Shown here: one piece after another, positions 1 through 64,000 of the stretch
Position numbering within the stretch: the stretch's first letter is position 1
Layout of the letters: every line of letters starts with the position of its first letter
Assembly: GCF_008919445.1 (NCBI RefSeq)
Contig: NZ_VSLG01000011.1
Location: 62,001 to 126,000, forward strand
From: Serinicoccus kebangsaanensis
GTDB lineage: Bacteria > Actinomycetota > Actinomycetes > Actinomycetales > Dermatophilaceae
Direction of reading: 5' to 3'
Length of the DNA: 64,000 nucleotides
Position numbers and translations under genes: made by a program
Notes under the pieces: generated by a model
The model's database searches: none
The model's input: only the letters and a program-made list of their open reading frames with translations
What the model was told of the DNA's origin: nothing

Positions 1-1
1 G

Positions 2-2548
2 GCGCTGCGAGAGTGGTGGGGCCTGGACGGCTACGTCGGTGACGTCATCCACGTGGCGGCCGCAGGCACCTTCGGTCGGGTCGCGCTGGTCCTGCCCGCC
101 GTGCTGCTCTTCTTCGCCGTGCGCCTCTTCCGCGCCCCGGGGGAGCAGCAGGCCACGAACCGGATGAGCATCGGCACCACCGCGATGCTGATCTCCGCGA
201 GCGGCATCACCCACCTGGCCACGGGGAACCCGGACTACGCCGAGGGCTCGGGCGTGCTGCAGCGCTCGGGCGGCATCCTGGGGTTCATCGCCTCCTCGAT
301 CCCGGCGTCCGCGATCACGGTCACCGGCGCCTACATCGTGCTCAGCCTGCTGGGGATCTTCGGCCTGCTCGTGCTGACCCGGACCCCGGTGCACCGGATC
401 CCGGACCGCATCCGTGAGGTGGAGCAGCAGCTCTTCGACTCGGCGCGCTTCGACCGTGTCGATGCCGACGGCAACCCGCTGCCGCGCGGCCGACGGGGCG
501 CCGGTGACGTCGACGGACCGCGTGACGGCGACGTCGCCTTCGAGCAGGCCGCCCAGGTGGACGGCGCAGGCCGGCCGCGCCGGGCGGGGCGTGCCGACTC
601 CTCCAGGTCGCGCAGGCGGGCCACGACCGACCCGGACGCGACGGGCGACGTGCCCGCGCCGAGCGGCAGGCGCCGCGCCCAGCGCACGGACGGGGAGTCG
701 ACCGAGGAGATCCCCGCGCTGCGCCCCGGCGAGAAGCGTCCCGCGGCGCCGAGCGTGGTGGAGAAGTCGAAGCAGGCGACCAAGACGGACCTGGAGGCAC
801 CGCCCACCGCACAGCTCCCGCAGCGGGTCGAGCAGCTGCAGCTGGCCGGCGACGTCACCTACACCCTCCCGGAGTCCGTGCTGCTCAAGGCGGGCAGCCC
901 GCACAAGGAGCGTTCGGACGCCAACGACAAGGTCGTCGAGGCCCTCACCGGCGTGCTCGAGGACTTCAACATCGACGCCCAGGTCACCGACTTCACCCGT
1001 GGCCCGACCGTGACGCGCTACGAGGTCGAGCTCGGCCCGGGGGTCAAGGTCGAGCGCATCACCGCGCTGTCCAAGAACATCGCGTATGCCGTCGCCAGCG
1101 CCGACGTGCGGATCCTCTCGCCGATCCCCGGCAAGTCCGCGGTGGGCGTCGAGATCCCCAACGCGGACCGCGAGAACGTCAGCCTCGGCGACGTGCTGCG
1201 CAGCCAGACGGCACGCAACAACACCCATCCGATGGTCATGGGGGTCGGCAAGGACGTCGAGGGTGGCTACGTCATCGCCAACCTGGCCAAGATGCCGCAC
1301 ATGCTGGTCGCGGGCGCCACCGGCTCGGGCAAGTCGAGCTTCGTCAACTCGATGATCACCTCGATCCTCATGCGCGCGACCCCCGACGAGGTGCGCCTCA
1401 TCCTGGTCGACCCCAAGCGGGTCGAGCTGACGGCATACGAGGGCATCCCGCACCTCATCACCCCGATCATCACCAACCCCAAGAAGGCGGCCGAGGCGCT
1501 CGCCTGGGTGGTCAAGGAGATGGACCACCGCTACGACGACCTCGCGACCTTCGGCTACAAGCACATCGACGACTTCAACAAGGCCATCCGGTCCGGCAAG
1601 GTGACCCCTCCGCCGGGGTCGGAGCGCGAGCTGACGCCCTACCCGTATCTTCTCGTGGTGGTCGACGAGCTCGCCGACCTGATGATGGTCGCCCCGCGCG
1701 ACGTCGAGGAGTCGGTCGTGCGCATCACCCAGCTCGCCCGGGCCGCCGGCATCCACCTGGTGCTGGCGACGCAGCGACCCAGCGTGGACGTCGTCACCGG
1801 GTTGATCAAGGCCAACGTGCCGAGCCGGATGGCGTTCGCGACCTCCTCGCTCGCGGACTCCCGGGTCGTGCTGGACCAGCCCGGCGCGGAGAAGCTCATC
1901 GGCATGGGTGACGCGCTCTTCCTGCCGATGGGTGCGAGCAAGACGATGCGGGTGCAGGGCTCCTGGGTCACCGAGTCCGAGATCCACGACGTCGTCGCGC
2001 ACGTCACCGGCCAGCTCAAGCCCAAGTATGTCGAGGAGGTCATCGCGACCCCGGCGAAGAAGCAGATCGACGAGGACATCGGCGACGACCTCGACCTCCT
2101 GCTGCAGGCCACCGAGCAGGTCATCACCACCCAGTTCGGCTCGACGTCGATGCTGCAGCGCAAGCTGCGGGTGGGCTTCGCCAAGGCCGGACGCCTGATG
2201 GACCTGATGGAGAGCCGGGGCATCGTCGGGCCCTCGGAGGGCAGCAAGGCACGCGACGTGCTCGTCAAGCCCGACGACCTGGAGTCGACGCTGGCCCTGC
2301 TGCAGGGCCAGGACCCCCCACGACCGGAGGTCGAGACCGACACCACGCCCTTCGACGCCGACCCGAGCGAGGTCGACGACCGCGACGAGGGCGAGGAGGG
2401 CCGGTATGCCGACGACGGTCGCGACCGGCCGCGGCCGGCCCCGGTGCGCGACGACCGCTACGACGGTGACCCGGTGAGCGGCAGCTACGTCGAGGACGAC
2501 GACGAGCCGGACAGCGAGGACGCCTGGGACCTCACCGGGAGGGATTGA
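2..2548 (+). CDS. ftsK: FtsK/SpoIIIE DNA translocase (5' end outside window)
   Basis: Septal hexameric ATPase that pumps chromosomal DNA during division. The frame is open from base 2 without a start codon, so the N-terminus lies upstream. Visible: the last membrane helices (VALVLPAVLLFFAV; AYIVLSLLGIFGLLVL), a charged low-complexity linker (about bases 440-840), the RecA-like motor with Walker A GATGSGKS (about 1314-1337) and Walker B LLVVVDELADL (about 1648-1680), and a C-terminal winged-helix gamma domain (about 2085-2275, QFGSTSMLQRKLRVGF) that reads orienting DNA motifs in this family. An Asp/Glu-rich tail of about 75 residues follows. It ends one base before the next gene, whose ribosome-binding site lies in its last codons. 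Family assignment is firm. Confidence 0.97.
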   Translation, partial: ALREWWGLDGYVGDVIHVAAAGTFGRVALVLPAVLLFFAVRLFRAPGEQQATNRMSIGTTAMLISASGITHLATGNPDYAEGSGVLQRSGGILGFIASSIPASAITVTGAYIVLSLLGIFGLLVLTRTPVHRIPDRIREVEQQLFDSARFDRVDADGNPLPRGRRGAGDVDGPRDGDVAFEQAAQVDGAGRPRRAGRADSSRSRRRATTDPDATGDVPAPSGRRRAQRTDGESTEEIPALRPGEKRPAAPSVVEKSKQATKTDLEAPPTAQLPQRVEQLQLAGDVTYTLPESVLLKAGSPHKERSDANDKVVEALTGVLEDFNIDAQVTDFTRGPTVTRYEVELGPGVKVERITALSKNIAYAVASADVRILSPIPGKSAVGVEIPNADRENVSLGDVLRSQTARNNTHPMVMGVGKDVEGGYVIANLAKMPHMLVAGATGSGKSSFVNSMITSILMRATPDEVRLILVDPKRVELTAYEGIPHLITPIITNPKKAAEALAWVVKEMDHRYDDLATFGYKHIDDFNKAIRSGKVTPPPGSERELTPYPYLLVVVDELADLMMVAPRDVEESVVRITQLARAAGIHLVLATQRPSVDVVTGLIKANVPSRMAFATSSLADSRVVLDQPGAEKLIGMGDALFLPMGASKTMRVQGSWVTESEIHDVVAHVTGQLKPKYVEEVIATPAKKQIDEDIGDDLDLLLQATEQVITTQFGSTSMLQRKLRVGFAKAGRLMDLMESRGIVGPSEGSKARDVLVKPDDLESTLALLQGQDPPRPEVETDTTPFDADPSEVDDRDEGEEGRYADDGRDRPRPAPVRDDRYDGDPVSGSYVEDDDEPDSEDAWDLTGRD

Positions 2549-2549
2549 C

Positions 2550-3272
2550 GTGGCCCCCTCGCGCGGGGTCTCGCTGGCGTGGGTGACCGGGGGCACACGT
2601 CTCTGGGAGGCGACCCTGGCCGCGCTGGAGGATCCGGCCCTGGCCGCACCCTCGGCCCTGCCCGGGTGGAGCCGCTCCCACGTGGTGGCGCACGTCGCGC
2701 TCAACGCCGAGGCGCTGCTCAACCTGCTGACCTGGGCCAGGACCGGTGTCGAGACCCCGATGTATGCCTCGCCCGAGGCGCGGGACGCCGACATCGAGGA
2801 GCTCGCGGCCTCTGACGCGCAGCTGGTGCGCGCCCGCTCGGAGCGGGCGGCGAGCGAGCTGGACGACGCCTTCGCCGCTCTGGGCGAGCAGGACTGGGAG
2901 GCCCGGGTGCGGGTGCGGCAGGGCACCGAGATCCCCGCCTCGGTCGTCCCCTGGCTGCGCGTGCGGGAGGTCTACCTGCACGCCCTCGACCTCGACGGCG
3001 CCGCGACCGACGAGGACCTCCCGCGCGATGTCGCGAGCGCCCTCGTGGAGGACGCGAGCAGGCAGCGCTCGCGCGACGAGACCCACCCGAGCCTGGTGCT
3101 GCGGGAGCAGGCCGGCGACGCATGCTGGGAGATCGGGCGGCCCGGCCCGGACGCACCGGTGGTGGTGGGCGACGTCCGCGCCCTCGCGGCGTGGGTCACC
3201 GGCCGCCCGACGACGTCGCCGCCGTCGCGGACGGACGGCCAGGCCCTCCCGGAGCTGCCGGCCTGGCTCTGA
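2550..3272 (+). CDS. Maleylpyruvate isomerase family (MDMPI) mycothiol-dependent-type protein
   Basis: 240-residue DinB-fold protein of the MDMPI family. These use a divalent metal and often mycothiol to transfer or isomerise small substrates; the substrate here is unknown. The N-terminal four-helix domain carries the metal ligands expected for the family: H48 in SHVVAHVALN, then E140 and H144 in REVYLHALDL. The C-terminal part (about 165-240) looks like the small MDMPI_C domain. The GTG start lies one base after the ftsK stop with GGGAGGGA just upstream, so it is probably translated from the ftsK message. Family clear, function open. Confidence 0.85.
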   Translation: MAPSRGVSLAWVTGGTRLWEATLAALEDPALAAPSALPGWSRSHVVAHVALNAEALLNLLTWARTGVETPMYASPEARDADIEELAASDAQLVRARSERAASELDDAFAALGEQDWEARVRVRQGTEIPASVVPWLRVREVYLHALDLDGAATDEDLPRDVASALVEDASRQRSRDETHPSLVLREQAGDACWEIGRPGPDAPVVVGDVRALAAWVTGRPTTSPPSRTDGQALPELPAWL

Positions 3273-3312
3273 CCGCCGTCCGGTCGCTCGCGTCCGGTCA
3301 CACGCCGTGCCA

Positions 3313-3350
3313 GAACGGCTCAGGTACGCACGTGCATACCTGAGCCGTTC
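3313..3350. terminator. Bidirectional hairpin terminator
   Basis: A perfect 14-bp inverted repeat (GAACGGCTCAGGTA / TACCTGAGCCGTTC) with a short loop that can itself fold (GCAC/GTGC). It lies between the converging MDMPI and dipeptidase genes. There is no long U-run, as is common in high-GC actinobacteria. Confidence 0.8.
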
Positions 3351-3385
3351 GCGGCGGGCGTGTCGTCGGGACGGTGTCGGGTCCG

Positions 3386-4519
3386 TCAGCCCTGCGCGAC
3401 CGCCTCGGCGGCGCGCAGGACGCGGAGCACGTTGCCGTGGGTCAGCCCGGCCAGGTCGGCCGACGACCAGCCGCGCCGGCCCAGCTCGGATAGCAACGCG
3501 GGGTAGGTCGAGACGTCCTCCAGCCCGAGCACCACCTGCTCGGTGCCGTCGAAGTCGCCCCCGAGGCCGACGTGGTCCACCCCGGCGACCTCGCGAAGGT
3601 GGTCCAGGTGGTCCGCGACCTGGGCGAGCGTGGCCTGCGGTCGCGGGTGCTCCTGCTGGCGGGCCAGGCTGAAGGCCGTCATGGCCGGGTGGTCGTTCGG
3701 GTCGATGCCGGCGGACCGTGCCGCCTCCCGCGAGTCGACCTTCCAGGCCCAGCACGCCTCCGCGACGAACTGCGGGACGAAGGTCGCCATGCACACACCG
3801 CCTCCGGCGGCCAGCTGCTCCAGCACGTCGTCCGGCACGTTGCGCGGCGAGCTGCACAGCGCCTGGGCGTTGCTGTGGCTGAAGATCACCGGGGCGGTGG
3901 AGGTCGCCAGCGCGTCCCGCATGGTGGTCGCGGCCACGTGCGAGAGGTCGACCAGCATCCCCAGCCGGTTCATCTCCCGCACGACCTCGCGGCCGAAGCC
4001 GGTCAGCCCACCGTGCTCCGGCAGGTCGGTGGCGCTGTCCGCCCAGGCGGTGTTGTGGTTGTGCGTCAGGGTGAGGTAGCGCACCCCCAGCCGGTGCAGG
4101 CACCGCAGCGCCCCGAGCGAGCCGGCCAGGGAGTGCCCACCCTCGGCGCCCAGCAGCGACGCGACCAGGCCACGCCCCATCGCCTCCTCCACCTCGTCGG
4201 CGCTGGTCGCGAGGGCCAGCCGGTCGGCATACCGTCCGACCATCAGGTGCACCAGGTCGACCTGCTCCAGGGTGGCCACCAGGGCGTCCGCCTCGGGCAG
4301 GGAGGACGGCACGTAGACGGACCAGAACTGCCCCCCCACCGAGCCCTGCCGCATCCGGTCGAGGTCGGTGTGCAGCCCGCGTCCCGAGGTGTCCGCCTGC
4401 AGGTCCACGTCCAGCGCGCGCTCGGCACCGACGAGCTCGCGCAGCGCCCACGGCAGGTCGTTGTGGCCGTCGAGGACGGGATGGGCGTCTGCCACGGTGC
4501 CGCGGGCAGGGGTGCTCAC
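3386..4519 (-). CDS. Membrane dipeptidase family (peptidase M19)
   Basis: Zinc-dependent dipeptidase of the renal dipeptidase family; members cleave dipeptides, including D-amino-acid-containing ones. Visible family blocks in order: HND (H19, D21, first zinc ligands), [45 protein letters not shown] and [15 protein letters not shown]. No signal peptide with this start, so probably cytoplasmic. I chose the GTG at 4519 because it overlaps the stop of the upstream gene (GTGA) and gives 377 residues, near the family norm. A longer upstream frame gives only low-complexity Arg/Gly sequence. Translationally coupled to the small membrane gene before it. Confidence 0.92.
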
Positions 4520-4782
4520 GTGAACAGACCCGCGTAGAAGCCGGAGGCCAGGGCGAGGAAGACCACGGCGCCCCCGGCGAGGACCCACCGGAACCAACCC
4601 AGCGGGAGCAGCGCCGCGAGGCCGAGGGCAGCGCTGATGAGACCGGTGTCCTGCGCCCCGCTCATCCGCGCGGCGCCCTCGGCGTCACCGGGCATGAAGC
4701 CCCTCAGCGTCGCGACCCCGACGAGGGCCAGCGCCAGCGCGCCGGCGAGCAGGGCGATCGTGCGTGCGGTGCGGTGGTCCAT
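4516..4782 (-). CDS. Small membrane protein of unknown function
   Basis: 88 residues with three hydrophobic stretches ([19 protein letters not shown] near the N-terminus, [17 protein letters not shown], and [19 protein letters not shown] at the C-terminus), so a small three-helix inner-membrane protein. The ATG is at 4782. Its stop overlaps the dipeptidase start by four bases, so the two form a coupled pair. I recognise no family. Confidence 0.7.
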
Positions 4783-4807
4783 GGCGCCTATTCTGCGGTC
4801 GAGGACT

Positions 4808-6007
4808 CTAGGGCAGCGAGTCGAGGTACTCCTGGACCAGGGCCTGCATCGCCGCCTGGCCCTCCGCGGTGGGGTGGAACGACTCCGGTGGCAGCGACCG
4901 CTCGTCGCCGAAGCCGAGACCGAGGATCCACGGGTCGTCGCTGCCGACCCCGTGCCCCTCGAAGGCCTCGGTCGGGTCGATGAAGTGGACCCCCTCCTCG
5001 CGGGCGATCCGCGCCATCACGGCGTTGAGGTCGTTGCTCATCTCGTTGAGGTAGGCGACGTCGTCCGGCTCGAACAGGCCGACGTAGTCGGGGTCGAGGA
5101 GCTGCGGGTACCCCATGTGCACGATGTGCGCGCCGTCCTCCATCTCCTCGCGCAGGTCCTGGTACATCTGCCGGATCTGCTCCTCGACGTGCGCCAGGAT
5201 CGCCTCCCGCCGGGTCTGACCCGGGTGGTCGGGGTCGTCGCCGTCGTAGTAGTCGCCGCAGGTCATCCGGGACCCGGGCATCGGCATCCCGCCGCCGCTG
5301 CCGGCCGCCAGGTTGTTGGCGAAGACGGTGGCGATGCACTCCTTGAGGACGTCGGAGAAGCCGGCGTCGTTGCCCCCCATGGACACGAAGATCATCGCCG
5401 TGTCCTCGTCGACGTTCTCGATCTGCGGGCCCTCGCCGTCGTTCCCCGGGTTGTCGCCCTCCACCTGCTCGGTGGTGGCGCCGGAGCACGCCTCGAAGCT
5501 GTAGTTGTCCGGCCAGTGCTCGTCGCCGATGCCGACACCCCAGGCGTTGTCGGACCGGTGGCACATGTTGTGCTCCGGGTCGCCCCAGAGCTCGTCCCAC
5601 CACGACGGGTCCTGGTCGGTGTCCTCGTCGTAGTCGCCCGCGCCCTCCCCGGAGCCGTAGCTGTCCCCGATGAAGACCATCGGGCCGCTGGTGATCTCGT
5701 CGTAGGTCCAGGGGTGGTCCTCGTAGGGGACGTCCTCCTCGACCGGTGTGCCACCCGGACCGGTGCCGGCCACGACGTCCTCGGGCGGCGTGCAGCCGAG
5801 GCTGCCTCCGGGCAGCTTCTCGAAGGCGGTGCAGATGCGGTAGGACACCTGGGGTCCCAGGACGTCCGGGCGGGTGAGTGCCACCGCCGTGACCGCGGAG
5901 GCCATGAGGGCGCTCGCGACCAAGGTGATCCCGGCATACTCCAGCGCCCCCGCACCGCGCTCCCCGGACGCTCTCAGCCACCGCAGCAGCCGCTGGAGGA
6001 TGTTCAT
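4808..6007 (-). CDS. SGNH/GDSL hydrolase with N-terminal pilin-type (class III) signal
   Basis: 399-residue predicted extracytoplasmic lipase/esterase. SGNH blocks are visible: block I IGDSYGSGEGA (catalytic S116), block III MGGNDAG (N213) and the C-terminal ESFHPTAEG (H378). The N-terminus is unusual. GERGAGALEYAGITLV followed by a hydrophobic helix (residues about 25-45) matches the type IV prepilin rule G|XXXXE, with E23 at +5 if cut after G18, as in Flp and TadE proteins. Cysteines at about 59, 72, 149, 174 and later fit an exported, disulfide-bonded protein. The ATG at 6007 lies 5 bases after the lipoprotein gene stop, so they are probably co-transcribed. Substrate unknown. Confidence 0.87.
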   Translation of the reverse strand: MNILQRLLRWLRASGERGAGALEYAGITLVASALMASAVTAVALTRPDVLGPQVSYRICTAFEKLPGGSLGCTPPEDVVAGTGPGGTPVEEDVPYEDHPWTYDEITSGPMVFIGDSYGSGEGAGDYDEDTDQDPSWWDELWGDPEHNMCHRSDNAWGVGIGDEHWPDNYSFEACSGATTEQVEGDNPGNDGEGPQIENVDEDTAMIFVSMGGNDAGFSDVLKECIATVFANNLAAGSGGGMPMPGSRMTCGDYYDGDDPDHPGQTRREAILAHVEEQIRQMYQDLREEMEDGAHIVHMGYPQLLDPDYVGLFEPDDVAYLNEMSNDLNAVMARIAREEGVHFIDPTEAFEGHGVGSDDPWILGLGFGDERSLPPESFHPTAEGQAAMQALVQEYLDSLP

Positions 6008-6012
6008 GGCGG

Positions 6013-6804
6013 TTACCCGGCCTGCCGGAGCACGGACGCGAACAGCTCGAGGTCCAGCGGTGCGCCGGTCGTGTTGCCGTAGCCCACCCAGTGCCAGCCC
6101 CCGTCGACGGCGCGGAAGGCGTAGTGGCGGACCTGGCCGACGCCCTCGGTGCGCTCGGTCCAGGTGGTCCAGCCGTCCACCTCGACCGGCCCGGCCTCGA
6201 CGGTGACGTCGTAGGCGCCGGCACCGAGCTCGACCTCCTCGCCGTCCTCGGTCAGCGCATACCCTGCGCAGCCCTGCACCGCGTCGGTCACCTGCTCGGC
6301 GACCTGTGCGCCGGTGTCGTCGGCGAAGGTATGCACCTCGCTGGTGACCTGCGTGAAGGTGGACTCGTCGCCCCACCGCCGGTGTGCCGCGTCGCTCGGT
6401 TCGACCGGGTCCAGCTGGACCCCGCAGATCTGCTGGACGAACTTCGGACCGTCCGCCTCCACAGTCTCGTAGGCCTCCGGCAGCGGCGGCTCGCGCAGCA
6501 GCTGTGGCTCCGCCGTTCCGTCGCCGTCGGTCATCGCGGCATGGGCGTCCGCGCCCTCACCACGGAGCTCGACGTAGCCGTCGGGCGCGTTCGAGCCGGC
6601 GACGGGTGTGCTGGGCGTGGCCGGGGCCCCCTCCTGCTCCGCCCCGGCCGCGCCCTCGGACGTCGTGTCCGACGCCGACGACGAGGAGGAGGCGCCGGGG
6701 GTGTCCCTGTCCTTGGGGGATGTCCCTTCTCCCTGGGTGCTGGCGCATGACGCCAGCAGGGCAGCCCCGAGCAGCACTCCTGCGATCTGGGTCCAGACCC
6801 GCAT
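6013..6804 (-). CDS. Secreted lipoprotein of unknown function
   Basis: 263 residues beginning with a lipoprotein signal peptide (MRVWTQIAGVLLGAALLASC; lipobox LASC, lipidated Cys20), then a Ser/Thr/Glu-rich linker (about 25-75) and a globular part without recognisable motifs. GAGGAGGAGG precedes the ATG, and a TAACGT box sits about 35 bases upstream. It is the first gene of a two-gene unit with the SGNH hydrolase, so a role in presenting or inhibiting that enzyme at the cell surface is possible but only inferred. Confidence 0.8.
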   Translation of the reverse strand: MRVWTQIAGVLLGAALLASCASTQGEGTSPKDRDTPGASSSSSASDTTSEGAAGAEQEGAPATPSTPVAGSNAPDGYVELRGEGADAHAAMTDGDGTAEPQLLREPPLPEAYETVEADGPKFVQQICGVQLDPVEPSDAAHRRWGDESTFTQVTSEVHTFADDTGAQVAEQVTDAVQGCAGYALTEDGEEVELGAGAYDVTVEAGPVEVDGWTTWTERTEGVGQVRHYAFRAVDGGWHWVGYGNTTGAPLDLELFASVLRQAG

Positions 6805-6971
6805 ACCAGCGCCTCCTCCTCATCGATGGCTCGACGTTAGCCAGGCGGGAGGTCCCGACGGGAGGGTCCGAGGGCCCCTTCCTGGTCCCTCTGTCCACCC
6901 GCCGACGTGGGCCTTTCGACCCCTGACCCCACCGTGGGTGCGTCGGGCGCGGTGCCACGCGGCCGCGCACC

Positions 6972-6977
6972 TAGACT
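6972..6977 (+). promoter_or_regulatory. Leaderless -10 box of rimO
   Basis: TAGACT lies 7 bases before the ATG at 6985, so the transcript should start at or next to the start codon. This supports 6985 over any upstream start. Confidence 0.6.
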
Positions 6978-6984
6978 CCTCCTC

Positions 6985-8481
6985 ATGTCGATGAGCCGCA
7001 GCGTCGCCGTCGTGACCCTGGGGTGCACCCGGAACGAGGTGGACTCCGAGGAGCTCGCGGGGCGTCTGGCGTCCGAGGGGTGGACGCTGGTCGAGGACGC
7101 CGCCGAGGCCGATGTCGCCGTCGTCAACACGTGCGGCTTCGTCGAGCAGGCCAAGAAGGACTCCATCGACGCGTTGCTCGAGGCCAACGACCTGAAGCGC
7201 ACCGGGCGCACCCAGAAGGTCGTCGCGGTCGGGTGCATGGCCGAGCGCTACGGCGAGCAGCTCGCCGCCGAGCTGCCCGAGGCCGACGCGGTGCTCGGCT
7301 TTGACTCCTACACCGACATGTCCACGCACCTGCGGGCCGTCCTGGACGGGCGCTCTGTCCCGTCGCACGTCCCTTCCGACCGCCGGCGGCTGCTGCCCAT
7401 CTCGCCGCGGGACCGGCACACCTCGGCCGCCGGGATCGCACTCCCCGGGCACCAGCAGGCGACGCCGGGCAGGGACAGCCCTCGCGTGCCCCTCGAGCAG
7501 GTCGCTCCCGCCACCGGTCCCCGGGTGGTGCGCGCACGGTTGGACGGTCGCCCCTGGGCTCCGCTGAAGATCGCCTCCGGCTGCGACCGGCGCTGCGCCT
7601 TCTGCGCGATCCCGATGTTCCGTGGCGCCTTCGTCTCGCGCACCCCGGAGGAGATCCTGGCCGAGGCCACCTGGCTGGGGGAGCGGGGGGTCAAGGAGGT
7701 CTTCCTCGTCAGCGAGAACACCACCTCCTACGGCAAGGACCTGGGCGACCTGCGCCTGGTCGACGCGTTGCTGCCGGAGCTCGCGCGGGTGCCCGGGATC
7801 GAACGGGTCCGCGTGTCCTACCTGCAGCCGGCGGAGATCCGCCCCGACCTGCTGGACGCGATGACGTCGACCCCGGGGGTGGCGCCCTACTTCGACATCT
7901 CCTTCCAGCACGCCTCCGGGCCGCTGCTGCGGCGGATGCGTCGGTTCGGCGACCGCGCCTCGTTCCTCGCCCTGCTCGAGCAGGTGCGCTCGCGGGTCCC
8001 CGAGGCCGGGATCCGGACCAACGTCATCGTCGGCTTCCCGGGGGAGAGCGAGGACGACCTGGCCGAGCTGACCGCCTTCCTGGCCGAGGCGCGACTGGAC
8101 GTGGTGGGGGTCTTCGGCTACTCCGACGAGGACGGCACCGAGGCCGAGGGCTACGCCGACAAGGTGGACGAGGACGTCGTGCGTGAGCGGGTCGAGCAGG
8201 TGCAGGGCCTGGTGGAGGAGCTCACGACGCAGCGGGCCGCCGAGCGGGTCGGCGGCAGCGTCGAGGTGCTCGTCGAGGAGGTCGAGGACGACGAGGACGA
8301 GCCTCGGCTCGTCGGGCGCGCAGGGCAGCAGGGACCCGACGTGGACGGCGTGACCTACCTGGTCGGCGAGGACGGGGGTATGCCCCCGCTCGCCGTCGGC
8401 GACCTGGTGGTGGCCCGGGTGGTGGGCACCGAGGGGGTGGACCTGGTGGCCGTGCCCGAGCCGTCCGGGGCGGAGCGGTGA
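6985..8481 (+). CDS. rimO: Ribosomal protein S12 methylthiotransferase RimO
   Basis: Radical-SAM enzyme that adds a methylthio group to the conserved aspartate of ribosomal protein S12. The UPF0004 domain shows the three cysteines of the auxiliary 4Fe-4S cluster (C14 in TLGCTRNE, C50 in NTCGF, C84 in VGCMAERY). The radical-SAM motif is GCDRRCAFC (C200, C204, C207), and a C-terminal TRAM-like beta domain ends the protein. 498 residues. The segment at about 125-190 between the two domains is long and low in complexity, as in other actinobacterial RimO. The stop overlaps pgsA by four bases (GTGA). The start is fixed by the -10 box above. Confidence 0.95.
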
Positions 8482-9086
8482 TCGGCCCGCACGACCCCGA
8501 CGGGCCCGAGATCGCCTCCGCGGCGGTGCCCGAGCGGGTGTCGTCGTGGAACGTGCCGAACGCCCTGACCGTGCTCCGGATCGCCCTGGTGCCGCTCTTC
8601 GGCTGGCTGCTGCTCGCGGGGGGCGGGGAGGACCGGGGGTTGCGCTGGACGGCCCTGCTCGTCTTCCTCGTCGCGATCGGCACCGACTGGGTGGACGGGC
8701 ACCTGGCCCGCAAGCACGGGCTGATCACGGCCTTCGGGAAGCTCATGGACCCGATCGCCGACAAGGCGCTCATCGGGATGGCCCTCATCGGCCTGTCCTG
8801 GCTCGACCTGCTGCCGTGGTGGGTGACCGTCGTCATCCTGGTGCGCGAGATCGGGATCACCCTGATGCGCTTCGTCGTCATCCGCCGCGGCGTCATCCCG
8901 GCCAGCAGGGGCGGCAAGCTCAAGACGGTGCTGCAGGCCATCGGCATCGCCATGGTGCTGGCCCCGCTGGGCGGGGTCTTCGACGCCCTCGGTGTCTGGG
9001 TCATGTACGTCGCGACCCTGGTCACCGTCGTCACCGGCATCGACTACGTCCGGCAGGCCTTCGGCCGGCCGACGACCGGCGCATGA
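8478..9086 (+). CDS. pgsA: CDP-diacylglycerol-glycerol-3-phosphate 3-phosphatidyltransferase
   Basis: Integral membrane enzyme of the CDP-alcohol phosphatidyltransferase family, making phosphatidylglycerol-phosphate. The full catalytic signature is present: D73-G74-x2-A77-R78-x8-G87-x3-D91-x3-D95 ([20 protein letters not shown]). Several hydrophobic helices surround it. Starts at a GTG overlapping the rimO stop and ends overlapping the cinA start (ATGA), so the three genes are coupled. Related actinobacterial enzymes make phosphatidylinositol-phosphate, but the position beside rimO and cinA favours pgsA. Confidence 0.92.
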
Positions 9087-9580
9087 GCGACCCGGTCGCC
9101 GGGGTGCTGGGGGTGCTGCGCGACCGGCGGCAGAGCGTCGGGACCGCGGAGTCGCTCACCGGAGGGCTGCTCTGCGCGGCGCTGACCGAGGTCCCGGGCG
9201 CGAGCGCGGTGGTGCGCGGGGCCGTGGTGGGCTACGCGCCGGAGGTCAAGGCCCAGGTCCTCGGGGTGCCGGAGGAGCTGCTGCGGGACCACGGCACGGT
9301 CTCGCGCGAGTGTGCCGAGGCGATGGCGGTCGGCGGCGCCAGGGCGCTGGGGGCCGACTGGTGCCTGGCGACCACCGGGGTGGCCGGTCCGGAGCCGAGC
9401 GAGGGCTGGCCGGTCGGCACCGTCCACGTCGCGCTGGCCGACCGGGAACAGGCGGTGGGTCACCGGGTGTTGACCCTCCATGGTGACCGTGAGCAGATCC
9501 GTGCAGCCACCGTGGCGGCCGCGCTGGACCTGTTGCGGAGCGGGCTGACGAGGGATGGTCACCGGGACGGGGTACGGTAG
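9083..9580 (+). CDS. CinA C-terminal-type nicotinamide-nucleotide amidohydrolase (PncC family)
   Basis: 165-residue stand-alone CinA_C domain, which deamidates NMN to NaMN in pyridine nucleotide recycling. Family blocks: TAESLTGGLLCAALTEVPG near the N-terminus, VVGYAPEVKAQVLGVP, and ATTGVAGPEPSEGWPVGTVH. The N-terminal molybdopterin-binding half of full-length CinA is absent, as is usual in actinobacteria. The ATG overlaps the pgsA stop. The next transcription unit (clgR) starts at its 3' end. Confidence 0.9.
   Translation: MSDPVAGVLGVLRDRRQSVGTAESLTGGLLCAALTEVPGASAVVRGAVVGYAPEVKAQVLGVPEELLRDHGTVSRECAEAMAVGGARALGADWCLATTGVAGPEPSEGWPVGTVHVALADREQAVGHRVLTLHGDREQIRAATVAAALDLLRSGLTRDGHRDGVR
9573..9578 (+). 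promoter_or_regulatory. Leaderless -10 box of the clgR leader ORF
   Basis: TACGGT, 6 bases before the ATG at 9585, and overlapping the last codons of the cinA-type gene. Transcription from here would start at the leader ORF described next. Confidence 0.5.
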
Positions 9581-9584
9581 GACC

Positions 9585-9665
9585 ATGACCTGCCGCCACG
9601 GCACCCCGAGGTGGCACGGACGAGAAGCGGATGACGACGGACCCGAGAGGAGCGAGGAGGGATGA
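9585..9665 (+). CDS. 26-codon leader ORF overlapping clgR
   Basis: ATG at 9585, stop TGA at 9663-9665, which overlaps the clgR ATG (9662) in an ATGA. Peptide begins [12 protein letters not shown] and is rich in charged residues. Because a TANNNT box sits 6 bases upstream, it looks like a leaderless leader peptide that delivers ribosomes to clgR. Whether it is regulatory or only a coupling device cannot be told from sequence. Confidence 0.45.
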
Positions 9666-10003
9666 CCATGGTGCTGCTGCGACGTGAGCTGGGTGACGCC
9701 CTCCGTGAGACGCGCCAGACCCAGGGCCGCACCCTGCGCGAGGTCAGCGCGTCCGCGTCCTGCTCCCTCGGCTACCTCTCCGAGATCGAGCGCGGGGAGA
9801 AGGAGGCCAGCTCCGAGCTGCTCGCCTCCATCTGCCGGGCGCTCGACGTGCCGCTGTCCCAGATGCTCTCGACGGTGGCCGACCGGGTGAGCCTGACCGA
9901 GGCGGCCGAGACGCAGATGACCACGGTGCTCACCGAGGGCCTGGCCACCACGATCGACACCCGCCGGGTCACCCGCCGAGACACGGTCGTCTCCGCCGCC
10001 TGA
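9662..10003 (+). CDS. clgR: XRE-type regulator, ClgR-like
   Basis: 113 residues with an N-terminal helix-turn-helix of the Cro/CI type ([20 protein letters not shown]) followed by a short helical tail. In actinobacteria the gene after pgsA-cinA encodes ClgR, the activator of clp protease and other stress genes; length and position both fit. AGGAGCGAGGAGG precedes the ATG, which also overlaps the leader ORF stop. The C-terminal degradation tag known for some ClgR proteins (Ala-rich end) is plausible here (VVSAA). Confidence 0.88.
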
Positions 10004-10031
10004 GCCATGGCGGCGTAGGCACGCCTCGCCG

Positions 10032-11402
10032 ATGCACCTGGACATCGACCACGAGCCCGGCCGTGTCGGGGTCACCCTGAGACCGGGCGAGGGGGAGCCG
10101 GACAGCCGCAAGGTCGGGCTGGTCAGGCATACCGCGTCCTTCTTCGTCGAGATCCCCCCGGGCGATGTCCACCCCGACCTGCTCGTGCTGTCCGCGGTCC
10201 TGTGCGCACGCCCCTGGATCCGGCGACGCACGCCCATCACCTGCTCGGTGCCGGGGTCGGCGCTGCTCGCACGGGCCCTGCGCGGCGGTCCGGGGCTCCG
10301 GCTGGACTCGGTGGACCCGCAGCTGGAGCCGCGCGCCCGACCGGCGTCGGGGTCACCCGGCCTCTGCTTCAGCGGTGGCACGGACAGTGTCGCGACGCTC
10401 GCCGTCATGCCGGACCGCACCCGTTCCTACCACCTGCTCCGGCGGGCTCCCGCCGGGGAGCGCCGGGCCACGATGCTCAACACCCGGGCCGCGCGGCAGT
10501 CGTGCGCGGTGGTGCGGCGGCACGGCCGGCAGGTCGACGTGGTGACGAGCGACGTCGAGTACCTCCGCGAGGTCATGGGGTTCCCGCACGACTTCACCAC
10601 GGCCGTGCCGCTGCTGCTCCACGCCGACCGGGACCAGCTCGACGCCGTGGCGTGGGGGGCTCCGCTGGAGGCCACCTACCGGCTGCAGCGCGGCTACTAC
10701 CGGGACTTCGCCGACTCCCCGTTCGTCGGGGAGTGGGGTGGCGTCTTCGCCGCCGTCGGGCTGGACGTCTGCGTGCCGGTCGCCGGCGTGTCCGAGGTGG
10801 TGACCAGCCGGATCGTGCACGCCCACGCCCTGGGGGAGGCAGCCCAGTCGTGCGTCCGCGGTCGTCGGCTGGGTCGCCCCTGCGGTCGGTGCGCCAAGTG
10901 CGCCCGCAAGACCCTGCTGGCCGGTGCCGTGACCGGTCGGTGGCCGACGGCGGAGGCGCTGGAGCGCCAGTGGCGGGGGGAGGAACCCCGTGCCCACCTG
11001 CTCGCCGACCCGATCAAGGTCGAGCCGGTCGTCGCGCACACCGTCCACCGCTACCTCGCGGCCGGGGGCGACAGCACGCTGCTGCGACTCGTGGCCGAGA
11101 AGACCGGCCCTGACCCGCTGGAGTGGCTGGAGCGCTCCTACGAGCCGGCGCTGGAGCTGGTCCCCGAGGGCTACCGGGACGAGGTGGCCGCACGGCTGCA
11201 TCGCATCGCGCCCCCCATGACCCGGGCGCAGGAGCAGACCGTCCGGGCCTACGACGTGCGTGCGCTGGACCGGACCCGGGCGCAGGCCAGGCTGGAGGAG
11301 TGGTTCGCCGGGCACCCGCCCCAGGACCTCGCCCGGCGGGCCGTCGGGCGGGCGCGTCGGGTCGCCCGGGCGCGGTTGCGCCGCACCTTCTCCCGGGGGT
11401 AG
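10032..11402 (+). CDS. QueC-like PP-loop ATP pyrophosphatase-family protein
   Basis: 456 residues, not a known enzyme to me. The PP-loop FSGGTDS (S114-S119) marks the adenine-nucleotide alpha-hydrolase superfamily, whose members adenylate a carbonyl or thiolate. C274-x9-C284-x2-C287-x2-C290 (RPCGRCAKCARKTL) copies the zinc motif of QueC, the 7-cyano-7-deazaguanine synthase. The protein is about twice the length of QueC, with about 110 extra N-terminal and 150 extra C-terminal residues, and no queC/D/E/F partners are nearby. Lies 28 bases after clgR. A role in nucleoside, peptide or glycan modification is only a guess; start ATG at 10032 is the first in frame after clgR. Confidence 0.75.
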   Translation: MHLDIDHEPGRVGVTLRPGEGEPDSRKVGLVRHTASFFVEIPPGDVHPDLLVLSAVLCARPWIRRRTPITCSVPGSALLARALRGGPGLRLDSVDPQLEPRARPASGSPGLCFSGGTDSVATLAVMPDRTRSYHLLRRAPAGERRATMLNTRAARQSCAVVRRHGRQVDVVTSDVEYLREVMGFPHDFTTAVPLLLHADRDQLDAVAWGAPLEATYRLQRGYYRDFADSPFVGEWGGVFAAVGLDVCVPVAGVSEVVTSRIVHAHALGEAAQSCVRGRRLGRPCGRCAKCARKTLLAGAVTGRWPTAEALERQWRGEEPRAHLLADPIKVEPVVAHTVHRYLAAGGDSTLLRLVAEKTGPDPLEWLERSYEPALELVPEGYRDEVAARLHRIAPPMTRAQEQTVRAYDVRALDRTRAQARLEEWFAGHPPQDLARRAVGRARRVARARLRRTFSRG

Positions 11403-11435
11403 TAGGGCGGACGGCCGGCTGCCTCGACACGTGGC

Positions 11436-12293
11436 TCAGGAGCTGCGCTCGCGCCGGTGCCCGAGCGGGGACTGGGGGCGCCCGTCGTCCGTCGGTGCGC
11501 GGCCACCCTGGCAGGTCGGGCAGGAGAACATCACCCGCTGCTGCGGCTGCACGCCGATCGGTGCGACCCTGACCGTCGTGCCGCACCGTTTGCACGGCAG
11601 CCCCACCCGGCCATGGACCCATGCGTCGTCCTCGTTGACGTCGCCCCGACCGGTGATGGTCGTGCGACCGGCGCGACAGCTGAGCACCAGCAGGCGGCGG
11701 GCGGTCGTGAGCAGGTCGCCGACCTGCTCCTCGGTGAGCTCGCCGACACGGGTCCACGGGTTGATCCCCAGGAGGAAGAGGGGCTCCGCGGTGAAGATGG
11801 TGCCCATCCCGGCGACGTTGCGCTGGTCCAGGCAGGCCTCGGTGATGGTCCGCGTCAGGTCCGACACCACGTTGGCCAGGGCGAGCACGGGGTCATAGCC
11901 CGGGTCGAGCAGGTCGGGGCCGAGATGTCCCACGACGCGGTGCTCCTCGCTGGTGCGGACCAGGTCGAGCATGCCGAGGGAGTCGCCCACCGCGACCCGG
12001 GTCCCGGTCCACAGCAGCGCCCGGACGGTATGCCGTCGGCCGAGCGCGTGCCGGCGCGCCACCGGGTGCACCCGCCAGGACCCCTCCATCCGGAGGTGGC
12101 TGTGCACGGTGACATCACCCTCCACCCGGTGCAGCAGGTGCTTGCCCCGGGGCACGACCTCCAGGGTGCGCCTGCCCGCGAGGTCGGCGGTGGCGTGGGC
12201 CGGCACCCGCAGGTCCGAGCCCTCCAGCAGGCGTCCGGCCAGGCCCTGGTGCAGCCGCCGCGCGGTCCGCCAGACGGCGTCTCCCTCAGGCAT
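11436..12293 (-). CDS. Endonuclease VIII-like DNA glycosylase (Nei2 type)
   Basis: Base-excision repair bifunctional glycosylase/AP lyase of the Fpg/Nei family. The N-terminus MPEGD gives the catalytic Pro2 and Glu3 with the Nei-type 'GD', and K51 in PRGKHLL is the conserved lysine. The H2TH region (about 140-200) includes DQRNVAGMGTIF. The C-terminal zinc finger is CKRC...CPTC. 285 residues with a polar tail. The start overlaps the stop of the upstream ASKHA gene by 8 bases. Substrate class (oxidised pyrimidines) is from family knowledge. Confidence 0.92.
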   Translation of the reverse strand: MPEGDAVWRTARRLHQGLAGRLLEGSDLRVPAHATADLAGRRTLEVVPRGKHLLHRVEGDVTVHSHLRMEGSWRVHPVARRHALGRRHTVRALLWTGTRVAVGDSLGMLDLVRTSEEHRVVGHLGPDLLDPGYDPVLALANVVSDLTRTITEACLDQRNVAGMGTIFTAEPLFLLGINPWTRVGELTEEQVGDLLTTARRLLVLSCRAGRTTITGRGDVNEDDAWVHGRVGLPCKRCGTTVRVAPIGVQPQQRVMFSCPTCQGGRAPTDDGRPQSPLGHRRERSS

Positions 12294-13293
12294 CGGCGAA
12301 GCCCAGCCCGAGGGACGTCCCGATGCTGATGACCGCGACGGTGCCGCGACGGCCGGCCGCGCCGGTGACGCCGAGCGCCGCCGCGGCGCCGTCGTTGACG
12401 AGCATGCTCACGGTGCAGGGGAGTCCCAGACCGGTGGTCAACGCCTCCGCCAGCACGGCGGAGGGGTCGGCCCCCGGGCGGTTCAGGGTGCCGTAGGTCT
12501 GGTCGTCGTCGAGGACCCCGTCCACCACGTAGTTGGCGATCGCGACCCGCACCTCCACGGGGCCGTCGTCGGTCGTCGTGGTCCCATCCCGCCCCGGCAC
12601 CGCAGTGCCGTCGACGCCCAGCAGGGCCTCTCCGGCCGCCCGCACGACGAGGTCCAGCACGGTGCGGGAGCCCGGCCAGGTGGTGGTGTCGAACGGCTGC
12701 CAGGGGACGCGGACGGCGACCGTGGGTCCCACCCCGCCCCGGGCCAGGACGGCCGCCTTGACCGACGAGTGGCCGAGGTCGAGGAGCAGGCACGGACCGA
12801 CGGGCGGTGGCCCGGAGGCGAGACCGAGCAGAGGGCCGCGTGCCGGGTCCGGGGCCAGCTCCGCGCCGTGCTCCACCAGCCGGTGGTCCTGGGCCGCCCG
12901 CGTCCCGAGCGATCCGGCGACGACACCTCCGCCGAGCACGATCCGGTCGACCGCGGCCCAGCGGGCCCAGTCGGGCTCGTCCCACTCCGTGCGGCACGCG
13001 CGGTCGGCGGCGGTCGGGCTCCGGAGCGTCCGCAGCAGCTCGGCCGCGGCGTCCACCCACTCCGCGGCGACCTCCTCGGCCCATGGCTGCGCCTGCGAGA
13101 GCGCCCGGTCCAGCGCAAGGAGCAGGGCGGTGGGGTGGGTCATGGTGGGGTCGGGCGCCGCCCGGGCCACCCGGGCGCTCAGCCCGCTCGCGCCGAGGAC
13201 CCGCCCCGCACGCCGGCCGTGCCACGGCGCGTCGGGACGCAGCAGCACCGTCCGGTTCAGCCCGGTCCGGCGGGTGGTCGGGGGGTGGCTCAC
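12286..13293 (-). CDS. ASKHA-fold sugar-kinase-like protein with rearranged motif order
   Basis: 335 residues; motifs recall ROK-type sugar kinases but the order is unusual. A helical segment and VDRIVLGGG (residues 115-123, normally the C-terminal adenosine motif) come first. Then LLLDLGHSSVKAAVL (169-183, phosphate-1 motif, normally at the N-terminus), VNDGAAAALG (299-308), and at the very C-terminus ISIGTSLGLGF (322-332, phosphate-2). This is what a circular permutation would give. GTG start at 13293 overlaps the ABC-F stop (GTGA), and the stop overlaps the glycosylase start. Substrate unknown, and kinase activity is not assured. Confidence 0.65.
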   Translation of the reverse strand: MSHPPTTRRTGLNRTVLLRPDAPWHGRRAGRVLGASGLSARVARAAPDPTMTHPTALLLALDRALSQAQPWAEEVAAEWVDAAAELLRTLRSPTAADRACRTEWDEPDWARWAAVDRIVLGGGVVAGSLGTRAAQDHRLVEHGAELAPDPARGPLLGLASGPPPVGPCLLLDLGHSSVKAAVLARGGVGPTVAVRVPWQPFDTTTWPGSRTVLDLVVRAAGEALLGVDGTAVPGRDGTTTTDDGPVEVRVAIANYVVDGVLDDDQTYGTLNRPGADPSAVLAEALTTGLGLPCTVSMLVNDGAAAALGVTGAAGRRGTVAVISIGTSLGLGFADA

Positions 13294-14996
13294 CGCTCCA
13301 GTGTCTCGCCGCTGAGCTGCAGCCGCTCGCCCACCCAGTCCTCGCGGAGCCACCGGTCGTGGCTGGCGACGACCACGGCCCCCGGGTAGTCGGCGAGGCC
13401 GAGCTCGAGCTCGGAGACGAGCAGCAGGGACAGGTGGTTGGTGGGTTCGTCCAGCAGTAGCAGGTCGGGCGGGTCGGCCAGCACCGTCGCCAGGTCCAGC
13501 CGCCGTCGCTGGCCGACCGACAGGTCGCGCACCGGCCGGTCCAGATCCCGTCCGGCGATCAGACCCAGGGTGGCCAGCGGGTGCTGCTCCGCGAGCTCCC
13601 GCCCGACGGCGCGGGCATACGCCTGCCTGGTGGTGAGGGAGCCGTCGCGGCGCACGGCTTCCTGGGCGAGCAGGCCGACGCGCAGCCGTGAGGTCGACGT
13701 CACCGACCCGCGGTCCGGGTGGAGGTGCCCGGCGAGCAGCGCCAGCAGCGTGGACTTGCCGCACCCGTTCGGGCCGGTGACGAGGAGTCGGCCGCGGGCG
13801 CCGACGGCGAGCGAGACGGGGTGCAACCGCCCGGCGACGGCCACGCCGGTGGCGGTGAGGATCGGCCCCGGGCCGTGCGGACGGGTGCGGGCGGGTGCCG
13901 GGAGACCGCGGAAGCGCAGCCGGTCCGGTGGCCGGCGCACCTGCTCCCGCTCGAGCCGGGCCAGGGCGGTGCTGGCGTCGTTCACCCGCCGGGAGACCAC
14001 CTTGGCATTGCGGTCGGCGTAGAACTTCCGGCTGGCCCGGGCCTCGGTGCGCGGCGCACGGTCGCCGTGACCGACGGTGTGGTCCGCGTGGACCCTGCGG
14101 CGCAGGCGCTCCCGCTCCTGCTGCTCGTCGCGGTAGCGGCGCACCCACCGCTGCCGTTCCTCCCGACGCTGCTCCAGGTATGCCGTGTAGCTGCCGGTGA
14201 ACCGGGTCAGCCCGAATCCCGAGCCGGGGGAGTCGTGGTCGGCGCCGACCTGGGCGTGGGCCAGGGGTGCCGGATCCAGGTCCAGGAGGGTGGTGGCCGT
14301 CTCGTCGAGGAAGGCCCGGTCGTGGCTGGCGACGAGCACCGGCCCGGTCCAGGTGCGGAGCAGCTCGGTCAGCAGCTCGGTCCCGGCGTCGTCGAGGTGG
14401 TTGGTCGGCTCGTCCAGCAGCAGCGTGTCCGGGGTGCGCAGCAACGTCCAGGCGAGCGACAGCCGGGACAGCTGCCCGCCGGACAGCTCCGCCGCCCGGT
14501 GTCGACGGGGGAGCCGGGCCAGACCCAGACCGTGCGCCACCTGGTCCGCCCGGTGGTCGATCTCCCAGGCACGATGCCGCCGGGCCGCCTCCAGCGCGGC
14601 GTCGAGGGCGGCGCCCGCACCGGGCTCCTCCCGCGCCAGTGCCTCGCCGGCGCGTTCCACCTGGGTCACCAGGTCCCGGACGGCAGCGGTCGACCTGGTG
14701 AGCACCTCGTCGACGGTGAGGGACAGGTCGAAGGGTGCCTGCTGGTGGTGCAGGCCGACGGTGCCGGGCGAGCGGACCGATCCGGTGTCGGGATCGATCA
14801 GCCCGGCGGCGACGCGCAGCAGGGTCGACTTGCCCGACCCGTTCTCGCCGATGAGGCAGGCTCGTTCGCCGGACGACACGACCAGCGAGACGTCGGTCAG
14901 GACCCGGCGGTCGGGGAAGGACACCGAGACGCCGTCGAGCCGGAGATGCTCCGGTCCGGAGGCGGCGGAGGAGGGCAGGGGAGGGAGGGAAGGCAT
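13290..14996 (-). CDS. ABC-F family ATPase, likely ribosome protection/antibiotic resistance
   Basis: 568 residues, two ABC domains and no membrane segments. Domain 1: GENGSGKST, LSGGQLSRL, LLLDEPTNHLDD. An Arg/Glu-rich interdomain linker (about 255-330) corresponds to the P-site tRNA interaction motif. Domain 2: GPNGCGKST, LSVGQRRRL, LLLDEPTNHLS. ABC-F proteins bind the ribosomal E site; one branch displaces macrolide, lincosamide or pleuromutilin-type antibiotics. The upstream attenuator (next entries) is typical of that resistance branch and not of the housekeeping one. CAGGAGA precedes the ATG. Which drug is involved cannot be told. Confidence 0.88.
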   Translation of the reverse strand: MPSLPPLPSSAASGPEHLRLDGVSVSFPDRRVLTDVSLVVSSGERACLIGENGSGKSTLLRVAAGLIDPDTGSVRSPGTVGLHHQQAPFDLSLTVDEVLTRSTAAVRDLVTQVERAGEALAREEPGAGAALDAALEAARRHRAWEIDHRADQVAHGLGLARLPRRHRAAELSGGQLSRLSLAWTLLRTPDTLLLDEPTNHLDDAGTELLTELLRTWTGPVLVASHDRAFLDETATTLLDLDPAPLAHAQVGADHDSPGSGFGLTRFTGSYTAYLEQRREERQRWVRRYRDEQQERERLRRRVHADHTVGHGDRAPRTEARASRKFYADRNAKVVSRRVNDASTALARLEREQVRRPPDRLRFRGLPAPARTRPHGPGPILTATGVAVAGRLHPVSLAVGARGRLLVTGPNGCGKSTLLALLAGHLHPDRGSVTSTSRLRVGLLAQEAVRRDGSLTTRQAYARAVGRELAEQHPLATLGLIAGRDLDRPVRDLSVGQRRRLDLATVLADPPDLLLLDEPTNHLSLLLVSELELGLADYPGAVVVASHDRWLREDWVGERLQLSGETLER

Positions 14997-15000
14997 TGGG

Positions 15001-15075
15001 TCTCCTGGGTCGGGGGCGCGGGGGCGCGCGACGGTGTCGGGCAGCCGTCAGGAGATCCACATGAGGCGCAGCCTA
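15001..15075 (-). promoter_or_regulatory. Leader with short uORF and anti-Shine-Dalgarno: putative translation attenuator
   Basis: On the minus strand, TAGGCT (15075-15070) lies 7 bases before an ATG (15062) opening the tetrapeptide ORF MWIS-stop (15062-15048). The uORF contains TCTCCTG (15055-15049), the exact complement of the ABC-F ribosome-binding site CAGGAGA (15007-15001); the match extends to 9 of 10 as GG.TCTCCTG. Folding would hide the site until a ribosome stalls on or near the uORF. This is the standard logic of inducible erm/msr/ABC-F leaders; inferred from sequence only. Confidence 0.6.
15048..15062 (-). CDS. Tetrapeptide leader ORF (MWIS)
   Basis: ATG TGG ATC TCC TGA, apparently leaderless (see the -10 box in the attenuator entry). 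Its Ile-Ser-stop codons carry the anti-Shine-Dalgarno sequence, so translation of the leader and access to the ABC-F start would be linked. Confidence 0.5.
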   Translation of the reverse strand: MWIS

Positions 15076-15103
15076 CGCGCCGGCCCGGCTCGCCGCGACG
15101 CGT

Positions 15104-16003
15104 TTACGCGGTCTCGCCCAGCCCACCGAGCTCGTGGCGCAGCCCGCCCAGCGCGGTCCTCGTGTCACCGTCGTCGTCGTGCGGACCGCGCAGCCAGTCG
15201 GCGTACGAACGCACCTCGCCGAGCTGCCACTCGAGACGGAACAGGCGCAGCAGGTCCGGGTCGTGGGGGACGAGCGAGGCGTATCCGTCGAGCACGTCCC
15301 GCTCGCGCGGCGCCAGCCGCAGGGTCTCCCAGTCCAGGAGCAGCAGGCGTCCGTCGTCGGCGCGCCAGAGGTTGTGCAGGCCGGGCTCGCCGTGGGTCGG
15401 GACGTAGCTCGAGGGGTCGAGGCGGTGGGTCAGCCGCAGGTATGCCGACAGCCCGCGCGCGACGTCCGCGGCCTGCCGACGGATGGCCGTGCGGGCCGCC
15501 TCGCCGTGCGGGCCGGAGTCCCAGGGGGAGGTCGACCACGCGTCCAGCTCCTCGACGAGATCGGGGCGGACGAGCGGCACCCACGTGACGACGCCCTCCG
15601 GCGGCGGGGTGGCGTGCAGGGCGCGCACCGCCGACACCGCGTCGGGACCGAGTGCGTCGGGTCGGCTGCCGTGCACCCAGGGCGTGCAGCTCAGCCACCC
15701 CTCGGCCAACGGGCTGGTGAAGCGACCCTCGGTGGTGGCCAGGCCGGCGTGCACCGCCGGGAGCGAGGCCGCGAGCCGGGCGGCCGCGGCATACGTCGCC
15801 TCCAGCGTCTGCGCGGTGTGCCACAGCGGAGGGTCCAGCGTGACGAAGTAGCGCGGCTCGCCCGTGACGTCGGCCCGCCAGTGCCAGGCGCCGAACCCGA
15901 TCGGCAGGTGGGTCAGCGCGTCGACCGACGGGTCCCACAGGTCACGCACCCGGTCCAGCACCTGCTCCGTGGTGACTCCGCGTGGCTCCTCGTGCATCGA
16001 CAC
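15104..16003 (-). CDS. Aminoglycoside phosphotransferase (APH)-like kinase
   Basis: 299-residue protein of the APH/choline kinase fold. Catalytic loop HGEPGLHNLW (His, with Glu in place of the usual catalytic Asp, and Asn) and metal site LLLDWETLRL (Asp). The N-lobe nucleotide loop is weak. The catalytic Glu for Asp change is seen in several uncharacterised members. Substrate may be an aminoglycoside, a sugar or something else. A second ATG at 15997 would shorten it by two codons. It sits upstream of the ABC-F unit on the same strand but is separated by that unit's own promoter. Confidence 0.72.
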   Translation of the reverse strand: MSMHEEPRGVTTEQVLDRVRDLWDPSVDALTHLPIGFGAWHWRADVTGEPRYFVTLDPPLWHTAQTLEATYAAAARLAASLPAVHAGLATTEGRFTSPLAEGWLSCTPWVHGSRPDALGPDAVSAVRALHATPPPEGVVTWVPLVRPDLVEELDAWSTSPWDSGPHGEAARTAIRRQAADVARGLSAYLRLTHRLDPSSYVPTHGEPGLHNLWRADDGRLLLLDWETLRLAPRERDVLDGYASLVPHDPDLLRLFRLEWQLGEVRSYADWLRGPHDDDGDTRTALGGLRHELGGLGETA

Positions 16004-16024
16004 AGGGTAGGGCTGCGGTGCGCC

Positions 16025-19000
16025 TCACCGGCGCAGGCGCAGACCCTGCGGAGCGGTGTGGAAGCCCGCGTCGGCGAGCGCGCCGGCCAGCGGGTGGGTC
16101 GTGGACAGCGCGCCCACGCCATCGATCCGGGCGATGGTGATGCCTCCCAGGGTGCCCCGGCGCACCGCGGTGACCAGGGCCTGCCCGACGCCTCGCCAGA
16201 CCTGCTCGGGCTGGGCCTCGGGGGCGGGCGCGAACGTGAGCGCGCTGCGCCCGCCCCGCTCCAGGTAGACCGCGAGCGCACCGTCCACCAGGACCACCAT
16301 CGAACCCGCCTTCCGGGCGGGTCGGTGCGAGCCCTCCACGTCCTCGCGCACCGGCCACGGCACGCCGGCGCCGTAGGGGTTGGCCGGATCGGTGGCGGCG
16401 AGCAGCACCACCTCGGCCTCGCCGGCGCCGTCGGAGCGCTGCCGGTCCAGCGCCCGCAACCGGTCGATCGCGCCGGCGCTGCCGAACTGCGCAGCACCCA
16501 GCCCTTCCACGACATATCCCCGCCGCACCCGTCCGGCCTCCTCGGCGCCGGAGAGCACGCGGTAGACGCCGGCGAAGCCTCCGGGCACCCCCTCGGCCAC
16601 GACCGCGCCTCGGGTGAGGACGCCGTAGCGGTCCAGCAGCTGCTCCGCACCGGCCAGGGCGCGCACGGTCGGGTCGGTCTCCACCGGGGGCAGGACCGAC
16701 CACCTGCCGACCGTCGTCGGCGGGCCGGAGCGTGAGGGTCGACCGGGGGACCCGGTGCCGCGGCTGCCCGAGCCGGACAGGCCCACCGAGGTCCGGGACC
16801 AGCGCCCGGGACCGCTGCGGGCACGTCGCGCGCGGTGCGTGGTGCGACCGCCCTGCAGCAGCGCGCGCACCGGCGCGAAGGTGTCGGCGGCGACCGCCCC
16901 TGACCAGACCAGGTCCCACAGCGTGGCGGCGAGCCGCTGGTCGTCCATCGACCCCACGGCGTCGCTGAGGGCGCGGAAGAAGTAGGCGCCTCCGGCGACG
17001 CGCCCCAGCACCTCGAGCACGGCCTGCTCGACTCCGTCGCCCTCATCGTCGGTCTGGGCCGGGGACGCGACGAGGGTGAGGTGCGCGGTGTCGGCGAGGT
17101 GCAGCGAGACCCACCCGTCGTCCCCCGGCAGCGCACCGTGCCCCTGCCACAGCACCTCACCGGAGCTCATCAGCTCGTCCAGCAGCGCGGGGGAGTAGTC
17201 CGTGACCCGGGCGGGCAGCACCAGCGACTCCAGCGCGGACGCGGGCACCCGCGCCCCCGCCAGCTGCTCCACCGCCCGCACCGTCCCGTCCAGGCCGCGC
17301 AGCTCCCCCACGGACTGCCAGCGCGGCAGGAATCGGGCATACGCGTCCTGGCCGACCGGCTCCACCTCCTGACGGAGCGCCGCGAGCGAGCGGCGACGCA
17401 GCAGCCGCAGCACCTCCGCGTCGCAGACGTCGTCCTCACCCGTGCCGGAGGGCGCCAGGGCGCCCATGACCATCCGGCCGGACGACACCTGCCGCCGGAC
17501 CGCGTCACGCACCACGGCGGTCCCGAGGCCCAGCCGGGAGGCGAGATCCTCGATCCGGAACGGGGTGTGCGTGCGCGCGTGCCGCACCACCAGGTCCGCG
17601 AGCGGGTCCTCGACCGCCTCCAGGAACGCGGCGGGCACGCCCACCGGCATGGCCACGCCGAGGGCGTCCCTGAGCCGGGCGGCGTCCTGGGCGTCGGCGA
17701 CACGGTCCGTCCCCGCGACCCGCACCTCGATGACCCGACGCGCCTCGAGGAGCGAGGAGATCCAGCCCTCCACCTGATCCTGCTGCTCGTCGGTGGTGCG
17801 GGCCGCGACCTCCTTCCGGCTCAGCGGCCCGAGGACGCGGAGCAGGTCGACGACCTCCTCGGGGTCGCGAGCCCGGCGCTCTGGCGCCAGCCGCTGCAGG
17901 TCGGCCTCGGTGCGGGCCACCACGTCCGGATCGAGCAGGTCGCGCAGCGCGGCACCCTCGCCGCGTCCGAGAAGCTCGGCCAGCAGGCCCGCGTCCAGGG
18001 ACAGCGCCGCCGCCCGCCGCTCGGCCAGGGGGGAGTCGCCCTCGTAGAGGAACTGGGCGATGTAGCCCATCAGCAGGGAGGAGGCGAACGGCGAGGGGCG
18101 CGGGGTCGCGACCGACACCAGGCGCACCTCGCGCGAGGCGAGAGAGCGCATCAGCTCCCGCAGGGCATCGACGTCGTAGACGTCCTGCACGCACTCTCGG
18201 ACCGCCTCGAGCACGATCGGGAAGGTGGGGTAGCGGGCGGCCACCTCCAGCAGCTGGGCGGACCGCTGGCGTTGCTGCCACAGCGGTTGGCGGCGACCCG
18301 GGTTGCGTCGCGGCAGCAGCAGGGCGCGGGCGGCGCACTCGCGGAACCGCGAGGCGAAGAGCGCGGAGCCGCCGATCTCGGTGGTCACCAGGTCGGCGAC
18401 CTCGTCCGGATCCAGCGTGAGCAGCTCGGCGATCTCGGCGTCCAGCCGCGCGGCGTCGGCGGAGCCGCCGCGACCCTCTCCCGGGGTCTGCTCCCCGCCG
18501 TCCCCCGGGTCGTCCCAGCCTCCCAGGTCCGGCAGCCGCAGCACGATGCCGTCGTCGGCCGCCAGCGCCTGCACCTCGGTGCCGAACCGCTCGCGCATCC
18601 GGGCCGCCAGGCAGAGCGCCCAGGGGGCGTGCACGGGACTGCCCCAGGGCGAGTGGACCACGACCCGCCAGTCGCCGATCTCGTCGCGGAACCGCTCGAT
18701 GACGATGGTCCGGTCGTCCGGGAGGTGACCCACCGCCTCGCGCTGGTCGGCGAGGTAGGTCAGCAGGTTGTCGGCGGCGAACCGGTCCAGCCCCCGGTCC
18801 GCCAGGTGCTCCGCCGCGTCCCCCCGGGACATGGCGGCGGTCCGTCGCACGAACTCGCCGACCGCCGCCCCGAGCTCGGCCGGGCGGCCCAGCGACTCGC
18901 CCTTCCAGAACGGCAGCCGGCCGATCTGGCCCGGCGCCGGGGTGACGAGGACCTGGTCGTGGGTGATGTCCTCGATCCGCCAGCTGGTCGTGCCGAGGGT

Positions 19001-20995
19001 GAAGACGTCACCCACCCGCGACTCGTAGACCATCTCCTCGTCCAGCTCGCCCACCCGGCGGCCGGGCCCGTCACCCGTGGCGAGCATCACGGCATACATG
19101 CCGCGGTCCGGAATCGTGCCGCCGGAGGTGACGGCGAGCAGCTGGGCGCCGCGGCGGGCGCTGAGCGTGTCGGTGACGCGGTCCCAGACGATGCGTGGGC
19201 GCAGGTCCGCGAAGTCCTCACCGGGGTAGCGGCCGGCCAGCATGTCGAGCACGGCGTCGAAGAGGGACCGGGGGAGAGCGGCGTAGGAGGCGCTGCGGCG
19301 CACCAGCGCGAAGAGGTCGGCGACCGACCAGTCCTCCATCGCCAGGACGGCCACGACCTGCTGCGCCAGGACGTCCAGCGGGTTGGTGGGCACCGCCAGC
19401 TGCTCGATCGCGCCCTGGCGCATCCGGTCGACGACGACCGCGCTCTGCACCAGGTCCGCACGGTGCGTGGGGAAGAACACCCCGTGGCTGACCGCACCCA
19501 CCTGGTGCCCGGCGCGCCCCACGCGTTGCAGCCCGGAGGCGACGCTCGGCGGGCTGGCCACCTGCACCACGAGGTCGACCGCACCCATGTCGATGCCCAG
19601 CTCCAGGCTGCTGGTCGCGACCACGGCCGGGAGCCGGCCGGACTTGAGCGCGTCCTCGATCTGTCCCCGCTGCTCCTTGCTCACCGACCCGTGGTGGGCA
19701 CGCGCGAGCACCGGCGGCGCGGCGCCTCCGGCACCCGACTGCGCCATCACCTGGGCCGGGGTCCGGGTCTGCCGCCGGTGGCCGCGAGCACCCCCGACCG
19801 GCTCACCGTCGTCGCCGCCCCCACCGGGCTCCGCGCCGGCGTCGTGACCCTCGTGCGCGGCGCTCTCGTCCGGATCGTCGGGATCGTCCGGGTGCCGCGC
19901 GTCCCACTCCTCGTTGAGGCGGGAGGTGAACCGCTCGGCGACCCGGCGGGAGTTGGTGAAGACCAGCGTCGAGGTCTGCGCCGCCATCAGGTCGGTGACC
20001 CGTCGCTCGACGTGCGGCCAGATGGATGCCCTCTCCTCCGGGTCCGGTGCGGGTGCCCACACCTGCGCGTCGCCGTCGGCGTCGTCGTCCCCGGCGCCGT
20101 CCAGGTCGGGGAGCACCGGACCCGGGCCGGCGACGTCGGCCCAGTCGTCCGGCTCCGCTCCGGCGGAGGCCCGGTGCGCGGGCGGGTCTGCGCGCCCGTC
20201 CGGCCGCTCGGCGGCGCCGGGGTCGGCCATGTCCGGGACCGGCACGACGACCTGCAGGTCCCAGCTCTTGGTCGAGGGCGGCTGCACCGTGGAGACCGGG
20301 CGACCGCCGGCCAGGTAGCGCGCGACCTCCTCCACCGGCCGGACGGTCGCGGACAGGCCGATGCGCTGCGCCGGCCGCTCCAGCAGGTGGTCCAGCCGGT
20401 CCAGGGTCAGCGCCAGGTGCGCCCCGCGCTTGGTGCCGGCCACGGCGTGCACCTCGTCCACGATGACCGACTCCACCCCGGTCAGCGCGCTGCGTGCCTG
20501 CGAGGTCAGCAGCAGGAAGAGCGATTCCGGGGTGGTGATGAGGACCTCCGCGCCGTCCTTGGCGAAGGCACGGCGCTCGGCGGCGGGGGTGTCACCCGAG
20601 CGCACCGCGACCGCGACGTCCCGGGGTTGCTCGCCGAGGCGTCGGGCCGCGTGATCGATGCCGACGAGCGGGCTGCGCAGGTTGCGCTCCACGTCGACCG
20701 CGAGCGCCTTCAGCGGGGAGACGTAGAGCACCCGGCACCGTCCCTCGCCGCGCCCGCGGCCGGTGCCGGCGTCGCGCGGGTGCGCGGTGATCCGGTCGAT
20801 CGCCCAGAGGAAGGCGGACAGCGTCTTGCCGGACCCCGTCGGCGCGACCACGAGCGTGTGCTCCCCGCGGCTGATCGCGTCCCAGGCACCGAGCTGCGCG
20901 GGAGTCGGCCCGGCGAAGGACGCCTCGAACCAGGCCCGCGTCGGTGCGGAGAAGCGGTCGAGCACCTCGCTCGACGTGGGGGCGGCGTCGGTCAC
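16025..20995 (-). CDS. lhr: Large helicase-related protein Lhr
   Basis: 1656-residue superfamily 2 helicase. Motif I APTGSGKT (51-58), motif II DEVH (180-183), motif III SAT, and motif VI GRAGHQ follow a helicase core of about 900 residues that includes an acidic insertion between the two RecA lobes (about 250-420). The C-terminal half is the Lhr-CTD region of winged helices and a beta barrel. Lhr translocates 3'-5' on single-stranded DNA and unwinds DNA:RNA hybrids; in mycobacteria it is damage-induced. GTG start at 20995. The C-terminal extension from about residue 1360 has an Arg/Gly-rich stretch. The reverse strand shows a very long open frame that is only a codon shadow. Confidence 0.94.
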   Translation of the reverse strand: MTDAAPTSSEVLDRFSAPTRAWFEASFAGPTPAQLGAWDAISRGEHTLVVAPTGSGKTLSAFLWAIDRITAHPRDAGTGRGRGEGRCRVLYVSPLKALAVDVERNLRSPLVGIDHAARRLGEQPRDVAVAVRSGDTPAAERRAFAKDGAEVLITTPESLFLLLTSQARSALTGVESVIVDEVHAVAGTKRGAHLALTLDRLDHLLERPAQRIGLSATVRPVEEVARYLAGGRPVSTVQPPSTKSWDLQVVVPVPDMADPGAAERPDGRADPPAHRASAGAEPDDWADVAGPGPVLPDLDGAGDDDADGDAQVWAPAPDPEERASIWPHVERRVTDLMAAQTSTLVFTNSRRVAERFTSRLNEEWDARHPDDPDDPDESAAHEGHDAGAEPGGGGDDGEPVGGARGHRRQTRTPAQVMAQSGAGGAAPPVLARAHHGSVSKEQRGQIEDALKSGRLPAVVATSSLELGIDMGAVDLVVQVASPPSVASGLQRVGRAGHQVGAVSHGVFFPTHRADLVQSAVVVDRMRQGAIEQLAVPTNPLDVLAQQVVAVLAMEDWSVADLFALVRRSASYAALPRSLFDAVLDMLAGRYPGEDFADLRPRIVWDRVTDTLSARRGAQLLAVTSGGTIPDRGMYAVMLATGDGPGRRVGELDEEMVYESRVGDVFTLGTTSWRIEDITHDQVLVTPAPGQIGRLPFWKGESLGRPAELGAAVGEFVRRTAAMSRGDAAEHLADRGLDRFAADNLLTYLADQREAVGHLPDDRTIVIERFRDEIGDWRVVVHSPWGSPVHAPWALCLAARMRERFGTEVQALAADDGIVLRLPDLGGWDDPGDGGEQTPGEGRGGSADAARLDAEIAELLTLDPDEVADLVTTEIGGSALFASRFRECAARALLLPRRNPGRRQPLWQQRQRSAQLLEVAARYPTFPIVLEAVRECVQDVYDVDALRELMRSLASREVRLVSVATPRPSPFASSLLMGYIAQFLYEGDSPLAERRAAALSLDAGLLAELLGRGEGAALRDLLDPDVVARTEADLQRLAPERRARDPEEVVDLLRVLGPLSRKEVAARTTDEQQDQVEGWISSLLEARRVIEVRVAGTDRVADAQDAARLRDALGVAMPVGVPAAFLEAVEDPLADLVVRHARTHTPFRIEDLASRLGLGTAVVRDAVRRQVSSGRMVMGALAPSGTGEDDVCDAEVLRLLRRRSLAALRQEVEPVGQDAYARFLPRWQSVGELRGLDGTVRAVEQLAGARVPASALESLVLPARVTDYSPALLDELMSSGEVLWQGHGALPGDDGWVSLHLADTAHLTLVASPAQTDDEGDGVEQAVLEVLGRVAGGAYFFRALSDAVGSMDDQRLAATLWDLVWSGAVAADTFAPVRALLQGGRTTHRARRARSGPGRWSRTSVGLSGSGSRGTGSPGRPSRSGPPTTVGRWSVLPPVETDPTVRALAGAEQLLDRYGVLTRGAVVAEGVPGGFAGVYRVLSGAEEAGRVRRGYVVEGLGAAQFGSAGAIDRLRALDRQRSDGAGEAEVVLLAATDPANPYGAGVPWPVREDVEGSHRPARKAGSMVVLVDGALAVYLERGGRSALTFAPAPEAQPEQVWRGVGQALVTAVRRGTLGGITIARIDGVGALSTTHPLAGALADAGFHTAPQGLRLRR

Positions 20996-21034
20996 AGGGT
21001 CACTGTGCCACGCACCGCCGACAGCCCTGCGGCC

Positions 21035-21256
21035 TCAGTCCATCGTGCTGGTGATCGGGCGGTCGTCCCGCCGCTGCGGCACCAACCGGCGCCGCGTCTC
21101 GGTGACCACCCGGTTGCCGTAGGCCCCGGTCACCGGGGGCATCTCCGGCCGCTCGAGCTCCTTCTTGGCGTGGTGGTCGGTCCGGTGCTCGGGACGCCAC
21201 AGCTTCAGCGCGACGAGCAGCTTCTGCCACCAGGCCAGGTTCTGACCAGTGCTCAC
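21035..21256 (-). CDS. Small hypothetical protein
   Basis: 73 residues, basic, beginning with an amphipathic or membrane-touching stretch (LAWWQKLLVALKLW) and followed by charged sequence ending TSTMD. GGAGGAACCAC immediately precedes the GTG start, a good ribosome-binding site, which is the main reason to call it. It lies upstream of lhr on the same strand (about 40 bases) and divergent from the ABC exporter. No family recognised. Confidence 0.55.
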   Translation of the reverse strand: MSTGQNLAWWQKLLVALKLWRPEHRTDHHAKKELERPEMPPVTGAYGNRVVTETRRRLVPQRRDDRPITSTMD

Positions 21257-21362
21257 GTGGTTCCTCCAGGACGCCGGGACGGGATGCTCGGGCTCATCCT
21301 CTCATCCGGAGCCGATATTCGGTGGTGGGGTGTCGGAGGGCCGTTCTACGCTGAGCGACGCC

Positions 21363-23318
21363 ATGCGCGACTTCCCACCCCAGGTCAGTGCCTGGACCGA
21401 TGCCCGGGACGGGGCCGGTCACCAGGCCGGGATCGGCGTACCCGACACCCGTGGTCCGCTGCGGTTCCTGTGGTGGCTGCTGCGCCAGCAGGGCGACCTC
21501 GTGCTCGCCGGGTGCCTGTGCAGCCTGCTCTGGATGCTGCCCACGGCGCTCACCCCGTGGGTCTTCGGGCAGGCGGTGGACGAGGGCATCCGCGCCGGCG
21601 ACGCCGGTCGCACCGCGCTGTGGTGCGGCGTGCTGCTCCTCATCACCCTGGTCGGGGCGAGCAGCGGCGTCTTCTACCACACCGTCGTCGTGCGCTCCTG
21701 GCTGTATGCCGCCTACGGCCAGACCCGGTTGGTCACCCACCAGGTCACCCGGCTGGGGCACGTCATGCCGCGGCGCGCGCCCACCGGTGAGGTGCTGAGC
21801 GTCAACGGCAGCGACGGCGACCAGTTCGGCCACTTCATCGAGATCTTCTCCCGCCTGGTCGGCAATGTCGTCGCCTACGTCCTCGTCGCGGTCATCGTGC
21901 TGCAGATCTCGGTGCCGCTGGGCCTCGTCGTGCTGCTCGTGGCGCCGGTGCTGGCGCTCGTCTCCTCGGTCCTGCTCCGCCCGATGGCCGCCGCGCAGAC
22001 CCGGGAGCGCAGCCGCGACTCCGAGCTGACCTCGATGGCAACCGACATCGTCGCGGGCCTGCGCATCCTGCGCGGGATCGGCGGTGAGCGGATCTTCGGC
22101 GCCAACTACGCCCGGCAGAGCCAGCGGGTGCGCCAGGCCGGGGTGCAGGCCGGGTCGTGGGGCGCCTTCGTCGAGGCCGTGGGCGTCCTTCTGTCGGGCC
22201 TGTTCGTCGTCGCGCTCATGGTGCTCGGCGTGCAGCGGGTGCGCGACGGCGACCTCCAGATCGGCGAACTCATCACCTTCCTCGGGTATGCCCTCTTCCT
22301 GGTCCAGCCGATCCGCGTCGTCTTCGAGGCGGCCCAGCAGATCACCCGCTCGGTGGTCTCCGCGCGCAAGACCATCGGGGTCTTCGGCACCACCGACCCG
22401 TGGCCGGAGCGGGCGCCGCTCGAGCCCGACCAGCTCCGCGCCCTGGCCGAGGGCGAGCTCGTCGACGCCTCCTCCGGGCTGCGGGTGCGGCCCGGCCGGC
22501 TGACGATGGTCGTCAGCGCGCTGCCCGACGAGAGCGCCCGCCTGGCCGACCGCCTGGGCCGCTACCTGCCCGCCGGCGACACCGTCCCCTCCGGCGACGA
22601 CGAGGCCACCGGCCGCGCCGCCCGCCGGGCCGCCGCGGAGCGCTCCCGGGTCCGCGCCGACCTGGAGAGCCGTGACGCCGAGCGCGCACAGGGCGCGTGG
22701 GGAGTCACCCTGGACGGCACCGACCTGGCCGACCTGCCGCTGGACCAGGTGCGCTCCCGGGTGCTCGTGAGCGACACCGCCGCGCACGTCTTCGCCGGCA
22801 CCCTGCAGGACGCCGTCGACCCGCACCGCACGCTGCGCCGCGAGCAGGCCGAGGCCGCGCTGCACGCCGCCGCTGCCGAGGATGTCTACGACATCCTCCC
22901 CGGCGGCTGGCAGGGCGTGCTCGACGAGCGCGGCCGCGGCCTGTCCGGCGGCCAGCGCCAGCGACTCGTGCTCACCCGGGCGCTCGCGGCCGACCCGCCG
23001 GTGCTCGTGCTCGTCGAGCCGACGTCGGCGGTGGACGCCCACACCGAGGCACGGATCGCCGACCGGCTGCCCACGCACCGGCGCGGCCGCACGACCGTGG
23101 TGATGACCGCCTCCCCGCTGCTGCTGCACCACGCCGACGAGGTGGCCTTCCTGGTCGACGGCGCGGTGGTGGCCACCGGCACGCACGACGAGCTCGTGAC
23201 CGGGCACCCGGCATACCGCTCGACCGTGCTGCGCGGCGACGCCGAGGCCGCGCCGGCCGGCAGCACGACGACAACCACGACGACCACGAACGGCACGACC
23301 CAGGAGGTGACCCCGTGA
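21363..23318 (+). CDS. ABC exporter subunit with degenerate ATPase site
   Basis: 651 residues: an exporter-type membrane domain (helices between about 35 and 325) and a C-terminal nucleotide-binding domain. That domain has lost nearly all catalytic parts: the P-loop position reads VVSALPDESA with no GxxGxGKS, Walker B is VLVLVEPTSA (Asp replaced by Val), the Q-loop Gln is Asp (VLVSDTAAHVF) and the switch His is missing (MTASPLLL). The signature LSGGQ (527-531) is intact. The next gene is the complementary subunit, overlapping by GTGA. Ends with a Thr-rich tail. ATG at 21363; a TACGCT box lies 10 bases upstream. Confidence 0.88.
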   Translation: MRDFPPQVSAWTDARDGAGHQAGIGVPDTRGPLRFLWWLLRQQGDLVLAGCLCSLLWMLPTALTPWVFGQAVDEGIRAGDAGRTALWCGVLLLITLVGASSGVFYHTVVVRSWLYAAYGQTRLVTHQVTRLGHVMPRRAPTGEVLSVNGSDGDQFGHFIEIFSRLVGNVVAYVLVAVIVLQISVPLGLVVLLVAPVLALVSSVLLRPMAAAQTRERSRDSELTSMATDIVAGLRILRGIGGERIFGANYARQSQRVRQAGVQAGSWGAFVEAVGVLLSGLFVVALMVLGVQRVRDGDLQIGELITFLGYALFLVQPIRVVFEAAQQITRSVVSARKTIGVFGTTDPWPERAPLEPDQLRALAEGELVDASSGLRVRPGRLTMVVSALPDESARLADRLGRYLPAGDTVPSGDDEATGRAARRAAAERSRVRADLESRDAERAQGAWGVTLDGTDLADLPLDQVRSRVLVSDTAAHVFAGTLQDAVDPHRTLRREQAEAALHAAAAEDVYDILPGGWQGVLDERGRGLSGGQRQRLVLTRALAADPPVLVLVEPTSAVDAHTEARIADRLPTHRRGRTTVVMTASPLLLHHADEVAFLVDGAVVATGTHDELVTGHPAYRSTVLRGDAEAAPAGSTTTTTTTTNGTTQEVTP

Positions 23319-25264
23319 GCGACCTGCTCGACCCCGAGCTGCGCGCGCGGTCCGCGCGCACCTGGCGCGACGCGGACGACCGACCTCCGGTCGTGCCGGA
23401 CCTCCTGCACCCACCGGACCCCGGCACCACCGGGCTCCGGGACCGGCACCGTCTGCTCTGGCAGCGGCACGCGCTGCGTCGCGAGCGGGCACAGGCGCAC
23501 CTCATGACGGCGCTGGACCCGGACCGCGGTCTGCCCGTGGCGAGGTCGCGCACGGTCGTGGACTACCTGCGCGGGCTGCTGCGGGAGCGCTCCCGGCTCG
23601 TCGTGCTCGTCACCCTCGCCAACGGTCTGGCGGCCGCGGCCGGGCTGGCCGTGCCCCTGCTGCTGGGGCGTCTCGTCGACGCCGTGGACCTCTCCGGCGG
23701 CGACCCGGCGGTCGGCGTGGTGCGCGACCTCGTGCTGCTCGTCGTCGTGGTCCTGGTGGCGCAGGCGGTCCTCACCTACGCCGCCAAGGGACTCGCGGCG
23801 GTGCTCGGCCAGGGCGTGCTCGCGCAGGCCCGCGAGCACGTCATCCGGGCGGTGCTGCGGCTGCCGCTCGGCAAGGTCGAGTCGGCCAGCACCGGCGACC
23901 TCGTCACCCGCGTGACCCGTGACGTCGGCTCGATGAGCGGGGCGGTGCGCTGGGCGCTGCCGGAGTTCATCATCGGGGTCGTCACGGTGCTGCTGACCGT
24001 GGTCTTCATGGTGCTCAACTCGTGGGCGCTGGCGCTGCCGACCCTGGTCACCGCGTCGCTGTCGCTGTTCCAGATCCGGCGCTACCTGCAGCAGGCGCCG
24101 GCCGGCTACCTGCTGGAGGGCGCGACCTACAGCGACATCAACACCACGCTCACCGAGACGGTGGAGGGTGCGCGGACGGTCGAGGCATACCGGATGCAGC
24201 AGGACCGGCGCTCCGCCGGCGTCGACGACATCGAGGTGTCCTCGCAGGCCGAGCGCTACGGGCTGGTGCTGCGCAACGTGCTCTTCGCGGTGATGGACAT
24301 GGCCTTCTCGCTGCCGCGGGTCATCACCCTGGTCGTCGGTGCCTGGCTCTACTCCCGCGACGCGGTGACGATCGGCGACATCACCACGGCGATGCTCTAC
24401 ATCGAGACGTTCTACGGCCCGTTCGACCGGCTGGTCGGCACCATCGACCGGCTCCAGGTCGGCGTCGCCTCGACGACCCGTCTGCTGGGGATCGCCGAGG
24501 TGCCGCCGGACCGCACCGCGGGCGACGACCGGCCCGAAGGCAGCACCCTCGTCGGGCAGCGGCTGCGGTATGCCTACCGCCCCGGCCACGACGTGCTCCA
24601 CGGCATCGACCTGCGGCTGGAGCCGGGGGAGCGGCTGGCGATCGTCGGGCCCTCGGGGTCCGGCAAGTCGACGCTGGGCCGGCTGATCTCGGGCATCCAC
24701 GCGCCGACCGGCGGCACCGTCCGGGTCGGCGGGGTGGAGCTGACCGAGCTGCCGCTGGAGCTGCTGCGCACCGAGGTGGCGCTCGTCACCCAGGAGCACC
24801 ACGTCTTCCGGGGGTCGGTGCGGGACAACGTCGAGCTCGCCCGGGACGGCGCCGGCGAGGACGGGGTCTGGCGTGCCCTCGCGACCGTGGACGCGCTGGA
24901 CTGGGTCCAGGCGCTGCCACAGGGCCTGGACACCGTCCTCGGGTCGGGCCACCACGAGGTGACGCCCGCGCAGGCCCAGCAGATCGCGCTGGCCCGGCTG
25001 ATCCTGGCCGACCCCCACACCCTGGTGCTGGACGAGGCGACCAGCCTCATCGACCCGCGGACCGCGCGGCACCTGGAGGGCTCGATGAACGCCCTGCTCA
25101 CCGGTCGGACCGTGGTCGCGATCGCGCACCGGCTGCACACCGCGCACGACGCGGACCGGATCGCGGTGGTCACCGACGGGCGGATCGTCGAGCTGGGCAG
25201 CCACGACGAGCTGATCGCCGCCGGCGGGGAGTATGCCGCGCTCTGGCGGGCCTGGACCAGCTGA
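23315..25264 (+). CDS. ABC exporter subunit with intact Walker A/B, degenerate signature
   Basis: 649 residues: about 95 N-terminal soluble residues, six membrane helices (about 95-385), then a nucleotide-binding domain with GPSGSGKST (445-453), Q-loop VTQEHHVF, Walker B TLVLDEA and switch His (IAHRL). Its signature motif is replaced by VTPAQAQQ (549-556). Paired with the preceding subunit, the complex would have one composite site with both parts intact (this P-loop plus partner LSGGQ) and one with both parts dead. Substrate unknown. GTG start overlaps the partner's stop. Confidence 0.9.
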   Translation: MSDLLDPELRARSARTWRDADDRPPVVPDLLHPPDPGTTGLRDRHRLLWQRHALRRERAQAHLMTALDPDRGLPVARSRTVVDYLRGLLRERSRLVVLVTLANGLAAAAGLAVPLLLGRLVDAVDLSGGDPAVGVVRDLVLLVVVVLVAQAVLTYAAKGLAAVLGQGVLAQAREHVIRAVLRLPLGKVESASTGDLVTRVTRDVGSMSGAVRWALPEFIIGVVTVLLTVVFMVLNSWALALPTLVTASLSLFQIRRYLQQAPAGYLLEGATYSDINTTLTETVEGARTVEAYRMQQDRRSAGVDDIEVSSQAERYGLVLRNVLFAVMDMAFSLPRVITLVVGAWLYSRDAVTIGDITTAMLYIETFYGPFDRLVGTIDRLQVGVASTTRLLGIAEVPPDRTAGDDRPEGSTLVGQRLRYAYRPGHDVLHGIDLRLEPGERLAIVGPSGSGKSTLGRLISGIHAPTGGTVRVGGVELTELPLELLRTEVALVTQEHHVFRGSVRDNVELARDGAGEDGVWRALATVDALDWVQALPQGLDTVLGSGHHEVTPAQAQQIALARLILADPHTLVLDEATSLIDPRTARHLEGSMNALLTGRTVVAIAHRLHTAHDADRIAVVTDGRIVELGSHDELIAAGGEYAALWRAWTS

Positions 25265-25281
25265 GTGCCCGCTCTAAGCGG

Positions 25282-27138
25282 TCAGTCCTCGGTCTTGTCC
25301 TCGGTCGTGGCCAGCTTGCCGAGGGTGCGCGGGCGGAGCCGGTCGTCGGCCTGCCGGCGCAGCCGCCGCGGGTTCAGGCCGTGCTGGGAGTTGTAGCCCT
25401 TGACGATCGCTCCGCGGAGCTCGCGCACGGTGACCTCCGGGTTGTCGGCGTCGTGCACGATCGTGTCCACGAGGCCCTGCGCCTTGAGGTCCAGGGCGGA
25501 GGCCTTCATCGTCTCCAGCGTCATCCCGACCTGCTCCACGCTCGGGTTGGCCACGCTGTAGAGGATGGACGCGGTCGAGCGCGGCTCGGACACGAAGCCG
25601 AGCGCGCTGTCCAGCATGATCGTCTCCCGCCCGAAGGGCGTCGTGGCCAGGCCACCTCCGGACCCCATCGCCCCGGTGATGACCGAGATGGTGGCGAACG
25701 GGTGCGACGCGGCGCGCTTGATGCTCTGCGCGATGGCGCGGGACTGGCCGCGCCGCTCGGCGGCCATCGACGGCATCGCGCCCAGGGTGTCGGTGAAGAA
25801 GACGATCGGCAGGTCCCAGCGCTCGGCCGCCGTCATCATCCGCACGGCGTACTCGAAGTCCTCCGGGCTCGGGTTGGCCGGGCGCTTCCCGACATACCCG
25901 CCGGAGATCGAGTAGGACGGCTGGTCGCCGATCACCATGAACGACTGGCCGGCCAGCGAGGCCAGGGCAGCGATGATGCTCGGATACGTCTTCTGGTCCT
26001 CGAACCGGACGTGGTTGTAGAACGGCACCGCCGAGTCGAAGACGTGCCGCAGCAGGTACTCCGTGTCCAGCCGTCCGGCGCCCGCCGCGATCTCGTTGTA
26101 GCGCGCCATGAGCGAGTCGCGGGGGGTGGCGCTGTCGCGGTCCCGACGCTCGCGGGGGATCTCGACCTGGTCCTCGACCTGCTGGCGGTCCCACAGTGCC
26201 GCGGAGAAGCCCTCGGGCCCGGCGGTCACCGTGCGGGAACCGGACTCGGGCAGCTCCTCACGGGACTCCTTGACCCGCAGCCGGTTGCCGGTGCGCCCGG
26301 AGCTGAGCACCTGGCCGACGAAGGCGATCAGCTCGTCGACGTCCTTGACGAGGACGTCGACGTTGCGGTCCAGGTAGTTGGCCTCGGCGCTCTGCAGCCC
26401 TCGCGGGACCTCCCGGCCCTCGAAGGTCTCGATGACCCGCCTCCCGGCGAAGCCGTAATCGGTCCCCTCCAGCGCGACGATGAGGTCGGCCACCGGCACG
26501 GCGCTGGCGGACATGCCGCCCCACACCTGTCCGGCGAGCACCGAGATGTAGGGGCGGTTGGTGGTGTGCTGGAACTTGTTGGCCGCCGCCGCCATCCGCT
26601 GCATCTGCACCAGGCCGAGGACGTTTTCGTGCTGACGCACGCCGGAGGAGGCGCCCATGCTGATCAGCGGCAGCCCCTCGCGCTCGGCGAGCTCGGCCGC
26701 CTGGACGAACTTCTCCCCGGCCACCTCGCCCAGCGACCCGGCGAAGAAGGACCAGTCGACGACGTAGACGACCGCCCGCTCGCCGCCGAACTGCCCGATG
26801 CCGAAACGCGCCGACTCGCTCGTGCCGGAGCGTGCCTCGGCGTTGCGCAGCTTGTCGGTGTAGCGCTCGATGGTGTCGCCCACGCGGCGCTGCAGCCCGA
26901 TGAGGTCGTCGACGACGCGCAGGTGGCCGAACCGCTCCTGGAGGTTGACCGCCTCCATGAAGCGGGTGACCGCCTGGGTCGGGTTCAGGCCGGGGCGGGA
27001 CTCGTAGAGGCTGGCGACGGTGCGCGGCACGACGGGGCGGCGGTCCAGCAGGTCGGGTGTGACGCCGCCCTCTCCGTAGACGTCGTCGACGTCGAGATCG
27101 GGGTCCGCTGCGTCGCGACTCTCGCGGGGATCGGCCAT
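25282..27138 (-). CDS. Fused acetyl-CoA carboxylase carboxyltransferase (beta-alpha)
   Basis: 618 residues in two crotonase-fold halves: residues about 70-300 resemble AccD (beta), with GQVWGGMSAS and SMGASSGVRQHE; residues about 340-590 resemble AccA (alpha), with GDQPSY, FTDTLGAMP and GAMGSGGGLATTP. It would transfer carboxyl from biotin to acetyl-CoA. The N-terminal four-cysteine zinc finger of E. coli AccD is absent. No biotin carboxylase or carrier gene lies nearby. The short acidic N-terminus (DPDLDVDDVYG) is unusual. It could act on another acyl-CoA. Confidence 0.85.
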   Translation of the reverse strand: MADPRESRDAADPDLDVDDVYGEGGVTPDLLDRRPVVPRTVASLYESRPGLNPTQAVTRFMEAVNLQERFGHLRVVDDLIGLQRRVGDTIERYTDKLRNAEARSGTSESARFGIGQFGGERAVVYVVDWSFFAGSLGEVAGEKFVQAAELAEREGLPLISMGASSGVRQHENVLGLVQMQRMAAAANKFQHTTNRPYISVLAGQVWGGMSASAVPVADLIVALEGTDYGFAGRRVIETFEGREVPRGLQSAEANYLDRNVDVLVKDVDELIAFVGQVLSSGRTGNRLRVKESREELPESGSRTVTAGPEGFSAALWDRQQVEDQVEIPRERRDRDSATPRDSLMARYNEIAAGAGRLDTEYLLRHVFDSAVPFYNHVRFEDQKTYPSIIAALASLAGQSFMVIGDQPSYSISGGYVGKRPANPSPEDFEYAVRMMTAAERWDLPIVFFTDTLGAMPSMAAERRGQSRAIAQSIKRAASHPFATISVITGAMGSGGGLATTPFGRETIMLDSALGFVSEPRSTASILYSVANPSVEQVGMTLETMKASALDLKAQGLVDTIVHDADNPEVTVRELRGAIVKGYNSQHGLNPRRLRRQADDRLRPRTLGKLATTEDKTED

Positions 27139-27189
27139 GAGGTCGAACGCTAGCAGCCGGGCGGTGTCGATCCCGCGACGGCCACGGCC

Positions 27190-27195
27190 GATAAT
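27190..27195 (+). promoter_or_regulatory. -10 box for the AEC transporter
   Basis: GATAAT. The GTG at 27198 is too close to be downstream of a transcript start, while the GTG at 27204 is 8 bases after the box, which is why I use 27204 as the start. Confidence 0.5.
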
Positions 27196-27203
27196 GGGTG
27201 CCC

Positions 27204-28124
27204 GTGGTGGCCGTGCTCGAGGGGTTCTCGTTGATCGCCGCGGTCATGGCCGTGGGGTGGCTGCTGGCGCACACCGGGCTGTTCGGCCGCGAGGAGCAGC
27301 GGATGCTGGCCCGCCTCACCTTCTGGGTCGGGTCGCCGGCGCTGCTCTTCCTCATCGTGTCGCGGACGGCGGTGGAGGTCATCTTCTCCGGGTTCCTCGT
27401 GGCGACCGTGGTCGCCGTCGCGGTGTGCGCGACGGCATACCTCCTCCTGGCGCGGCTGCTGCTGCGCCGCCGGTGGGCCGACGCGATCATGGGCGGGATG
27501 GCGGCGAGCTACGTCAACACCAACAACCTCGGCATCCCGATCGCGATCTACGTGCTGGGTGACGCCTCCTGGGCCGCCCCGGTCCTGCTCATGCAGCTGC
27601 TCTGCCTGCAGCCCGCCTGGCTGGCGGCCCTGGACGCCACCCGGGTGGGCCGGGTGTCCTGGCGCCGCGTCCTGCGCTCGCCGTTCACCAACCCGCTGAC
27701 GCTCGGGACGGTCGCGGGGCTCGCGGTGAACCTCTCCGGCTGGCGACCGCCGAGCCTGCTGCTCGCCCCCGTCGAGCTGGTCAGCGGGATCGCGGTGCCG
27801 TGCATGCTCATCGCCTTCGGTCTCTCGCTGCGGCTCGCGCCGCTGCCCGGCCGGGAGGCGCTGGCCGAGCCGTTGACGGTGCTGCTGGTCAAGATGGTGC
27901 TCATGCCCGTGGTGGCCGGGGTGGTGGCCGGCCCGGTGCTGCACCTGGACACGACCGCCGTGCTCGCGGTCGTGGTGATGGCCGCGCTGCCCACGGCGCA
28001 GAACGTCTACGTCCTCTCCCTCGCCTACGGGCACGGCGAACGGATCGCCCGGGACGCCGTCTTCCTCACCACGGTTCTGTCGTTGCCCGTGATGCTGCTG
28101 GTCATGGCGTTGCTCGGTGACTAG
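27204..28124 (+). CDS. AEC (auxin efflux carrier) family transporter
   Basis: About 306 residues, ten predicted membrane helices in two halves, with YVNTNNLGIPIAIYVLG in the first half (the conserved Asn/Pro helix break) and ALPTAQNVYVLSLAYG in the second. Bacterial members move malate, malonate or other small anions; the substrate here is unknown. Divergent from the carboxyltransferase gene. The start is set by the leaderless promoter; two codons upstream is an alternative GTG. Confidence 0.87.
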   Translation: MVAVLEGFSLIAAVMAVGWLLAHTGLFGREEQRMLARLTFWVGSPALLFLIVSRTAVEVIFSGFLVATVVAVAVCATAYLLLARLLLRRRWADAIMGGMAASYVNTNNLGIPIAIYVLGDASWAAPVLLMQLLCLQPAWLAALDATRVGRVSWRRVLRSPFTNPLTLGTVAGLAVNLSGWRPPSLLLAPVELVSGIAVPCMLIAFGLSLRLAPLPGREALAEPLTVLLVKMVLMPVVAGVVAGPVLHLDTTAVLAVVVMAALPTAQNVYVLSLAYGHGERIARDAVFLTTVLSLPVMLLVMALLGD

Positions 28125-28127
28125 CCT
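28122..28127 (+). promoter_or_regulatory. Leaderless -10 box of the DUF3046 gene
   Basis: TAGCCT, made from the stop codon of the AEC gene, 7 bases before the ATG at 28135. Confidence 0.5.
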
Positions 28128-28134
28128 GGCGAGT

Positions 28135-28356
28135 ATGCGGTTGAGCGAGTTCTGGGAGCTGGTGGAGCAGGAGTTCGGCTCGGGCTACGGCGCCGTCGTG
28201 GCGCGGACCCAGGTGCTGGGGAGTCTGGGTGGTCGCACCGCCGAGGACGCGTTGCACCAGGGCGAGTCGGTCCGTCGGGTCTGGGAGGCGGTCTGCCGCG
28301 ACATGGACGTGCCGCCCGAGCACCACTTCCCGCCGGGCGAGCCCCGGAAGCTCTGA
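28135..28356 (+). CDS. DUF3046 family protein
   Basis: 73 residues starting MRLSEFWELVEQEFG, the family hallmark, and containing HFPPGEP near the end. DUF3046 proteins are small, restricted to actinobacteria and typically located upstream of recA, as here. Function unknown. Leaderless promoter directly upstream. Confidence 0.88.
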   Translation: MRLSEFWELVEQEFGSGYGAVVARTQVLGSLGGRTAEDALHQGESVRRVWEAVCRDMDVPPEHHFPPGEPRKL

Positions 28357-28368
28357 GGCGCTGGGACC

Positions 28369-28761
28369 GTGTCGACGCTGCGGCTCTACAACACCGTGTT
28401 CGACTGCCGGGACGCGCTCGCGCTGTCCCGCTTCTGGGCCGACGCCCTGGGCTGGGACCTGCGCCAGCAGGAGCCCGGTTGGGCCACGATCGGTGACCCG
28501 GACGGACCGCAGCGGCTCGGCTTCGGCCCGGTCCCGGAGGAGCGGACGGTGAAGAACCGGCTGCACCTGGACCTGCTGCCCGCCCAGGGCGTGAGCCGGG
28601 AGACCGAGCGGGCGCGGCTGGAGTCGCTGGGTGCGCGACTGCTGCACACCGTCCGGGAGGGTGACCTGGTCGCGCACGACGTCATGGCCGACCCGGAGGG
28701 CAACGAGTTCTGCCTGCTCGAGCCCTACCCGGAGTACTTCGACGAGCCGACCGATGGGTGA
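28369..28761 (+). CDS. VOC (glyoxalase-like) family protein
   Basis: 130 residues, one glyoxalase/bleomycin-resistance-type module: LYNTVFDCRDALALSRFWADALGW at the start (shown in part), KNRLHLDLLP in the middle and ADPEGNEFCLLEP at the end. A metal site (His in HLDL, Glu in EFCLLEP) is possible. The GTG at 28369 is 12 bases after DUF3046. The last 8 bases overlap the arr start, suggesting joint expression; it may bind or modify a drug-like small molecule, but this is inference. Confidence 0.82.
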   Translation: MSTLRLYNTVFDCRDALALSRFWADALGWDLRQQEPGWATIGDPDGPQRLGFGPVPEERTVKNRLHLDLLPAQGVSRETERARLESLGARLLHTVREGDLVAHDVMADPEGNEFCLLEPYPEYFDEPTDG

Positions 28762-29188
28762 GCCTGCGGAGCCGGTGCCCTTCGAGGTCTACCAGGAGGG
28801 GGTCTACCTCCACGGCACCAAGGCGGATCTCGCCGTCGGCGACCTCCTCGTCCCCGGCCGCGGGTCCAACTTCGAGGAGGGCCGGACGATGAACTACGTC
28901 TACGTCACCGAGACGCTGGACGCGGCGACCTGGGGCGCCGAGCTGGCGGTCGGGGAGGGCCGCGGGCGCATCTACGTCGTGGAGCCCACCGGCGAGCTCG
29001 AGGACGACCCCAACGTCACGGACAAGAAGTTCCCCGGCAACCCGACGCGGTCGATGCGCTCCCGCGAACCCGTCCGCGTGGTGGGGGAGCTCACCGACTG
29101 GGTGGGCCACCCGCCGGAGCTGCTGCAGGCGATGCGCGACGGCCTGGCCGAGCTCCGACGCCGCGGTGAGGCGGTCATCGAGGACTGA
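28754..29188 (+). CDS. arr: NAD(+)-rifampin ADP-ribosyltransferase Arr
   Basis: 144 residues, the small single-domain Arr fold. It ADP-ribosylates the C23 hydroxyl of rifamycins. Visible: FEVYQEGVYLHGTKADL (His of the NAD site), NYVYVTETLDAATWGAE (Tyr), RIYVVEPTGELEDDPN (Asp) and KKFPGNPTRSMRSREPVR. All regions match the family and nothing is truncated. The ATG overlaps the VOC gene end. Codon use is like the neighbours, so it is probably a resident, intrinsic gene. Confidence 0.93.
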   Translation: MGEPAEPVPFEVYQEGVYLHGTKADLAVGDLLVPGRGSNFEEGRTMNYVYVTETLDAATWGAELAVGEGRGRIYVVEPTGELEDDPNVTDKKFPGNPTRSMRSREPVRVVGELTDWVGHPPELLQAMRDGLAELRRRGEAVIED

Positions 29189-29204
29189 GCCCGGACTGCC
29201 GGGC
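29189..29204. terminator. Short hairpin between arr and asd
   Basis: GCCCGG, a 4-base loop ACTG, and CCGGGC, with weaker pairing outside it (CTGAG/CTCAG). Located between the converging arr and asd genes, so it could stop both. Confidence 0.5.
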
Positions 29205-29212
29205 GCGGGGAC

Positions 29213-31632
<2,420 letters not shown>

Positions 31633-31769
31633 GTATCTTCCTGTGCAGGGTGTGCCGGTGGGTGGTCGTCGGACGGCGGCGTCCCGACCGGAGGTCTGAG
31701 GATCCAGTCTAGGGGTCGCCGGGGGCTGTCCTTGACGCCGGGGAATCCACCCCGTCGACGACCCGCCTC

Positions 31770-31860
31770 CCACCGGGCGTCGCGAATGGTTGTCGTGCGG
31801 TCCACCGGGCGTCGCGAATGGTTGTCGTGCGGTCCACCGGGCGTCGCGCGTGGTTGCCGG
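31770..31860. repeat. Tandem 32-bp repeat, 2.8 copies
   Basis: Two identical 32-bp units (31770-31801, 31802-31833; each begins CCACCGGGCGTCGCGAATGG) and a third partial, diverged copy (31834-31860). It fills the gap between the divergent lysC and NYN genes and ends 14 bases before the NYN gene's -10 box. Confidence 0.9.
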
Positions 31861-31873
31861 CCCGTGTGCGGCA

Positions 31874-31879
31874 TACCCT
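31874..31879 (+). promoter_or_regulatory. Leaderless -10 box of the NYN gene
   Basis: TACCCT, 7 bases before the ATG at 31887, just downstream of the tandem repeat. Confidence 0.55.
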
Positions 31880-31886
31880 CGTGGTC

Positions 31887-32969
31887 ATGGATGACGAGGA
31901 CCGGATCGCGCTGCTCATCGACTACGAGAACCTCGCGCTGGGCTCGCGGGACCACCTGGGGGTGCCGTTCGACCTGCGACCCGTGGCCGACGCGCTCGCC
32001 GAGCGGGGCCGGGTCGTGACGCGACGTGCCTACGCCGACTGGTCCTACTTCGACGACGACCGGCGGATGCTCACCCGCAACCACGTCGAGCTGATCGAGA
32101 TGACCCAGCGCATGGGCGCCTCCCGCAAGAACGCCGCCGACATCAAGATGGCGGTCGACGCCGTCGAGATGGCCTACGAGCGCGACTACCTGACCACCTT
32201 CGCGATCTGCACCGGCGACAGCGACTTCACCCCGCTCGTGCACAAGCTGCGCGAGCTCAACAAGCGGGTCATCGGGTTCGGGGTGCGCGACTCCACCTCG
32301 ACCATGCTGCCGCCGGCGTGCGACGAGTTCCTCTACTACGACGACCTGGACGGCGTGGTGCCGGCCGAGGCGGTCCCGGCGGCCGAGAAGGGGATTGGTG
32401 CGCGCAAGGGACGTGGTCGCGGGTCCACCGGCAAGGGCGCTGCCGCCGCGGCTCCTGTGGAGGAGCCGGAGCCCTCGACGGAGGACAACGGCGAGTCCAC
32501 ACCCGACCTGGCGGCCCTGGTGGCGCAGACGGTCTCCGGGCTGCAGCGCAGCTCCGGGGGCGCGGTGACCGCGTCCGTGCTGAAGCGGACCCTGGTGCGC
32601 AAGGACTCGACCTTCTCCGAGGCGGCCTACGGCTTCCGCGCCTTCGGGGAGCTGCTGGACCACCTCGCCGGACGCGACATCATCGAGCTGAGCGCCGGTC
32701 CCGCCAAGGGGGACCCGGAGGTGACCCTGCCCGAGGAGGGCGGGCGGCAGGACGCCTTCGCGCTGCTGCGGCAGACGGTGGGCGAGCTGGACGAGGGGTC
32801 CGGGGTCGCGCTCTCCGGCCTCAAGGACCAGCTGCGTGCCCGGCGGGAGGGCTTCTCCGAGAAGCCGCTCGGCTACGGCTCCTTCCTGCAGTTCGCCAAG
32901 GGCGCGGACGCCGCCGGCCTGGTGCAGCTGCGACGGCAGGGCTCCGGGTATGTCGTGACCGCCCCCTGA
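31887..32969 (+). CDS. NYN-domain (PIN-like) putative RNase with two OST-HTH/LOTUS domains
   Basis: 360 residues. N-terminal NYN/LabA-type nuclease domain with the acidic pocket: D12 in LLIDYEN, D85 in NAADIKM, and D111/D113 in CTGDSDFTPL. A Gly/Ala/Glu-rich linker (about 165-205) leads to two winged-helix OST-HTH domains (about 208-268 and 285-358). OST-HTH domains bind RNA, including structured RNA, in eukaryotic Oskar/TDRD5/MARF1, where MARF1 is also NYN plus LOTUS. A role in RNA turnover is likely; the target is unknown. Start fixed by the leaderless promoter. Confidence 0.85.
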   Translation: MDDEDRIALLIDYENLALGSRDHLGVPFDLRPVADALAERGRVVTRRAYADWSYFDDDRRMLTRNHVELIEMTQRMGASRKNAADIKMAVDAVEMAYERDYLTTFAICTGDSDFTPLVHKLRELNKRVIGFGVRDSTSTMLPPACDEFLYYDDLDGVVPAEAVPAAEKGIGARKGRGRGSTGKGAAAAAPVEEPEPSTEDNGESTPDLAALVAQTVSGLQRSSGGAVTASVLKRTLVRKDSTFSEAAYGFRAFGELLDHLAGRDIIELSAGPAKGDPEVTLPEEGGRQDAFALLRQTVGELDEGSGVALSGLKDQLRARREGFSEKPLGYGSFLQFAKGADAAGLVQLRRQGSGYVVTAP

Positions 32970-33021
32970 GAGCGGCTCCCGGACGGGTGTGGTCCGACAC
33001 GCCCAGGGCCGCTCCCGCGTG

Positions 33022-33037
33022 TCGTACAGATTTTCGA
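33022..33037 (+). promoter_or_regulatory. LexA (SOS) box upstream of recA
   Basis: TCGTACAGATTTTCGA matches 12 of 14 fixed positions of the actinobacterial LexA consensus TCGAAC(A/G)NN(T/C)GTTCGA. It lies 179 bases before the recA ATG. Confidence 0.7.
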
Positions 33038-33077
33038 TTACCGTCGTCCACATGGTGTCGCCCGTCGACGCGGTCGT

Positions 33078-33091
33078 CCACAGATCTGTGG
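33078..33091. promoter_or_regulatory. 14-bp palindrome in the recA promoter region
   Basis: CCACAGATCTGTGG, a perfect dyad between the LexA box and the second recA promoter. No regulator is assigned; it could be a bound site or chance. Confidence 0.35.
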
Positions 33092-33104
33092 TGGAGGCCG
33101 AGGT

Positions 33105-33127
33105 GTGTCGGTGGCGGCGCCTAGCGT
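33105..33127 (+). promoter_or_regulatory. RecA-NDp promoter motif (PafBC-type) for recA
   Basis: GTGTCGGTG, 8 bases, then TAGCGT. The published RecA-NDp motif of mycobacteria is TTGTC(A/G)GTG-N8-TANNNT, recognised with the PafBC activator; only the first base differs. The implied start is about 33134, 80 bases before the recA ATG. Confidence 0.75.
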
Positions 33128-33215
33128 CTGACGCAGACGGTGGATCACCCCTCCAGGGTGGTCCGCAGGTCGGTCGAAGGTAGGCGCGCCCGCCACGAGA
33201 CGAAGGAGCAGGCAC

Positions 33216-34316
33216 ATGCCACAGGCAAGCAAGACCACGAGCGCACCCGGGGTCAACAACGACAGGCTGAGGGCTCTCGACACGGTGATGGCCCAGATCG
33301 AGAAGCAGCACGGCAAGGGCTCGGTCATGCGGCTGGGTGACGAGGAGCGGCCGCCGATCCAGGTGATCCCGACCGGCGCCATCGCCTTGGACGTGGCGCT
33401 GGGTGTGGGTGGCCTGCCGCGCGGACGCGTGGTGGAGATCTACGGCCCCGAGAGCAGCGGCAAGACCACGGTCGCGCTGCACGCCGTGGCCAACGCGCAG
33501 CGGGGTGGCGGGATCGCCGCCTTCATCGACGCCGAGCACGCGCTCGACCCGGAGTACGCCAAGAAGCTCGGTGTCGACACCGACGCGCTCCTGGTCAGCC
33601 AGCCGGACACCGGCGAGCAGGCGCTGGAGATCGCCGACATGCTGATCCGCTCCGGTGCGCTCGACATCATCGTCATCGACTCGGTGGCGGCCCTGGTGCC
33701 GCGGGCCGAGATCGAGGGGGAGATGGGCGACAGCCACGTCGGTCTGCAGGCCCGGTTGATGAGCCAGGCGCTGCGCAAGATCACCGGTGCGCTCAACTCC
33801 ACCGGGACCACCGCGATCTTCATCAACCAGCTGCGCGAGAAGATCGGCGTGATGTTCGGCTCTCCCGAGACGACGAGCGGCGGCAAGGCGCTGAAGTTCT
33901 ACGCCTCGGTGCGGATCGACGTCCGTCGGATCGAGACGCTGAAGGACGGCACCGACGCGGTCGGCAACCGGACCCGCGCCAAGATCGTCAAGAACAAGGT
34001 GTCCCCGCCGTTCAAGCAGGCCGAGTTCGACATCCTCTACGGCCAGGGGATCTCCCGTGAGGGAGGGCTGATCGACATGGGTGTCGACCACGGCTTCGTC
34101 CGCAAGTCCGGCGCCTGGTACACCTACGAGGGCGAGCAGATGGGGCAGGGCAAGGAGAACGCCCGACAGTTCCTCAAGGACAACCCGGACATCGCCGACA
34201 CCATCGACCGCAACATCAAGGCCAAGCTGGGCATCGGGGTCAGCGCCGCACCGGCCGGCGAGGACCTCCCGGACGGGGTGGACCCGGTCACCGGTGAGGT
34301 CTCGGTCGACTTCTGA
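33216..34316 (+). CDS. recA: Recombinase RecA
   Basis: 366 residues. Walker [10 protein letters not shown] (from residue 77), MAW motif, loop regions (VDRIVLG-type not needed here; [18 protein letters not shown] is the L2 region) and C-terminal KLGIG domain. Promotes homologous recombination and LexA cleavage. AAGGAG precedes the ATG at 33216. No intein. Its stop overlaps the recX start in TGATG, so translation is coupled. Confidence 0.99.
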
Positions 34317-34930
34317 TGGCCGGCGCAGACAGGCTGTCTGCGGCCCGGCAGGCGCTGGCGGCGGCCGAGGACGCCGCCAGCGCCTACGGCCTGGCGCCAG
34401 GCCGACCGGGGGCCCCTGGCACTGGTGTCGGAGACGCTGACGGCGAGCCCGATCCGCAGGCCGTCGCCCGCAAGATCGTGCTGCGCCAGCTCGCCATGGG
34501 CCCCCGGACCCGGAGCCAGCTGGCGGACAAGCTGCGTGACAAGGGGTGCGACCCGCAGGTCGCGTCGCGCGTCCTGGACCGCATGAGTGAGGTCGGTCTC
34601 GTCGACGACGAGGCCTACGCGGAGATGTATGTCCGCTCCAAGCAGGAGACCAAGGGCCTGGCCGCCGGTGCCCTCCGCCAGGAGCTGCGGAAGAAGGGGG
34701 TCGCCGACGAGGTCGTCGACAGCGCCCTGGAGGACATCGACCCCGAGCACGAGAAGGAGCAGGCGCGTGCGCTGACCGAGCGCCGGCTCCGGACCATGCG
34801 TGGTCTGGACCGCGAGGTGCAGACCCGTCGGCTCGCCGGGTTCCTGGCCCGCAAGGGCTACAGCTCAGGGGTGTCCTACCAGGTCATCCAGGAGGCGCTC
34901 TCCGACCTGCCGGAGAACCACCGCGACTGA
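34316..34930 (+). CDS. recX: RecA modulator RecX
   Basis: 204 residues: three-helix repeats typical of RecX (ARKIVLRQLAMGPRTRSQLADKL shown in part; VGLVDDEAYAEMYVRSK; GYSSGVSYQVIQEAL) after a 40-residue Ala/Gly-rich N-terminus. Binds RecA filaments and limits their growth. The single-base overlap with recA fits a regulator made in proportion to its target. Confidence 0.93.
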   Translation: MAGADRLSAARQALAAAEDAASAYGLAPGRPGAPGTGVGDADGEPDPQAVARKIVLRQLAMGPRTRSQLADKLRDKGCDPQVASRVLDRMSEVGLVDDEAYAEMYVRSKQETKGLAAGALRQELRKKGVADEVVDSALEDIDPEHEKEQARALTERRLRTMRGLDREVQTRRLAGFLARKGYSSGVSYQVIQEALSDLPENHRD

Positions 34931-34942
34931 GGGATTCCTGGC

Positions 34943-37900
34943 TCAGCGGACCTTCGGCTCCGGCAGCTCCGGCGGGGTGGCCGCCGGGCGCTGGGCGAGG
35001 AGCTCCAGCGCCTCGTCGACGGCACGGTCGAGCTGCAGGTCGCGGCCCTGAGCCGTGTCGGCGGGGGAGTGGACCACCTCGATGTCCGGGTCGACGCCGT
35101 GGTTCTCCACGCCGAACCCCTTGCCCTCCAGCCAGAAGGCATACCGCGGCTGGGTGATCTGGGTGCCGTCGACCAGGTCGAACCTCCCGTCGATGCCGAC
35201 CACGCCACCCCAGGTCCGGACCCCGACCACGGGGCCGAGACCGAGGGCCTGCGCCCCGGCGTTGACGATGTCGCCGTCCGAGCCCGAGTGCTGGTTGGCG
35301 ACCAGGACGACCGGGCCTCGGGGTGCCTGCTCCGGGTAGCGGCCGGCGGACTCGTAGTAGCGCGCCGGGGCCCACCCCACGACCCTGGCCGTGAGCCGGG
35401 ACAGGACGAGCTGGCTGGTGTGGCCGCCACGGTTGTAGCGGACGTCGACCACCAGCCCCTCGGCCCGGGTGGCGTGGTGCAGGTCGCGGTGCAGCTGGGC
35501 CCAGCCCACGCTCATCATGTCGGGGATGTGCAGGTAGCCGAGCCGTCCGCCGGACCGCTCGGTCACGTAGTCGCGCCGCGAAGCGACCCAGTCCTGGTAG
35601 CGCAGAACCTCCTCGTCCGGCACGGGGACGACCACCACCTGCCGGTCCTCGCCGTTCCGGCGCAGGGTGAGCTGCACCGGCTTGTCGGCGGCCCCCACGA
35701 GCAGCGGCGCGGGGCCGGCCGCCGGGTCGACGGGCCGGCCGTCGACGGCCACGACGACGTCGCCCTCCTGGGCCCCCACGCCGGCCGCCTGCAGCGGCGA
35801 CCTCGCGTTCGGATCGCTGGACTCGCCAGGCAGGATCCGGTCGATCCGCCAGCCGTCTGCGGCCGCCGAGAGGTCCGCTCCCAGCAGGCCGAGCCGCCGG
35901 TCCAGGTCGCCGGGCGGGTGCGGGGGCGTGACGTAGGCGTGCGAGGTGTTGAGCTCACCGACCGTCTCCCACAGGACGTCCTGCAGGTCGTCGTGGGTCG
36001 CCAGCCGGGCCACGAGCGGGCGCCACCGGTCCGTGGTCGCGGCCCAGTCCACCCCGTCCATGTCCGTCCGCCAGAAGTGGTCCCGCATGATCCGTGCGTT
36101 CTCGTCGAACATCTGCAGCCACTGCACCCGCGGCTCGACCTCGACGCGGACCCGGGTGAGATCGACCTTCACCCGGTCGGCCGCACCCTCCTCGCCCTCC
36201 TCGGGCTTCCGGTCGGCCGGCTGCACGTGCAGCGACTCCTCGTGCTGGACGACGACCCGCTCGCCGTCGCCGGAGACCCGGTAGTGGTCCACGGCGTCGA
36301 CGACGGTGGTGAGGGTCCGCTTGAGGAAGCTGTAGAACTCCAGCGAGTCCTTGGCGCCCTCACCCTCCACGCCGGAGCGTCGCGTGCCCAGCACGCCGGC
36401 CTCGCCGGCCACCCGCACCCAGAGGACACCGTCCTTGGCGGCGCGCAGGTCACGGTAGTCCGCCGAGGGCACCGGGAAGGGAGTGATCCGCTGCTCGGCA
36501 CCTGCGGCGTCGAGGTCCGGGCTGGCAGGGGGCTGGGCGGGTGTGCCGCTCGGGTCCCCGCCGTCGGACTCCCCGGCCGTGCCGGACCGCTCCGCAGCCG
36601 GCTTGTCCTCCTGCGCCTCGCTGATCCGCCACCCCTGCAGGCTGGGCCCGAAGGGGGCCGGCTCGTCGGCGGCCAGCGGGATGAGCCACGGGCGGGTGGC
36701 CCCCGCGAAGCTCAGGGCGAACTCGTGCGCGTCGTAGGTGGGGTCGAAGGTGCGGTCGGAGAGGAAGACCACGGCGGTCCCGTCGTGGGTGAAGTCCGGG
36801 TCGCGGTCGTGGTACCGACCGGTGGTCAGCGCGACCGCGTCGCCCTCGCCGGGGACGTCCAGCAGCATCAGCTGGTGGTGCTCGCCCTCCCCGCTGGTCG
36901 GCTGGCTCCAGACGAGGTAGCGGCTGTCCGGGGAGAACCGCGGGGTGAGCGCCTCACCCTGGGGTGAGCGGCCCACCTCACGCGTCCGGCCCGAGGCGAC
37001 GTCGAGCAGCCGGACCGTCCCGTCGTGGCTGATCGTGGCGACCCGCGACCCGTCCGGCGACGCAGCTAGGTGCAGCACCCGGCCGAGGTCCCCGGCGGCG
37101 ACCCGCCGGGGTGCCTCCGACCCGTCCAGCGTGTGCACCTCGAGCGCGTCCTCGCCCTCCGCGTCGGTGACCAGGACCGCACGCGCCCCGTCGCGTCCGA
37201 GGAAGGCGGGCTCCCGGGTGCGCACCGCCGAGTCGGCGACGAGGGCCCGGACCGGCCCGGCACGGTGGCTCGCCCAGAAGGTCGCGCCGGTGGTGCCGAC
37301 CAGGCTGGCGTCACCCCCGTGGTCGACGCTGAGGTGGTCCAGCCGCTCCGGGGCGGGCACGGTATGCCTGGCCGGCGGCCCGACCGGCAGGCTCACCTCG
37401 ATCCGGCGCGGGGTGGCGGTGAGCGAGTCGAGCAGCCACAGCTCGCCGCGGCTGTGCCAGACGACGCGGGTGCCGTCGGTGCTGGCGTCGCGGACGTAGC
37501 CGACGCTCTCGTCCTGCGTCGTCAGCTGGCGCGGCCCGGTCGCCGTCCGGCGCAGCCGGCCGGTGGTCCCGCCCGGCCGCTCCCAGGCCCAGAGGTTGGC
37601 CTGCTCGTGCGCCCGGTCGGGGAAGGTCGCGGCCCGGTCGGAGACGAAGAGGAGCGTGTCGCCGACCCACATCGGGTCCACCAGCGACGCGGACTCGTCG
37701 GCGAGCAGCTGGGTCCACTCGCCGCGGCCGCGGTCGTCCAGCCACAGCCGGGGGGCGGTGCCGCCGCGGTACCTCTTCCACTGCGCCGGGACGCGGCTAC
37801 CGACCGTGCTGAGCGCGACCGTGCCGTCGCCCCGGACGGCGACCCCCCAGGCGCTGCCCCACGGCATACGCTCCACCGCGCCGTCCAGCCCGACAGCCTT

Positions 37901-38248
37901 GACCACGGCGTGGCGCATGTTGCTCTCACCGGCGTTGCTCGCGACCAGGACCCGGCCGTCCGCGCTCCACCCCAGGACCAGCGTCGCCGAGCCGGCCCAC
38001 CAGGTGAGCCGTCGGGCGGCACCGGTGGCCACCTCGACCAGCATCACCTCGGGGTGGCCGTCGCGATAGCTGACGTAGGCGATGTGCGCGCCGTCGGGCG
38101 AGAAGCGGGGAGTGCGTGCGGGCTCGTGGTCCGCGGTCAGCCGCCAGGCCCGACCGCCGTCGACCGGGGCGATCCACAGGTCGTCGTCCGCGACGAAGGT
38201 GACCAGGTCGTCGTGCAGGTGCGGGTAGCGCAGGTATCCGGTGCTCAC
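34943..38248 (-). CDS. tri: Tricorn protease homologue (peptidase S41)
   Basis: 1101 residues. N-terminal beta-propeller repeats (about 1-640, many SPDG blocks such as RFSPDG), an acidic/Ser linker, a PDZ-like domain (about 800-870) and a C-terminal S41 protease domain. The tricorn tetrad is visible: Ser-His in NTSHAYV (about 768), Ser in HSGSDGDIV (about 989) and Glu in GVENHGVDPDIEV (about 1047). Degrades peptides released by larger proteases in the cytoplasm. The GTG at 38248 is supported by a TAAGGT box 7 bases upstream. Converges on recX. Confidence 0.95.
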   Translation of the reverse strand: MSTGYLRYPHLHDDLVTFVADDDLWIAPVDGGRAWRLTADHEPARTPRFSPDGAHIAYVSYRDGHPEVMLVEVATGAARRLTWWAGSATLVLGWSADGRVLVASNAGESNMRHAVVKAVGLDGAVERMPWGSAWGVAVRGDGTVALSTVGSRVPAQWKRYRGGTAPRLWLDDRGRGEWTQLLADESASLVDPMWVGDTLLFVSDRAATFPDRAHEQANLWAWERPGGTTGRLRRTATGPRQLTTQDESVGYVRDASTDGTRVVWHSRGELWLLDSLTATPRRIEVSLPVGPPARHTVPAPERLDHLSVDHGGDASLVGTTGATFWASHRAGPVRALVADSAVRTREPAFLGRDGARAVLVTDAEGEDALEVHTLDGSEAPRRVAAGDLGRVLHLAASPDGSRVATISHDGTVRLLDVASGRTREVGRSPQGEALTPRFSPDSRYLVWSQPTSGEGEHHQLMLLDVPGEGDAVALTTGRYHDRDPDFTHDGTAVVFLSDRTFDPTYDAHEFALSFAGATRPWLIPLAADEPAPFGPSLQGWRISEAQEDKPAAERSGTAGESDGGDPSGTPAQPPASPDLDAAGAEQRITPFPVPSADYRDLRAAKDGVLWVRVAGEAGVLGTRRSGVEGEGAKDSLEFYSFLKRTLTTVVDAVDHYRVSGDGERVVVQHEESLHVQPADRKPEEGEEGAADRVKVDLTRVRVEVEPRVQWLQMFDENARIMRDHFWRTDMDGVDWAATTDRWRPLVARLATHDDLQDVLWETVGELNTSHAYVTPPHPPGDLDRRLGLLGADLSAAADGWRIDRILPGESSDPNARSPLQAAGVGAQEGDVVVAVDGRPVDPAAGPAPLLVGAADKPVQLTLRRNGEDRQVVVVPVPDEEVLRYQDWVASRRDYVTERSGGRLGYLHIPDMMSVGWAQLHRDLHHATRAEGLVVDVRYNRGGHTSQLVLSRLTARVVGWAPARYYESAGRYPEQAPRGPVVLVANQHSGSDGDIVNAGAQALGLGPVVGVRTWGGVVGIDGRFDLVDGTQITQPRYAFWLEGKGFGVENHGVDPDIEVVHSPADTAQGRDLQLDRAVDEALELLAQRPAATPPELPEPKVR

Positions 38249-38255
38249 GCGGCCG

Positions 38256-38261
38256 ACCTTA
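38256..38261 (-). promoter_or_regulatory. Leaderless -10 box of tri
   Basis: TAAGGT on the minus strand, 7 bases before the GTG at 38248. Confidence 0.5.
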
Positions 38262-38310
38262 CGTCGCGGGGCGGCCGAACGCACCACGGTTCTCGTCCGG
38301 CCGCGGCCGG

Positions 38311-38727
38311 CTACTCGTCCTCGCTGCGCGGCTCCTCGTCCGAGGGCTGCCACTCGACCTCGGTCAGCTCCTCCCGGCTCGAGTCCGGGTCGTGGTAGTG
38401 CATGGCCGACTCCTCGGGCGAGTCCCAGCTGGTGGTGTGGCACTCGCGGGCGATGTCGCGCGCCTCGTGGTCCGGGCGGTGCCGCTCGGCATACCGCGGC
38501 GACTCCTCCTGACGCTCCCGCTGGGCGATGCTCTCCACCCGTGACTGCTCGTCCGCGGTGACGCCGAAGGCGCTCGAGCCCCAGTAGTGCTCACCGCTGC
38601 TGTAGCCGCGGTCCAGCACGTCGCCCTCCCCGTCGAGCGTGTCCTCCGGCTGCAGCTGGTCCTCGGCGTCGACGCTCCACACCCCGAGGTCGTCGCCGAT
38701 GGTCTCGCGATCGGCCTGGTCGCTCAT
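38311..38727 (-). CDS. DUF5709-like acidic protein
   Basis: 138 residues, very rich in Asp/Glu, with the DUF5709-like pattern: GVWSVDAEDQLQPEDTLDG, RGYSSGEHYWGSSAFGVT and a C-terminal acidic tail. Soluble, function unknown. AAGGAG lies 8 bases before the ATG at 38727, which I prefer over the ATG 12 codons upstream. Divergent from the TSUP gene. Confidence 0.8.
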   Translation of the reverse strand: MSDQADRETIGDDLGVWSVDAEDQLQPEDTLDGEGDVLDRGYSSGEHYWGSSAFGVTADEQSRVESIAQRERQEESPRYAERHRPDHEARDIARECHTTSWDSPEESAMHYHDPDSSREELTEVEWQPSDEEPRSEDE

Positions 38728-38822
38728 GACGGTGCTCCTTCGCTCACGCCCGATGGAGCACACAGTAGCGCCGGGAGGGTCGGTGCGGCAGCCGGAGCGG
38801 GCCGTGCGACAGACTGCGCGGT

Positions 38823-39569
38823 GTGACCACCGCCCTGCTCGTCGTGCTGGCCGTCGCCGTCGGGGCGGCGCTGCAGCGGGTGGCCGGCATGGGCCTGGGT
38901 ATGACGGTGGCGCCGGTGGCGTCGGTGCTGCTGGGCCCCGTGGCGGGGGTCACGGTCTCCAACGTGACCGCGATCGTGGCGGCCGCCATCCTGGCCGTCC
39001 TGCTGCGCGGCGACGTGGACTGGCGGCGGTTCTGGACGCTGGCGCCGCTGCTGGTGCTCGGCTCGGTCCTGGGCGCGCTGGTGGTCCGGCACACCTCCAC
39101 CGCTGCGCTCGACATCGTGCTCGGGGCGAGCGTGCTCATCGCCATCGCGGCCGTGCTCGGTCTGCAGGAGCGGATCCGGGTGACCGGACGGGGCGCCGTG
39201 CTCGTCTCCGGCGCGGTCGGCGGCTTCATGAACACCACGTCGGGGGTCGCGGGTCCGGCGATGGCGGTGTACGCCGTCGCCTCGCGGTGGGAGCACCGCT
39301 CCTTCGCCGCGACGCTGCAGCCGATCTTCCTGCTCGCCAACGTCGCCTCGGTGATCACCAAGCTGTCCCTGGGTGCCATGCCCGAGCCGGGGGTGGTGCC
39401 GTGGTGGGCCTGGTGGGTGGCGTGCGCCATGGTGCCGGTCGGGATCGTGCTGGGGTCGGTCGTGAGCGGTCGGGTCAGGACGCAGACGGCCCGGCGGGTG
39501 GCCATCTCGGTGGCGGCCGCCGGCGGGGCGATCGCGCTGGTGCGCGGGCTGGTGGGCTGGCTGGGCTGA
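38823..39569 (+). CDS. TSUP family permease (TauE/SafE type)
   Basis: 248 residues, seven to eight membrane helices, with an N-terminal glycine motif ([21 protein letters not shown]) repeated in the second half ([21 protein letters not shown]), the internal duplication typical of TSUP. Family members export sulfite or sulfonates and related anions. No sulfur gene is nearby. GTG start. Confidence 0.9.
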
Positions 39570-39621
39570 GGCCGACGGAGGGACACCGGGCGGCGTCGGA
39601 GCACGTATCCTGGAGGGTGCG

Positions 39622-41157
39622 ATGACGACCAGCACCAAGACCTACGACGTCCGCACCCACGGGTGCCAGATGAACGTCCACGACTCCGAGCGCCTCTCCG
39701 GCCTGCTGGAGACCGCGGGCTACGTCGACCTGACCAGCCTGCCCGGTGACCAGCGGCCGGAGGTCGCCGACGTCGTCGTCTTCAACACCTGCGCGGTGAG
39801 GGAGAACGCCGCCAACAAGCTCTACGGCAACCTCGGTCAGCTGCGCCCGGCCAAGCAGGCCAACCCGGACATGCAGATCGCGGTCGGCGGGTGCCTGGCG
39901 CAGAAGGACCGGTCCACGATCGTGGAGCGTGCGCCGTGGGTGGACGTGGTCTTCGGCACGCACAACGTCGGCTCGTTGCCCGCCCTGCTGGACCGGGCCC
40001 GGCACAACAAGGCCGCCGAGGTCGAGATCCTGGAGTCGCTGGAGACCTTCCCCTCCACCCTCCCGACCCGGCGCGACTCGGCCTACTCCGGCTGGGTGTC
40101 GATCTCGGTCGGGTGCAACAACACCTGCACCTTCTGCATCGTCCCGGCGCTGCGCGGCAAGGAGAAGGACCGGCGGCCCGGCGAGATCCTCGCCGAGATC
40201 GAGGCGCTGGTCGCCCAGGGCGTCGTCGAGATCACCCTGCTGGGGCAGAACGTCAACACCTACGGCGTCGAGTTCGGCGACCGGCTGGCCTTCGGCAAGC
40301 TGCTGCGCTCCTGCGGGGAGATCGAGGGGCTGGAGCGGGTCCGCTTCACCAGCCCGCACCCCGCAGCCTTCACCGACGACGTGATCACCGCGATGGCGGA
40401 GACGCCGAACGTCATGCCCAGCCTGCACATGCCGCTGCAGTCCGGCTCGGACCGCGTCCTCAAGGCGATGCGCCGGTCCTACCGCAGCGCGAAGTTCCTC
40501 GGGATCCTGGAGCGGGTGCGGGAGCAGATCCCGGACGCCGCGATCACCACCGACCTCATCGTCGGCTTCCCCGGAGAGACCGAGCAGGACTTCCAGGACA
40601 CCCTCGACGTGGTGCGCGAGTCGCGCTTCTCCAGCGCCTTCACCTTCCAGTACTCCATCCGCCCCGGCACCCCGGCCGCCGAGATGGACGACCAGGTGCC
40701 GAAGGAGGTCGTCCAGGAGCGCTTCGACCGGCTCATCGAGCTGCAGGAGGAGGTCTCCTGGGCCGGCAACCGCGAGCTCGAGGGGCGTGAGCTCGAGGTC
40801 CTGGTGGCGCCGGGAGAGGGCCGCAAGGACGCCGAGACGCACCGCCTGTCCGGGCGGGCGCGGGACAACCGCCTGGTCCACTTCGCGGTGCCCGAGGGTG
40901 CCGAGGTGCCGCGGCCCGGGGACGCGGTGAGCGTCGCGGTCAGCTACGGCGCGCCGCACCACCTGGTCGCCGACTCCGGGCTGCACGGCGGGGTGTATGC
41001 CGTCCGCCGCACCGCGGGCGGGGACGCCTGGGCGGCGCTGCAGGAGGGCGGGACGCCGGGCGCGGTGCGGAAGCCGGCGGTGAGCCTGGGCATACCGACC
41101 GTGGGTGCGCCACCGGCCCGCGAGGTGGCTGCGCCCGTCTGCTGCCCGACGGACTGA
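39622..41157 (+). CDS. miaB: tRNA-2-methylthio-N6-dimethylallyladenosine synthase MiaB
   Basis: 511 residues. Radical-SAM methylthiotransferase acting on i6A37 of tRNAs that read UNN codons. Auxiliary cluster cysteines C15 (THGCQMN), C57 (NTCAV) and C91 (GGCLAQ); radical-SAM motif CNNTCTFC (C165, C169, C172); C-terminal TRAM domain (about 385-450). A further 60-residue tail ends with two cysteines. Second methylthiotransferase in the window beside rimO. Weak inverted repeat (CTGAGC/GCTCAG) follows the stop. Confidence 0.96.
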
Positions 41158-41180
41158 GCGGCGAGGACCCAGGGCCCGGC

Positions 41181-41789
41181 TCAGGGCTTGGTGCCGCCCG
41201 GGGAGTGGCCGCCCGCCGCCTCGGAGGCGTCCGCCACCCGGTCCGCCTCGGCCGCCTCGCGCGCGGCGTGCTCGGCCTCCAGGTGCTCCTCATGCGCGTC
41301 CTCGCGCTCTGCCCTGGCGACCTCGGCCTTGTAGTCGGCCTCCATCCGGTCCACCTCCGCGCGCGCCTCGGGCTTGCCGTGGAAGCGCACGACGCTGTAG
41401 ACGAGCAGGATGATCGCGATGGCGCTGGAGGCCAGCATGGTGATCGCCACGGTGCGCCCGCCGAAGAGCCACCAGTGGTCCGCGATCGGCCACCACCCGG
41501 GCGGGGGAGGCGAGATGAACCACACCACGCCCACCCCGATGAGGACCAGGGTGATGAGCACCGACACGGCGATGCGGGGGATCGTCTCGACCCCCTCGGC
41601 GGCGCCGCGCAGGGCGCGGATCTTCACCGGGGTGGTCCAGCGGCGGGCCCAGTCGTACTGCGTGGACAGGATGGCCAGCCCGGCGAAGGTGAGCAGCAGG
41701 CCCGGGCCGGGCAGGAAGAGCGCGAGCACGCCGGCCACCAGGACGACCCACCCCAGGGTCTCCAGCGCGATCCGTTTGGCGGCGTTCAC
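41181..41789 (-). CDS. PGPGW/TIGR02611-type membrane protein
   Basis: 202 residues. Near the N-terminus is the PGPGW-type motif (LALFLPGPGLLLTFAGLAIL), with two further membrane helices (about 70-90, about 110-135) and a long charged Glu/Ala-rich cytoplasmic tail (about 140-202). Function unknown. I start at the GTG at 41789 because a TACGCT box lies 8 bases upstream; longer frames give no sensible protein. Confidence 0.78.
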   Translation of the reverse strand: MNAAKRIALETLGWVVLVAGVLALFLPGPGLLLTFAGLAILSTQYDWARRWTTPVKIRALRGAAEGVETIPRIAVSVLITLVLIGVGVVWFISPPPPGWWPIADHWWLFGGRTVAITMLASSAIAIILLVYSVVRFHGKPEARAEVDRMEADYKAEVARAEREDAHEEHLEAEHAAREAAEADRVADASEAAGGHSPGGTKP

Positions 41790-41797
41790 AAGGGTCA

Positions 41798-41803
41798 AGC
41801 GTA
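41798..41803 (-). promoter_or_regulatory. Leaderless -10 box of the PGPGW gene
   Basis: TACGCT on the minus strand, 8 bases before the GTG at 41789. Confidence 0.4.
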
Positions 41804-41917
41804 GGCGAGCGGTCGCGCCGCGGCGACCGCGCACTTCGCCGCCCGCTCCGACCGGGCGCCGGGGCCTGGCCCGTCCACCCCGCCCCGGCCCACAACGGAT
41901 GTGGCAGGCTACCGCCC

Positions 41918-42715
41918 GTGACATGGCGCCAGGTCGACCGTGACGAGCTGCTCCACCACTCCGCCCGTGACCCCTTCGTCCGCTTCGCCACCAGCCACGA
42001 GCTGCTGGCCGTGGCGGGGCCGCACGGATGGGCGTGCGTGAGTCCGTGGCGCCCCGGGTCGCGGCACTGGGGCGGTGCGGCGGTCGTGGAGGCCGGTGCG
42101 CCGGCCCGGGCCGAGACCGACGCGCTGGCCGCGATCGTCGATGCCGCCGGGGACGAGGTGGCGCTGGAGTGGTTCTCCACCGAGGACCGGCGTGGGCTCG
42201 ACCTGCCGGAGGCCTACGCCAGCACCGGGTCCGGGCGCTGGTCCTTCCTGTGGTGCGAGGAGGAGACCTGCGCGACCGTCCCCGCGGGGCTCGGCGAGCT
42301 GGGCCTGGAGGTCGTGGAGCTCGACGACCGGGAGGACGCGGACCTGCTGCACGCCTTCGGCCGCACCCACGGGGAGGATCCCTACATGGGCTTCCCCGGG
42401 CACGGCTTCGCCTCGCTCTGGCTGGCGGTGCGCGACGAGGTCGGCCGGATGGTCGCCGTCGGGGCGCTGCACGAGCTCGGCTCCGGCATGCCCCATCTCG
42501 CCGGCATCGTGGTGCGCCCGCAGCGGCGCGGGCAGGGCATCGGGGCGATGCTGACCGAGGCCCTCACCGCCCGGGCCGTGGAAGAGGCGGGAGTCGCCAC
42601 GCTGAGCGTCTTCTCCGACAACGTCGGTGCGATCAGGCTCTATGAGCGGCTGGGGTATGCCACGGCCCACCGCTTCCACACCCGGGAGCTGGACCCGGCG
42701 GCGGTCACCGCCTGA
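41918..42715 (+). CDS. GNAT family N-acetyltransferase
   Basis: 265 residues in two halves, only the second with a clear acetyl-CoA site: AGIVVRPQRRGQGIGAMLTEAL (V-x-P-x-x-R-x-x-G-x-G) followed by LSVFSDNVGAIRLYERLGYA. The first half (about 1-120) is a second, degenerate GNAT-like module. Substrate unknown. GTG start at 41918. Confidence 0.85.
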   Translation: MTWRQVDRDELLHHSARDPFVRFATSHELLAVAGPHGWACVSPWRPGSRHWGGAAVVEAGAPARAETDALAAIVDAAGDEVALEWFSTEDRRGLDLPEAYASTGSGRWSFLWCEEETCATVPAGLGELGLEVVELDDREDADLLHAFGRTHGEDPYMGFPGHGFASLWLAVRDEVGRMVAVGALHELGSGMPHLAGIVVRPQRRGQGIGAMLTEALTARAVEEAGVATLSVFSDNVGAIRLYERLGYATAHRFHTRELDPAAVTA

Positions 42716-42766
42716 CCCGCGCGCCGGGGTCACCGACGTGCCGGGCCGACGACCTGCCCTGGCGCC

Positions 42767-42772
42767 TACGAT
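42767..42772 (+). promoter_or_regulatory. -10 box of the 42.8 kb membrane protein gene
   Basis: TACGAT, 6 bases before the GTG at 42779. Confidence 0.4.
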
Positions 42773-42778
42773 GGAGCG

Positions 42779-43207
42779 GTGACTGCACGGCATACCCCGC
42801 CAGCGACGGTGCCGCCCCCGAGCCCGCGCCAGCGCGGGGCCGGCCGGCTCGCCGCGGCGCTGGTCGCCGTCGAGGCCCTGGTGATCACCGGTCTGGCGGT
42901 GTTCTACCTGGTCGAGCTGGCGCTGGGGGAGGGGCAGGACCTGATGATCGTCATCATGTCGGTGGTGACGATGGTGGTCTTCATCATCGGGCTGGCCTAC
43001 ACCGCGCTCGGCCTGTGGCGTCGCCACCCGCGGTCCCAGGCGCCGGCGATCGCGTTCAACTTCCTCATGGTGCCGCTGGGCATCGCGCTCTTCCCGCTGG
43101 CTCCCTGGTGGCTCGCCGGGACGGTGCTGGTCCTGGGGGTGGCGACGGTCGTCGCGGCCTTCCTCATGGGCCGGCTGGAGGACCGCGACCAGCCCGCACC
43201 CGCCTGA
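42779..43207 (+). CDS. Four-helix membrane protein of unknown function
   Basis: 142 residues: a Pro-rich N-terminus (about 25 residues), then four hydrophobic helices (LAAALVAVEALVITGLAVFY, IVIMSVVTMVVFIIGLAYTA, FNFLMVPLGIALFPLAPWW, VLVLGVATVVAAFLMG) and a short polar tail. No family recognised. The 150 bases after it hold the palindromic repeat described next. Confidence 0.75.
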   Translation: MTARHTPPATVPPPSPRQRGAGRLAAALVAVEALVITGLAVFYLVELALGEGQDLMIVIMSVVTMVVFIIGLAYTALGLWRRHPRSQAPAIAFNFLMVPLGIALFPLAPWWLAGTVLVLGVATVVAAFLMGRLEDRDQPAPA

Positions 43208-43270
43208 GCCGGGCTGCCTCGGCGACGCGCGGCCCGTCTGAGCGCCGTCTCGTCCACTGAGAGCCTCGAG

Positions 43271-43325
43271 GTCAGCTGACAGCCTCCTCGAGGAGGCGGT
43301 CAGTTGACGAACCGGCTCGGAGTGG
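43271..43325. repeat. Palindromic REP-like element, copy A
   Basis: Outer arms GTCAGCTGAC / GTCAGTTGAC and an inner perfect palindrome GCCTCCTCGAGGAGGC (43282-43297), followed by CCGGCTCGGAGT. The same layout recurs at 56464-56519 with changes on both sides of the stem. It lies at the left edge of the degenerate region. Confidence 0.6.
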
Positions 43326-43359
43326 CCCCCGCCCCACCGGCTGCCAGCACCGTGATGCC

Positions 43360-44057
43360 TCAGGACCGGCGGCGACGCAGGCCGGCGAGCAGCTCCGGCC
43401 CGGCACGGAAGTCGATCCGGTGCACCAGCCCGTCGTGGACGGTGAAGTCGAAGGCGACGCGAGGCTGGCCCCGGTGGAACCACGCCGCGCCGGGCCGCTC
43501 CTCGACGTAGACCGGCAGCGCCGCGGCGGCACCCCCGTCGAACATCTCGGCGACGGCCTGCCGTCCCTCGATCCGGGCCGGCGTGCCCACCTCCACCGCG
43601 GCGGCGTCGCCGACCACGACCGCGTCCGGGGCGAGCAGCTCCAGCAGGCTAGCGAAGTCTCCCTGCCGGGCGGCGGCGAGGAAGGCGTCGACCACCACGG
43701 CGTCCGCCCGGCCGTCGGGGTCGACCGGCTGCGCCAGCTTGCCCCGGGCGCGCGAGGCCAGCTTGCGGGCGGCCTCCGGGCTGCGGCCCAGGATCGCGGC
43801 GATGGTGGGGAAGTCGACGGCGAAGCTGTCGTGCAGCACGAAGGCGACCCGCTCGGCAGGGGAGAGCCGGTCCAGCACGGCCTGCAGCGCGACCCCCACA
43901 GTGTCGGCCAGCACGACGTCGTCGGCCGGGTCCGGCGCGGCCGGTGCCTGGACCTCGTCGGGGTCGACGGGCGATGGTATGCGCGCGCGCAGCCGGTCCA
44001 GGCACAGCCGCACGGTCACCGTGGTGAGCCACCCCGGCAGGTTGTCGATGTCCGTCA
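43360..44057 (-). pseudogene. ECF41/SigJ-type sigma factor, N-terminal half lost
   Basis: From NLPGWLTTVTVRLCLDRLRA on, the frame matches ECF41 sigma factors: end of region 2/linker, region 4 with LDRLSPAERVAFVLHDSFAVD and SPEAARKLASRARGKL, and the C-terminal SnoaL-like domain (about 110 residues) that regulates this group. Region 2, about 75 residues needed for core and -10 binding, is missing and is replaced in frame by part of an FHA protein. The chimera is one open frame, so it could be translated, but it should not work as a sigma factor. Confidence 0.75.
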
Positions 44058-44434
44058 CGCGTTCCCGGTCCTGCCGCACCCGAAGGTGCCGCCGGGACAG
44101 GCTCGCGTCCGAGATCGCCAGGTCGCACCGCGGATCGCGCCCGACCGTGACCCACCGCCCGGGGAGCAACGGGACGGTGCCGCCTGCGTCCGGGCCGGTC
44201 GCCACGACCAGGCACGGCACCCCCACCGGTCCTGGGGGTCGGCCACCGTCCGGCCGCGTCCCCGACCACCGCCCCGTGCTCCAGCGGTGTGCGCCCGGGC
44301 CGAGCCGCACCGGCGCTGTCGGTCTCCACGCACCCCACGTGTGCCATCAGCTCCTCGACGGTGCTGCCGTCGGGTGCACGCACGGACAGCTGCTCCACCC
44401 GCCCCTCCCGGCGCCTGGTGACCATGACTCTCAT
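44055..44434 (-). pseudogene. FHA-domain protein (FtsK/EssC-like N-terminus), frameshifted and truncated
   Basis: Begins MRVMVTRRREGRVEQLSV with DGSTVEELMAHVG, the usual N-terminus of actinobacterial FHA-FtsK proteins. Around 44240-44255 the match moves to another frame, continuing GPVGVPCLVVATGPDAGG and the FHA core GRWVTVGRDPRCDLAISD, SLSRRHLRVRQDRERVT. It breaks there, before the rest of the FHA fold and the ATPase domains, at the joint with the sigma remnant. Confidence 0.7.
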
Positions 44435-44671
44435 CGGTCCATCGTGGGGTGACCAGGCACCCGCCGACGGACGTTGTCCACAGGTTCGGACGCGGGCGCT
44501 GATGCGCTCCCGGCACACGGCATACAGTGACGGCGAGGAGGCGCGGCCTTGGCAAACACCCGGGGCCGGTGTCAGGATCGACCAGACAGTTGGCTGGGGA
44601 GCTGCCGGGAGGGCGGGGTGCGCAGCACGGTGAGGGGAAGCGGAGGACCAATGATGAATGCGCAGGTGAGA

Positions 44672-44677
44672 TAGGTT
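44672..44677 (+). promoter_or_regulatory. Possible -10 box before the small membrane peptide
   Basis: TAGGTT, 8 bases before the ATG of a 9-codon ORF at 44686. No clear -35. Confidence 0.3.
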
Positions 44678-44685
44678 TGCTGGTG

Positions 44686-44715
44686 ATGAACACGTTGGTG
44701 GTGGATGCCCTGTGA
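44686..44715 (+). CDS. 9-codon leader ORF (MNTLVVDAL)
   Basis: ATG at 44686, stop TGA at 44713-44715 overlapping the next ATG by one base (TGATG). Its only likely role is coupling translation of the following membrane peptide. Confidence 0.3.
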   Translation: MNTLVVDAL

Positions 44716-44840
44716 TGGACCTGCTGCGGACCGTGGGCGGACTGCTGGCCCTCCTTGTGATCGGGCTGTGGCTGATCCACTGGGGTTTGAGGGACCAAGC
44801 ACGTGAGCAGCTGCGGGGGCGGGTCGAGCCCTACCTCTAG
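44715..44840 (+). CDS. 41-residue single-span membrane peptide
   Basis: Begins MDLLRTVGGLLALLVIGLWL, one strong membrane helix, then a charged tail (GLRDQAREQLRGRVEPYL). It sits at the left edge of the island, after the FHA remnant and before the primase remnant. Size and make-up are compatible with a type I toxin, a holin-like peptide or a small regulator; nothing decides between them. Confidence 0.4.
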   Translation: MDLLRTVGGLLALLVIGLWLIHWGLRDQAREQLRGRVEPYL

Positions 44841-45062
44841 TGGTCTTAGCTAAGGCAGGCAGGCGAAGCGCCGCCCCGACTCCGAAGAGGATGGTGGGGG
44901 CGGCGGTGCCTCCCTGTCCGGAGCCCAGCGCGTCTTCCCCAGAAGCGACGGGCCACCAAGGGCTCGGGAGGCGGCTACGAGGGTGGCTGTGGAGGGGCCA
45001 CCGACGTAGCAGGTCTGTCTAGGTCTGGCCGTGCCGGCAGACAAGTCGAAGCGATGCGGACC

Positions 45063-45550
45063 ACTGGCTGAACGGGGCGTCCAGCACGTACTGGCCCCCC
45101 CGCAGCTGGCCGGGAGCTGTTCAGGAAGGAACGGCTCCAACTGAAGGCGTTCAGGATTGCGCCCGCAGGTGCGCTCAAGTCGCTGACTGTTCCGCCGCTG
45201 TACAATCTGCCAAGGGTGCTAGAGGCGGGGCAGGCCGGAGAGACGGTCTACGTGGTTGAGGGCGAAGGGCGTAGATGCGCTCTCGGCGCTGAGCCTTGTG
45301 GCGACGTGCAACTTCGACGGGGCTGCTGTGGCCCCGGGCCGATCGAGAGGCGCCCTGGGTACTCCCAGCAACTCGCAGGCGCGAACGTGATTGTCGTGGC
45401 GGACAAGGACGAGCCAGGGTTCGCTCATGCTGCATCCGTCCAGGCCTCGCTCGTCGAGCATGGCGTCCCTGCCCACGTTCGCGACGCAAGGGAAGGAAAG
45501 GGCGTTAGTGACCACCTCACCGCCGGCAGGGACGTTTCGGAGCTTGCGGT
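45063..45550 (+). pseudogene. TOPRIM-domain primase (phage/ICE type), frameshifted
   Basis: Pieces in three frames line up with a mobile-element primase/TOPRIM protein: LNG then GVQHVL (45069-45093, one frameshift), LYNLPRVLEAGQAGETVYVVEGE (about 45197-45266, shown in part), a frameshift, GVDALSALSLVATCNFDGAA, another frameshift, and YSQQLAGANVIVVADKDEPG (TOPRIM DxD), ending EGKGVSDHLTAGRDVSEL. About 90 bases of unrelated sequence interrupt it near 45100-45190. It is a dead gene from a previously mobile element. Confidence 0.65.
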
Positions 45551-45741
45551 CGTGTCTATGCAACAGCAGGCTCCTCCGGAGGCCCCGCCTGCCGTGGTGC
45601 AAGTACCCACCCCGGTGGATTGGGCGAGATGTGGAAGGTGGTCCGTGAAGACGCAGCGACTCCTGCTTTCGCCATGAGTCCGCACCCGTGCACGACCGCG
45701 GGCAGGTTAGGTTGACCCTGGACGCCTACGAAAGGGAGACC

Positions 45742-48700
45742 GTGAGCGCGACCGGAGAGTACTTGGCGGCCCTGAACTCTACACTGACCGCCGGTGATGC
45801 CACCGAGCACAGTCACAGGCCTGCATTTAAGGCATGGGCCGAGTCGTTCAAGGACGAGCTGACTGCGACCAACGAGCCCAAACAATCAGAGTCGAACGCG
45901 CCGGACTTCGATATCAAGAAGCAGCGACGCCACGGTTCCCTCTCCATCGGAAAGATCGAGGCCAAGGACGTAGGTGTGCGGCCAGGGCTGAAAGCAATTG
46001 AAGATGACTCCAACAGGGACACCCCTAGAACTGCCAACGGGCGTCAACTGAAGAGGTACCGGAACGCCTTCGCCAATCTTCTCCTGACAGACTACGTGGA
46101 GTTTCGCTGGTATCGGCGTGGTGATCTTCGAGCTACCGCCAGGCTGGGAGCGATCGCTGAGGGGCAGATCATTCCGGACGCGGACGGTATCGCGGCCATC
46201 GACGCCTTGATGAAGGCCTTCCTGGAGGCTGATCCTGAACGGATCCGGTCTGCGCCAAACCTGGCTCGCCGCATGGCTGGCCTTGCTGCGATTATTCAAG
46301 ACGTGGTGCACCGGTCCTTGACAAAGGGGGCAGCGTCGGATACTACCGTGGGACTCAAAGCCGCCTTCGAGGACACACTTGTTCCCGACCTCAGTGATGA
46401 ACAATTCTCGGATATGCTGGCACAAACAATTGCCTACGGGCTGTTCGCTGCGCGAGCGCAAGCGCCGGGGGCTGACACTTTTACCCGCTCGGATGCAGCC
46501 CACCTTATCCCCAGGACGAATCCGTTCGTTCGCGGGCTCTTCGCGCATCTGGTCGGGCCCGCCCTCAATGACGAGCCGTACGCAGGTTTGGTCGACGACT
46601 TGGCGCAGTTGTTGAGCGATGCCGATGTGGACCACATTCTCAGCAAGTTCGGTGCGGAAAAGGGCGACCCGACGGTTCATTTCTACGAAACATTCCTAGG
46701 CGCATACAATCCCTCGCTGCGGGACATACGCGGGGTCTACTACACTCCCCTGCCGGTCGTAGACTTTATCGTGAAGAACGTGGACCACGTCCTGAAGGAG
46801 AGTTTTGCGCTTCGGGATGGGATTGCAGACACGTCGAGGACGAGTGACGGCCAGCATAAGGTGTTAGTGCTGGACCCAGCAACTGGAACGGGGACGTTTC
46901 TATATGCCACTATTGCGCGCATCAGGAACTCGTTCATCGCTCGCAAGCGCACCTCTCTTTGGTCGGCATATGTGTCGGAGCACCTGCTGCCTCGCATGTT
47001 CGGCTTCGAGCTGATGGTTGCGCCCTACGCCGTCGCTCACCTCAAGCTGGCCCTGCAGTTGGGAGGCAAGGACCTTCCCCGGGATGAGCGACATGACATC
47101 GAATACGATTTCGCGAAGGATGAGCGCATCGGCGTTTATCTAACAAACGCACTGGATCCAGCTGAAGCGCATACGACTCTTCCATTGGGCAAGTTCATTA
47201 CGGATGAAGCAAACGCTGCTTCGGCGGTGAAAAGCGAGAAGCCGATCATGGTAGTTATGGGAAACCCACCCTACCAGGGCCAGTCCGCCAACTCTTCGAC
47301 TCGCCGCGAGTTTTCGCGCACCGTCAAGGGCGCTGCTCAGTACAAGACCGTCAAGACCGCGATTGGCACTCTGCTCGAAGACTATTATGCGGTGGATGGC
47401 GCACCCCTGGGAGAGGTCAATTCGAAGTGGCTACAGGATGACTACGTTAAATTCATCCGCCTCGGTCAGGACCGAATCGAGAGGACCGGCCAAGGTGTCC
47501 TCAGCTACGTGACCAATCACACTTATTTGGACGCGCCTACCTTCCGCGGGATGCGCGCTAGCTTGCTCCGAACATTTGATGACATCTACGTCCTGGACCT
47601 ACACGGGTCGATGCGTCGAAGGGAGGTGAACCCTGATGGCGGGGTGGACGAGAACGTCTTCGATGCCATTCAGCAAGGTGTGGCCATCGCTCTGTTTGTG
47701 AAGAGCAGCGACTCCAAGGACCTGGCCACCATTCACTACACGGATGCCTGGGGTAGCCGTAAGGCGAAATATGAATGGCTCGAAGAGACGAACTTCCGCG
47801 ACGTTCAATGGGAGTCTTTCACGCCCACATCGCCCTTCTATGGCTTTCGCCCGGAGGACCAAGACATCCGGGCCGAGTGGGACGCGGCAGTTTCTCTCAC
47901 CGAGATTTTCCCGGTGTACTCGACAGGCATCGTTACGCATCGTGATGACTTCGCGGTTAATACACGTCGGGACCGCCTCCTGGGTAGACTCAAGGACTTC
48001 TGCGACCCGAAGCAGACCGACGCTCAGGTGCGCGCGAAGTATTTCGGAACGAATTCCCGCACTACCGCTACTGGCATCACCTACCTAGCTGGGGACAATC
48101 GTGATTGGTCGATGTCCGATCGTCGGGCATCTCTCATCCGGGACAGTGCACGAGCCGAGTCGATCAAGCCGATGACGCATAGACCCTTCGACAACCGCTT
48201 CGTGATGTATCACCGAGACGCCATCGATGCGCGAAAGTACGACGTGATGCGCCATATGCTCGACGGCGCAAACCTCGGTCTCGTCTCGGCCCGGAGCAAC
48301 AAATCACCGGTGCAAGACCAGTTCTATGTGACGGACTTGATGACAGAGGTGAAGGCGGGCGAGGCGACAACGGGCTCTGTGCTTTTCCCGCTGTGGTTGT
48401 TCCCGGAGCCAGGGGTAGACGCGCCCGAAACGCTGGATATTCTAGCCGACGGCCAGTCCGAGGTTCGCCCCAATCTCGGCTCCTGTGTGACGGTTTTGAT
48501 GCAGCGACTTGGTCTTGAGTTGATCAGCGACGGATCGCCCGGGGATCTCGTCACCACGGCGAATCCACACGATGTCCTGGACTACATCTACGGGGTCGTC
48601 CACTCCCGCACCTACAGACTGCGGTACGAGGCATTCTTGCGGTCGGACTATCCTCGAATACCATTCACGTCGGATCGCGACACCTTCGCGGCCGTGTGCG

Positions 48701-49155
48701 CTCACGGGAGGCGTCTGAGGGAGCTGCACACGCTGAAGGCCAGCGATGCTGATGATGGCCCGGCGGAAGTGTCTGCAGGGAGCAACCTGGTGGACAAGAT
48801 CCCGTTGTCGACGCGCTGGGCGTTGGGTGAGGACGGTGTCGGCCACATCGTCCTCAACCTGGAGGGCGCCAAGGATGGCGGGCCCCAGGTCGTGACAGGC
48901 GTGTCTGCAGATGTCTGGGAGTACCACATCGGGGGCCACCGAGTACTGCACAAGTGGTTGGACGCAAGAGCTAGAGACACTCTGACCTTTGACGAGTTGG
49001 AACACCTGCTTCGCACCGTCAACGCCCTCACAGAAACGATCGAAACGCAGGATCGCATAGAGGAGTTGCTCTCGTCCTGGCCGCTTCCTGGATCGATGCC
49101 CGCGGCAGCGCAGGACCAGGACGCCGGCGAGTCCGAAGTGGTCAGACACGGGTGA
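45742..49155 (+). CDS. Type IIG/ISP-like restriction-modification enzyme without helicase
   Basis: About 1137 residues. Order: PD-(D/E)XK nuclease near the N-terminus (PD54-55, D57, then IEAK with E73 and K75), a helical coupler (about 100-340), an N6-adenine methyltransferase (motif I DPATGTGTF from 378, motif IV NPPY from 508) and a large C-terminal region like the target-recognition part of Type ISP enzymes (LlaGI/LlaBIII). Those have an SF2 helicase between nuclease and methylase and about 1570 residues; none is visible here. GTG at 45742 follows AAGGGAG; an upstream GTG at 45688 is possible. Codon use is clearly less GC-rich than the flanks. Recognition sequence unknown. Confidence 0.87.
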   Translation: MSATGEYLAALNSTLTAGDATEHSHRPAFKAWAESFKDELTATNEPKQSESNAPDFDIKKQRRHGSLSIGKIEAKDVGVRPGLKAIEDDSNRDTPRTANGRQLKRYRNAFANLLLTDYVEFRWYRRGDLRATARLGAIAEGQIIPDADGIAAIDALMKAFLEADPERIRSAPNLARRMAGLAAIIQDVVHRSLTKGAASDTTVGLKAAFEDTLVPDLSDEQFSDMLAQTIAYGLFAARAQAPGADTFTRSDAAHLIPRTNPFVRGLFAHLVGPALNDEPYAGLVDDLAQLLSDADVDHILSKFGAEKGDPTVHFYETFLGAYNPSLRDIRGVYYTPLPVVDFIVKNVDHVLKESFALRDGIADTSRTSDGQHKVLVLDPATGTGTFLYATIARIRNSFIARKRTSLWSAYVSEHLLPRMFGFELMVAPYAVAHLKLALQLGGKDLPRDERHDIEYDFAKDERIGVYLTNALDPAEAHTTLPLGKFITDEANAASAVKSEKPIMVVMGNPPYQGQSANSSTRREFSRTVKGAAQYKTVKTAIGTLLEDYYAVDGAPLGEVNSKWLQDDYVKFIRLGQDRIERTGQGVLSYVTNHTYLDAPTFRGMRASLLRTFDDIYVLDLHGSMRRREVNPDGGVDENVFDAIQQGVAIALFVKSSDSKDLATIHYTDAWGSRKAKYEWLEETNFRDVQWESFTPTSPFYGFRPEDQDIRAEWDAAVSLTEIFPVYSTGIVTHRDDFAVNTRRDRLLGRLKDFCDPKQTDAQVRAKYFGTNSRTTATGITYLAGDNRDWSMSDRRASLIRDSARAESIKPMTHRPFDNRFVMYHRDAIDARKYDVMRHMLDGANLGLVSARSNKSPVQDQFYVTDLMTEVKAGEATTGSVLFPLWLFPEPGVDAPETLDILADGQSEVRPNLGSCVTVLMQRLGLELISDGSPGDLVTTANPHDVLDYIYGVVHSRTYRLRYEAFLRSDYPRIPFTSDRDTFAAVCAHGRRLRELHTLKASDADDGPAEVSAGSNLVDKIPLSTRWALGEDGVGHIVLNLEGAKDGGPQVVTGVSADVWEYHIGGHRVLHKWLDARARDTLTFDELEHLLRTVNALTETIETQDRIEELLSSWPLPGSMPAAAQDQDAGESEVVRHG

Positions 49156-49266
49156 ACCGGCGGGTGAGTAGCGGCGCGGCCTGTCGAGCGGACCTACGTG
49201 TTGCACGCGATCCGGACTGAGCATGGAGGTTGAGGCCTGCACCCATGGCCAGTCGCGCACTTGAGC

Positions 49267-49350
49267 ATGCTCAACTGCCTGGCGGCGGCCATCCCCGCTG
49301 GTGAGCGGGTGGTGACCTGCGAGGAGGTCTTCGAGCTGCCGCAACCTAGT
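49267..49350 (+). pseudogene. Fragment of TadA/CpaF pilus assembly ATPase
   Basis: MLNCLAAAIPAGERVVTCEE plus VFEL matches the segment just after the Walker A motif of TadA/CpaF secretion ATPases (family sequence: GKTTLLNCLAAAIP..ERVVTCEEVFEL). The bases upstream (49235-49266) look like a mutated Walker A. The fragment is high in GC, unlike the genes on either side, so it is a relic of the host locus caught in the island. Confidence 0.65.
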
Positions 49351-49500
49351 TGGCCTCAGACCTTTCACGACCTGAGCGTGTCAGGGGAGGCTGACCACGC
49401 ACTCCTGGCCGCAGGCATAGCACCAGTCGGCTGAGATTGCCTCTGCCTGATGTGGCTGACAGGCTTCCTGCATGTCTTCGTCGGAGAGGATGAGTGAGCC

Positions 49501-50349
49501 ATGGACCTGCCAGAATTTATGAGAGCCGTAGAGACCACGATGCGGGCGGAGTTCGCTCAGTCCAGAGTGGTCGGACATGCTGGAGATCGAGGCGAAAATC
49601 GCGAGCAAATCCTGGTCGATTTCTTAGAGCGACACCTACCGAATCGGTATGGCGTGACAAAAGGTCAAATCATGACCAAGTCAGGAACACTTAGCCATTC
49701 GGCCGATGTCATCATTTACGATGCTCTCAATTGCCCTGTCCTCTACAGAAGCCGTACGGCAGTACTGCCAGTTGAGGGCGTCTACGGCATTATCGAGGTG
49801 AAGTCTCGACTATCCAAGAGTGAACTGCTCGACGCTATGAACAAGATCGAGACTTTCAAGCGCCTCGCGCCGCGAGACCTCTTTCTGGTCCAGACGCGAT
49901 CTTATGCTGCCGCAGATCGCCCATCAAGGCCTTTCGGCATTGTGTTGGCGTACGGGTTTGCCGACAATTCGCTGGAGTCACTAGGGGAGAACTATGCTGC
50001 CAAGTGTGACGATGTTCACGACGTCAACTTCTTTACGAACTTGGTATGTGTCTTGGGCGAAGGTCTTATTCATTATCAGAAAGCTGACCTTATCGCGGGA
50101 CGACGGTCTTTGCTTCTTGACACTGATGAGTTCGTGGACCTAGTTGAACTCTGTCAGAAGAAGACCAGAAACGGAGAAGAAGTTGATGACGTAGTCCTCA
50201 GCATAAAAATGGATTCTCTTGGGGAAGACTCCTTCGGGCGGTTCTTCGTATACCTATTGATCATGCTTGAGCGCATGAAGTTGGGGACACCCGATCTCGG
50301 GGTTTATCTAGATCCAGAATCCAACCGCATGATTAGTAGGGAGTCGTGA
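49501..50349 (+). CDS. DUF6602-type PD-(D/E)XK nuclease-like protein
   Basis: 282 residues. The N-terminal 110 residues carry the restriction-nuclease core: E35 in GENREQILVDFL, D69 in HSADVIIYD and E99-V-K101 in GIIEVKSRL, the same order as DUF6602 proteins of unknown function. The C-terminal half (about 125-282) is mixed alpha/beta without known motifs. Low GC (near 50%). GGAGAGGATGAG lies upstream of the ATG. Followed after one base by a SEC-C gene, so the two are one unit. Lying between a restriction enzyme and a SIR2 protein, a defence role is likely but inferred. Confidence 0.75.
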   Translation: MDLPEFMRAVETTMRAEFAQSRVVGHAGDRGENREQILVDFLERHLPNRYGVTKGQIMTKSGTLSHSADVIIYDALNCPVLYRSRTAVLPVEGVYGIIEVKSRLSKSELLDAMNKIETFKRLAPRDLFLVQTRSYAAADRPSRPFGIVLAYGFADNSLESLGENYAAKCDDVHDVNFFTNLVCVLGEGLIHYQKADLIAGRRSLLLDTDEFVDLVELCQKKTRNGEEVDDVVLSIKMDSLGEDSFGRFFVYLLIMLERMKLGTPDLGVYLDPESNRMISRES

Positions 50350-50350
50350 C

Positions 50351-50689
50351 GTGCCGCGGATCGAGCACGAGGAGCCCTGCCCCTGCGGCAGTGGGTCAAC
50401 CTACGGTGCCTGCCACTTTAAGAAGTATGAAGATCGTAGACCACCTATCAAAGACCATGTCCGATTGACGCTTATCCAGGAGCCGGATCCGGGCACGCGG
50501 GCCGTCTTTGAGCGAACTGAGGGTGGTAGCCTGATTTTTCAGGGCAGGGAGACGTCATACTCTTACGATTGTTCTGCCTGCGGCGCGCCGCTTGCTGTGG
50601 GTATCAACCTTGAACAGATTCAAGGAACTGTTCTCAAATGCTCATCTTGTGACGCATACAATGATACGGTTGAGGGGGCCAAAAGCTGA
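50351..50689 (+). CDS. SEC-C motif protein with second zinc ribbon
   Basis: 112 residues. N-terminal SEC-C zinc motif EPCPCGSGSTYGACH (C10, C12, C21, H22), the metal-binding tail of SecA found also in many stand-alone adaptors, and a second four-cysteine site (C74, C77, C97, C100: YDCSACGAPL, LKCSSCD). GTG start one base after the DUF6602 stop. Probably a zinc adaptor or nucleic-acid/ribosome-binding partner of the nuclease; no enzyme activity is visible. Confidence 0.75.
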   Translation: MPRIEHEEPCPCGSGSTYGACHFKKYEDRRPPIKDHVRLTLIQEPDPGTRAVFERTEGGSLIFQGRETSYSYDCSACGAPLAVGINLEQIQGTVLKCSSCDAYNDTVEGAKS

Positions 50690-51015
50690 AATTGTTGAGG
50701 CGTTCCTCCGCCACATCGCATTAGGGCGCGAAGCGTTAAGGCGGGACGTATGACAGCTTCGGTTAAAGCGATGCCTATTCGAAATTGCTATACTGGTCGG
50801 ATCAGACAGTACTGTTCTCGCATAGGTACTTGGCGAGATCAATCACTGAGCGAAACGACCGCCAAGGCTTGCGGGCGGATTGCTTGGAGGCCATAACGCC
50901 CTTCGGTGCGGAGTTTCATGCGGTTGGTGTCGAAGAGGTCTCCGGCTTGGGTGGCGGCGAGGGAGTGTGCGTATCGGCAGTTCGGCGCCTTCGAGGAGTG
51001 CGTCGAGCTCACCGG

Positions 51016-51309
51016 TCACTCGATGTTGTGGATGGCGAGCCAGGCTCTGGCGGTTATCGAGGTGGCGGACCTCTGGACGACCTCGGCGACGAGGAAGATC
51101 GACGCGTGCTGCAGGTCGCCTAGTTCGAAGATGTAGGTCAGGAACCGCTCGATGCCGTCGACGAGGTACTCGACTCTCGGCTCGGTGTCCCGGTCCATGA
51201 GGAAGACATGTCCATCGAGCCTGTTGGCTAGTGCGTTGTTGAGCCACCGGTGGGCCCCGGTCCCCGGGTAGCAGGTGACTTCGGCGAGGGGCATGTCGTT
51301 GGCGATCAT
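51016..51309 (-). CDS. Possible small protein, unknown
   Basis: 97 residues from an ATG at 51309 (MIANDMPLAEVTCYPGTG), with a soluble, protein-like composition (DGHVFLMDRDTEPRVEYLVD, FELGDLQHASIFLVAEVVQR) and no known motif. No ribosome-binding site is obvious. The frame continues upstream but looks random there. May be the 5' part of a broken gene. Confidence 0.3.
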   Translation of the reverse strand: MIANDMPLAEVTCYPGTGAHRWLNNALANRLDGHVFLMDRDTEPRVEYLVDGIERFLTYIFELGDLQHASIFLVAEVVQRSATSITARAWLAIHNIE

Positions 51310-51889
51310 GCGCCGACCGTTCTCAGGTGTGGGCGGTTGGCGGGACCACACGACTCGTCGCCGCCCGCACCTGAGAGGTCCCCGATGCCACTTCATCGGG
51401 CGCAGGAGGAGGCCCATCACTGGGACCTGGCCGGTCAGTGGTGCACGGGGTTTTCCAGCCCGAGCCCTGGACGTTGGGGGCAGCGCCGAGGTCTGTGAAC
51501 AGCAGGCGGAGGAGCCGCTGTAGGTCGCTTTCGGGGAGCCTGGTCTGTCGCCAGGCAGGAGAGATGGCTGTGCTCGGAGGCATGGATGTGGTCCCTTGTC
51601 AGTTCCACGACCCACCGGGGAGCGCTTGGTCGAAGTTTAGATCTGCTGCCCCGTTTGGCTTGCTCCCGTGTCCATCGTTGGACTCGGGTCCTCATCACCT
51701 GGCGCTTGGCGCTGGGGTGCCCTGCGTTCCTGCCGGCCCTTATCAGCCATCTTCAGTTGTCACGGAGGGCCCGGGAGGGCGACCTGGATCATCGAACCAC
51801 GCTGCAATCAAGCGGCGCAAGAGTGCGCCCGTCGGCGGGATCGCCTTCTCGGCGGGCTGCCTCTACCGCCAAAGTCACCAGATGTCGAG

Positions 51890-51905
51890 TGTGATTTTTG
51901 TCACA
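51890..51905. promoter_or_regulatory. Perfect Crp/GlxR-type palindrome
   Basis: TGTGA-TTTTTG-TCACA, extended by one base pair to GTGTGA/TCACAC. This is the consensus TGTGA-N6-TCACA of the Crp family, including actinobacterial GlxR. The nearest genes are the weak minus-strand ORF (51309) and the SIR2 gene (52354), so its target is unclear. It could also act as a short hairpin. Confidence 0.5.
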
Positions 51906-51934
51906 CCATTACCGCGCGGTCCGGGCGTGTCTGC

Positions 51935-51943
51935 TGTGGATAA
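51935..51943 (-). promoter_or_regulatory. Consensus DnaA box
   Basis: TGTGGATAA on the plus strand, i.e. TTATCCACA on the minus strand. Paired with an opposed copy 134 bases downstream. Confidence 0.5.
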
Positions 51944-52076
51944 CTGCCGTTGACACGTCCTGCGACGGGCTAGATGGACACCGGACGATCCTCCGTCAGA
52001 GGTCTTGGATCTAGGCATCCGTACGCACCCGGACCCGTCCCAGCCAGTAGATCGTCCTGTGGCCCAGGTCACGGAG

Positions 52077-52085
52077 TTATCCACA
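52077..52085 (+). promoter_or_regulatory. Consensus DnaA box
   Basis: TTATCCACA (within GTTATCCACAGG). Faces the box at 51935. No replication-initiator gene is beside them. Confidence 0.5.
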
Positions 52086-52353
52086 GGACCTTGCCCCAGC
52101 TGACCTGCGGAAGCACAACTGTGTAAGACGCTGGAGTAGACGGAGTCGGCGCTGGCGACATGTGTGCGTATGGTGGTCTCACCAACGCAAAGACCCCTGG
52201 GTCGGAGCGGGGCGCACCGGACCTCAGGAGTCTCGCGAGTCAACTTGGCGGCTGACACGCACGACTGTAACGGGTTAAGACCGTCTTTGGTAATTGGTGC
52301 AACCTCCTTCGTCCGCAGCGTCTGAGCATCCGACGACGGGCAGGAGGCCCATC

Positions 52354-53514
52354 ATGAGTAGTACCAACATCGCCGCGGTCTGCGGCAACGGCGTCTCGAT
52401 CGCTTTCAACCCCGACCTGGCGTTGTCCTCGATCAACACCGAACTGCGTGCTCGGTTGAACGAGAACTACGGCGAGGGCGAGGCTCCCGCCCAGGTCCTC
52501 GTCGACTTGGCCGACACGGTCGCCAACGACGACGACCCCAACCTGGACTTCGAGGCGCTGCTCGGTCCGTTGGACCAGATGTGGAACGCCCTCGGGGTCC
52601 TCCGGCGCTATGCCAACGTGGTTGGGCCGAGGGACCGGGTGACGGCCGAGCACCTGGTGGGTTCCTACGAGTTCTTGCGGAAGGCCCGCCGGACCGGCAT
52701 CAGCCACGCCTTGGACATCATCGCTGAGCGGTCCGTGGCTCACTTCGATGACAGGCTCCCGCTGCGGCCCTTCGTTGAGGCCCTGTTCGATGCGACGGGA
52801 GACTTCGGGAACCTGACCGTCGGGAACCTGAACTACGACAACATCCTGCAGGCGTGCTTCCTGGACCGGTATAAGGGCCAGGTGTGTGACCTCGCCTCCG
52901 GTGCCAACAGGATGTTGGCGTCGTCCCTGACGGAGGCCTCGGGGTCCAGCAACATCCCTTGTTTCCAGCTGCGAGACGAGTTGGACTTTCCCCGCTACCG
53001 GCGCATCCGCTTGTTGCCGCTGCACGGATCCCTCAACTGGGCCTACTCGCCCAAGGACCACATCACCGTCAAGTTCGACATCGGCACTATGAGGGCCGCT
53101 GACTTCTGGAAGTCATGGCGCAACGGCGAGACGGACCTGGAGCCGAAGGTCGTCCTGACCAACCAGCCCACCAAGTCCAAGGTTGTCCTCGAGCACCCGT
53201 TCTCGCTTGCGTACCAGGGACTGCGTGAGGCCCTGCTTACGTCCGACCACTGGGTGATCGCCGGGTACTCCTTCCGTGACGCCTGCGTCAACCAGCTGCT
53301 GGCCGACGTCATCGAGCAGCGGGGGCACCTGAAGTACCCCAAGATCCTCGTGGTGACGCACGGCAACGACCTGTCCGAGATGCAGGTGAAGACCGCCCTC
53401 GGGGTGACCTTGCTGCACGACGTCATCTTCGACCGGGAGAGCGTCATCGGCGTCCAGGACCGCAGGGCCTGGGGTCGCTGGATGGGTCCCACCCCCCTCG
53501 CTGCGGTCTCCTGA
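52354..53514 (+). CDS. SIR2-like (SIR2_2) protein, putative NAD-consuming defence effector
   Basis: 386 residues. SIR2-family NAD-binding motifs in order: VCGNGVSIAF (G11-N12-G13), GNLNYDN (157-163), LPLHGSLNWAY (H224, catalytic His position) and WVIAGYSFRD (304-309). This is the SIR2_2 type used as NADase in Thoeris, DSR, SIR2-Argonaute and SIR2-HerA systems, but here no partner gene (TIR, Argonaute, HerA) is adjacent. CAGGAGG precedes the ATG. GC is between island and core. A strong hairpin terminator follows. A stand-alone defence role is inferred. Confidence 0.82.
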   Translation: MSSTNIAAVCGNGVSIAFNPDLALSSINTELRARLNENYGEGEAPAQVLVDLADTVANDDDPNLDFEALLGPLDQMWNALGVLRRYANVVGPRDRVTAEHLVGSYEFLRKARRTGISHALDIIAERSVAHFDDRLPLRPFVEALFDATGDFGNLTVGNLNYDNILQACFLDRYKGQVCDLASGANRMLASSLTEASGSSNIPCFQLRDELDFPRYRRIRLLPLHGSLNWAYSPKDHITVKFDIGTMRAADFWKSWRNGETDLEPKVVLTNQPTKSKVVLEHPFSLAYQGLREALLTSDHWVIAGYSFRDACVNQLLADVIEQRGHLKYPKILVVTHGNDLSEMQVKTALGVTLLHDVIFDRESVIGVQDRRAWGRWMGPTPLAAVS

Positions 53515-53529
53515 CCCAGACGACGAGCC

Positions 53530-53560
53530 GGCCACCGACCCCATGCAGGGGTAGGTGGCC
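53530..53560. terminator. Hairpin terminator after the SIR2 gene
   Basis: GGCCACC-G-ACCCC, loop ATGCA, GGGGT-A-GGTGGCC: 12 pairs with one internal mismatch. It separates the converging SIR2 and 53.6-kb genes and could serve both. Confidence 0.75.
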
Positions 53561-53588
53561 CGCTTCGTGTATTCGGGGGCGGCCCGCC

Positions 53589-53909
53589 CTACACGCCGTC
53601 GTTGAACCCGAAGATCTTGGAGGCCTGGGTCCGGTGCGCCGGAGACTGCTTCTCCCACTCCTGCAGGATCCCCTCCTCGGAGGACCGCGAGGGCTTCGCC
53701 ACCTCCATCCCTGCGTCCCGCAGCGCCCGAGCCATCGCCCGCCGATGCCCCGGCTGCGGGTGCAACGTCCCAGAGGCGGACTCCGGGATCGACTGCGCCG
53801 CCTGCGCCTGCTCCCAGGTGCCCTGCAGCAGCAGCGGCTTCGCCATCTCGATCAGCGCGTCCAGGTCCTGGGAATCGTAGAAGTCACGCTCCCCGTCCCC
53901 AGTGCCCAT
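53589..53909 (-). CDS. Small soluble protein, unknown
   Basis: 106 residues, beginning MGTGDGERDFYDSQDLDAL and ending KIFGFNDGV; helical and rich in Gln/Glu/Ala, no membrane segment. A TACACT box lies exactly 7 bases before the ATG at 53909, which favours this start over the ATGs further upstream. It lies between the SIR2 gene and the tadC relic and may belong to the island. No family recognised. Confidence 0.5.
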   Translation of the reverse strand: MGTGDGERDFYDSQDLDALIEMAKPLLLQGTWEQAQAAQSIPESASGTLHPQPGHRRAMARALRDAGMEVAKPSRSSEEGILQEWEKQSPAHRTQASKIFGFNDGV

Positions 53910-54008
53910 CGTCATGAGTGTACGCGTTCCCATCTCCGTCCATGCCTGCGGTCGCCGACCCGTCGTAGGTCGAGTAGCCACTGTTCATGCTGCCTCATCG
54001 GCGTCAAG

Positions 54009-54134
54009 GCGGAACGAGAACGCCGGGAAGACCGTCGCCGCAGAACCATGGTCCCGGTCGTCTTCCTCATCCTCCCGGTGACGGTGCTGTTCGCCGTCTT
54101 CCCTGGCGCCAGCCTGTTGCGGCTGGCGCTGTAG
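54009..54134 (+). pseudogene. 3' end of tadC (type II secretion F-domain protein)
   Basis: A basic stretch (AERERREDRRRR) followed by a membrane helix and stop (VPVVFLILPVTVLFAVFPGA) matches the C-terminus of TadC/GspF proteins, where the last helix reads like FPLVFLILPxxxLFxVxPG. The gene body is missing. Its position right before flp/tadE/F/G fits a tad operon cut by the island. Confidence 0.6.
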
Positions 54135-54157
54135 TCACCTCACGAAGGAGTCCGATC

Positions 54158-54358
54158 ATGTCCCGACGTATGCGCATCGCACCGACGGTGATGGCCGCGC
54201 GGCTGCACCGCTGGCGCCGAGAGCCGGAGCGCGGCGACGTGCCCGGGTGGGTGCTCATCACGATCATGACGGCCGGGCTGGTCGCTGCGCTGTGGCTGGT
54301 GGCCGAGCCCCTGCTCACCGGTCTCTTCTCGGACGCCGTCAGCACCGTCGGGCAGTGA
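54158..54358 (+). CDS. Flp-like small pilus protein
   Basis: 66 residues: basic N-terminus, then ERGDVPGWVLITIMTAGLV and a single hydrophobic helix. The position between tadC and tadE and the DVPGWV(L/M) start of the helix fit the pilin-like genes of actinobacterial Tad loci. The prepilin rule glycine is present (RG|DVPGW), but the +5 Glu is Trp. AAGGAG precedes the ATG. Confidence 0.65.
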   Translation: MSRRMRIAPTVMAARLHRWRREPERGDVPGWVLITIMTAGLVAALWLVAEPLLTGLFSDAVSTVGQ

Positions 54359-54359
54359 G

Positions 54360-54746
54360 ATGAGGGGCGCTGCGCCCGACCGGGGTGCGGCCGCCGCCGA
54401 GTTCGCCATGCTCGCTGCCCTGGTCAGCGTGCTGATGCTGGCCGTGGTCCAGCTCGCCTTCGGCCTGCACCTGCACAACACCGCGACCGCGCACGTCGTG
54501 GAGGGGGCACGCGTCGGTGCCCGCGCGGACTCCACACCCGCCGACGGGGCGCGCCGGGCGCAGGAGCTGATGGCCTCCAGCCTCCCCGGCGGTGCTCAGG
54601 GGGTGGAGGTGACCGCGAGCCGGGTGGTCGTCGGTGGCGTCGCCGTCGTCGAGGTCAGCGCGAGGCTGCGGCTCCCGATCGTGGGGCCGCTCGGGCCGGG
54701 GCAGCAGATGAGCGTGGTCGGCCAGGCGTATGCGGAGGACCAGTGA
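54360..54746 (+). CDS. TadE-like minor pilin
   Basis: 128 residues. Class III signal DRG|AAAAEFAML with Glu at +5, then a hydrophobic helix (about 15-38) and a soluble extracellular domain. TadE-type pseudopilins are processed by the prepilin peptidase and help assemble Flp pili. Starts two bases after the flp-like stop and overlaps the next gene by GTGA. Confidence 0.82.
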   Translation: MRGAAPDRGAAAAEFAMLAALVSVLMLAVVQLAFGLHLHNTATAHVVEGARVGARADSTPADGARRAQELMASSLPGGAQGVEVTASRVVVGGVAVVEVSARLRLPIVGPLGPGQQMSVVGQAYAEDQ

Positions 54747-55258
54747 CGCCGCGCACCTCGGCCACCCGGACGCGGCGCACCCGACCGGCCGCGACGCCAC
54801 GCACCCGCGCCACCCCACCGGCGGCGTGGGCGTCCGACCACGGCTCGATGACGATCGAGGTCGCCTTCCTCCTGGTCCTGCTCGTCGTCCCGCTGTTCTA
54901 CCTCGTGGGCACGGTGGGTCGGGTGCAGGCGGGGGCGTATGCCGTCACGGCCGCGGCACGGGAGGCGGGCCGGGCCTTCGCCACCGCGGACGACCTCGGG
55001 GCCGCGCCGGCGCGTGCCGAGGTGGCGGCCGCGCTGGTCTACCGCTCGCACGGGTTCGCCGACGGGCAGGGGTCGGTGCAGGTGGCCTGCGTCGACGGTG
55101 ACTGTCTCGCCCCCGGGACAGCGGTCGAGGTCAGCTCGCAGATCAGCGTCGAGCTGCCCCTCGTCCCCGACTTCATGCGCGGTCGCGTGCCGACGGCGAT
55201 GACCCTCACGTCCCACCACACCGAGCCGGTGGACGCCTTCCGCGGCGGCGGCCGGTGA
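54743..55258 (+). CDS. TadE/TadF-like minor pilin
   Basis: 171 residues. An unusually long Arg/Thr/Pro-rich N-terminus (about 34 residues) precedes the class III signal HG|SMTIEVAF with Glu at +5 and a hydrophobic helix. The soluble part contains two cysteines (ACVDGDC). GTG start in a GTGA overlap with the previous gene, and the stop overlaps the next in the same way. Confidence 0.78.
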   Translation: MTPRTSATRTRRTRPAATPRTRATPPAAWASDHGSMTIEVAFLLVLLVVPLFYLVGTVGRVQAGAYAVTAAAREAGRAFATADDLGAAPARAEVAAALVYRSHGFADGQGSVQVACVDGDCLAPGTAVEVSSQISVELPLVPDFMRGRVPTAMTLTSHHTEPVDAFRGGGR

Positions 55259-55716
55259 GGCAGCGGCCCGGTGTCGACCGGGAGGCGGGGCAGATGAGCA
55301 TCCTGCTCATCGGCATGGTGGCGTTGACGTTGACGGTTATCCTCGCCGTGGTCGGGGTGACGGCGGTCCAGCTCACCCGGATCCAGCTGCTCGACGCCGC
55401 CGACGCCGCGGCGCTGGACGCCAGCGACGCGCTGGCGCAGGAGCAGGTCTACGAGGCGGGCCTGGGGGCAGGGCCACCGGTCAGCGACGCCACGGTGGTC
55501 GACGCGGCCGCGGAGCACCTGGCCGGGCGGGAGCGTCCGTCCCGCGTCCAGGAGTGGGGTCTCGGTGCCGGCACCGGCACGCCGGACGGCAGGACGGCGG
55601 TGGTCACCCTCACCGGCCGGGCGAGCATCCCCGTGATCAGCCCGGTGCTGGCAACCTTCGGTGGGGGCGTCACGATCACGGTCACCTCCAGCGCCCGGTC
55701 CGAGGTGGAGGGGTGA
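55255..55716 (+). CDS. TadG-related secretion/pilus protein
   Basis: 153 residues with N-terminal EAGQMSILLIGMVALTLTVI, the Tad-like helix that opens TadG-related proteins, followed by DAADAAALDASDALA, a segment shared by the TIGR03816-type 'helicase/secretion neighbourhood TadE-like' proteins. Last gene of the tad remnant operon. Confidence 0.78.
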   Translation: MRQRPGVDREAGQMSILLIGMVALTLTVILAVVGVTAVQLTRIQLLDAADAAALDASDALAQEQVYEAGLGAGPPVSDATVVDAAAEHLAGRERPSRVQEWGLGAGTGTPDGRTAVVTLTGRASIPVISPVLATFGGGVTITVTSSARSEVEG

Positions 55717-55750
55717 GGCATACCCCTGCCGCGACTGAGATCATGGCCGG

Positions 55751-56434
55751 GTGCGCGACATCACGAGCGAGACCTTCGAGGCCGTCCTCTTCGACAACGA
55801 CGGCACTCTGACCGACTCCCGCGGGTCCGTGGAGCGCTCCTGGCGTGCCTGGGCGGAGGAGCACGACGTGCCGTGGGAGCGCTTCGGGGACTTCCACGGC
55901 GTGACCAGCCGGGGGATCGTGGAGCGGGTGGCGCCACACCTGGACGCCGACGCCGCGACCGCCGACATCGACCGGCGCGAGCTCAGCGACCTGGAGGGCG
56001 TGGTCGCGCTCCCGGGCGCCGTGGAGGCGCTGGCCGCGACCGGCGACCGGGCCGCCATCGTCACCTCCGCCGGCCGGGAGCTGGCCGAGCTTCGCATCGG
56101 CGCCGCCGAGCTGGCCACGCCGCGCGTCCTGGTCAGCGCGGACGAGATCACGGACGGCAAGCCGGACCCCGAGCCCTACCTCACCGGCGCCCGGCGGCTG
56201 GGCGTCGACCCCGCGCGGTGCCTGGTCGTCGAGGACGCCACGGCAGGCCTGCTGGCGGGTCGCGCGGCCGGGGCGGCCACCCTCGCCGTGCTCACCACGA
56301 GCAAGCGGGACGACCTGCAGCCGCACGCCGACCTCGTCGTGGAGTCGCTCGCCGACGTCCGCTTCGAGCTCGCCGACGGGGGAGTGCGGGTCCGGCTGGC
56401 CGCGTCGTCCACGGAGCCCTCCCAGACCGACTGA
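55751..56434 (+). CDS. HAD family phosphatase (beta-phosphoglucomutase-like)
   Basis: 227 residues. HAD motif I FDNDGTL (nucleophile and acid-base Asp), motif II IVTSAG, Lys in DGKPDPEPY, and motif IV LVVEDATAGLLAG, with a helical cap (about 25-90). Related enzymes remove phosphate from sugar phosphates such as 2-deoxyglucose-6-P or glycerol-3-P. Substrate not predictable. GTG start. Confidence 0.9.
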   Translation: MRDITSETFEAVLFDNDGTLTDSRGSVERSWRAWAEEHDVPWERFGDFHGVTSRGIVERVAPHLDADAATADIDRRELSDLEGVVALPGAVEALAATGDRAAIVTSAGRELAELRIGAAELATPRVLVSADEITDGKPDPEPYLTGARRLGVDPARCLVVEDATAGLLAGRAAGAATLAVLTTSKRDDLQPHADLVVESLADVRFELADGGVRVRLAASSTEPSQTD

Positions 56435-56519
56435 CAGCCGCCTGGTCAACTGGCAGCCGCGTCGTCAACTGACAGCGCCCTCGAACAGGCTGTGGGTTGA
56501 CATACCGGCTCGAAGTCGG
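56428..56519. repeat. REP-like element, copy B, with three tandem half-units
   Basis: Three imperfect units of about 19 bases with the core CAACTGACAGCCGC, then arms GTCAACTGAC / GGTTGAC enclosing AGCGCC...GGCTGT, ending CCGGCTCGAAGT. Same arrangement as at 43271-43325; stem changes are partly compensatory. It lies directly after the HAD gene. Confidence 0.6.
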
Positions 56520-56608
56520 CACCGGGAGCGACCGGGCCGACGAGCACCCGGGGAAGGCCCGAGCACGGCGCGGCCACGCCGCTGACCAGCCAAGCCTGAC
56601 AAGACGGC

Positions 56609-56660
56609 AAACCTACGTTACCGTAACCTACGCAAGCGAAACCTACGTCTGCGTAGGTTT
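56609..56660. promoter_or_regulatory. Three 15-bp iterons plus inverted half-site (operator-like)
   Basis: AACCTACG recurs at exactly 15-base steps (units begin 56609, 56624, 56639), and the last unit pairs with CGTAGGTTT to give a 9-bp inverted repeat AAACCTACG-TCTG-CGTAGGTTT (56639-56660). A smaller dyad TTACCGTAA (56619-56627) spans units one and two. It is 32 bases before the next gene's start, so a repressor or activator array is likely. The regulator is not in the window. Confidence 0.65.
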
Positions 56661-56691
56661 CGGGCCCCCGACCAGACAGGTGACCCCTCGT

Positions 56692-58218
56692 ATGGCCGCA
56701 CCCGTGACGATCGACCTGCCGACCGATCTCCCGACCGCCGACCAGACCCAGACCCGTCGCCCACGCCCCACGATCATCCAGGGCGGGATGGGCGTGGCCG
56801 TCTCCGGCTGGCGGCTGGCTCGCGAAGTGTCCCGGGCCGGGCACCTGGGGGTCGTCTCCGGCACCGCCATGGATGCCGTGCTCAGCCGGGTGCTGCAGGA
56901 CGGCGACCCCGGCGGGCACTACCGTCGCGCGCTCGCGGCCTTCCCGAGCCAGGCCATCGCCGAGCGGGTGCTGGACAAGTACTTCATCGAGGGTGGCAAG
57001 GCGCCCGGCACGCCCTACAAGCCGATCCCCAAGCTGACCCTGGAGACCGCCCGCGCCGGGCAGGAGCTCGGCGTGGCCGGCAACTTCGCCGAGGTCTGGC
57101 TGGCCCGGGAGGGCCTGCAGGACCACCCGGGCGGAGGCGCCGTCGGGATCAACTGCCTGGAGAAGATCCAGATGGCCAACCCCACCGCCATCCTGGGCGC
57201 CATGCTCGCCGGGGTCGACTACGTGCTCATGGGGGCGGGCATACCCCGCGAGATCCCGCAGCTGCTGCGCTCGCTGGCCGCGGGCCGGACCGGCAGCATC
57301 TCCGCGGACGTGCTCGGCGGCAAGATGCGCCGCACCATCTCGGTCGACCCGGTGGACCTGCTCGGCGACGACCTGCCCGCCATCGGCAAGCCCGACTTCC
57401 TGGCGATCATCTCGGTCGACCAGCTGGCGAACTACCTGCACCGCGACCCCGAGATCCGGCCCGACGGCTTCGTCGTCGAGCGCCCGCCCGCCGGCGGTCA
57501 CTCCGCGCCGCCGCGCGGCAAGATGCAGCTGGACGAGGCCGGCGAGCCGATCTACGGCGACCGGGACGAGGCCAACCTGGCCAAGATGGCCGAGATCGGT
57601 CTGCCCTTCTGGATGGCCGGTGCCTACTCCACCCCCGAGCGGGTCGCCGAGGCCCTGGCCGCCGGCGCCGTGGGCGTGCAGGTCGGCACCCTCTTCGCGC
57701 TGTCCCAGGACTCCGGCCTCGCCGCCGGCCCCCGTGGGCAGCTGATGAGCCGGCTGCGGGCCGGTGAGCTGAGCGTGCGCAACGACCCGCGCGCCAGCCC
57801 GACCGGCTTCCCGTTCAAGGTCGCCACCCTGGAGGGCACGGCCAGCCAGGTCGAGGTCTACGAGGCGCGCCCCCGGCTGTGCGACCTGTCCTACCTGCGC
57901 CAGCCCTACGAGCGCGAGGACGGGGAGATCGGCTACCGCTGCGCCTCCGAGCCGGTGCACATGTATCTCAAGAAGGGCGGCGAGGAGGCGGACACCGTCG
58001 GCCGCAAGTGCCTGTGCAACGGGCTCATGGCCAACATCGGCCTGGGTCAGGAGCGCAAGGACGGGTATGCCGAGGACACCCTGGTCACGCTCGGCCAGGA
58101 CCTCGCCGGCGCCACCGCCCTGATCGAGCGGCACCCCGAGGGCTGGAGCGCCGTGCAGGCGCTGGACTACCTGCAGGAGCAGGTGCCCGCCGAGCTGGGG
58201 CTGCGGCACACCGCCTGA
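56692..58218 (+). CDS. Nitronate monooxygenase-family FMN enzyme (PfaD-like)
   Basis: 508 residues, a 2-nitropropane dioxygenase-type TIM barrel: RPTIIQGGMGVAVSGWRLA at the start, GINCLEKIQMANP, GADYVLMGAG-like VDYVLMGAGIP, GGHSAPPRG (catalytic His region) and AGAVGVQVGTLFALS (FMN phosphate site). The extra C-terminal 140 residues with several cysteines (CDLSY, YRCASE, GRKCLCNG) resemble PfaD-like proteins. Oxidises nitronates or reduces enoyl groups; substrate unknown. Preceded by the iteron array, so probably tightly regulated. Confidence 0.82.
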   Translation: MAAPVTIDLPTDLPTADQTQTRRPRPTIIQGGMGVAVSGWRLAREVSRAGHLGVVSGTAMDAVLSRVLQDGDPGGHYRRALAAFPSQAIAERVLDKYFIEGGKAPGTPYKPIPKLTLETARAGQELGVAGNFAEVWLAREGLQDHPGGGAVGINCLEKIQMANPTAILGAMLAGVDYVLMGAGIPREIPQLLRSLAAGRTGSISADVLGGKMRRTISVDPVDLLGDDLPAIGKPDFLAIISVDQLANYLHRDPEIRPDGFVVERPPAGGHSAPPRGKMQLDEAGEPIYGDRDEANLAKMAEIGLPFWMAGAYSTPERVAEALAAGAVGVQVGTLFALSQDSGLAAGPRGQLMSRLRAGELSVRNDPRASPTGFPFKVATLEGTASQVEVYEARPRLCDLSYLRQPYEREDGEIGYRCASEPVHMYLKKGGEEADTVGRKCLCNGLMANIGLGQERKDGYAEDTLVTLGQDLAGATALIERHPEGWSAVQALDYLQEQVPAELGLRHTA

Positions 58219-58248
58219 GCCAGGCCCCGGCCCGGCCCGCCGGGTGCT

Positions 58249-58254
58249 TATGAT
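58249..58254 (+). promoter_or_regulatory. Possible -10 box for the MHS transporter
   Basis: TATGAT, giving a leader of about 70 bases before the ATG at 58334. No clear -35. Confidence 0.3.
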
Positions 58255-58333
58255 CGGTCTCGCACCGCCGCGCCGGCCCACCTGAGCAGGCCAGACCCGT
58301 GGTGCAGCCACGCACCACGAGGGAGGGGCCACG

Positions 58334-59659
58334 ATGGCCGAGACCGCCAGCTCTGCACCGGTCGACCGGAGCCGCGAGGAGCGCAAGGTGCTCGCGGGCA
58401 CCCTGGTCGGCACCACCATCGAGTGGTACGACTTCTTCATCTACGCCCAGGCCGCGGCGCTGGTCCTCGGCCAGCTCTTCTTCGCGCCCATGGGCGAGGG
58501 CGGTGCCCAGCTGGCGGCGTGGGCCTCACTCGGCATCAGCTTCCTGGTGCGCCCGCTCGGTGCGGTCGTCGCGGGGCACCTCGGCGACCGGTTCGGGCGC
58601 AAGGTCGTCCTCGTCTTCACCCTGGTCGGGATGGGTGGTGCCACCGCGATCATCGGGCTGCTCCCGACCTACGCCCAGATCGGTGTCACGGCCCCGATCC
58701 TGCTCATCCTGATGCGGCTGCTGCAGGGCTTCTCCGCCGGTGGCGAGTGGGGCGGCGCCGCGCTGATGTCGGTCGAGCACGCACCCCGGGGCAAGCGCGG
58801 GCTCTTCGGCGCCTACCCCCAGATCGGCGTCCCCATCGGCATGATCGTCGCGACATTGTTCATGTTCGGGCTGAGCACCTTCATGACCGACGAGCAGTTC
58901 ACCACCTGGGGCTGGCGCATCCCCTTCCTCTTCTCCATCGTGCTCATCGGAGTCGGCTACTGGATCCGCCGCGCCGTCGAGGAGTCGCCCGTCTTCGCGG
59001 AGATGGCGCGGCTGCGGGAGAAGGAGTCGGCGCCGCTGGGCGAGCTCTTCCGGCACCACCGCAGGAACGTCCTGCTCGCCGCCCTCATCTTCGCCGCCAA
59101 CAACGCCGCCGGATATCTCGTCATCGCCTACTTCAACGGGTATGGCGTCGGCGCGCTCGGCATGGAACGCACCGAGACGCTGATCGCCTCGCTGGTCGGC
59201 GGGGTGGGGTGGTTGGTGTTCACGCTCTACGGCGGCTACATCTCGGACCGCATCGGGCGCGTGCTGACCTTCCAGATCGGCTACGGCATCATCATCCTCT
59301 GGGCGATCCCCATGTGGTTCCTGCTGGACACCGCGGCGCTGCCGCTGTTCACCCTGGCGATCCTGGTGCTCACCATCGGGCTCGGGCCGTCCTACGGCCC
59401 GCAGTCGGCGCTCTACGCCGAGATGTTCCCCGCCCGTGTGCGCTACTCAGGCGTCTCCATCGGGTATGCCCTCGGCTCGATCATCGGCGGCGCCTTCGCC
59501 CCGCTCATCGCCGAGCTGCTGCTGCAGCGCACCGGGCAGTCCTGGAGCATCGGGGTCTACCTCGCCGTGCTGGGGATCATCTCCTTCGTCGCGGTGTCGA
59601 TGGTGCCGAAGTCGCTGCAGGACTCCGACCTGCACCTGCGCGAGCACGCGCAGACCTGA
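58334..59659 (+). CDS. MHS-family MFS transporter (proton symporter type)
   Basis: 441 residues, twelve membrane helices. The metabolite:H+ symporter hallmarks are visible: TTIEWYDFFIYA in helix 1, GHLGDRFGRKVVL between helices 2 and 3, and GFSAGGEWGGAALMSVEHAP. Members carry shikimate, proline/betaine, citrate or aromatic acids. GAGGGAGGGG precedes the ATG. May work with the upstream nitronate monooxygenase gene, but the gap contains its own promoter. Confidence 0.92.
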   Translation: MAETASSAPVDRSREERKVLAGTLVGTTIEWYDFFIYAQAAALVLGQLFFAPMGEGGAQLAAWASLGISFLVRPLGAVVAGHLGDRFGRKVVLVFTLVGMGGATAIIGLLPTYAQIGVTAPILLILMRLLQGFSAGGEWGGAALMSVEHAPRGKRGLFGAYPQIGVPIGMIVATLFMFGLSTFMTDEQFTTWGWRIPFLFSIVLIGVGYWIRRAVEESPVFAEMARLREKESAPLGELFRHHRRNVLLAALIFAANNAAGYLVIAYFNGYGVGALGMERTETLIASLVGGVGWLVFTLYGGYISDRIGRVLTFQIGYGIIILWAIPMWFLLDTAALPLFTLAILVLTIGLGPSYGPQSALYAEMFPARVRYSGVSIGYALGSIIGGAFAPLIAELLLQRTGQSWSIGVYLAVLGIISFVAVSMVPKSLQDSDLHLREHAQT

Positions 59660-59715
59660 GCGGGTCACAGGCCGGCGCGACGGAATACCGGTCGCCGCCT
59701 GTCCGCCTGCCGCCC

Positions 59716-59721
59716 TAGGCT
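59716..59721 (+). promoter_or_regulatory. Leaderless -10 box of the DinB-like gene
   Basis: TAGGCT, 7 bases before the ATG at 59729. Confidence 0.55.
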
Positions 59722-59728
59722 GCCCGCC

Positions 59729-60289
59729 ATGAGCGAACCCACGACCGACGACGTCGGGCGCCCCGAGCCGCCCCTGGCCGCGCCCGAGCTCGCGACCCTC
59801 TCCGGCTTCCTCGACTTCCAGCGGGCGACGCTGGAGTGGAAGACCCGCGACCTGGGCGCCGACGGGCTGCGGCTGCGGCTGCCGCAGCACGCCAGCACCA
59901 TGACGCTGGCCGGGCTGCTCAAGCACCTGTCCTACGTCGAGGACTACTGGTTCACCGAGGTCCTCGCCGAAGCCTCCATGCCGCCGCCCTGGGACGACGT
60001 CGACTGGGAGGCGGACCAGGACTGGGACTGGTCGAGCGCCGCCGCCGACGAGCCTGCCGACGTGCGGGAGACGTGGACGACCTCGGTGGAGCGGTCCCGG
60101 CAGGCGCTGGCCCGCGCGGTGGAGGCCGACGACGGCGACGACCCGCTCGGTGCCACCCACCCCGCGTGGGGCGGACAGGGCCAGGTGTCGGTGCGCTGGA
60201 TCCTCACGCACATGGTCGAGGAGTATGCCCGGCACAACGGTCACGCCGACCTGCTGCGCGAGCTGGTCGACGGGCAGACGGGGGAGTAG
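59729..60289 (+). CDS. DinB-family (DUF664-like) protein
   Basis: 186 residues, four-helix DinB fold. Metal-site residues lie in [13 protein letters not shown] (His) and [20 protein letters not shown] (His, His), the normal three-histidine pattern. Some family members are mycothiol- or bacillithiol-dependent transferases; the rest are uncharacterised. Start fixed by the leaderless promoter. Confidence 0.85.
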
Positions 60290-60322
60290 CCGCCCACGGG
60301 CGGGGCCCCGACCTGCTGGGCG

Positions 60323-60328
60323 TACCCT
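60323..60328 (+). promoter_or_regulatory. Leaderless -10 box of prfB
   Basis: TACCCT, 8 bases before the GTG at 60337. Confidence 0.5.
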
Positions 60329-60336
60329 TGTCGATC

Positions 60337-61455
60337 GTGGCAGTCGACTTCGAGACCGAGATCAAGCAGCTCCGCACGACCATGGCGTCGGTGCGTGAGG
60401 TCACCGACCTCGAGCGGCTGGGCGCGCAGATCAGCGACCTCGAGACCCAGGCCAGCGCACCCGACCTGTGGGACGACGTGGAGAACGCGCAGAAGATCAC
60501 CTCCGCGCTGTCCCGCGCCAAGGCCGAGCACGACAAGGTCACCGGCATGGACGCCCGGATCGACGACCTGGAGGCGCTGGTCGAGCTCGGGCGCGAGGAG
60601 GATGACGCCGAGACGCTCGAGGAGGCGGACAAGGAGCTGACGTCGCTGCGCAAGGCGGTCGAGCAGCTCGAGGTCCGCACCCTGCTCAACGGGGAGTACG
60701 ACATCCGCGAGGCGGTGGTCACCATCCGCTCCGGCGCCGGTGGCGTGGACGCCGCCGACTTCGCCGAGATGCTCATGCGGATGTATCTGCGCTGGGCCGA
60801 GCGGCACGACTACCCGACCTCCGTCCTGGACACGTCCTATGCCGAGGAGGCCGGGCTGAAGTCCGCGACCTTCGAGGTCAAGGTGCCGTATGCCTTCGGC
60901 ACGCTCGCGGTCGAGGCGGGCACCCACCGGTTGGTGCGGATCAGCCCGTTCGACAACCAGGGCCGCCGGCAGACCAGCTTCGCCGCGGTCGAGGTGGTGC
61001 CGCTCATCGAGAGCACCGACACCATCGAGATCCCCGAGGCGGACCTCAAGGTCGACGTCTTCCGCTCCAGCGGCCCCGGCGGCCAGTCGGTCAACACGAC
61101 CGACTCCGCGGTGCGGATGACGCACCTGCCGACCGGCACCGTCGTGTCGATGCAGAACGAGAAGAGCCAGATCCAGAACCGCGCCGCCGCGCTGCGGGTG
61201 CTGCAGTCCCGCCTGCTGCTGCTGAAGAAGCAGGAGGAGGACGCCGCGCGCAAGGAGATGGCCGGCGACATCAAGGCCTCCTGGGGCGACCAGATGCGCT
61301 CCTACGTGCTGCACCCCTACCAGATGGTCAAGGACCTGCGCACCAACCACGAGGTCGGCTCCACCGCCGCGGTCCTCGACGGCGACATCGACGACTTCAT
61401 CGACGCGGGGATCCGGTGGAAGCGGGCCGCGGACCGGGAGTCGGACCAGGGCTGA
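60337..61455 (+). CDS. prfB: Peptide chain release factor 2
   Basis: 372 residues; terminates translation at UGA and UAA. The SPF anticodon-like motif ([14 protein letters not shown]) identifies RF2, not RF1, and [14 protein letters not shown] holds the catalytic GGQ. There is no internal UGA and no programmed +1 frameshift, unlike E. coli prfB. GTG start after a leaderless -10 box. Confidence 0.97.
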
Positions 61456-61467
61456 CGCGGGACACGA

Positions 61468-61505
61468 GCGGGCGGCATACCTCTTGACCGAGGTGTGCCG
61501 CCCGC
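61468..61505. terminator. Bidirectional hairpin between prfB and the nuclease gene
   Basis: GCGGGCGGCATACCTC, loop TTGACC, GAGGTGTGCCGCCCGC: 16-base arms with one mismatch. Lies between converging genes. Confidence 0.85.
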
Positions 61506-61517
61506 CCGCCTGTGCGG

Positions 61518-63968
61518 TCAGCCCTTCTTGGGCTTCTTCGGCTTCTTGGGCTTGTCGTGGTTCTTCTTGTCCTTGCCCGTCTGCAGGCCCACCACTACCG
61601 GGTCGTGGTCCGAGCTGGCGAACTGGTCGTCGGAGTGGAAGTCGACGACGTTGTAGTTGCGCCGGCTGTACTGGAACGCGATCGACTCATCGCCGTTGAT
61701 GTCCCAGACCGCGGCCCCGGTGACCAGCCGCTCGGCCTTGTCGTTGGCGAAGACGTGGTCCAGCGACCCGAGCCGGCCGCTGAACTGGTAGGTCGCCGAG
61801 TCCGGCTCGAAGGACCGCGCCAGGTTGGTGTAGCCCTCGTCCTCGATGAGCCGGACCGGGTCCTCCCGGCTGTAGGCGTTGAAGTCGCCCATGAGGAAGA
61901 CCGCCTCGTCGCCGAACATCTCGTCCACCCAGCCGGTCAGCGCCTGGGACTGCGCGACCCGCGAGGGGTTGGCCAGGCCCTGGCCGGTGCCGTCGTCCTC
62001 GCCAGACCCCTTGGACTTGAAGTGGTTCGAGATCGCCACGAACGGCTTGCCGGTCTTCTTCGCCTTGAACTTCTGGGCCAGCGGGTAGCGGGCGTTGGCG
62101 AAGGCGTCGTCCAGCTGGATCTGCGACGGGCCGAGCAGCTGCACCGCGCCTGGGTCGTAGATGAACGCGGTGCGGATGACGTCCTCGTTCGGCGGCAGCG
62201 CCGTGGGGGAGGGGGCATACGCCCACCGCTCCTCGCCGGCTGCTGCGTTCAGCGCGTCCACCAGGTCAGACAGCGCCTTGTCGCGCGGGTGGTCGATGTA
62301 GGACAGCCCGGCAGAGTTCTCGATCTCCATCAGCGCCAGGACCTCGGCGTCGGTGCCGTTGATCGCGGTCACCAGCTTGGCCTGCTGGTCGGCGAAGGCG
62401 GCCTCGGTCCAGGCGCCCCGGACCTCGCAGAAGTCGGTGGCGACCGGGTTGCCGTCACGGTCCGCGTAGTAGTCGCAGCCCGCCTCGTCCTGCCCCAGGT
62501 CGGAGAAGTAGTTGAGCACGTTGAAGGCCCCGATCTGGATGTTGCCACCCACCTCGGGGACGTCTGCCTCGCGGTCGTCCTCGCTGACCAGGGGGTCGGC
62601 GGCGCTGTCGGAGCCGACGACCTGGGCGGTCGGCTGCAGCTTCCAGCCGAACCGCTCGTCCAGGATGACGGGCTGGGCGAAGGTCACCTGCGAGCCGGTG
62701 CGGTGCGGCTCCTGCGCGGACAGGTAGGGCAGCGGGCTGTCCTGCGCGGTCGCGTTGTTGAGGTAGTCCAGGCTGGACCCGTCGTCCAGGGTGAGGAGCC
62801 TGGCGAGGTTGGCTGCTTCGTAGGCCTCCGCCTCGGCCCCGGGGAGCACGACGTCGGTCGCCTGGTAGAGCGGCTCAGTGCCCGGGGTCAGGCCGATCTC
62901 GCCGAAGCGGTTGAGCAGGTAGTTGTTGGTGATCGTCCAGGTCCCGGTGGGCTGCACGAGCATCCCCTCGTAGGACTCCTTGTCGGCATCGGTCGCCGGG
63001 ACGACGTCCAGGTCGGTGGGCACGACCGGGTCGCAGCCCCCCTCGACGACCTCGACCCAGGGGCTCTCGGAGATCTCGGTGAGCCCGTCGTACTCGATCA
63101 CGGTGCCCTCGACGTCGACGCACGCGCCGACCTCGACGTTGGCGGCCGCCCAGGAGCTGTAGACGAAGATGCCGTCCGAGGCGTCCTCGGCGGTCTTGGG
63201 CACCCCACCGGTGCCGGGCGTCTGGATGTAGATGCCGTTGAAGTTGCCCGTCGGGTAGGCAGCGGTCACGACACCGGTGGTGATCACCGGCTGGTCGACC
63301 AGCGGTGAGGTGTCGCCCGGGCCCTGGATCTCGGCGATGCTGGCCTCGACCGGGTCCGGGTCGGGCTCGGGGTCGGGGTCGGTGCCACCCCCTCCGCTGG
63401 AGACCGGGCTCGGGTCACCGGCGGTGAAGTCGGCGGCGTTGTCGTCGGTGTCGGCGGCGTCGGCCCGGCTGGCCGAGGTGGTGTTGGACAGCCCCGGGGC
63501 GGCGGCGCTGCCCTCGAAGCGCACGGCCGAGCCGTAGCCGACGAGGTCGGCCACCTCGTCGTCCAGGGTCAGCTCCACGATGCCGTTGGACCCGCTCATC
63601 GAGGCCCCGCACTCGGCGTCCGGGTCGGGCAGCGGCGTGGACCCGCCGGAGCCAGCACTCTGCTGGACGAGGAAATGGGTCCCGGGCTCGACGCTGCCGG
63701 ACAGCTCGCAGCGGTTGCCGAGGTTCCCGGAGGAGGAGTAGTAGGAGACGGCATACCCGTCCAGGTCGATGGGGTCCTCGGTCGAGTTGAAGAGCTCGAC
63801 GAAGTCGTGCGTGTAGTCGGCGCCGGAGTTGCCCCCGCCTCCGTAGACCTCGTTGATGACGAGGCCGGGGCCGGCCGCCAGGCTGCTCGGCGCGAGGGCG
63901 ACCAGGCCGGTCACCGCGAGCGCGGTCGTGGAGGCGGCCGCGACGGCTCGCCTGAGGTGGTTCTGCAT
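61518..63968 (-). CDS. Secreted ExeM/NucH-type endonuclease
   Basis: 816 residues. Signal peptide (helix TTALAVTGLVALAPSSLAA), a lamin-tail-like domain (about 35-170: LVINEVYGGGGNSGADYTHD), a Ser/Gly/Asp-Pro linker, an OB-fold region (about 210-440), and a C-terminal endonuclease/exonuclease/phosphatase domain with QIGAFNVLNYF, EVLALMEIEN (Glu), AISNHFKSKG, FLMGDFNAYSREDP and SSDHDPVVV (Asp-His). It ends in a Lys/Pro-rich tail (KKPKKPKKG) that may hold DNA or the cell wall. GGAG stands 8 bases before the ATG at 63968, so I prefer it to the GTG at 63977. Extracellular DNA degradation for phosphate or competence is the family role. Confidence 0.93.
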   Translation of the reverse strand: MQNHLRRAVAAASTTALAVTGLVALAPSSLAAGPGLVINEVYGGGGNSGADYTHDFVELFNSTEDPIDLDGYAVSYYSSSGNLGNRCELSGSVEPGTHFLVQQSAGSGGSTPLPDPDAECGASMSGSNGIVELTLDDEVADLVGYGSAVRFEGSAAAPGLSNTTSASRADAADTDDNAADFTAGDPSPVSSGGGGTDPDPEPDPDPVEASIAEIQGPGDTSPLVDQPVITTGVVTAAYPTGNFNGIYIQTPGTGGVPKTAEDASDGIFVYSSWAAANVEVGACVDVEGTVIEYDGLTEISESPWVEVVEGGCDPVVPTDLDVVPATDADKESYEGMLVQPTGTWTITNNYLLNRFGEIGLTPGTEPLYQATDVVLPGAEAEAYEAANLARLLTLDDGSSLDYLNNATAQDSPLPYLSAQEPHRTGSQVTFAQPVILDERFGWKLQPTAQVVGSDSAADPLVSEDDREADVPEVGGNIQIGAFNVLNYFSDLGQDEAGCDYYADRDGNPVATDFCEVRGAWTEAAFADQQAKLVTAINGTDAEVLALMEIENSAGLSYIDHPRDKALSDLVDALNAAAGEERWAYAPSPTALPPNEDVIRTAFIYDPGAVQLLGPSQIQLDDAFANARYPLAQKFKAKKTGKPFVAISNHFKSKGSGEDDGTGQGLANPSRVAQSQALTGWVDEMFGDEAVFLMGDFNAYSREDPVRLIEDEGYTNLARSFEPDSATYQFSGRLGSLDHVFANDKAERLVTGAAVWDINGDESIAFQYSRRNYNVVDFHSDDQFASSDHDPVVVGLQTGKDKKNHDKPKKPKKPKKG

Positions 63969-64000
63969 CTGCTGCACTCCAATGGGCCAGGGATCAGGTC

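Follow-up and report, generated by a model that had tools for sequence, protein, structure and literature searches.

Two adjacent genes in the 64,000-nt stretch of Serinicoccus kebangsaanensis DNA that we analysed (the window) raise the question of what a DUF6602 nuclease and a small SEC-C protein, encoded side by side, do together. The nuclease gene (49501-50349, + strand) is an intact open reading frame of 282 amino acids with an ATG start, and the partner gene (50351-50689, +) encodes 112 amino acids from a GTG start. The TGA stop codon of the nuclease gene occupies positions 50347-50349 and the single base 50350 separates it from the partner GTG, which confirms both open reading frames and the one-base gap given in a preliminary description of this locus. 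A purine-rich stretch resembling a ribosome-binding site lies within the 3' end of the nuclease gene, before the partner GTG (junction 50331-50353, +). The GC contents of the two genes are 0.509 (nuclease) and 0.552 (partner), compared to 0.714 for the window, in line with the low GC noted earlier; among 1257 sliding blocks the pair is the lowest-GC block of its own size, and only its own 50-150 bp shifts (three) are as low. It lies within a lower-GC region extending from about 44.5 to 53.6 kb, which includes restriction enzyme and SIR2-like genes. The defence setting proposed for the pair is confirmed as well: a restriction enzyme-methyltransferase of type ISP/IIG (45688-49155, +; 1155 aa; Type_ISP_C, 2.5e-66; PADLOC REase_MTase_IIG, 1.3e-227) ends 345 bp upstream and a SIR2-like protein (52294-53514, +; 406 aa; PF13289, 2.6e-8; PADLOC Aga_SIR2, 1.2e-9) is encoded downstream. 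A further open reading frame of 153 aa at 45216-45677 (+) shows weak Toprim-like matches (PRK07078, 1.3e-5, far under the cut-off) and is perhaps the remnant of a mobile-element primase.

The first gene encodes a PD-(D/E)XK nuclease with the fold of NucC, and is a NucC homologue. The protein matches Pfam family PF20247 (DUF6602) above the curated cut-off (E = 1.3e-29, residues 20-122), two PADLOC NucC models (1.6e-27 over residues 2-194 and 8.1e-21 over residues 10-169) and, in phmmer searches, the solved NucCs of Serratia, Pseudomonas, Vibrio and E. coli (from 1.1e-12 for 7zgv to 4.6e-10). The AlphaFold2 model, built from an 8-row alignment, has a pLDDT of 76.1 and a pTM of 0.80, with low-confidence parts at residues 22-31, 127-139 and 278-282. 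Foldseek matches this model to NucC at 6.6e-15, and VIA-align superimposes 218 of its residues on E. coli NucC (6p7p_A) with a Z score of 19.7, an rmsd of 4.0 and 17% identity; Z scores range from 17.5 to 19.7 for seven NucC entries, compared to 10.2 for the top non-NucC entry, BbvCI. The catalytic core assigned previously (E35, D69 and E99-x-K101) stands, since all four residues are invariant in the eight aligned nucleases. D69, E99 and K101 align with D73, E104 and K106 of NucC, and in an alignment of 26 DUF6602 proteins D73 and K106 are kept in every row and E104 in 24, with Q in L076 and S in L078. By likeness to NucC, the window nuclease may be expected to oligomerise and to cleave DNA. 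In the nucleases paired with SEC-C proteins the last long helix is preceded by some 30 additional residues (208-239), which are modelled as a helix (208-223) and a strand (231-239) and are missing in CBASS NucC; within this close clade the protein is conserved almost to its C-terminus.

The second gene encodes a protein with two predicted metal sites. A SEC-C motif (PF02810, E = 2.1e-5; 24.7 bits for a cut-off of 20.4) covers residues 8-23, with C10, C12, C21 and H22 as predicted ligands, and a second, Cys4 ribbon would be formed by C74, C77, C97 and C100. All eight predicted ligands are kept in the five full-length partners, which upholds the earlier view of a two-metal SEC-C protein, with zinc as the assumed metal. 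One review lists among its references work on iron as a ligand of SecA-like metal sites (PMC8076867). The likeness to SEC-C proteins is limited to the 16-residue motif. It is this motif that accounts for the top solved match of the partner, the SecA tail in structure 1ozb (E 7e-4), an entry which presumably also contains SecB. The Cys4 half matches several ribbon families, CSL, Elf1 and RPB9 among them, all under the Pfam cut-offs; Pfam places no antitoxin domain in the partner, and the PADLOC models match the two proteins separately, the nuclease by NucC models and the SEC-C part of the partner by E2 models, with none matching the partner over its full length. The partner model (pLDDT 84.7) gave six fold-search matches, all at E 2.2 or worse, and none of 44 chains reached a Z of at least 2, a result that is uninformative on the fold. 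Relatives of the Cys4 half also occur as stand-alone small proteins in open frames of 76-90 aa, on a viral contig (L016, 7974-8237) and in three genomes (L119, 4029-4259; L120, 4045-4284; L121, 4345-4608). These three are among the 369 genomes of the class to which an Acidovorax MAG discussed below belongs, and were found besides that MAG (2.0e-9, 3.7e-9 and 1.6e-4); two of them adjoin ribosomal-protein genes as judged from open reading frames, and one frame reaches the contig end. Since such relatives occur alone, the Cys4 half seems to be a small, general domain, joined to SEC-C in the two-gene system.

The nuclease and SEC-C genes form a real, horizontally moved two-gene unit. A neighbourhood survey, suggested in the preliminary description, bore out their conservation as neighbours: the pair was found in five diverged lineages, with gaps of 1-2 nt and nuclease identities of 53-79%. 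Besides the window pair, with its 1-nt gap, these are the Acinetobacter baumannii plasmid pA2503 (L002), a small, mobilizable replicon that also carries VapBC and an Abi gene; an Acidovorax MAG (L007); a metagenomic viral contig from IMG/VR (L009); and a second IMG/VR contig (L010), of which the int end of a prophage in E. coli G47-1 (L028) holds a near-copy with 97.7% DNA identity. Their nucleases are full-length and 53-58% identical to that of the window, and each is followed after 2 nt by a SEC-C gene; the recurrence of the pair in lineages this diverged led us to reject chance adjacency. We did not count as lineages L028, or L008 and a second Acinetobacter plasmid record, both near-copies of L002. 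Four of the five lineages are in or likely in Pseudomonadota; the fifth is the window pair, whose high-GC host would be actinobacterial by its composition and gene content. The L010/L028 enterobacterial prophage looks P2-like from its gene list, and the E. coli G47-1 pair sits next to int, outside the defence hotspot between gpA and gpQ that is described for P2-like phages (PMC9122126). The purine-rich stretch inside the nuclease 3' end, together with a 2-nt gap, recurs in L002, L007, L008, L009, L010 and L028; because it precedes the partner start from within the upstream gene, we read it as a probable ribosome-binding site that would couple translation of the two genes. Two observations concern the Acinetobacter branch. 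An Abi family gene (L002, 2214-3131) lies 18 bp upstream of the nuclease gene, with a similar open reading frame on L008, and is possibly a third gene of this branch. L008 itself is labelled as a contig of a Fusobacteriaceae MAG, but its positions 117-2414 share 98.7% identity with the A. baumannii plasmid over 2.3 kb; it is probably a fragment of such a plasmid that was binned in error.

The nuclease clade of the pair is rare. The full-length partner profile was found in one of 394 genomes of the window's class, the window's own, among the matches listed, so that the SEC-C gene does not look like the separate housekeeping gene that the preliminary description had named as a refutation, and we discarded that explanation. 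At E 0.001 or better 264 of the 394 genomes match the profile; the other matches listed end at position 63 of 107 or earlier, and many of these partial matches fall in frames of 890-1000 aa that we take to be SecA. On the nuclease side, a profile (A4) gave DUF6602-type matches of any kind in 13 of 369, 15 of 399 and 4 of 119 genomes, with the close clade (>500 bits) present in a single genome of each set, each an already known carrier; the best match below this clade in those sets scored 168 bits. The SEC-C pattern was missing near all 35 DUF6602 loci of greater distance (18 + 17), in scans with flanks of about 1.5 kb per side for genome loci and less where a contig ended; L011 and L012 are near-duplicates. 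Among 23 further regions the pattern appeared once, in L108; three of these regions (L099-L101) repeat loci from the earlier counts, and L073 is similar to L080. In that region, an Agrobacterium vitis CBASS NucC locus, an unannotated SEC-C-like tail lies at about 5856 (+), some 0.65 kb downstream of nucC. Known phages were considered as a source and set aside: the nuclease matches two phage records with 33% identity over 41%, and the L010 partner matches none. Single-sequence scans of genome contigs and viral contigs gave no lead.

Closely related copies provide some information on how the two genes evolve. With the L010 genes as query, one intact and one broken copy were found among 5426 E. 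coli genomes. In the broken copy, from E. coli LR-71-1 (L029, 11248-12408), IS1 stands in place of most of the nuclease gene, of which only the last part matches, and the partner shows 100% identity with its L010 counterpart. No close-clade nuclease was seen without its partner, and a partner without an intact nuclease was seen in this one strain. Between L002 and L008, the nuclease genes differ by 10 synonymous and no non-synonymous codon changes and the partner genes by 6 and 2, respectively; between L010 and E. coli G47-1 the corresponding counts are 11 and 7 for the nuclease and 4 and 4 for the partner, which shows little constraint. The identities of the two genes across the 10 pairs of the five lineages correlate with an r of 0.58, too few points for use.

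The nucleases of the pair also lack the residues typical of their cyclase-linked relatives. NucC is the effector of CBASS and type III CRISPR systems, and published accounts describe its activation by a cyclic nucleotide (PMC10952713, PMC10419184, PMC8682760), with cAAA binding to an allosteric pocket of the NucC trimer and promoting the formation of hexamers (PMC10419184). In our 26-protein alignment, Tyr/Phe81-Ser82 together with Thr226-Val227 (NucC numbering) occurs in all eight DUF6602 proteins encoded beside a CD-NTase cyclase and in none of the 18 others. Four of the eight belong to annotated CBASS loci (L074, L077, L108, L113) and in the other four (L079, L106, L110, L112) PADLOC confirmed the oligonucleotide cyclase at E 6.7e-83 or better; that of L079, annotated as hypothetical, had been suspected before it was confirmed. 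The five SEC-C-paired nucleases all lack the signature and have an invariant Asn-Cys at its first site, and the cyclase-less L080 has the second site only. The split is significant by Fisher's test when the relatedness of the proteins is ignored (p 6.4e-7), and because FastTree places the eight cyclase-linked proteins in a single clade (support 0.997), with the five SEC-C-paired proteins in another (1.0), the contrast reflects few evolutionary events. Within this sample, the signature of cyclase-linked NucCs has been lost in the SEC-C-paired clade, as judged by the alignment. In the NucC structure of Lau et al., from 2020, Y81, R53 and T226 reportedly contact cA3; the R53 position is Arg or Lys in all five SEC-C-paired nucleases, so that part of the phosphate-binding site could persist.

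The composition of this table bears on how the counts are read. Its 26 rows are 20 plasmid regions, hand-picked with some annotations known from match lists that held 156 and 160 records, plus the window, L007, L009, L010, L011 and L013; L008, L012, L028, the phage region L073 and 32 DUF6602 genome loci (L004-L006, L031-L042, L082-L098) were left out of it. The neighbours of the 18 non-cyclase rows were judged mainly by annotation, and none of the 10 hypothetical or unclear neighbours of cyclase-less rows that were checked (L011 and L013 lying outside this check) matches a cyclase model.

A source of cyclic nucleotide was sought in the 3.5 Mb host genome (37 contigs) with four models. No SMODS cyclase (PF18144), PDLC00810 cyclase, Csm1-type Cas10 (TIGR02578) or Cmr2-type Cas10 (TIGR02577) was found there, and the same searches were positive in 3, 2, 7 and 4 of 14 control genomes, respectively. 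SMODS was also absent from the two genomes carrying L007 and L008. Closer to the pair, no CD-NTase was found among the seven window open reading frames searched or among the annotated neighbours in L002 and L028, the neighbours in L007, L009 and L010 having been examined as open reading frames only. With no cyclase seen beside the pair, we abandoned the idea that it is a CBASS operon.

These observations suggest a model in which the pair encodes a NucC-type DNase that is no longer switched by a cyclic nucleotide and is instead gated by the SEC-C protein encoded next to it, probably in abortive anti-phage defence, a reading to which we give close to an even chance. The first gene would produce a NucC-type double-strand DNase which, with the cyclase-linked residues gone, is probably not activated by cyclic tri-AMP and whose control would have been handed to the SEC-C/Cys4 protein from the next gene. 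In the uninfected cell, the small partner would be bound to the nuclease and prevent it from acting, perhaps by way of the segment around residues 208-239 that is specific to the clade. Upon infection, the metal-binding domains of the partner would sense some cue, the nuclease would be released or switched, and the freed enzyme would destroy DNA as an abortive-infection effector. What the data show directly is the NucC family, the catalytic residues, the pairing, the lost signature and the mobile carriers; oligomerisation, DNA cleavage, translational coupling, partner binding, sensing, gating and the role in defence are inferred. The reasoning is that a NucC-type enzyme puts its host at risk unless it can be switched; the usual signature is missing and a second protein is present in every lineage seen, which makes that protein the most economical candidate for the switch. 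A role of the partner as brake and sensor is favoured by the fact that the clade nuclease was not seen without it, and by the LR-71-1 copy, where the partner stands alone beside a nuclease broken by IS1, a pattern weakly in keeping with the nuclease being the harmful half. The conserved pairing, the mobile settings and the L002-L008 codon counts also speak for the model. Against it stand the 35 distant DUF6602 loci with no SEC-C pattern nearby, which show that a nuclease of this family can do without such a guard, the SEC-C-like tail at the L108 CBASS locus, the second position of the partner gene, the L010-G47-1 codon counts, the Arg or Lys at the R53 position and the few evolutionary events behind the signature contrast. 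The fuller proposal, that this is a protein-switched suicide nuclease of NucC type, with the SEC-C/Cys4 protein as both its brake and its infection sensor, forming a cyclase-free, two-gene counterpart of CBASS that travels on plasmids and prophages between bacteria as distant as Pseudomonadota and the host of the window, is put forward more tentatively, as a possibility we would not yet bet on.

The main rival is that the SEC-C protein is a recruiting adaptor, bringing the nuclease to the ribosome, SecB, RNA polymerase or nucleic acid so that it acts locally. The SecA metal-binding domain binds SecB according to a review, which also states that many bacterial groups have no SecB (PMC8076867). 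The best solved match of the partner is indeed the SecA tail, and weak ribbon matches to the CSL, Elf1 and RPB9 families and to an RNA polymerase I subunit (E 2.2) point the same way; against this, the SEC-C match is confined to its short motif, the ribbon matches fall under the Pfam cut-offs and no named target is tied to the partner. We consider an adaptor unlikely, though worth keeping in mind, and rank control of the nuclease above the targeting to SecA-like, ribosomal or nucleic-acid partners that the preliminary description thought possible.

An alternative that we regard as improbable is that the pair is a toxin-antitoxin or superinfection module whose main effect is to stabilise a plasmid or prophage, with defence at most a by-product. 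Its carriers would fit, since one is a small plasmid that can be mobilized and another a prophage with the pair at its int end, and so would its patchy occurrence, with the close clade in one genome of each of the three sets (1/369, 1/399 and 1/119); however, no adjacent integrase or replicon was seen in the window or the Acidovorax MAG, by open reading frame reading and a family search of the seven window frames. Even less probable, in our estimate, is a nuclease that has remained a messenger-gated NucC, switched in trans by a cyclic oligonucleotide from other systems, with the SEC-C protein as an accessory. Such a reading draws on the strong homology to NucC and on the Arg or Lys aligned with R53 in all five proteins, but it has to contend with the missing signature in 5 of 5 SEC-C-paired proteins, with the failure of four models to detect a cyclase or Cas10 in the host genome and with the fact that no annotated cyclase adjoins the pair in L002 or L028. 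Gating of the nuclease by its partner remains our preferred explanation.

How does the pair compare with known systems? It resembles NucC of CBASS and type III CRISPR in its fold over 218 residues, in the catalytic D/E-x-K and in its defence-type settings, but differs in the missing Y/F81-S82 and T226-V227, in the extra segment at about 208-239 and in the SEC-C gene that immediately follows it in all lineages observed; unlike for CBASS NucC, no cyclase is annotated beside L002 or L028 or was found with the four models in the window's genome. With other DUF6602 proteins that have no annotated cyclase it shares the nuclease superfamily and the lack of the messenger signature, whereas these have no SEC-C pattern nearby and are distant in sequence (at most 33% identity with the window protein for L011-L013, 30% for L078). 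SEC-C motif proteins, such as the SecA tail, YecA, YchJ and some CBASS E2 models, share only the short N-terminal motif of the partner. As in type II toxin-antitoxin systems, two tightly linked mobile genes encode a toxic-looking enzyme and a small partner; many antitoxins are encoded first in their pair, whereas the SEC-C partner is encoded second and has no Pfam antitoxin domain. Our search of the literature for DUF6602, and for SEC-C together with nuclease or defence, found no description of such a system, in agreement with the preliminary description. The latter was right to see a PD-(D/E)XK nuclease in a two-gene unit, which proved to be conserved, and overlooked the homology to NucC and the absence of the cyclase-linked signature; what was presented as a new composition is better seen as a new variation on known NucC effectors, in which a nuclease of this type is found in another, two-gene context with no cyclase in sight. 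If the model is correct, it would show how an immune effector can acquire a new input, and would do so in a two-gene system that lends itself to testing, and it would provide a first function for the SEC-C/Cys4 small-protein family.

Further DUF6602 genes, too, emerge from the survey as probable nucleases of defence systems. Without the messenger signature are the DUF6602 nucleases that adjoin a type I restriction subunit (L078), HerA (3.3e-245) and SIR2 genes (L105), a phosphohydrolase (L075) and an RmrA-like gene (L107; 1.3e-24). A fifth, outside the signature table, adjoins a coiled-coil SMC-like frame as judged from open reading frames (L085), and all five are likely defence nucleases. L079 (890-4747) and L110 (1-5151) are CBASS-type loci in which a cyclase gene, a ThiF-like gene and a Mov34/JAB gene accompany a NucC that carries the messenger signature. 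At L104 (4264-5997), finally, the DUF6602 protein is 577 aa in length, far longer than most, and has an extra part.
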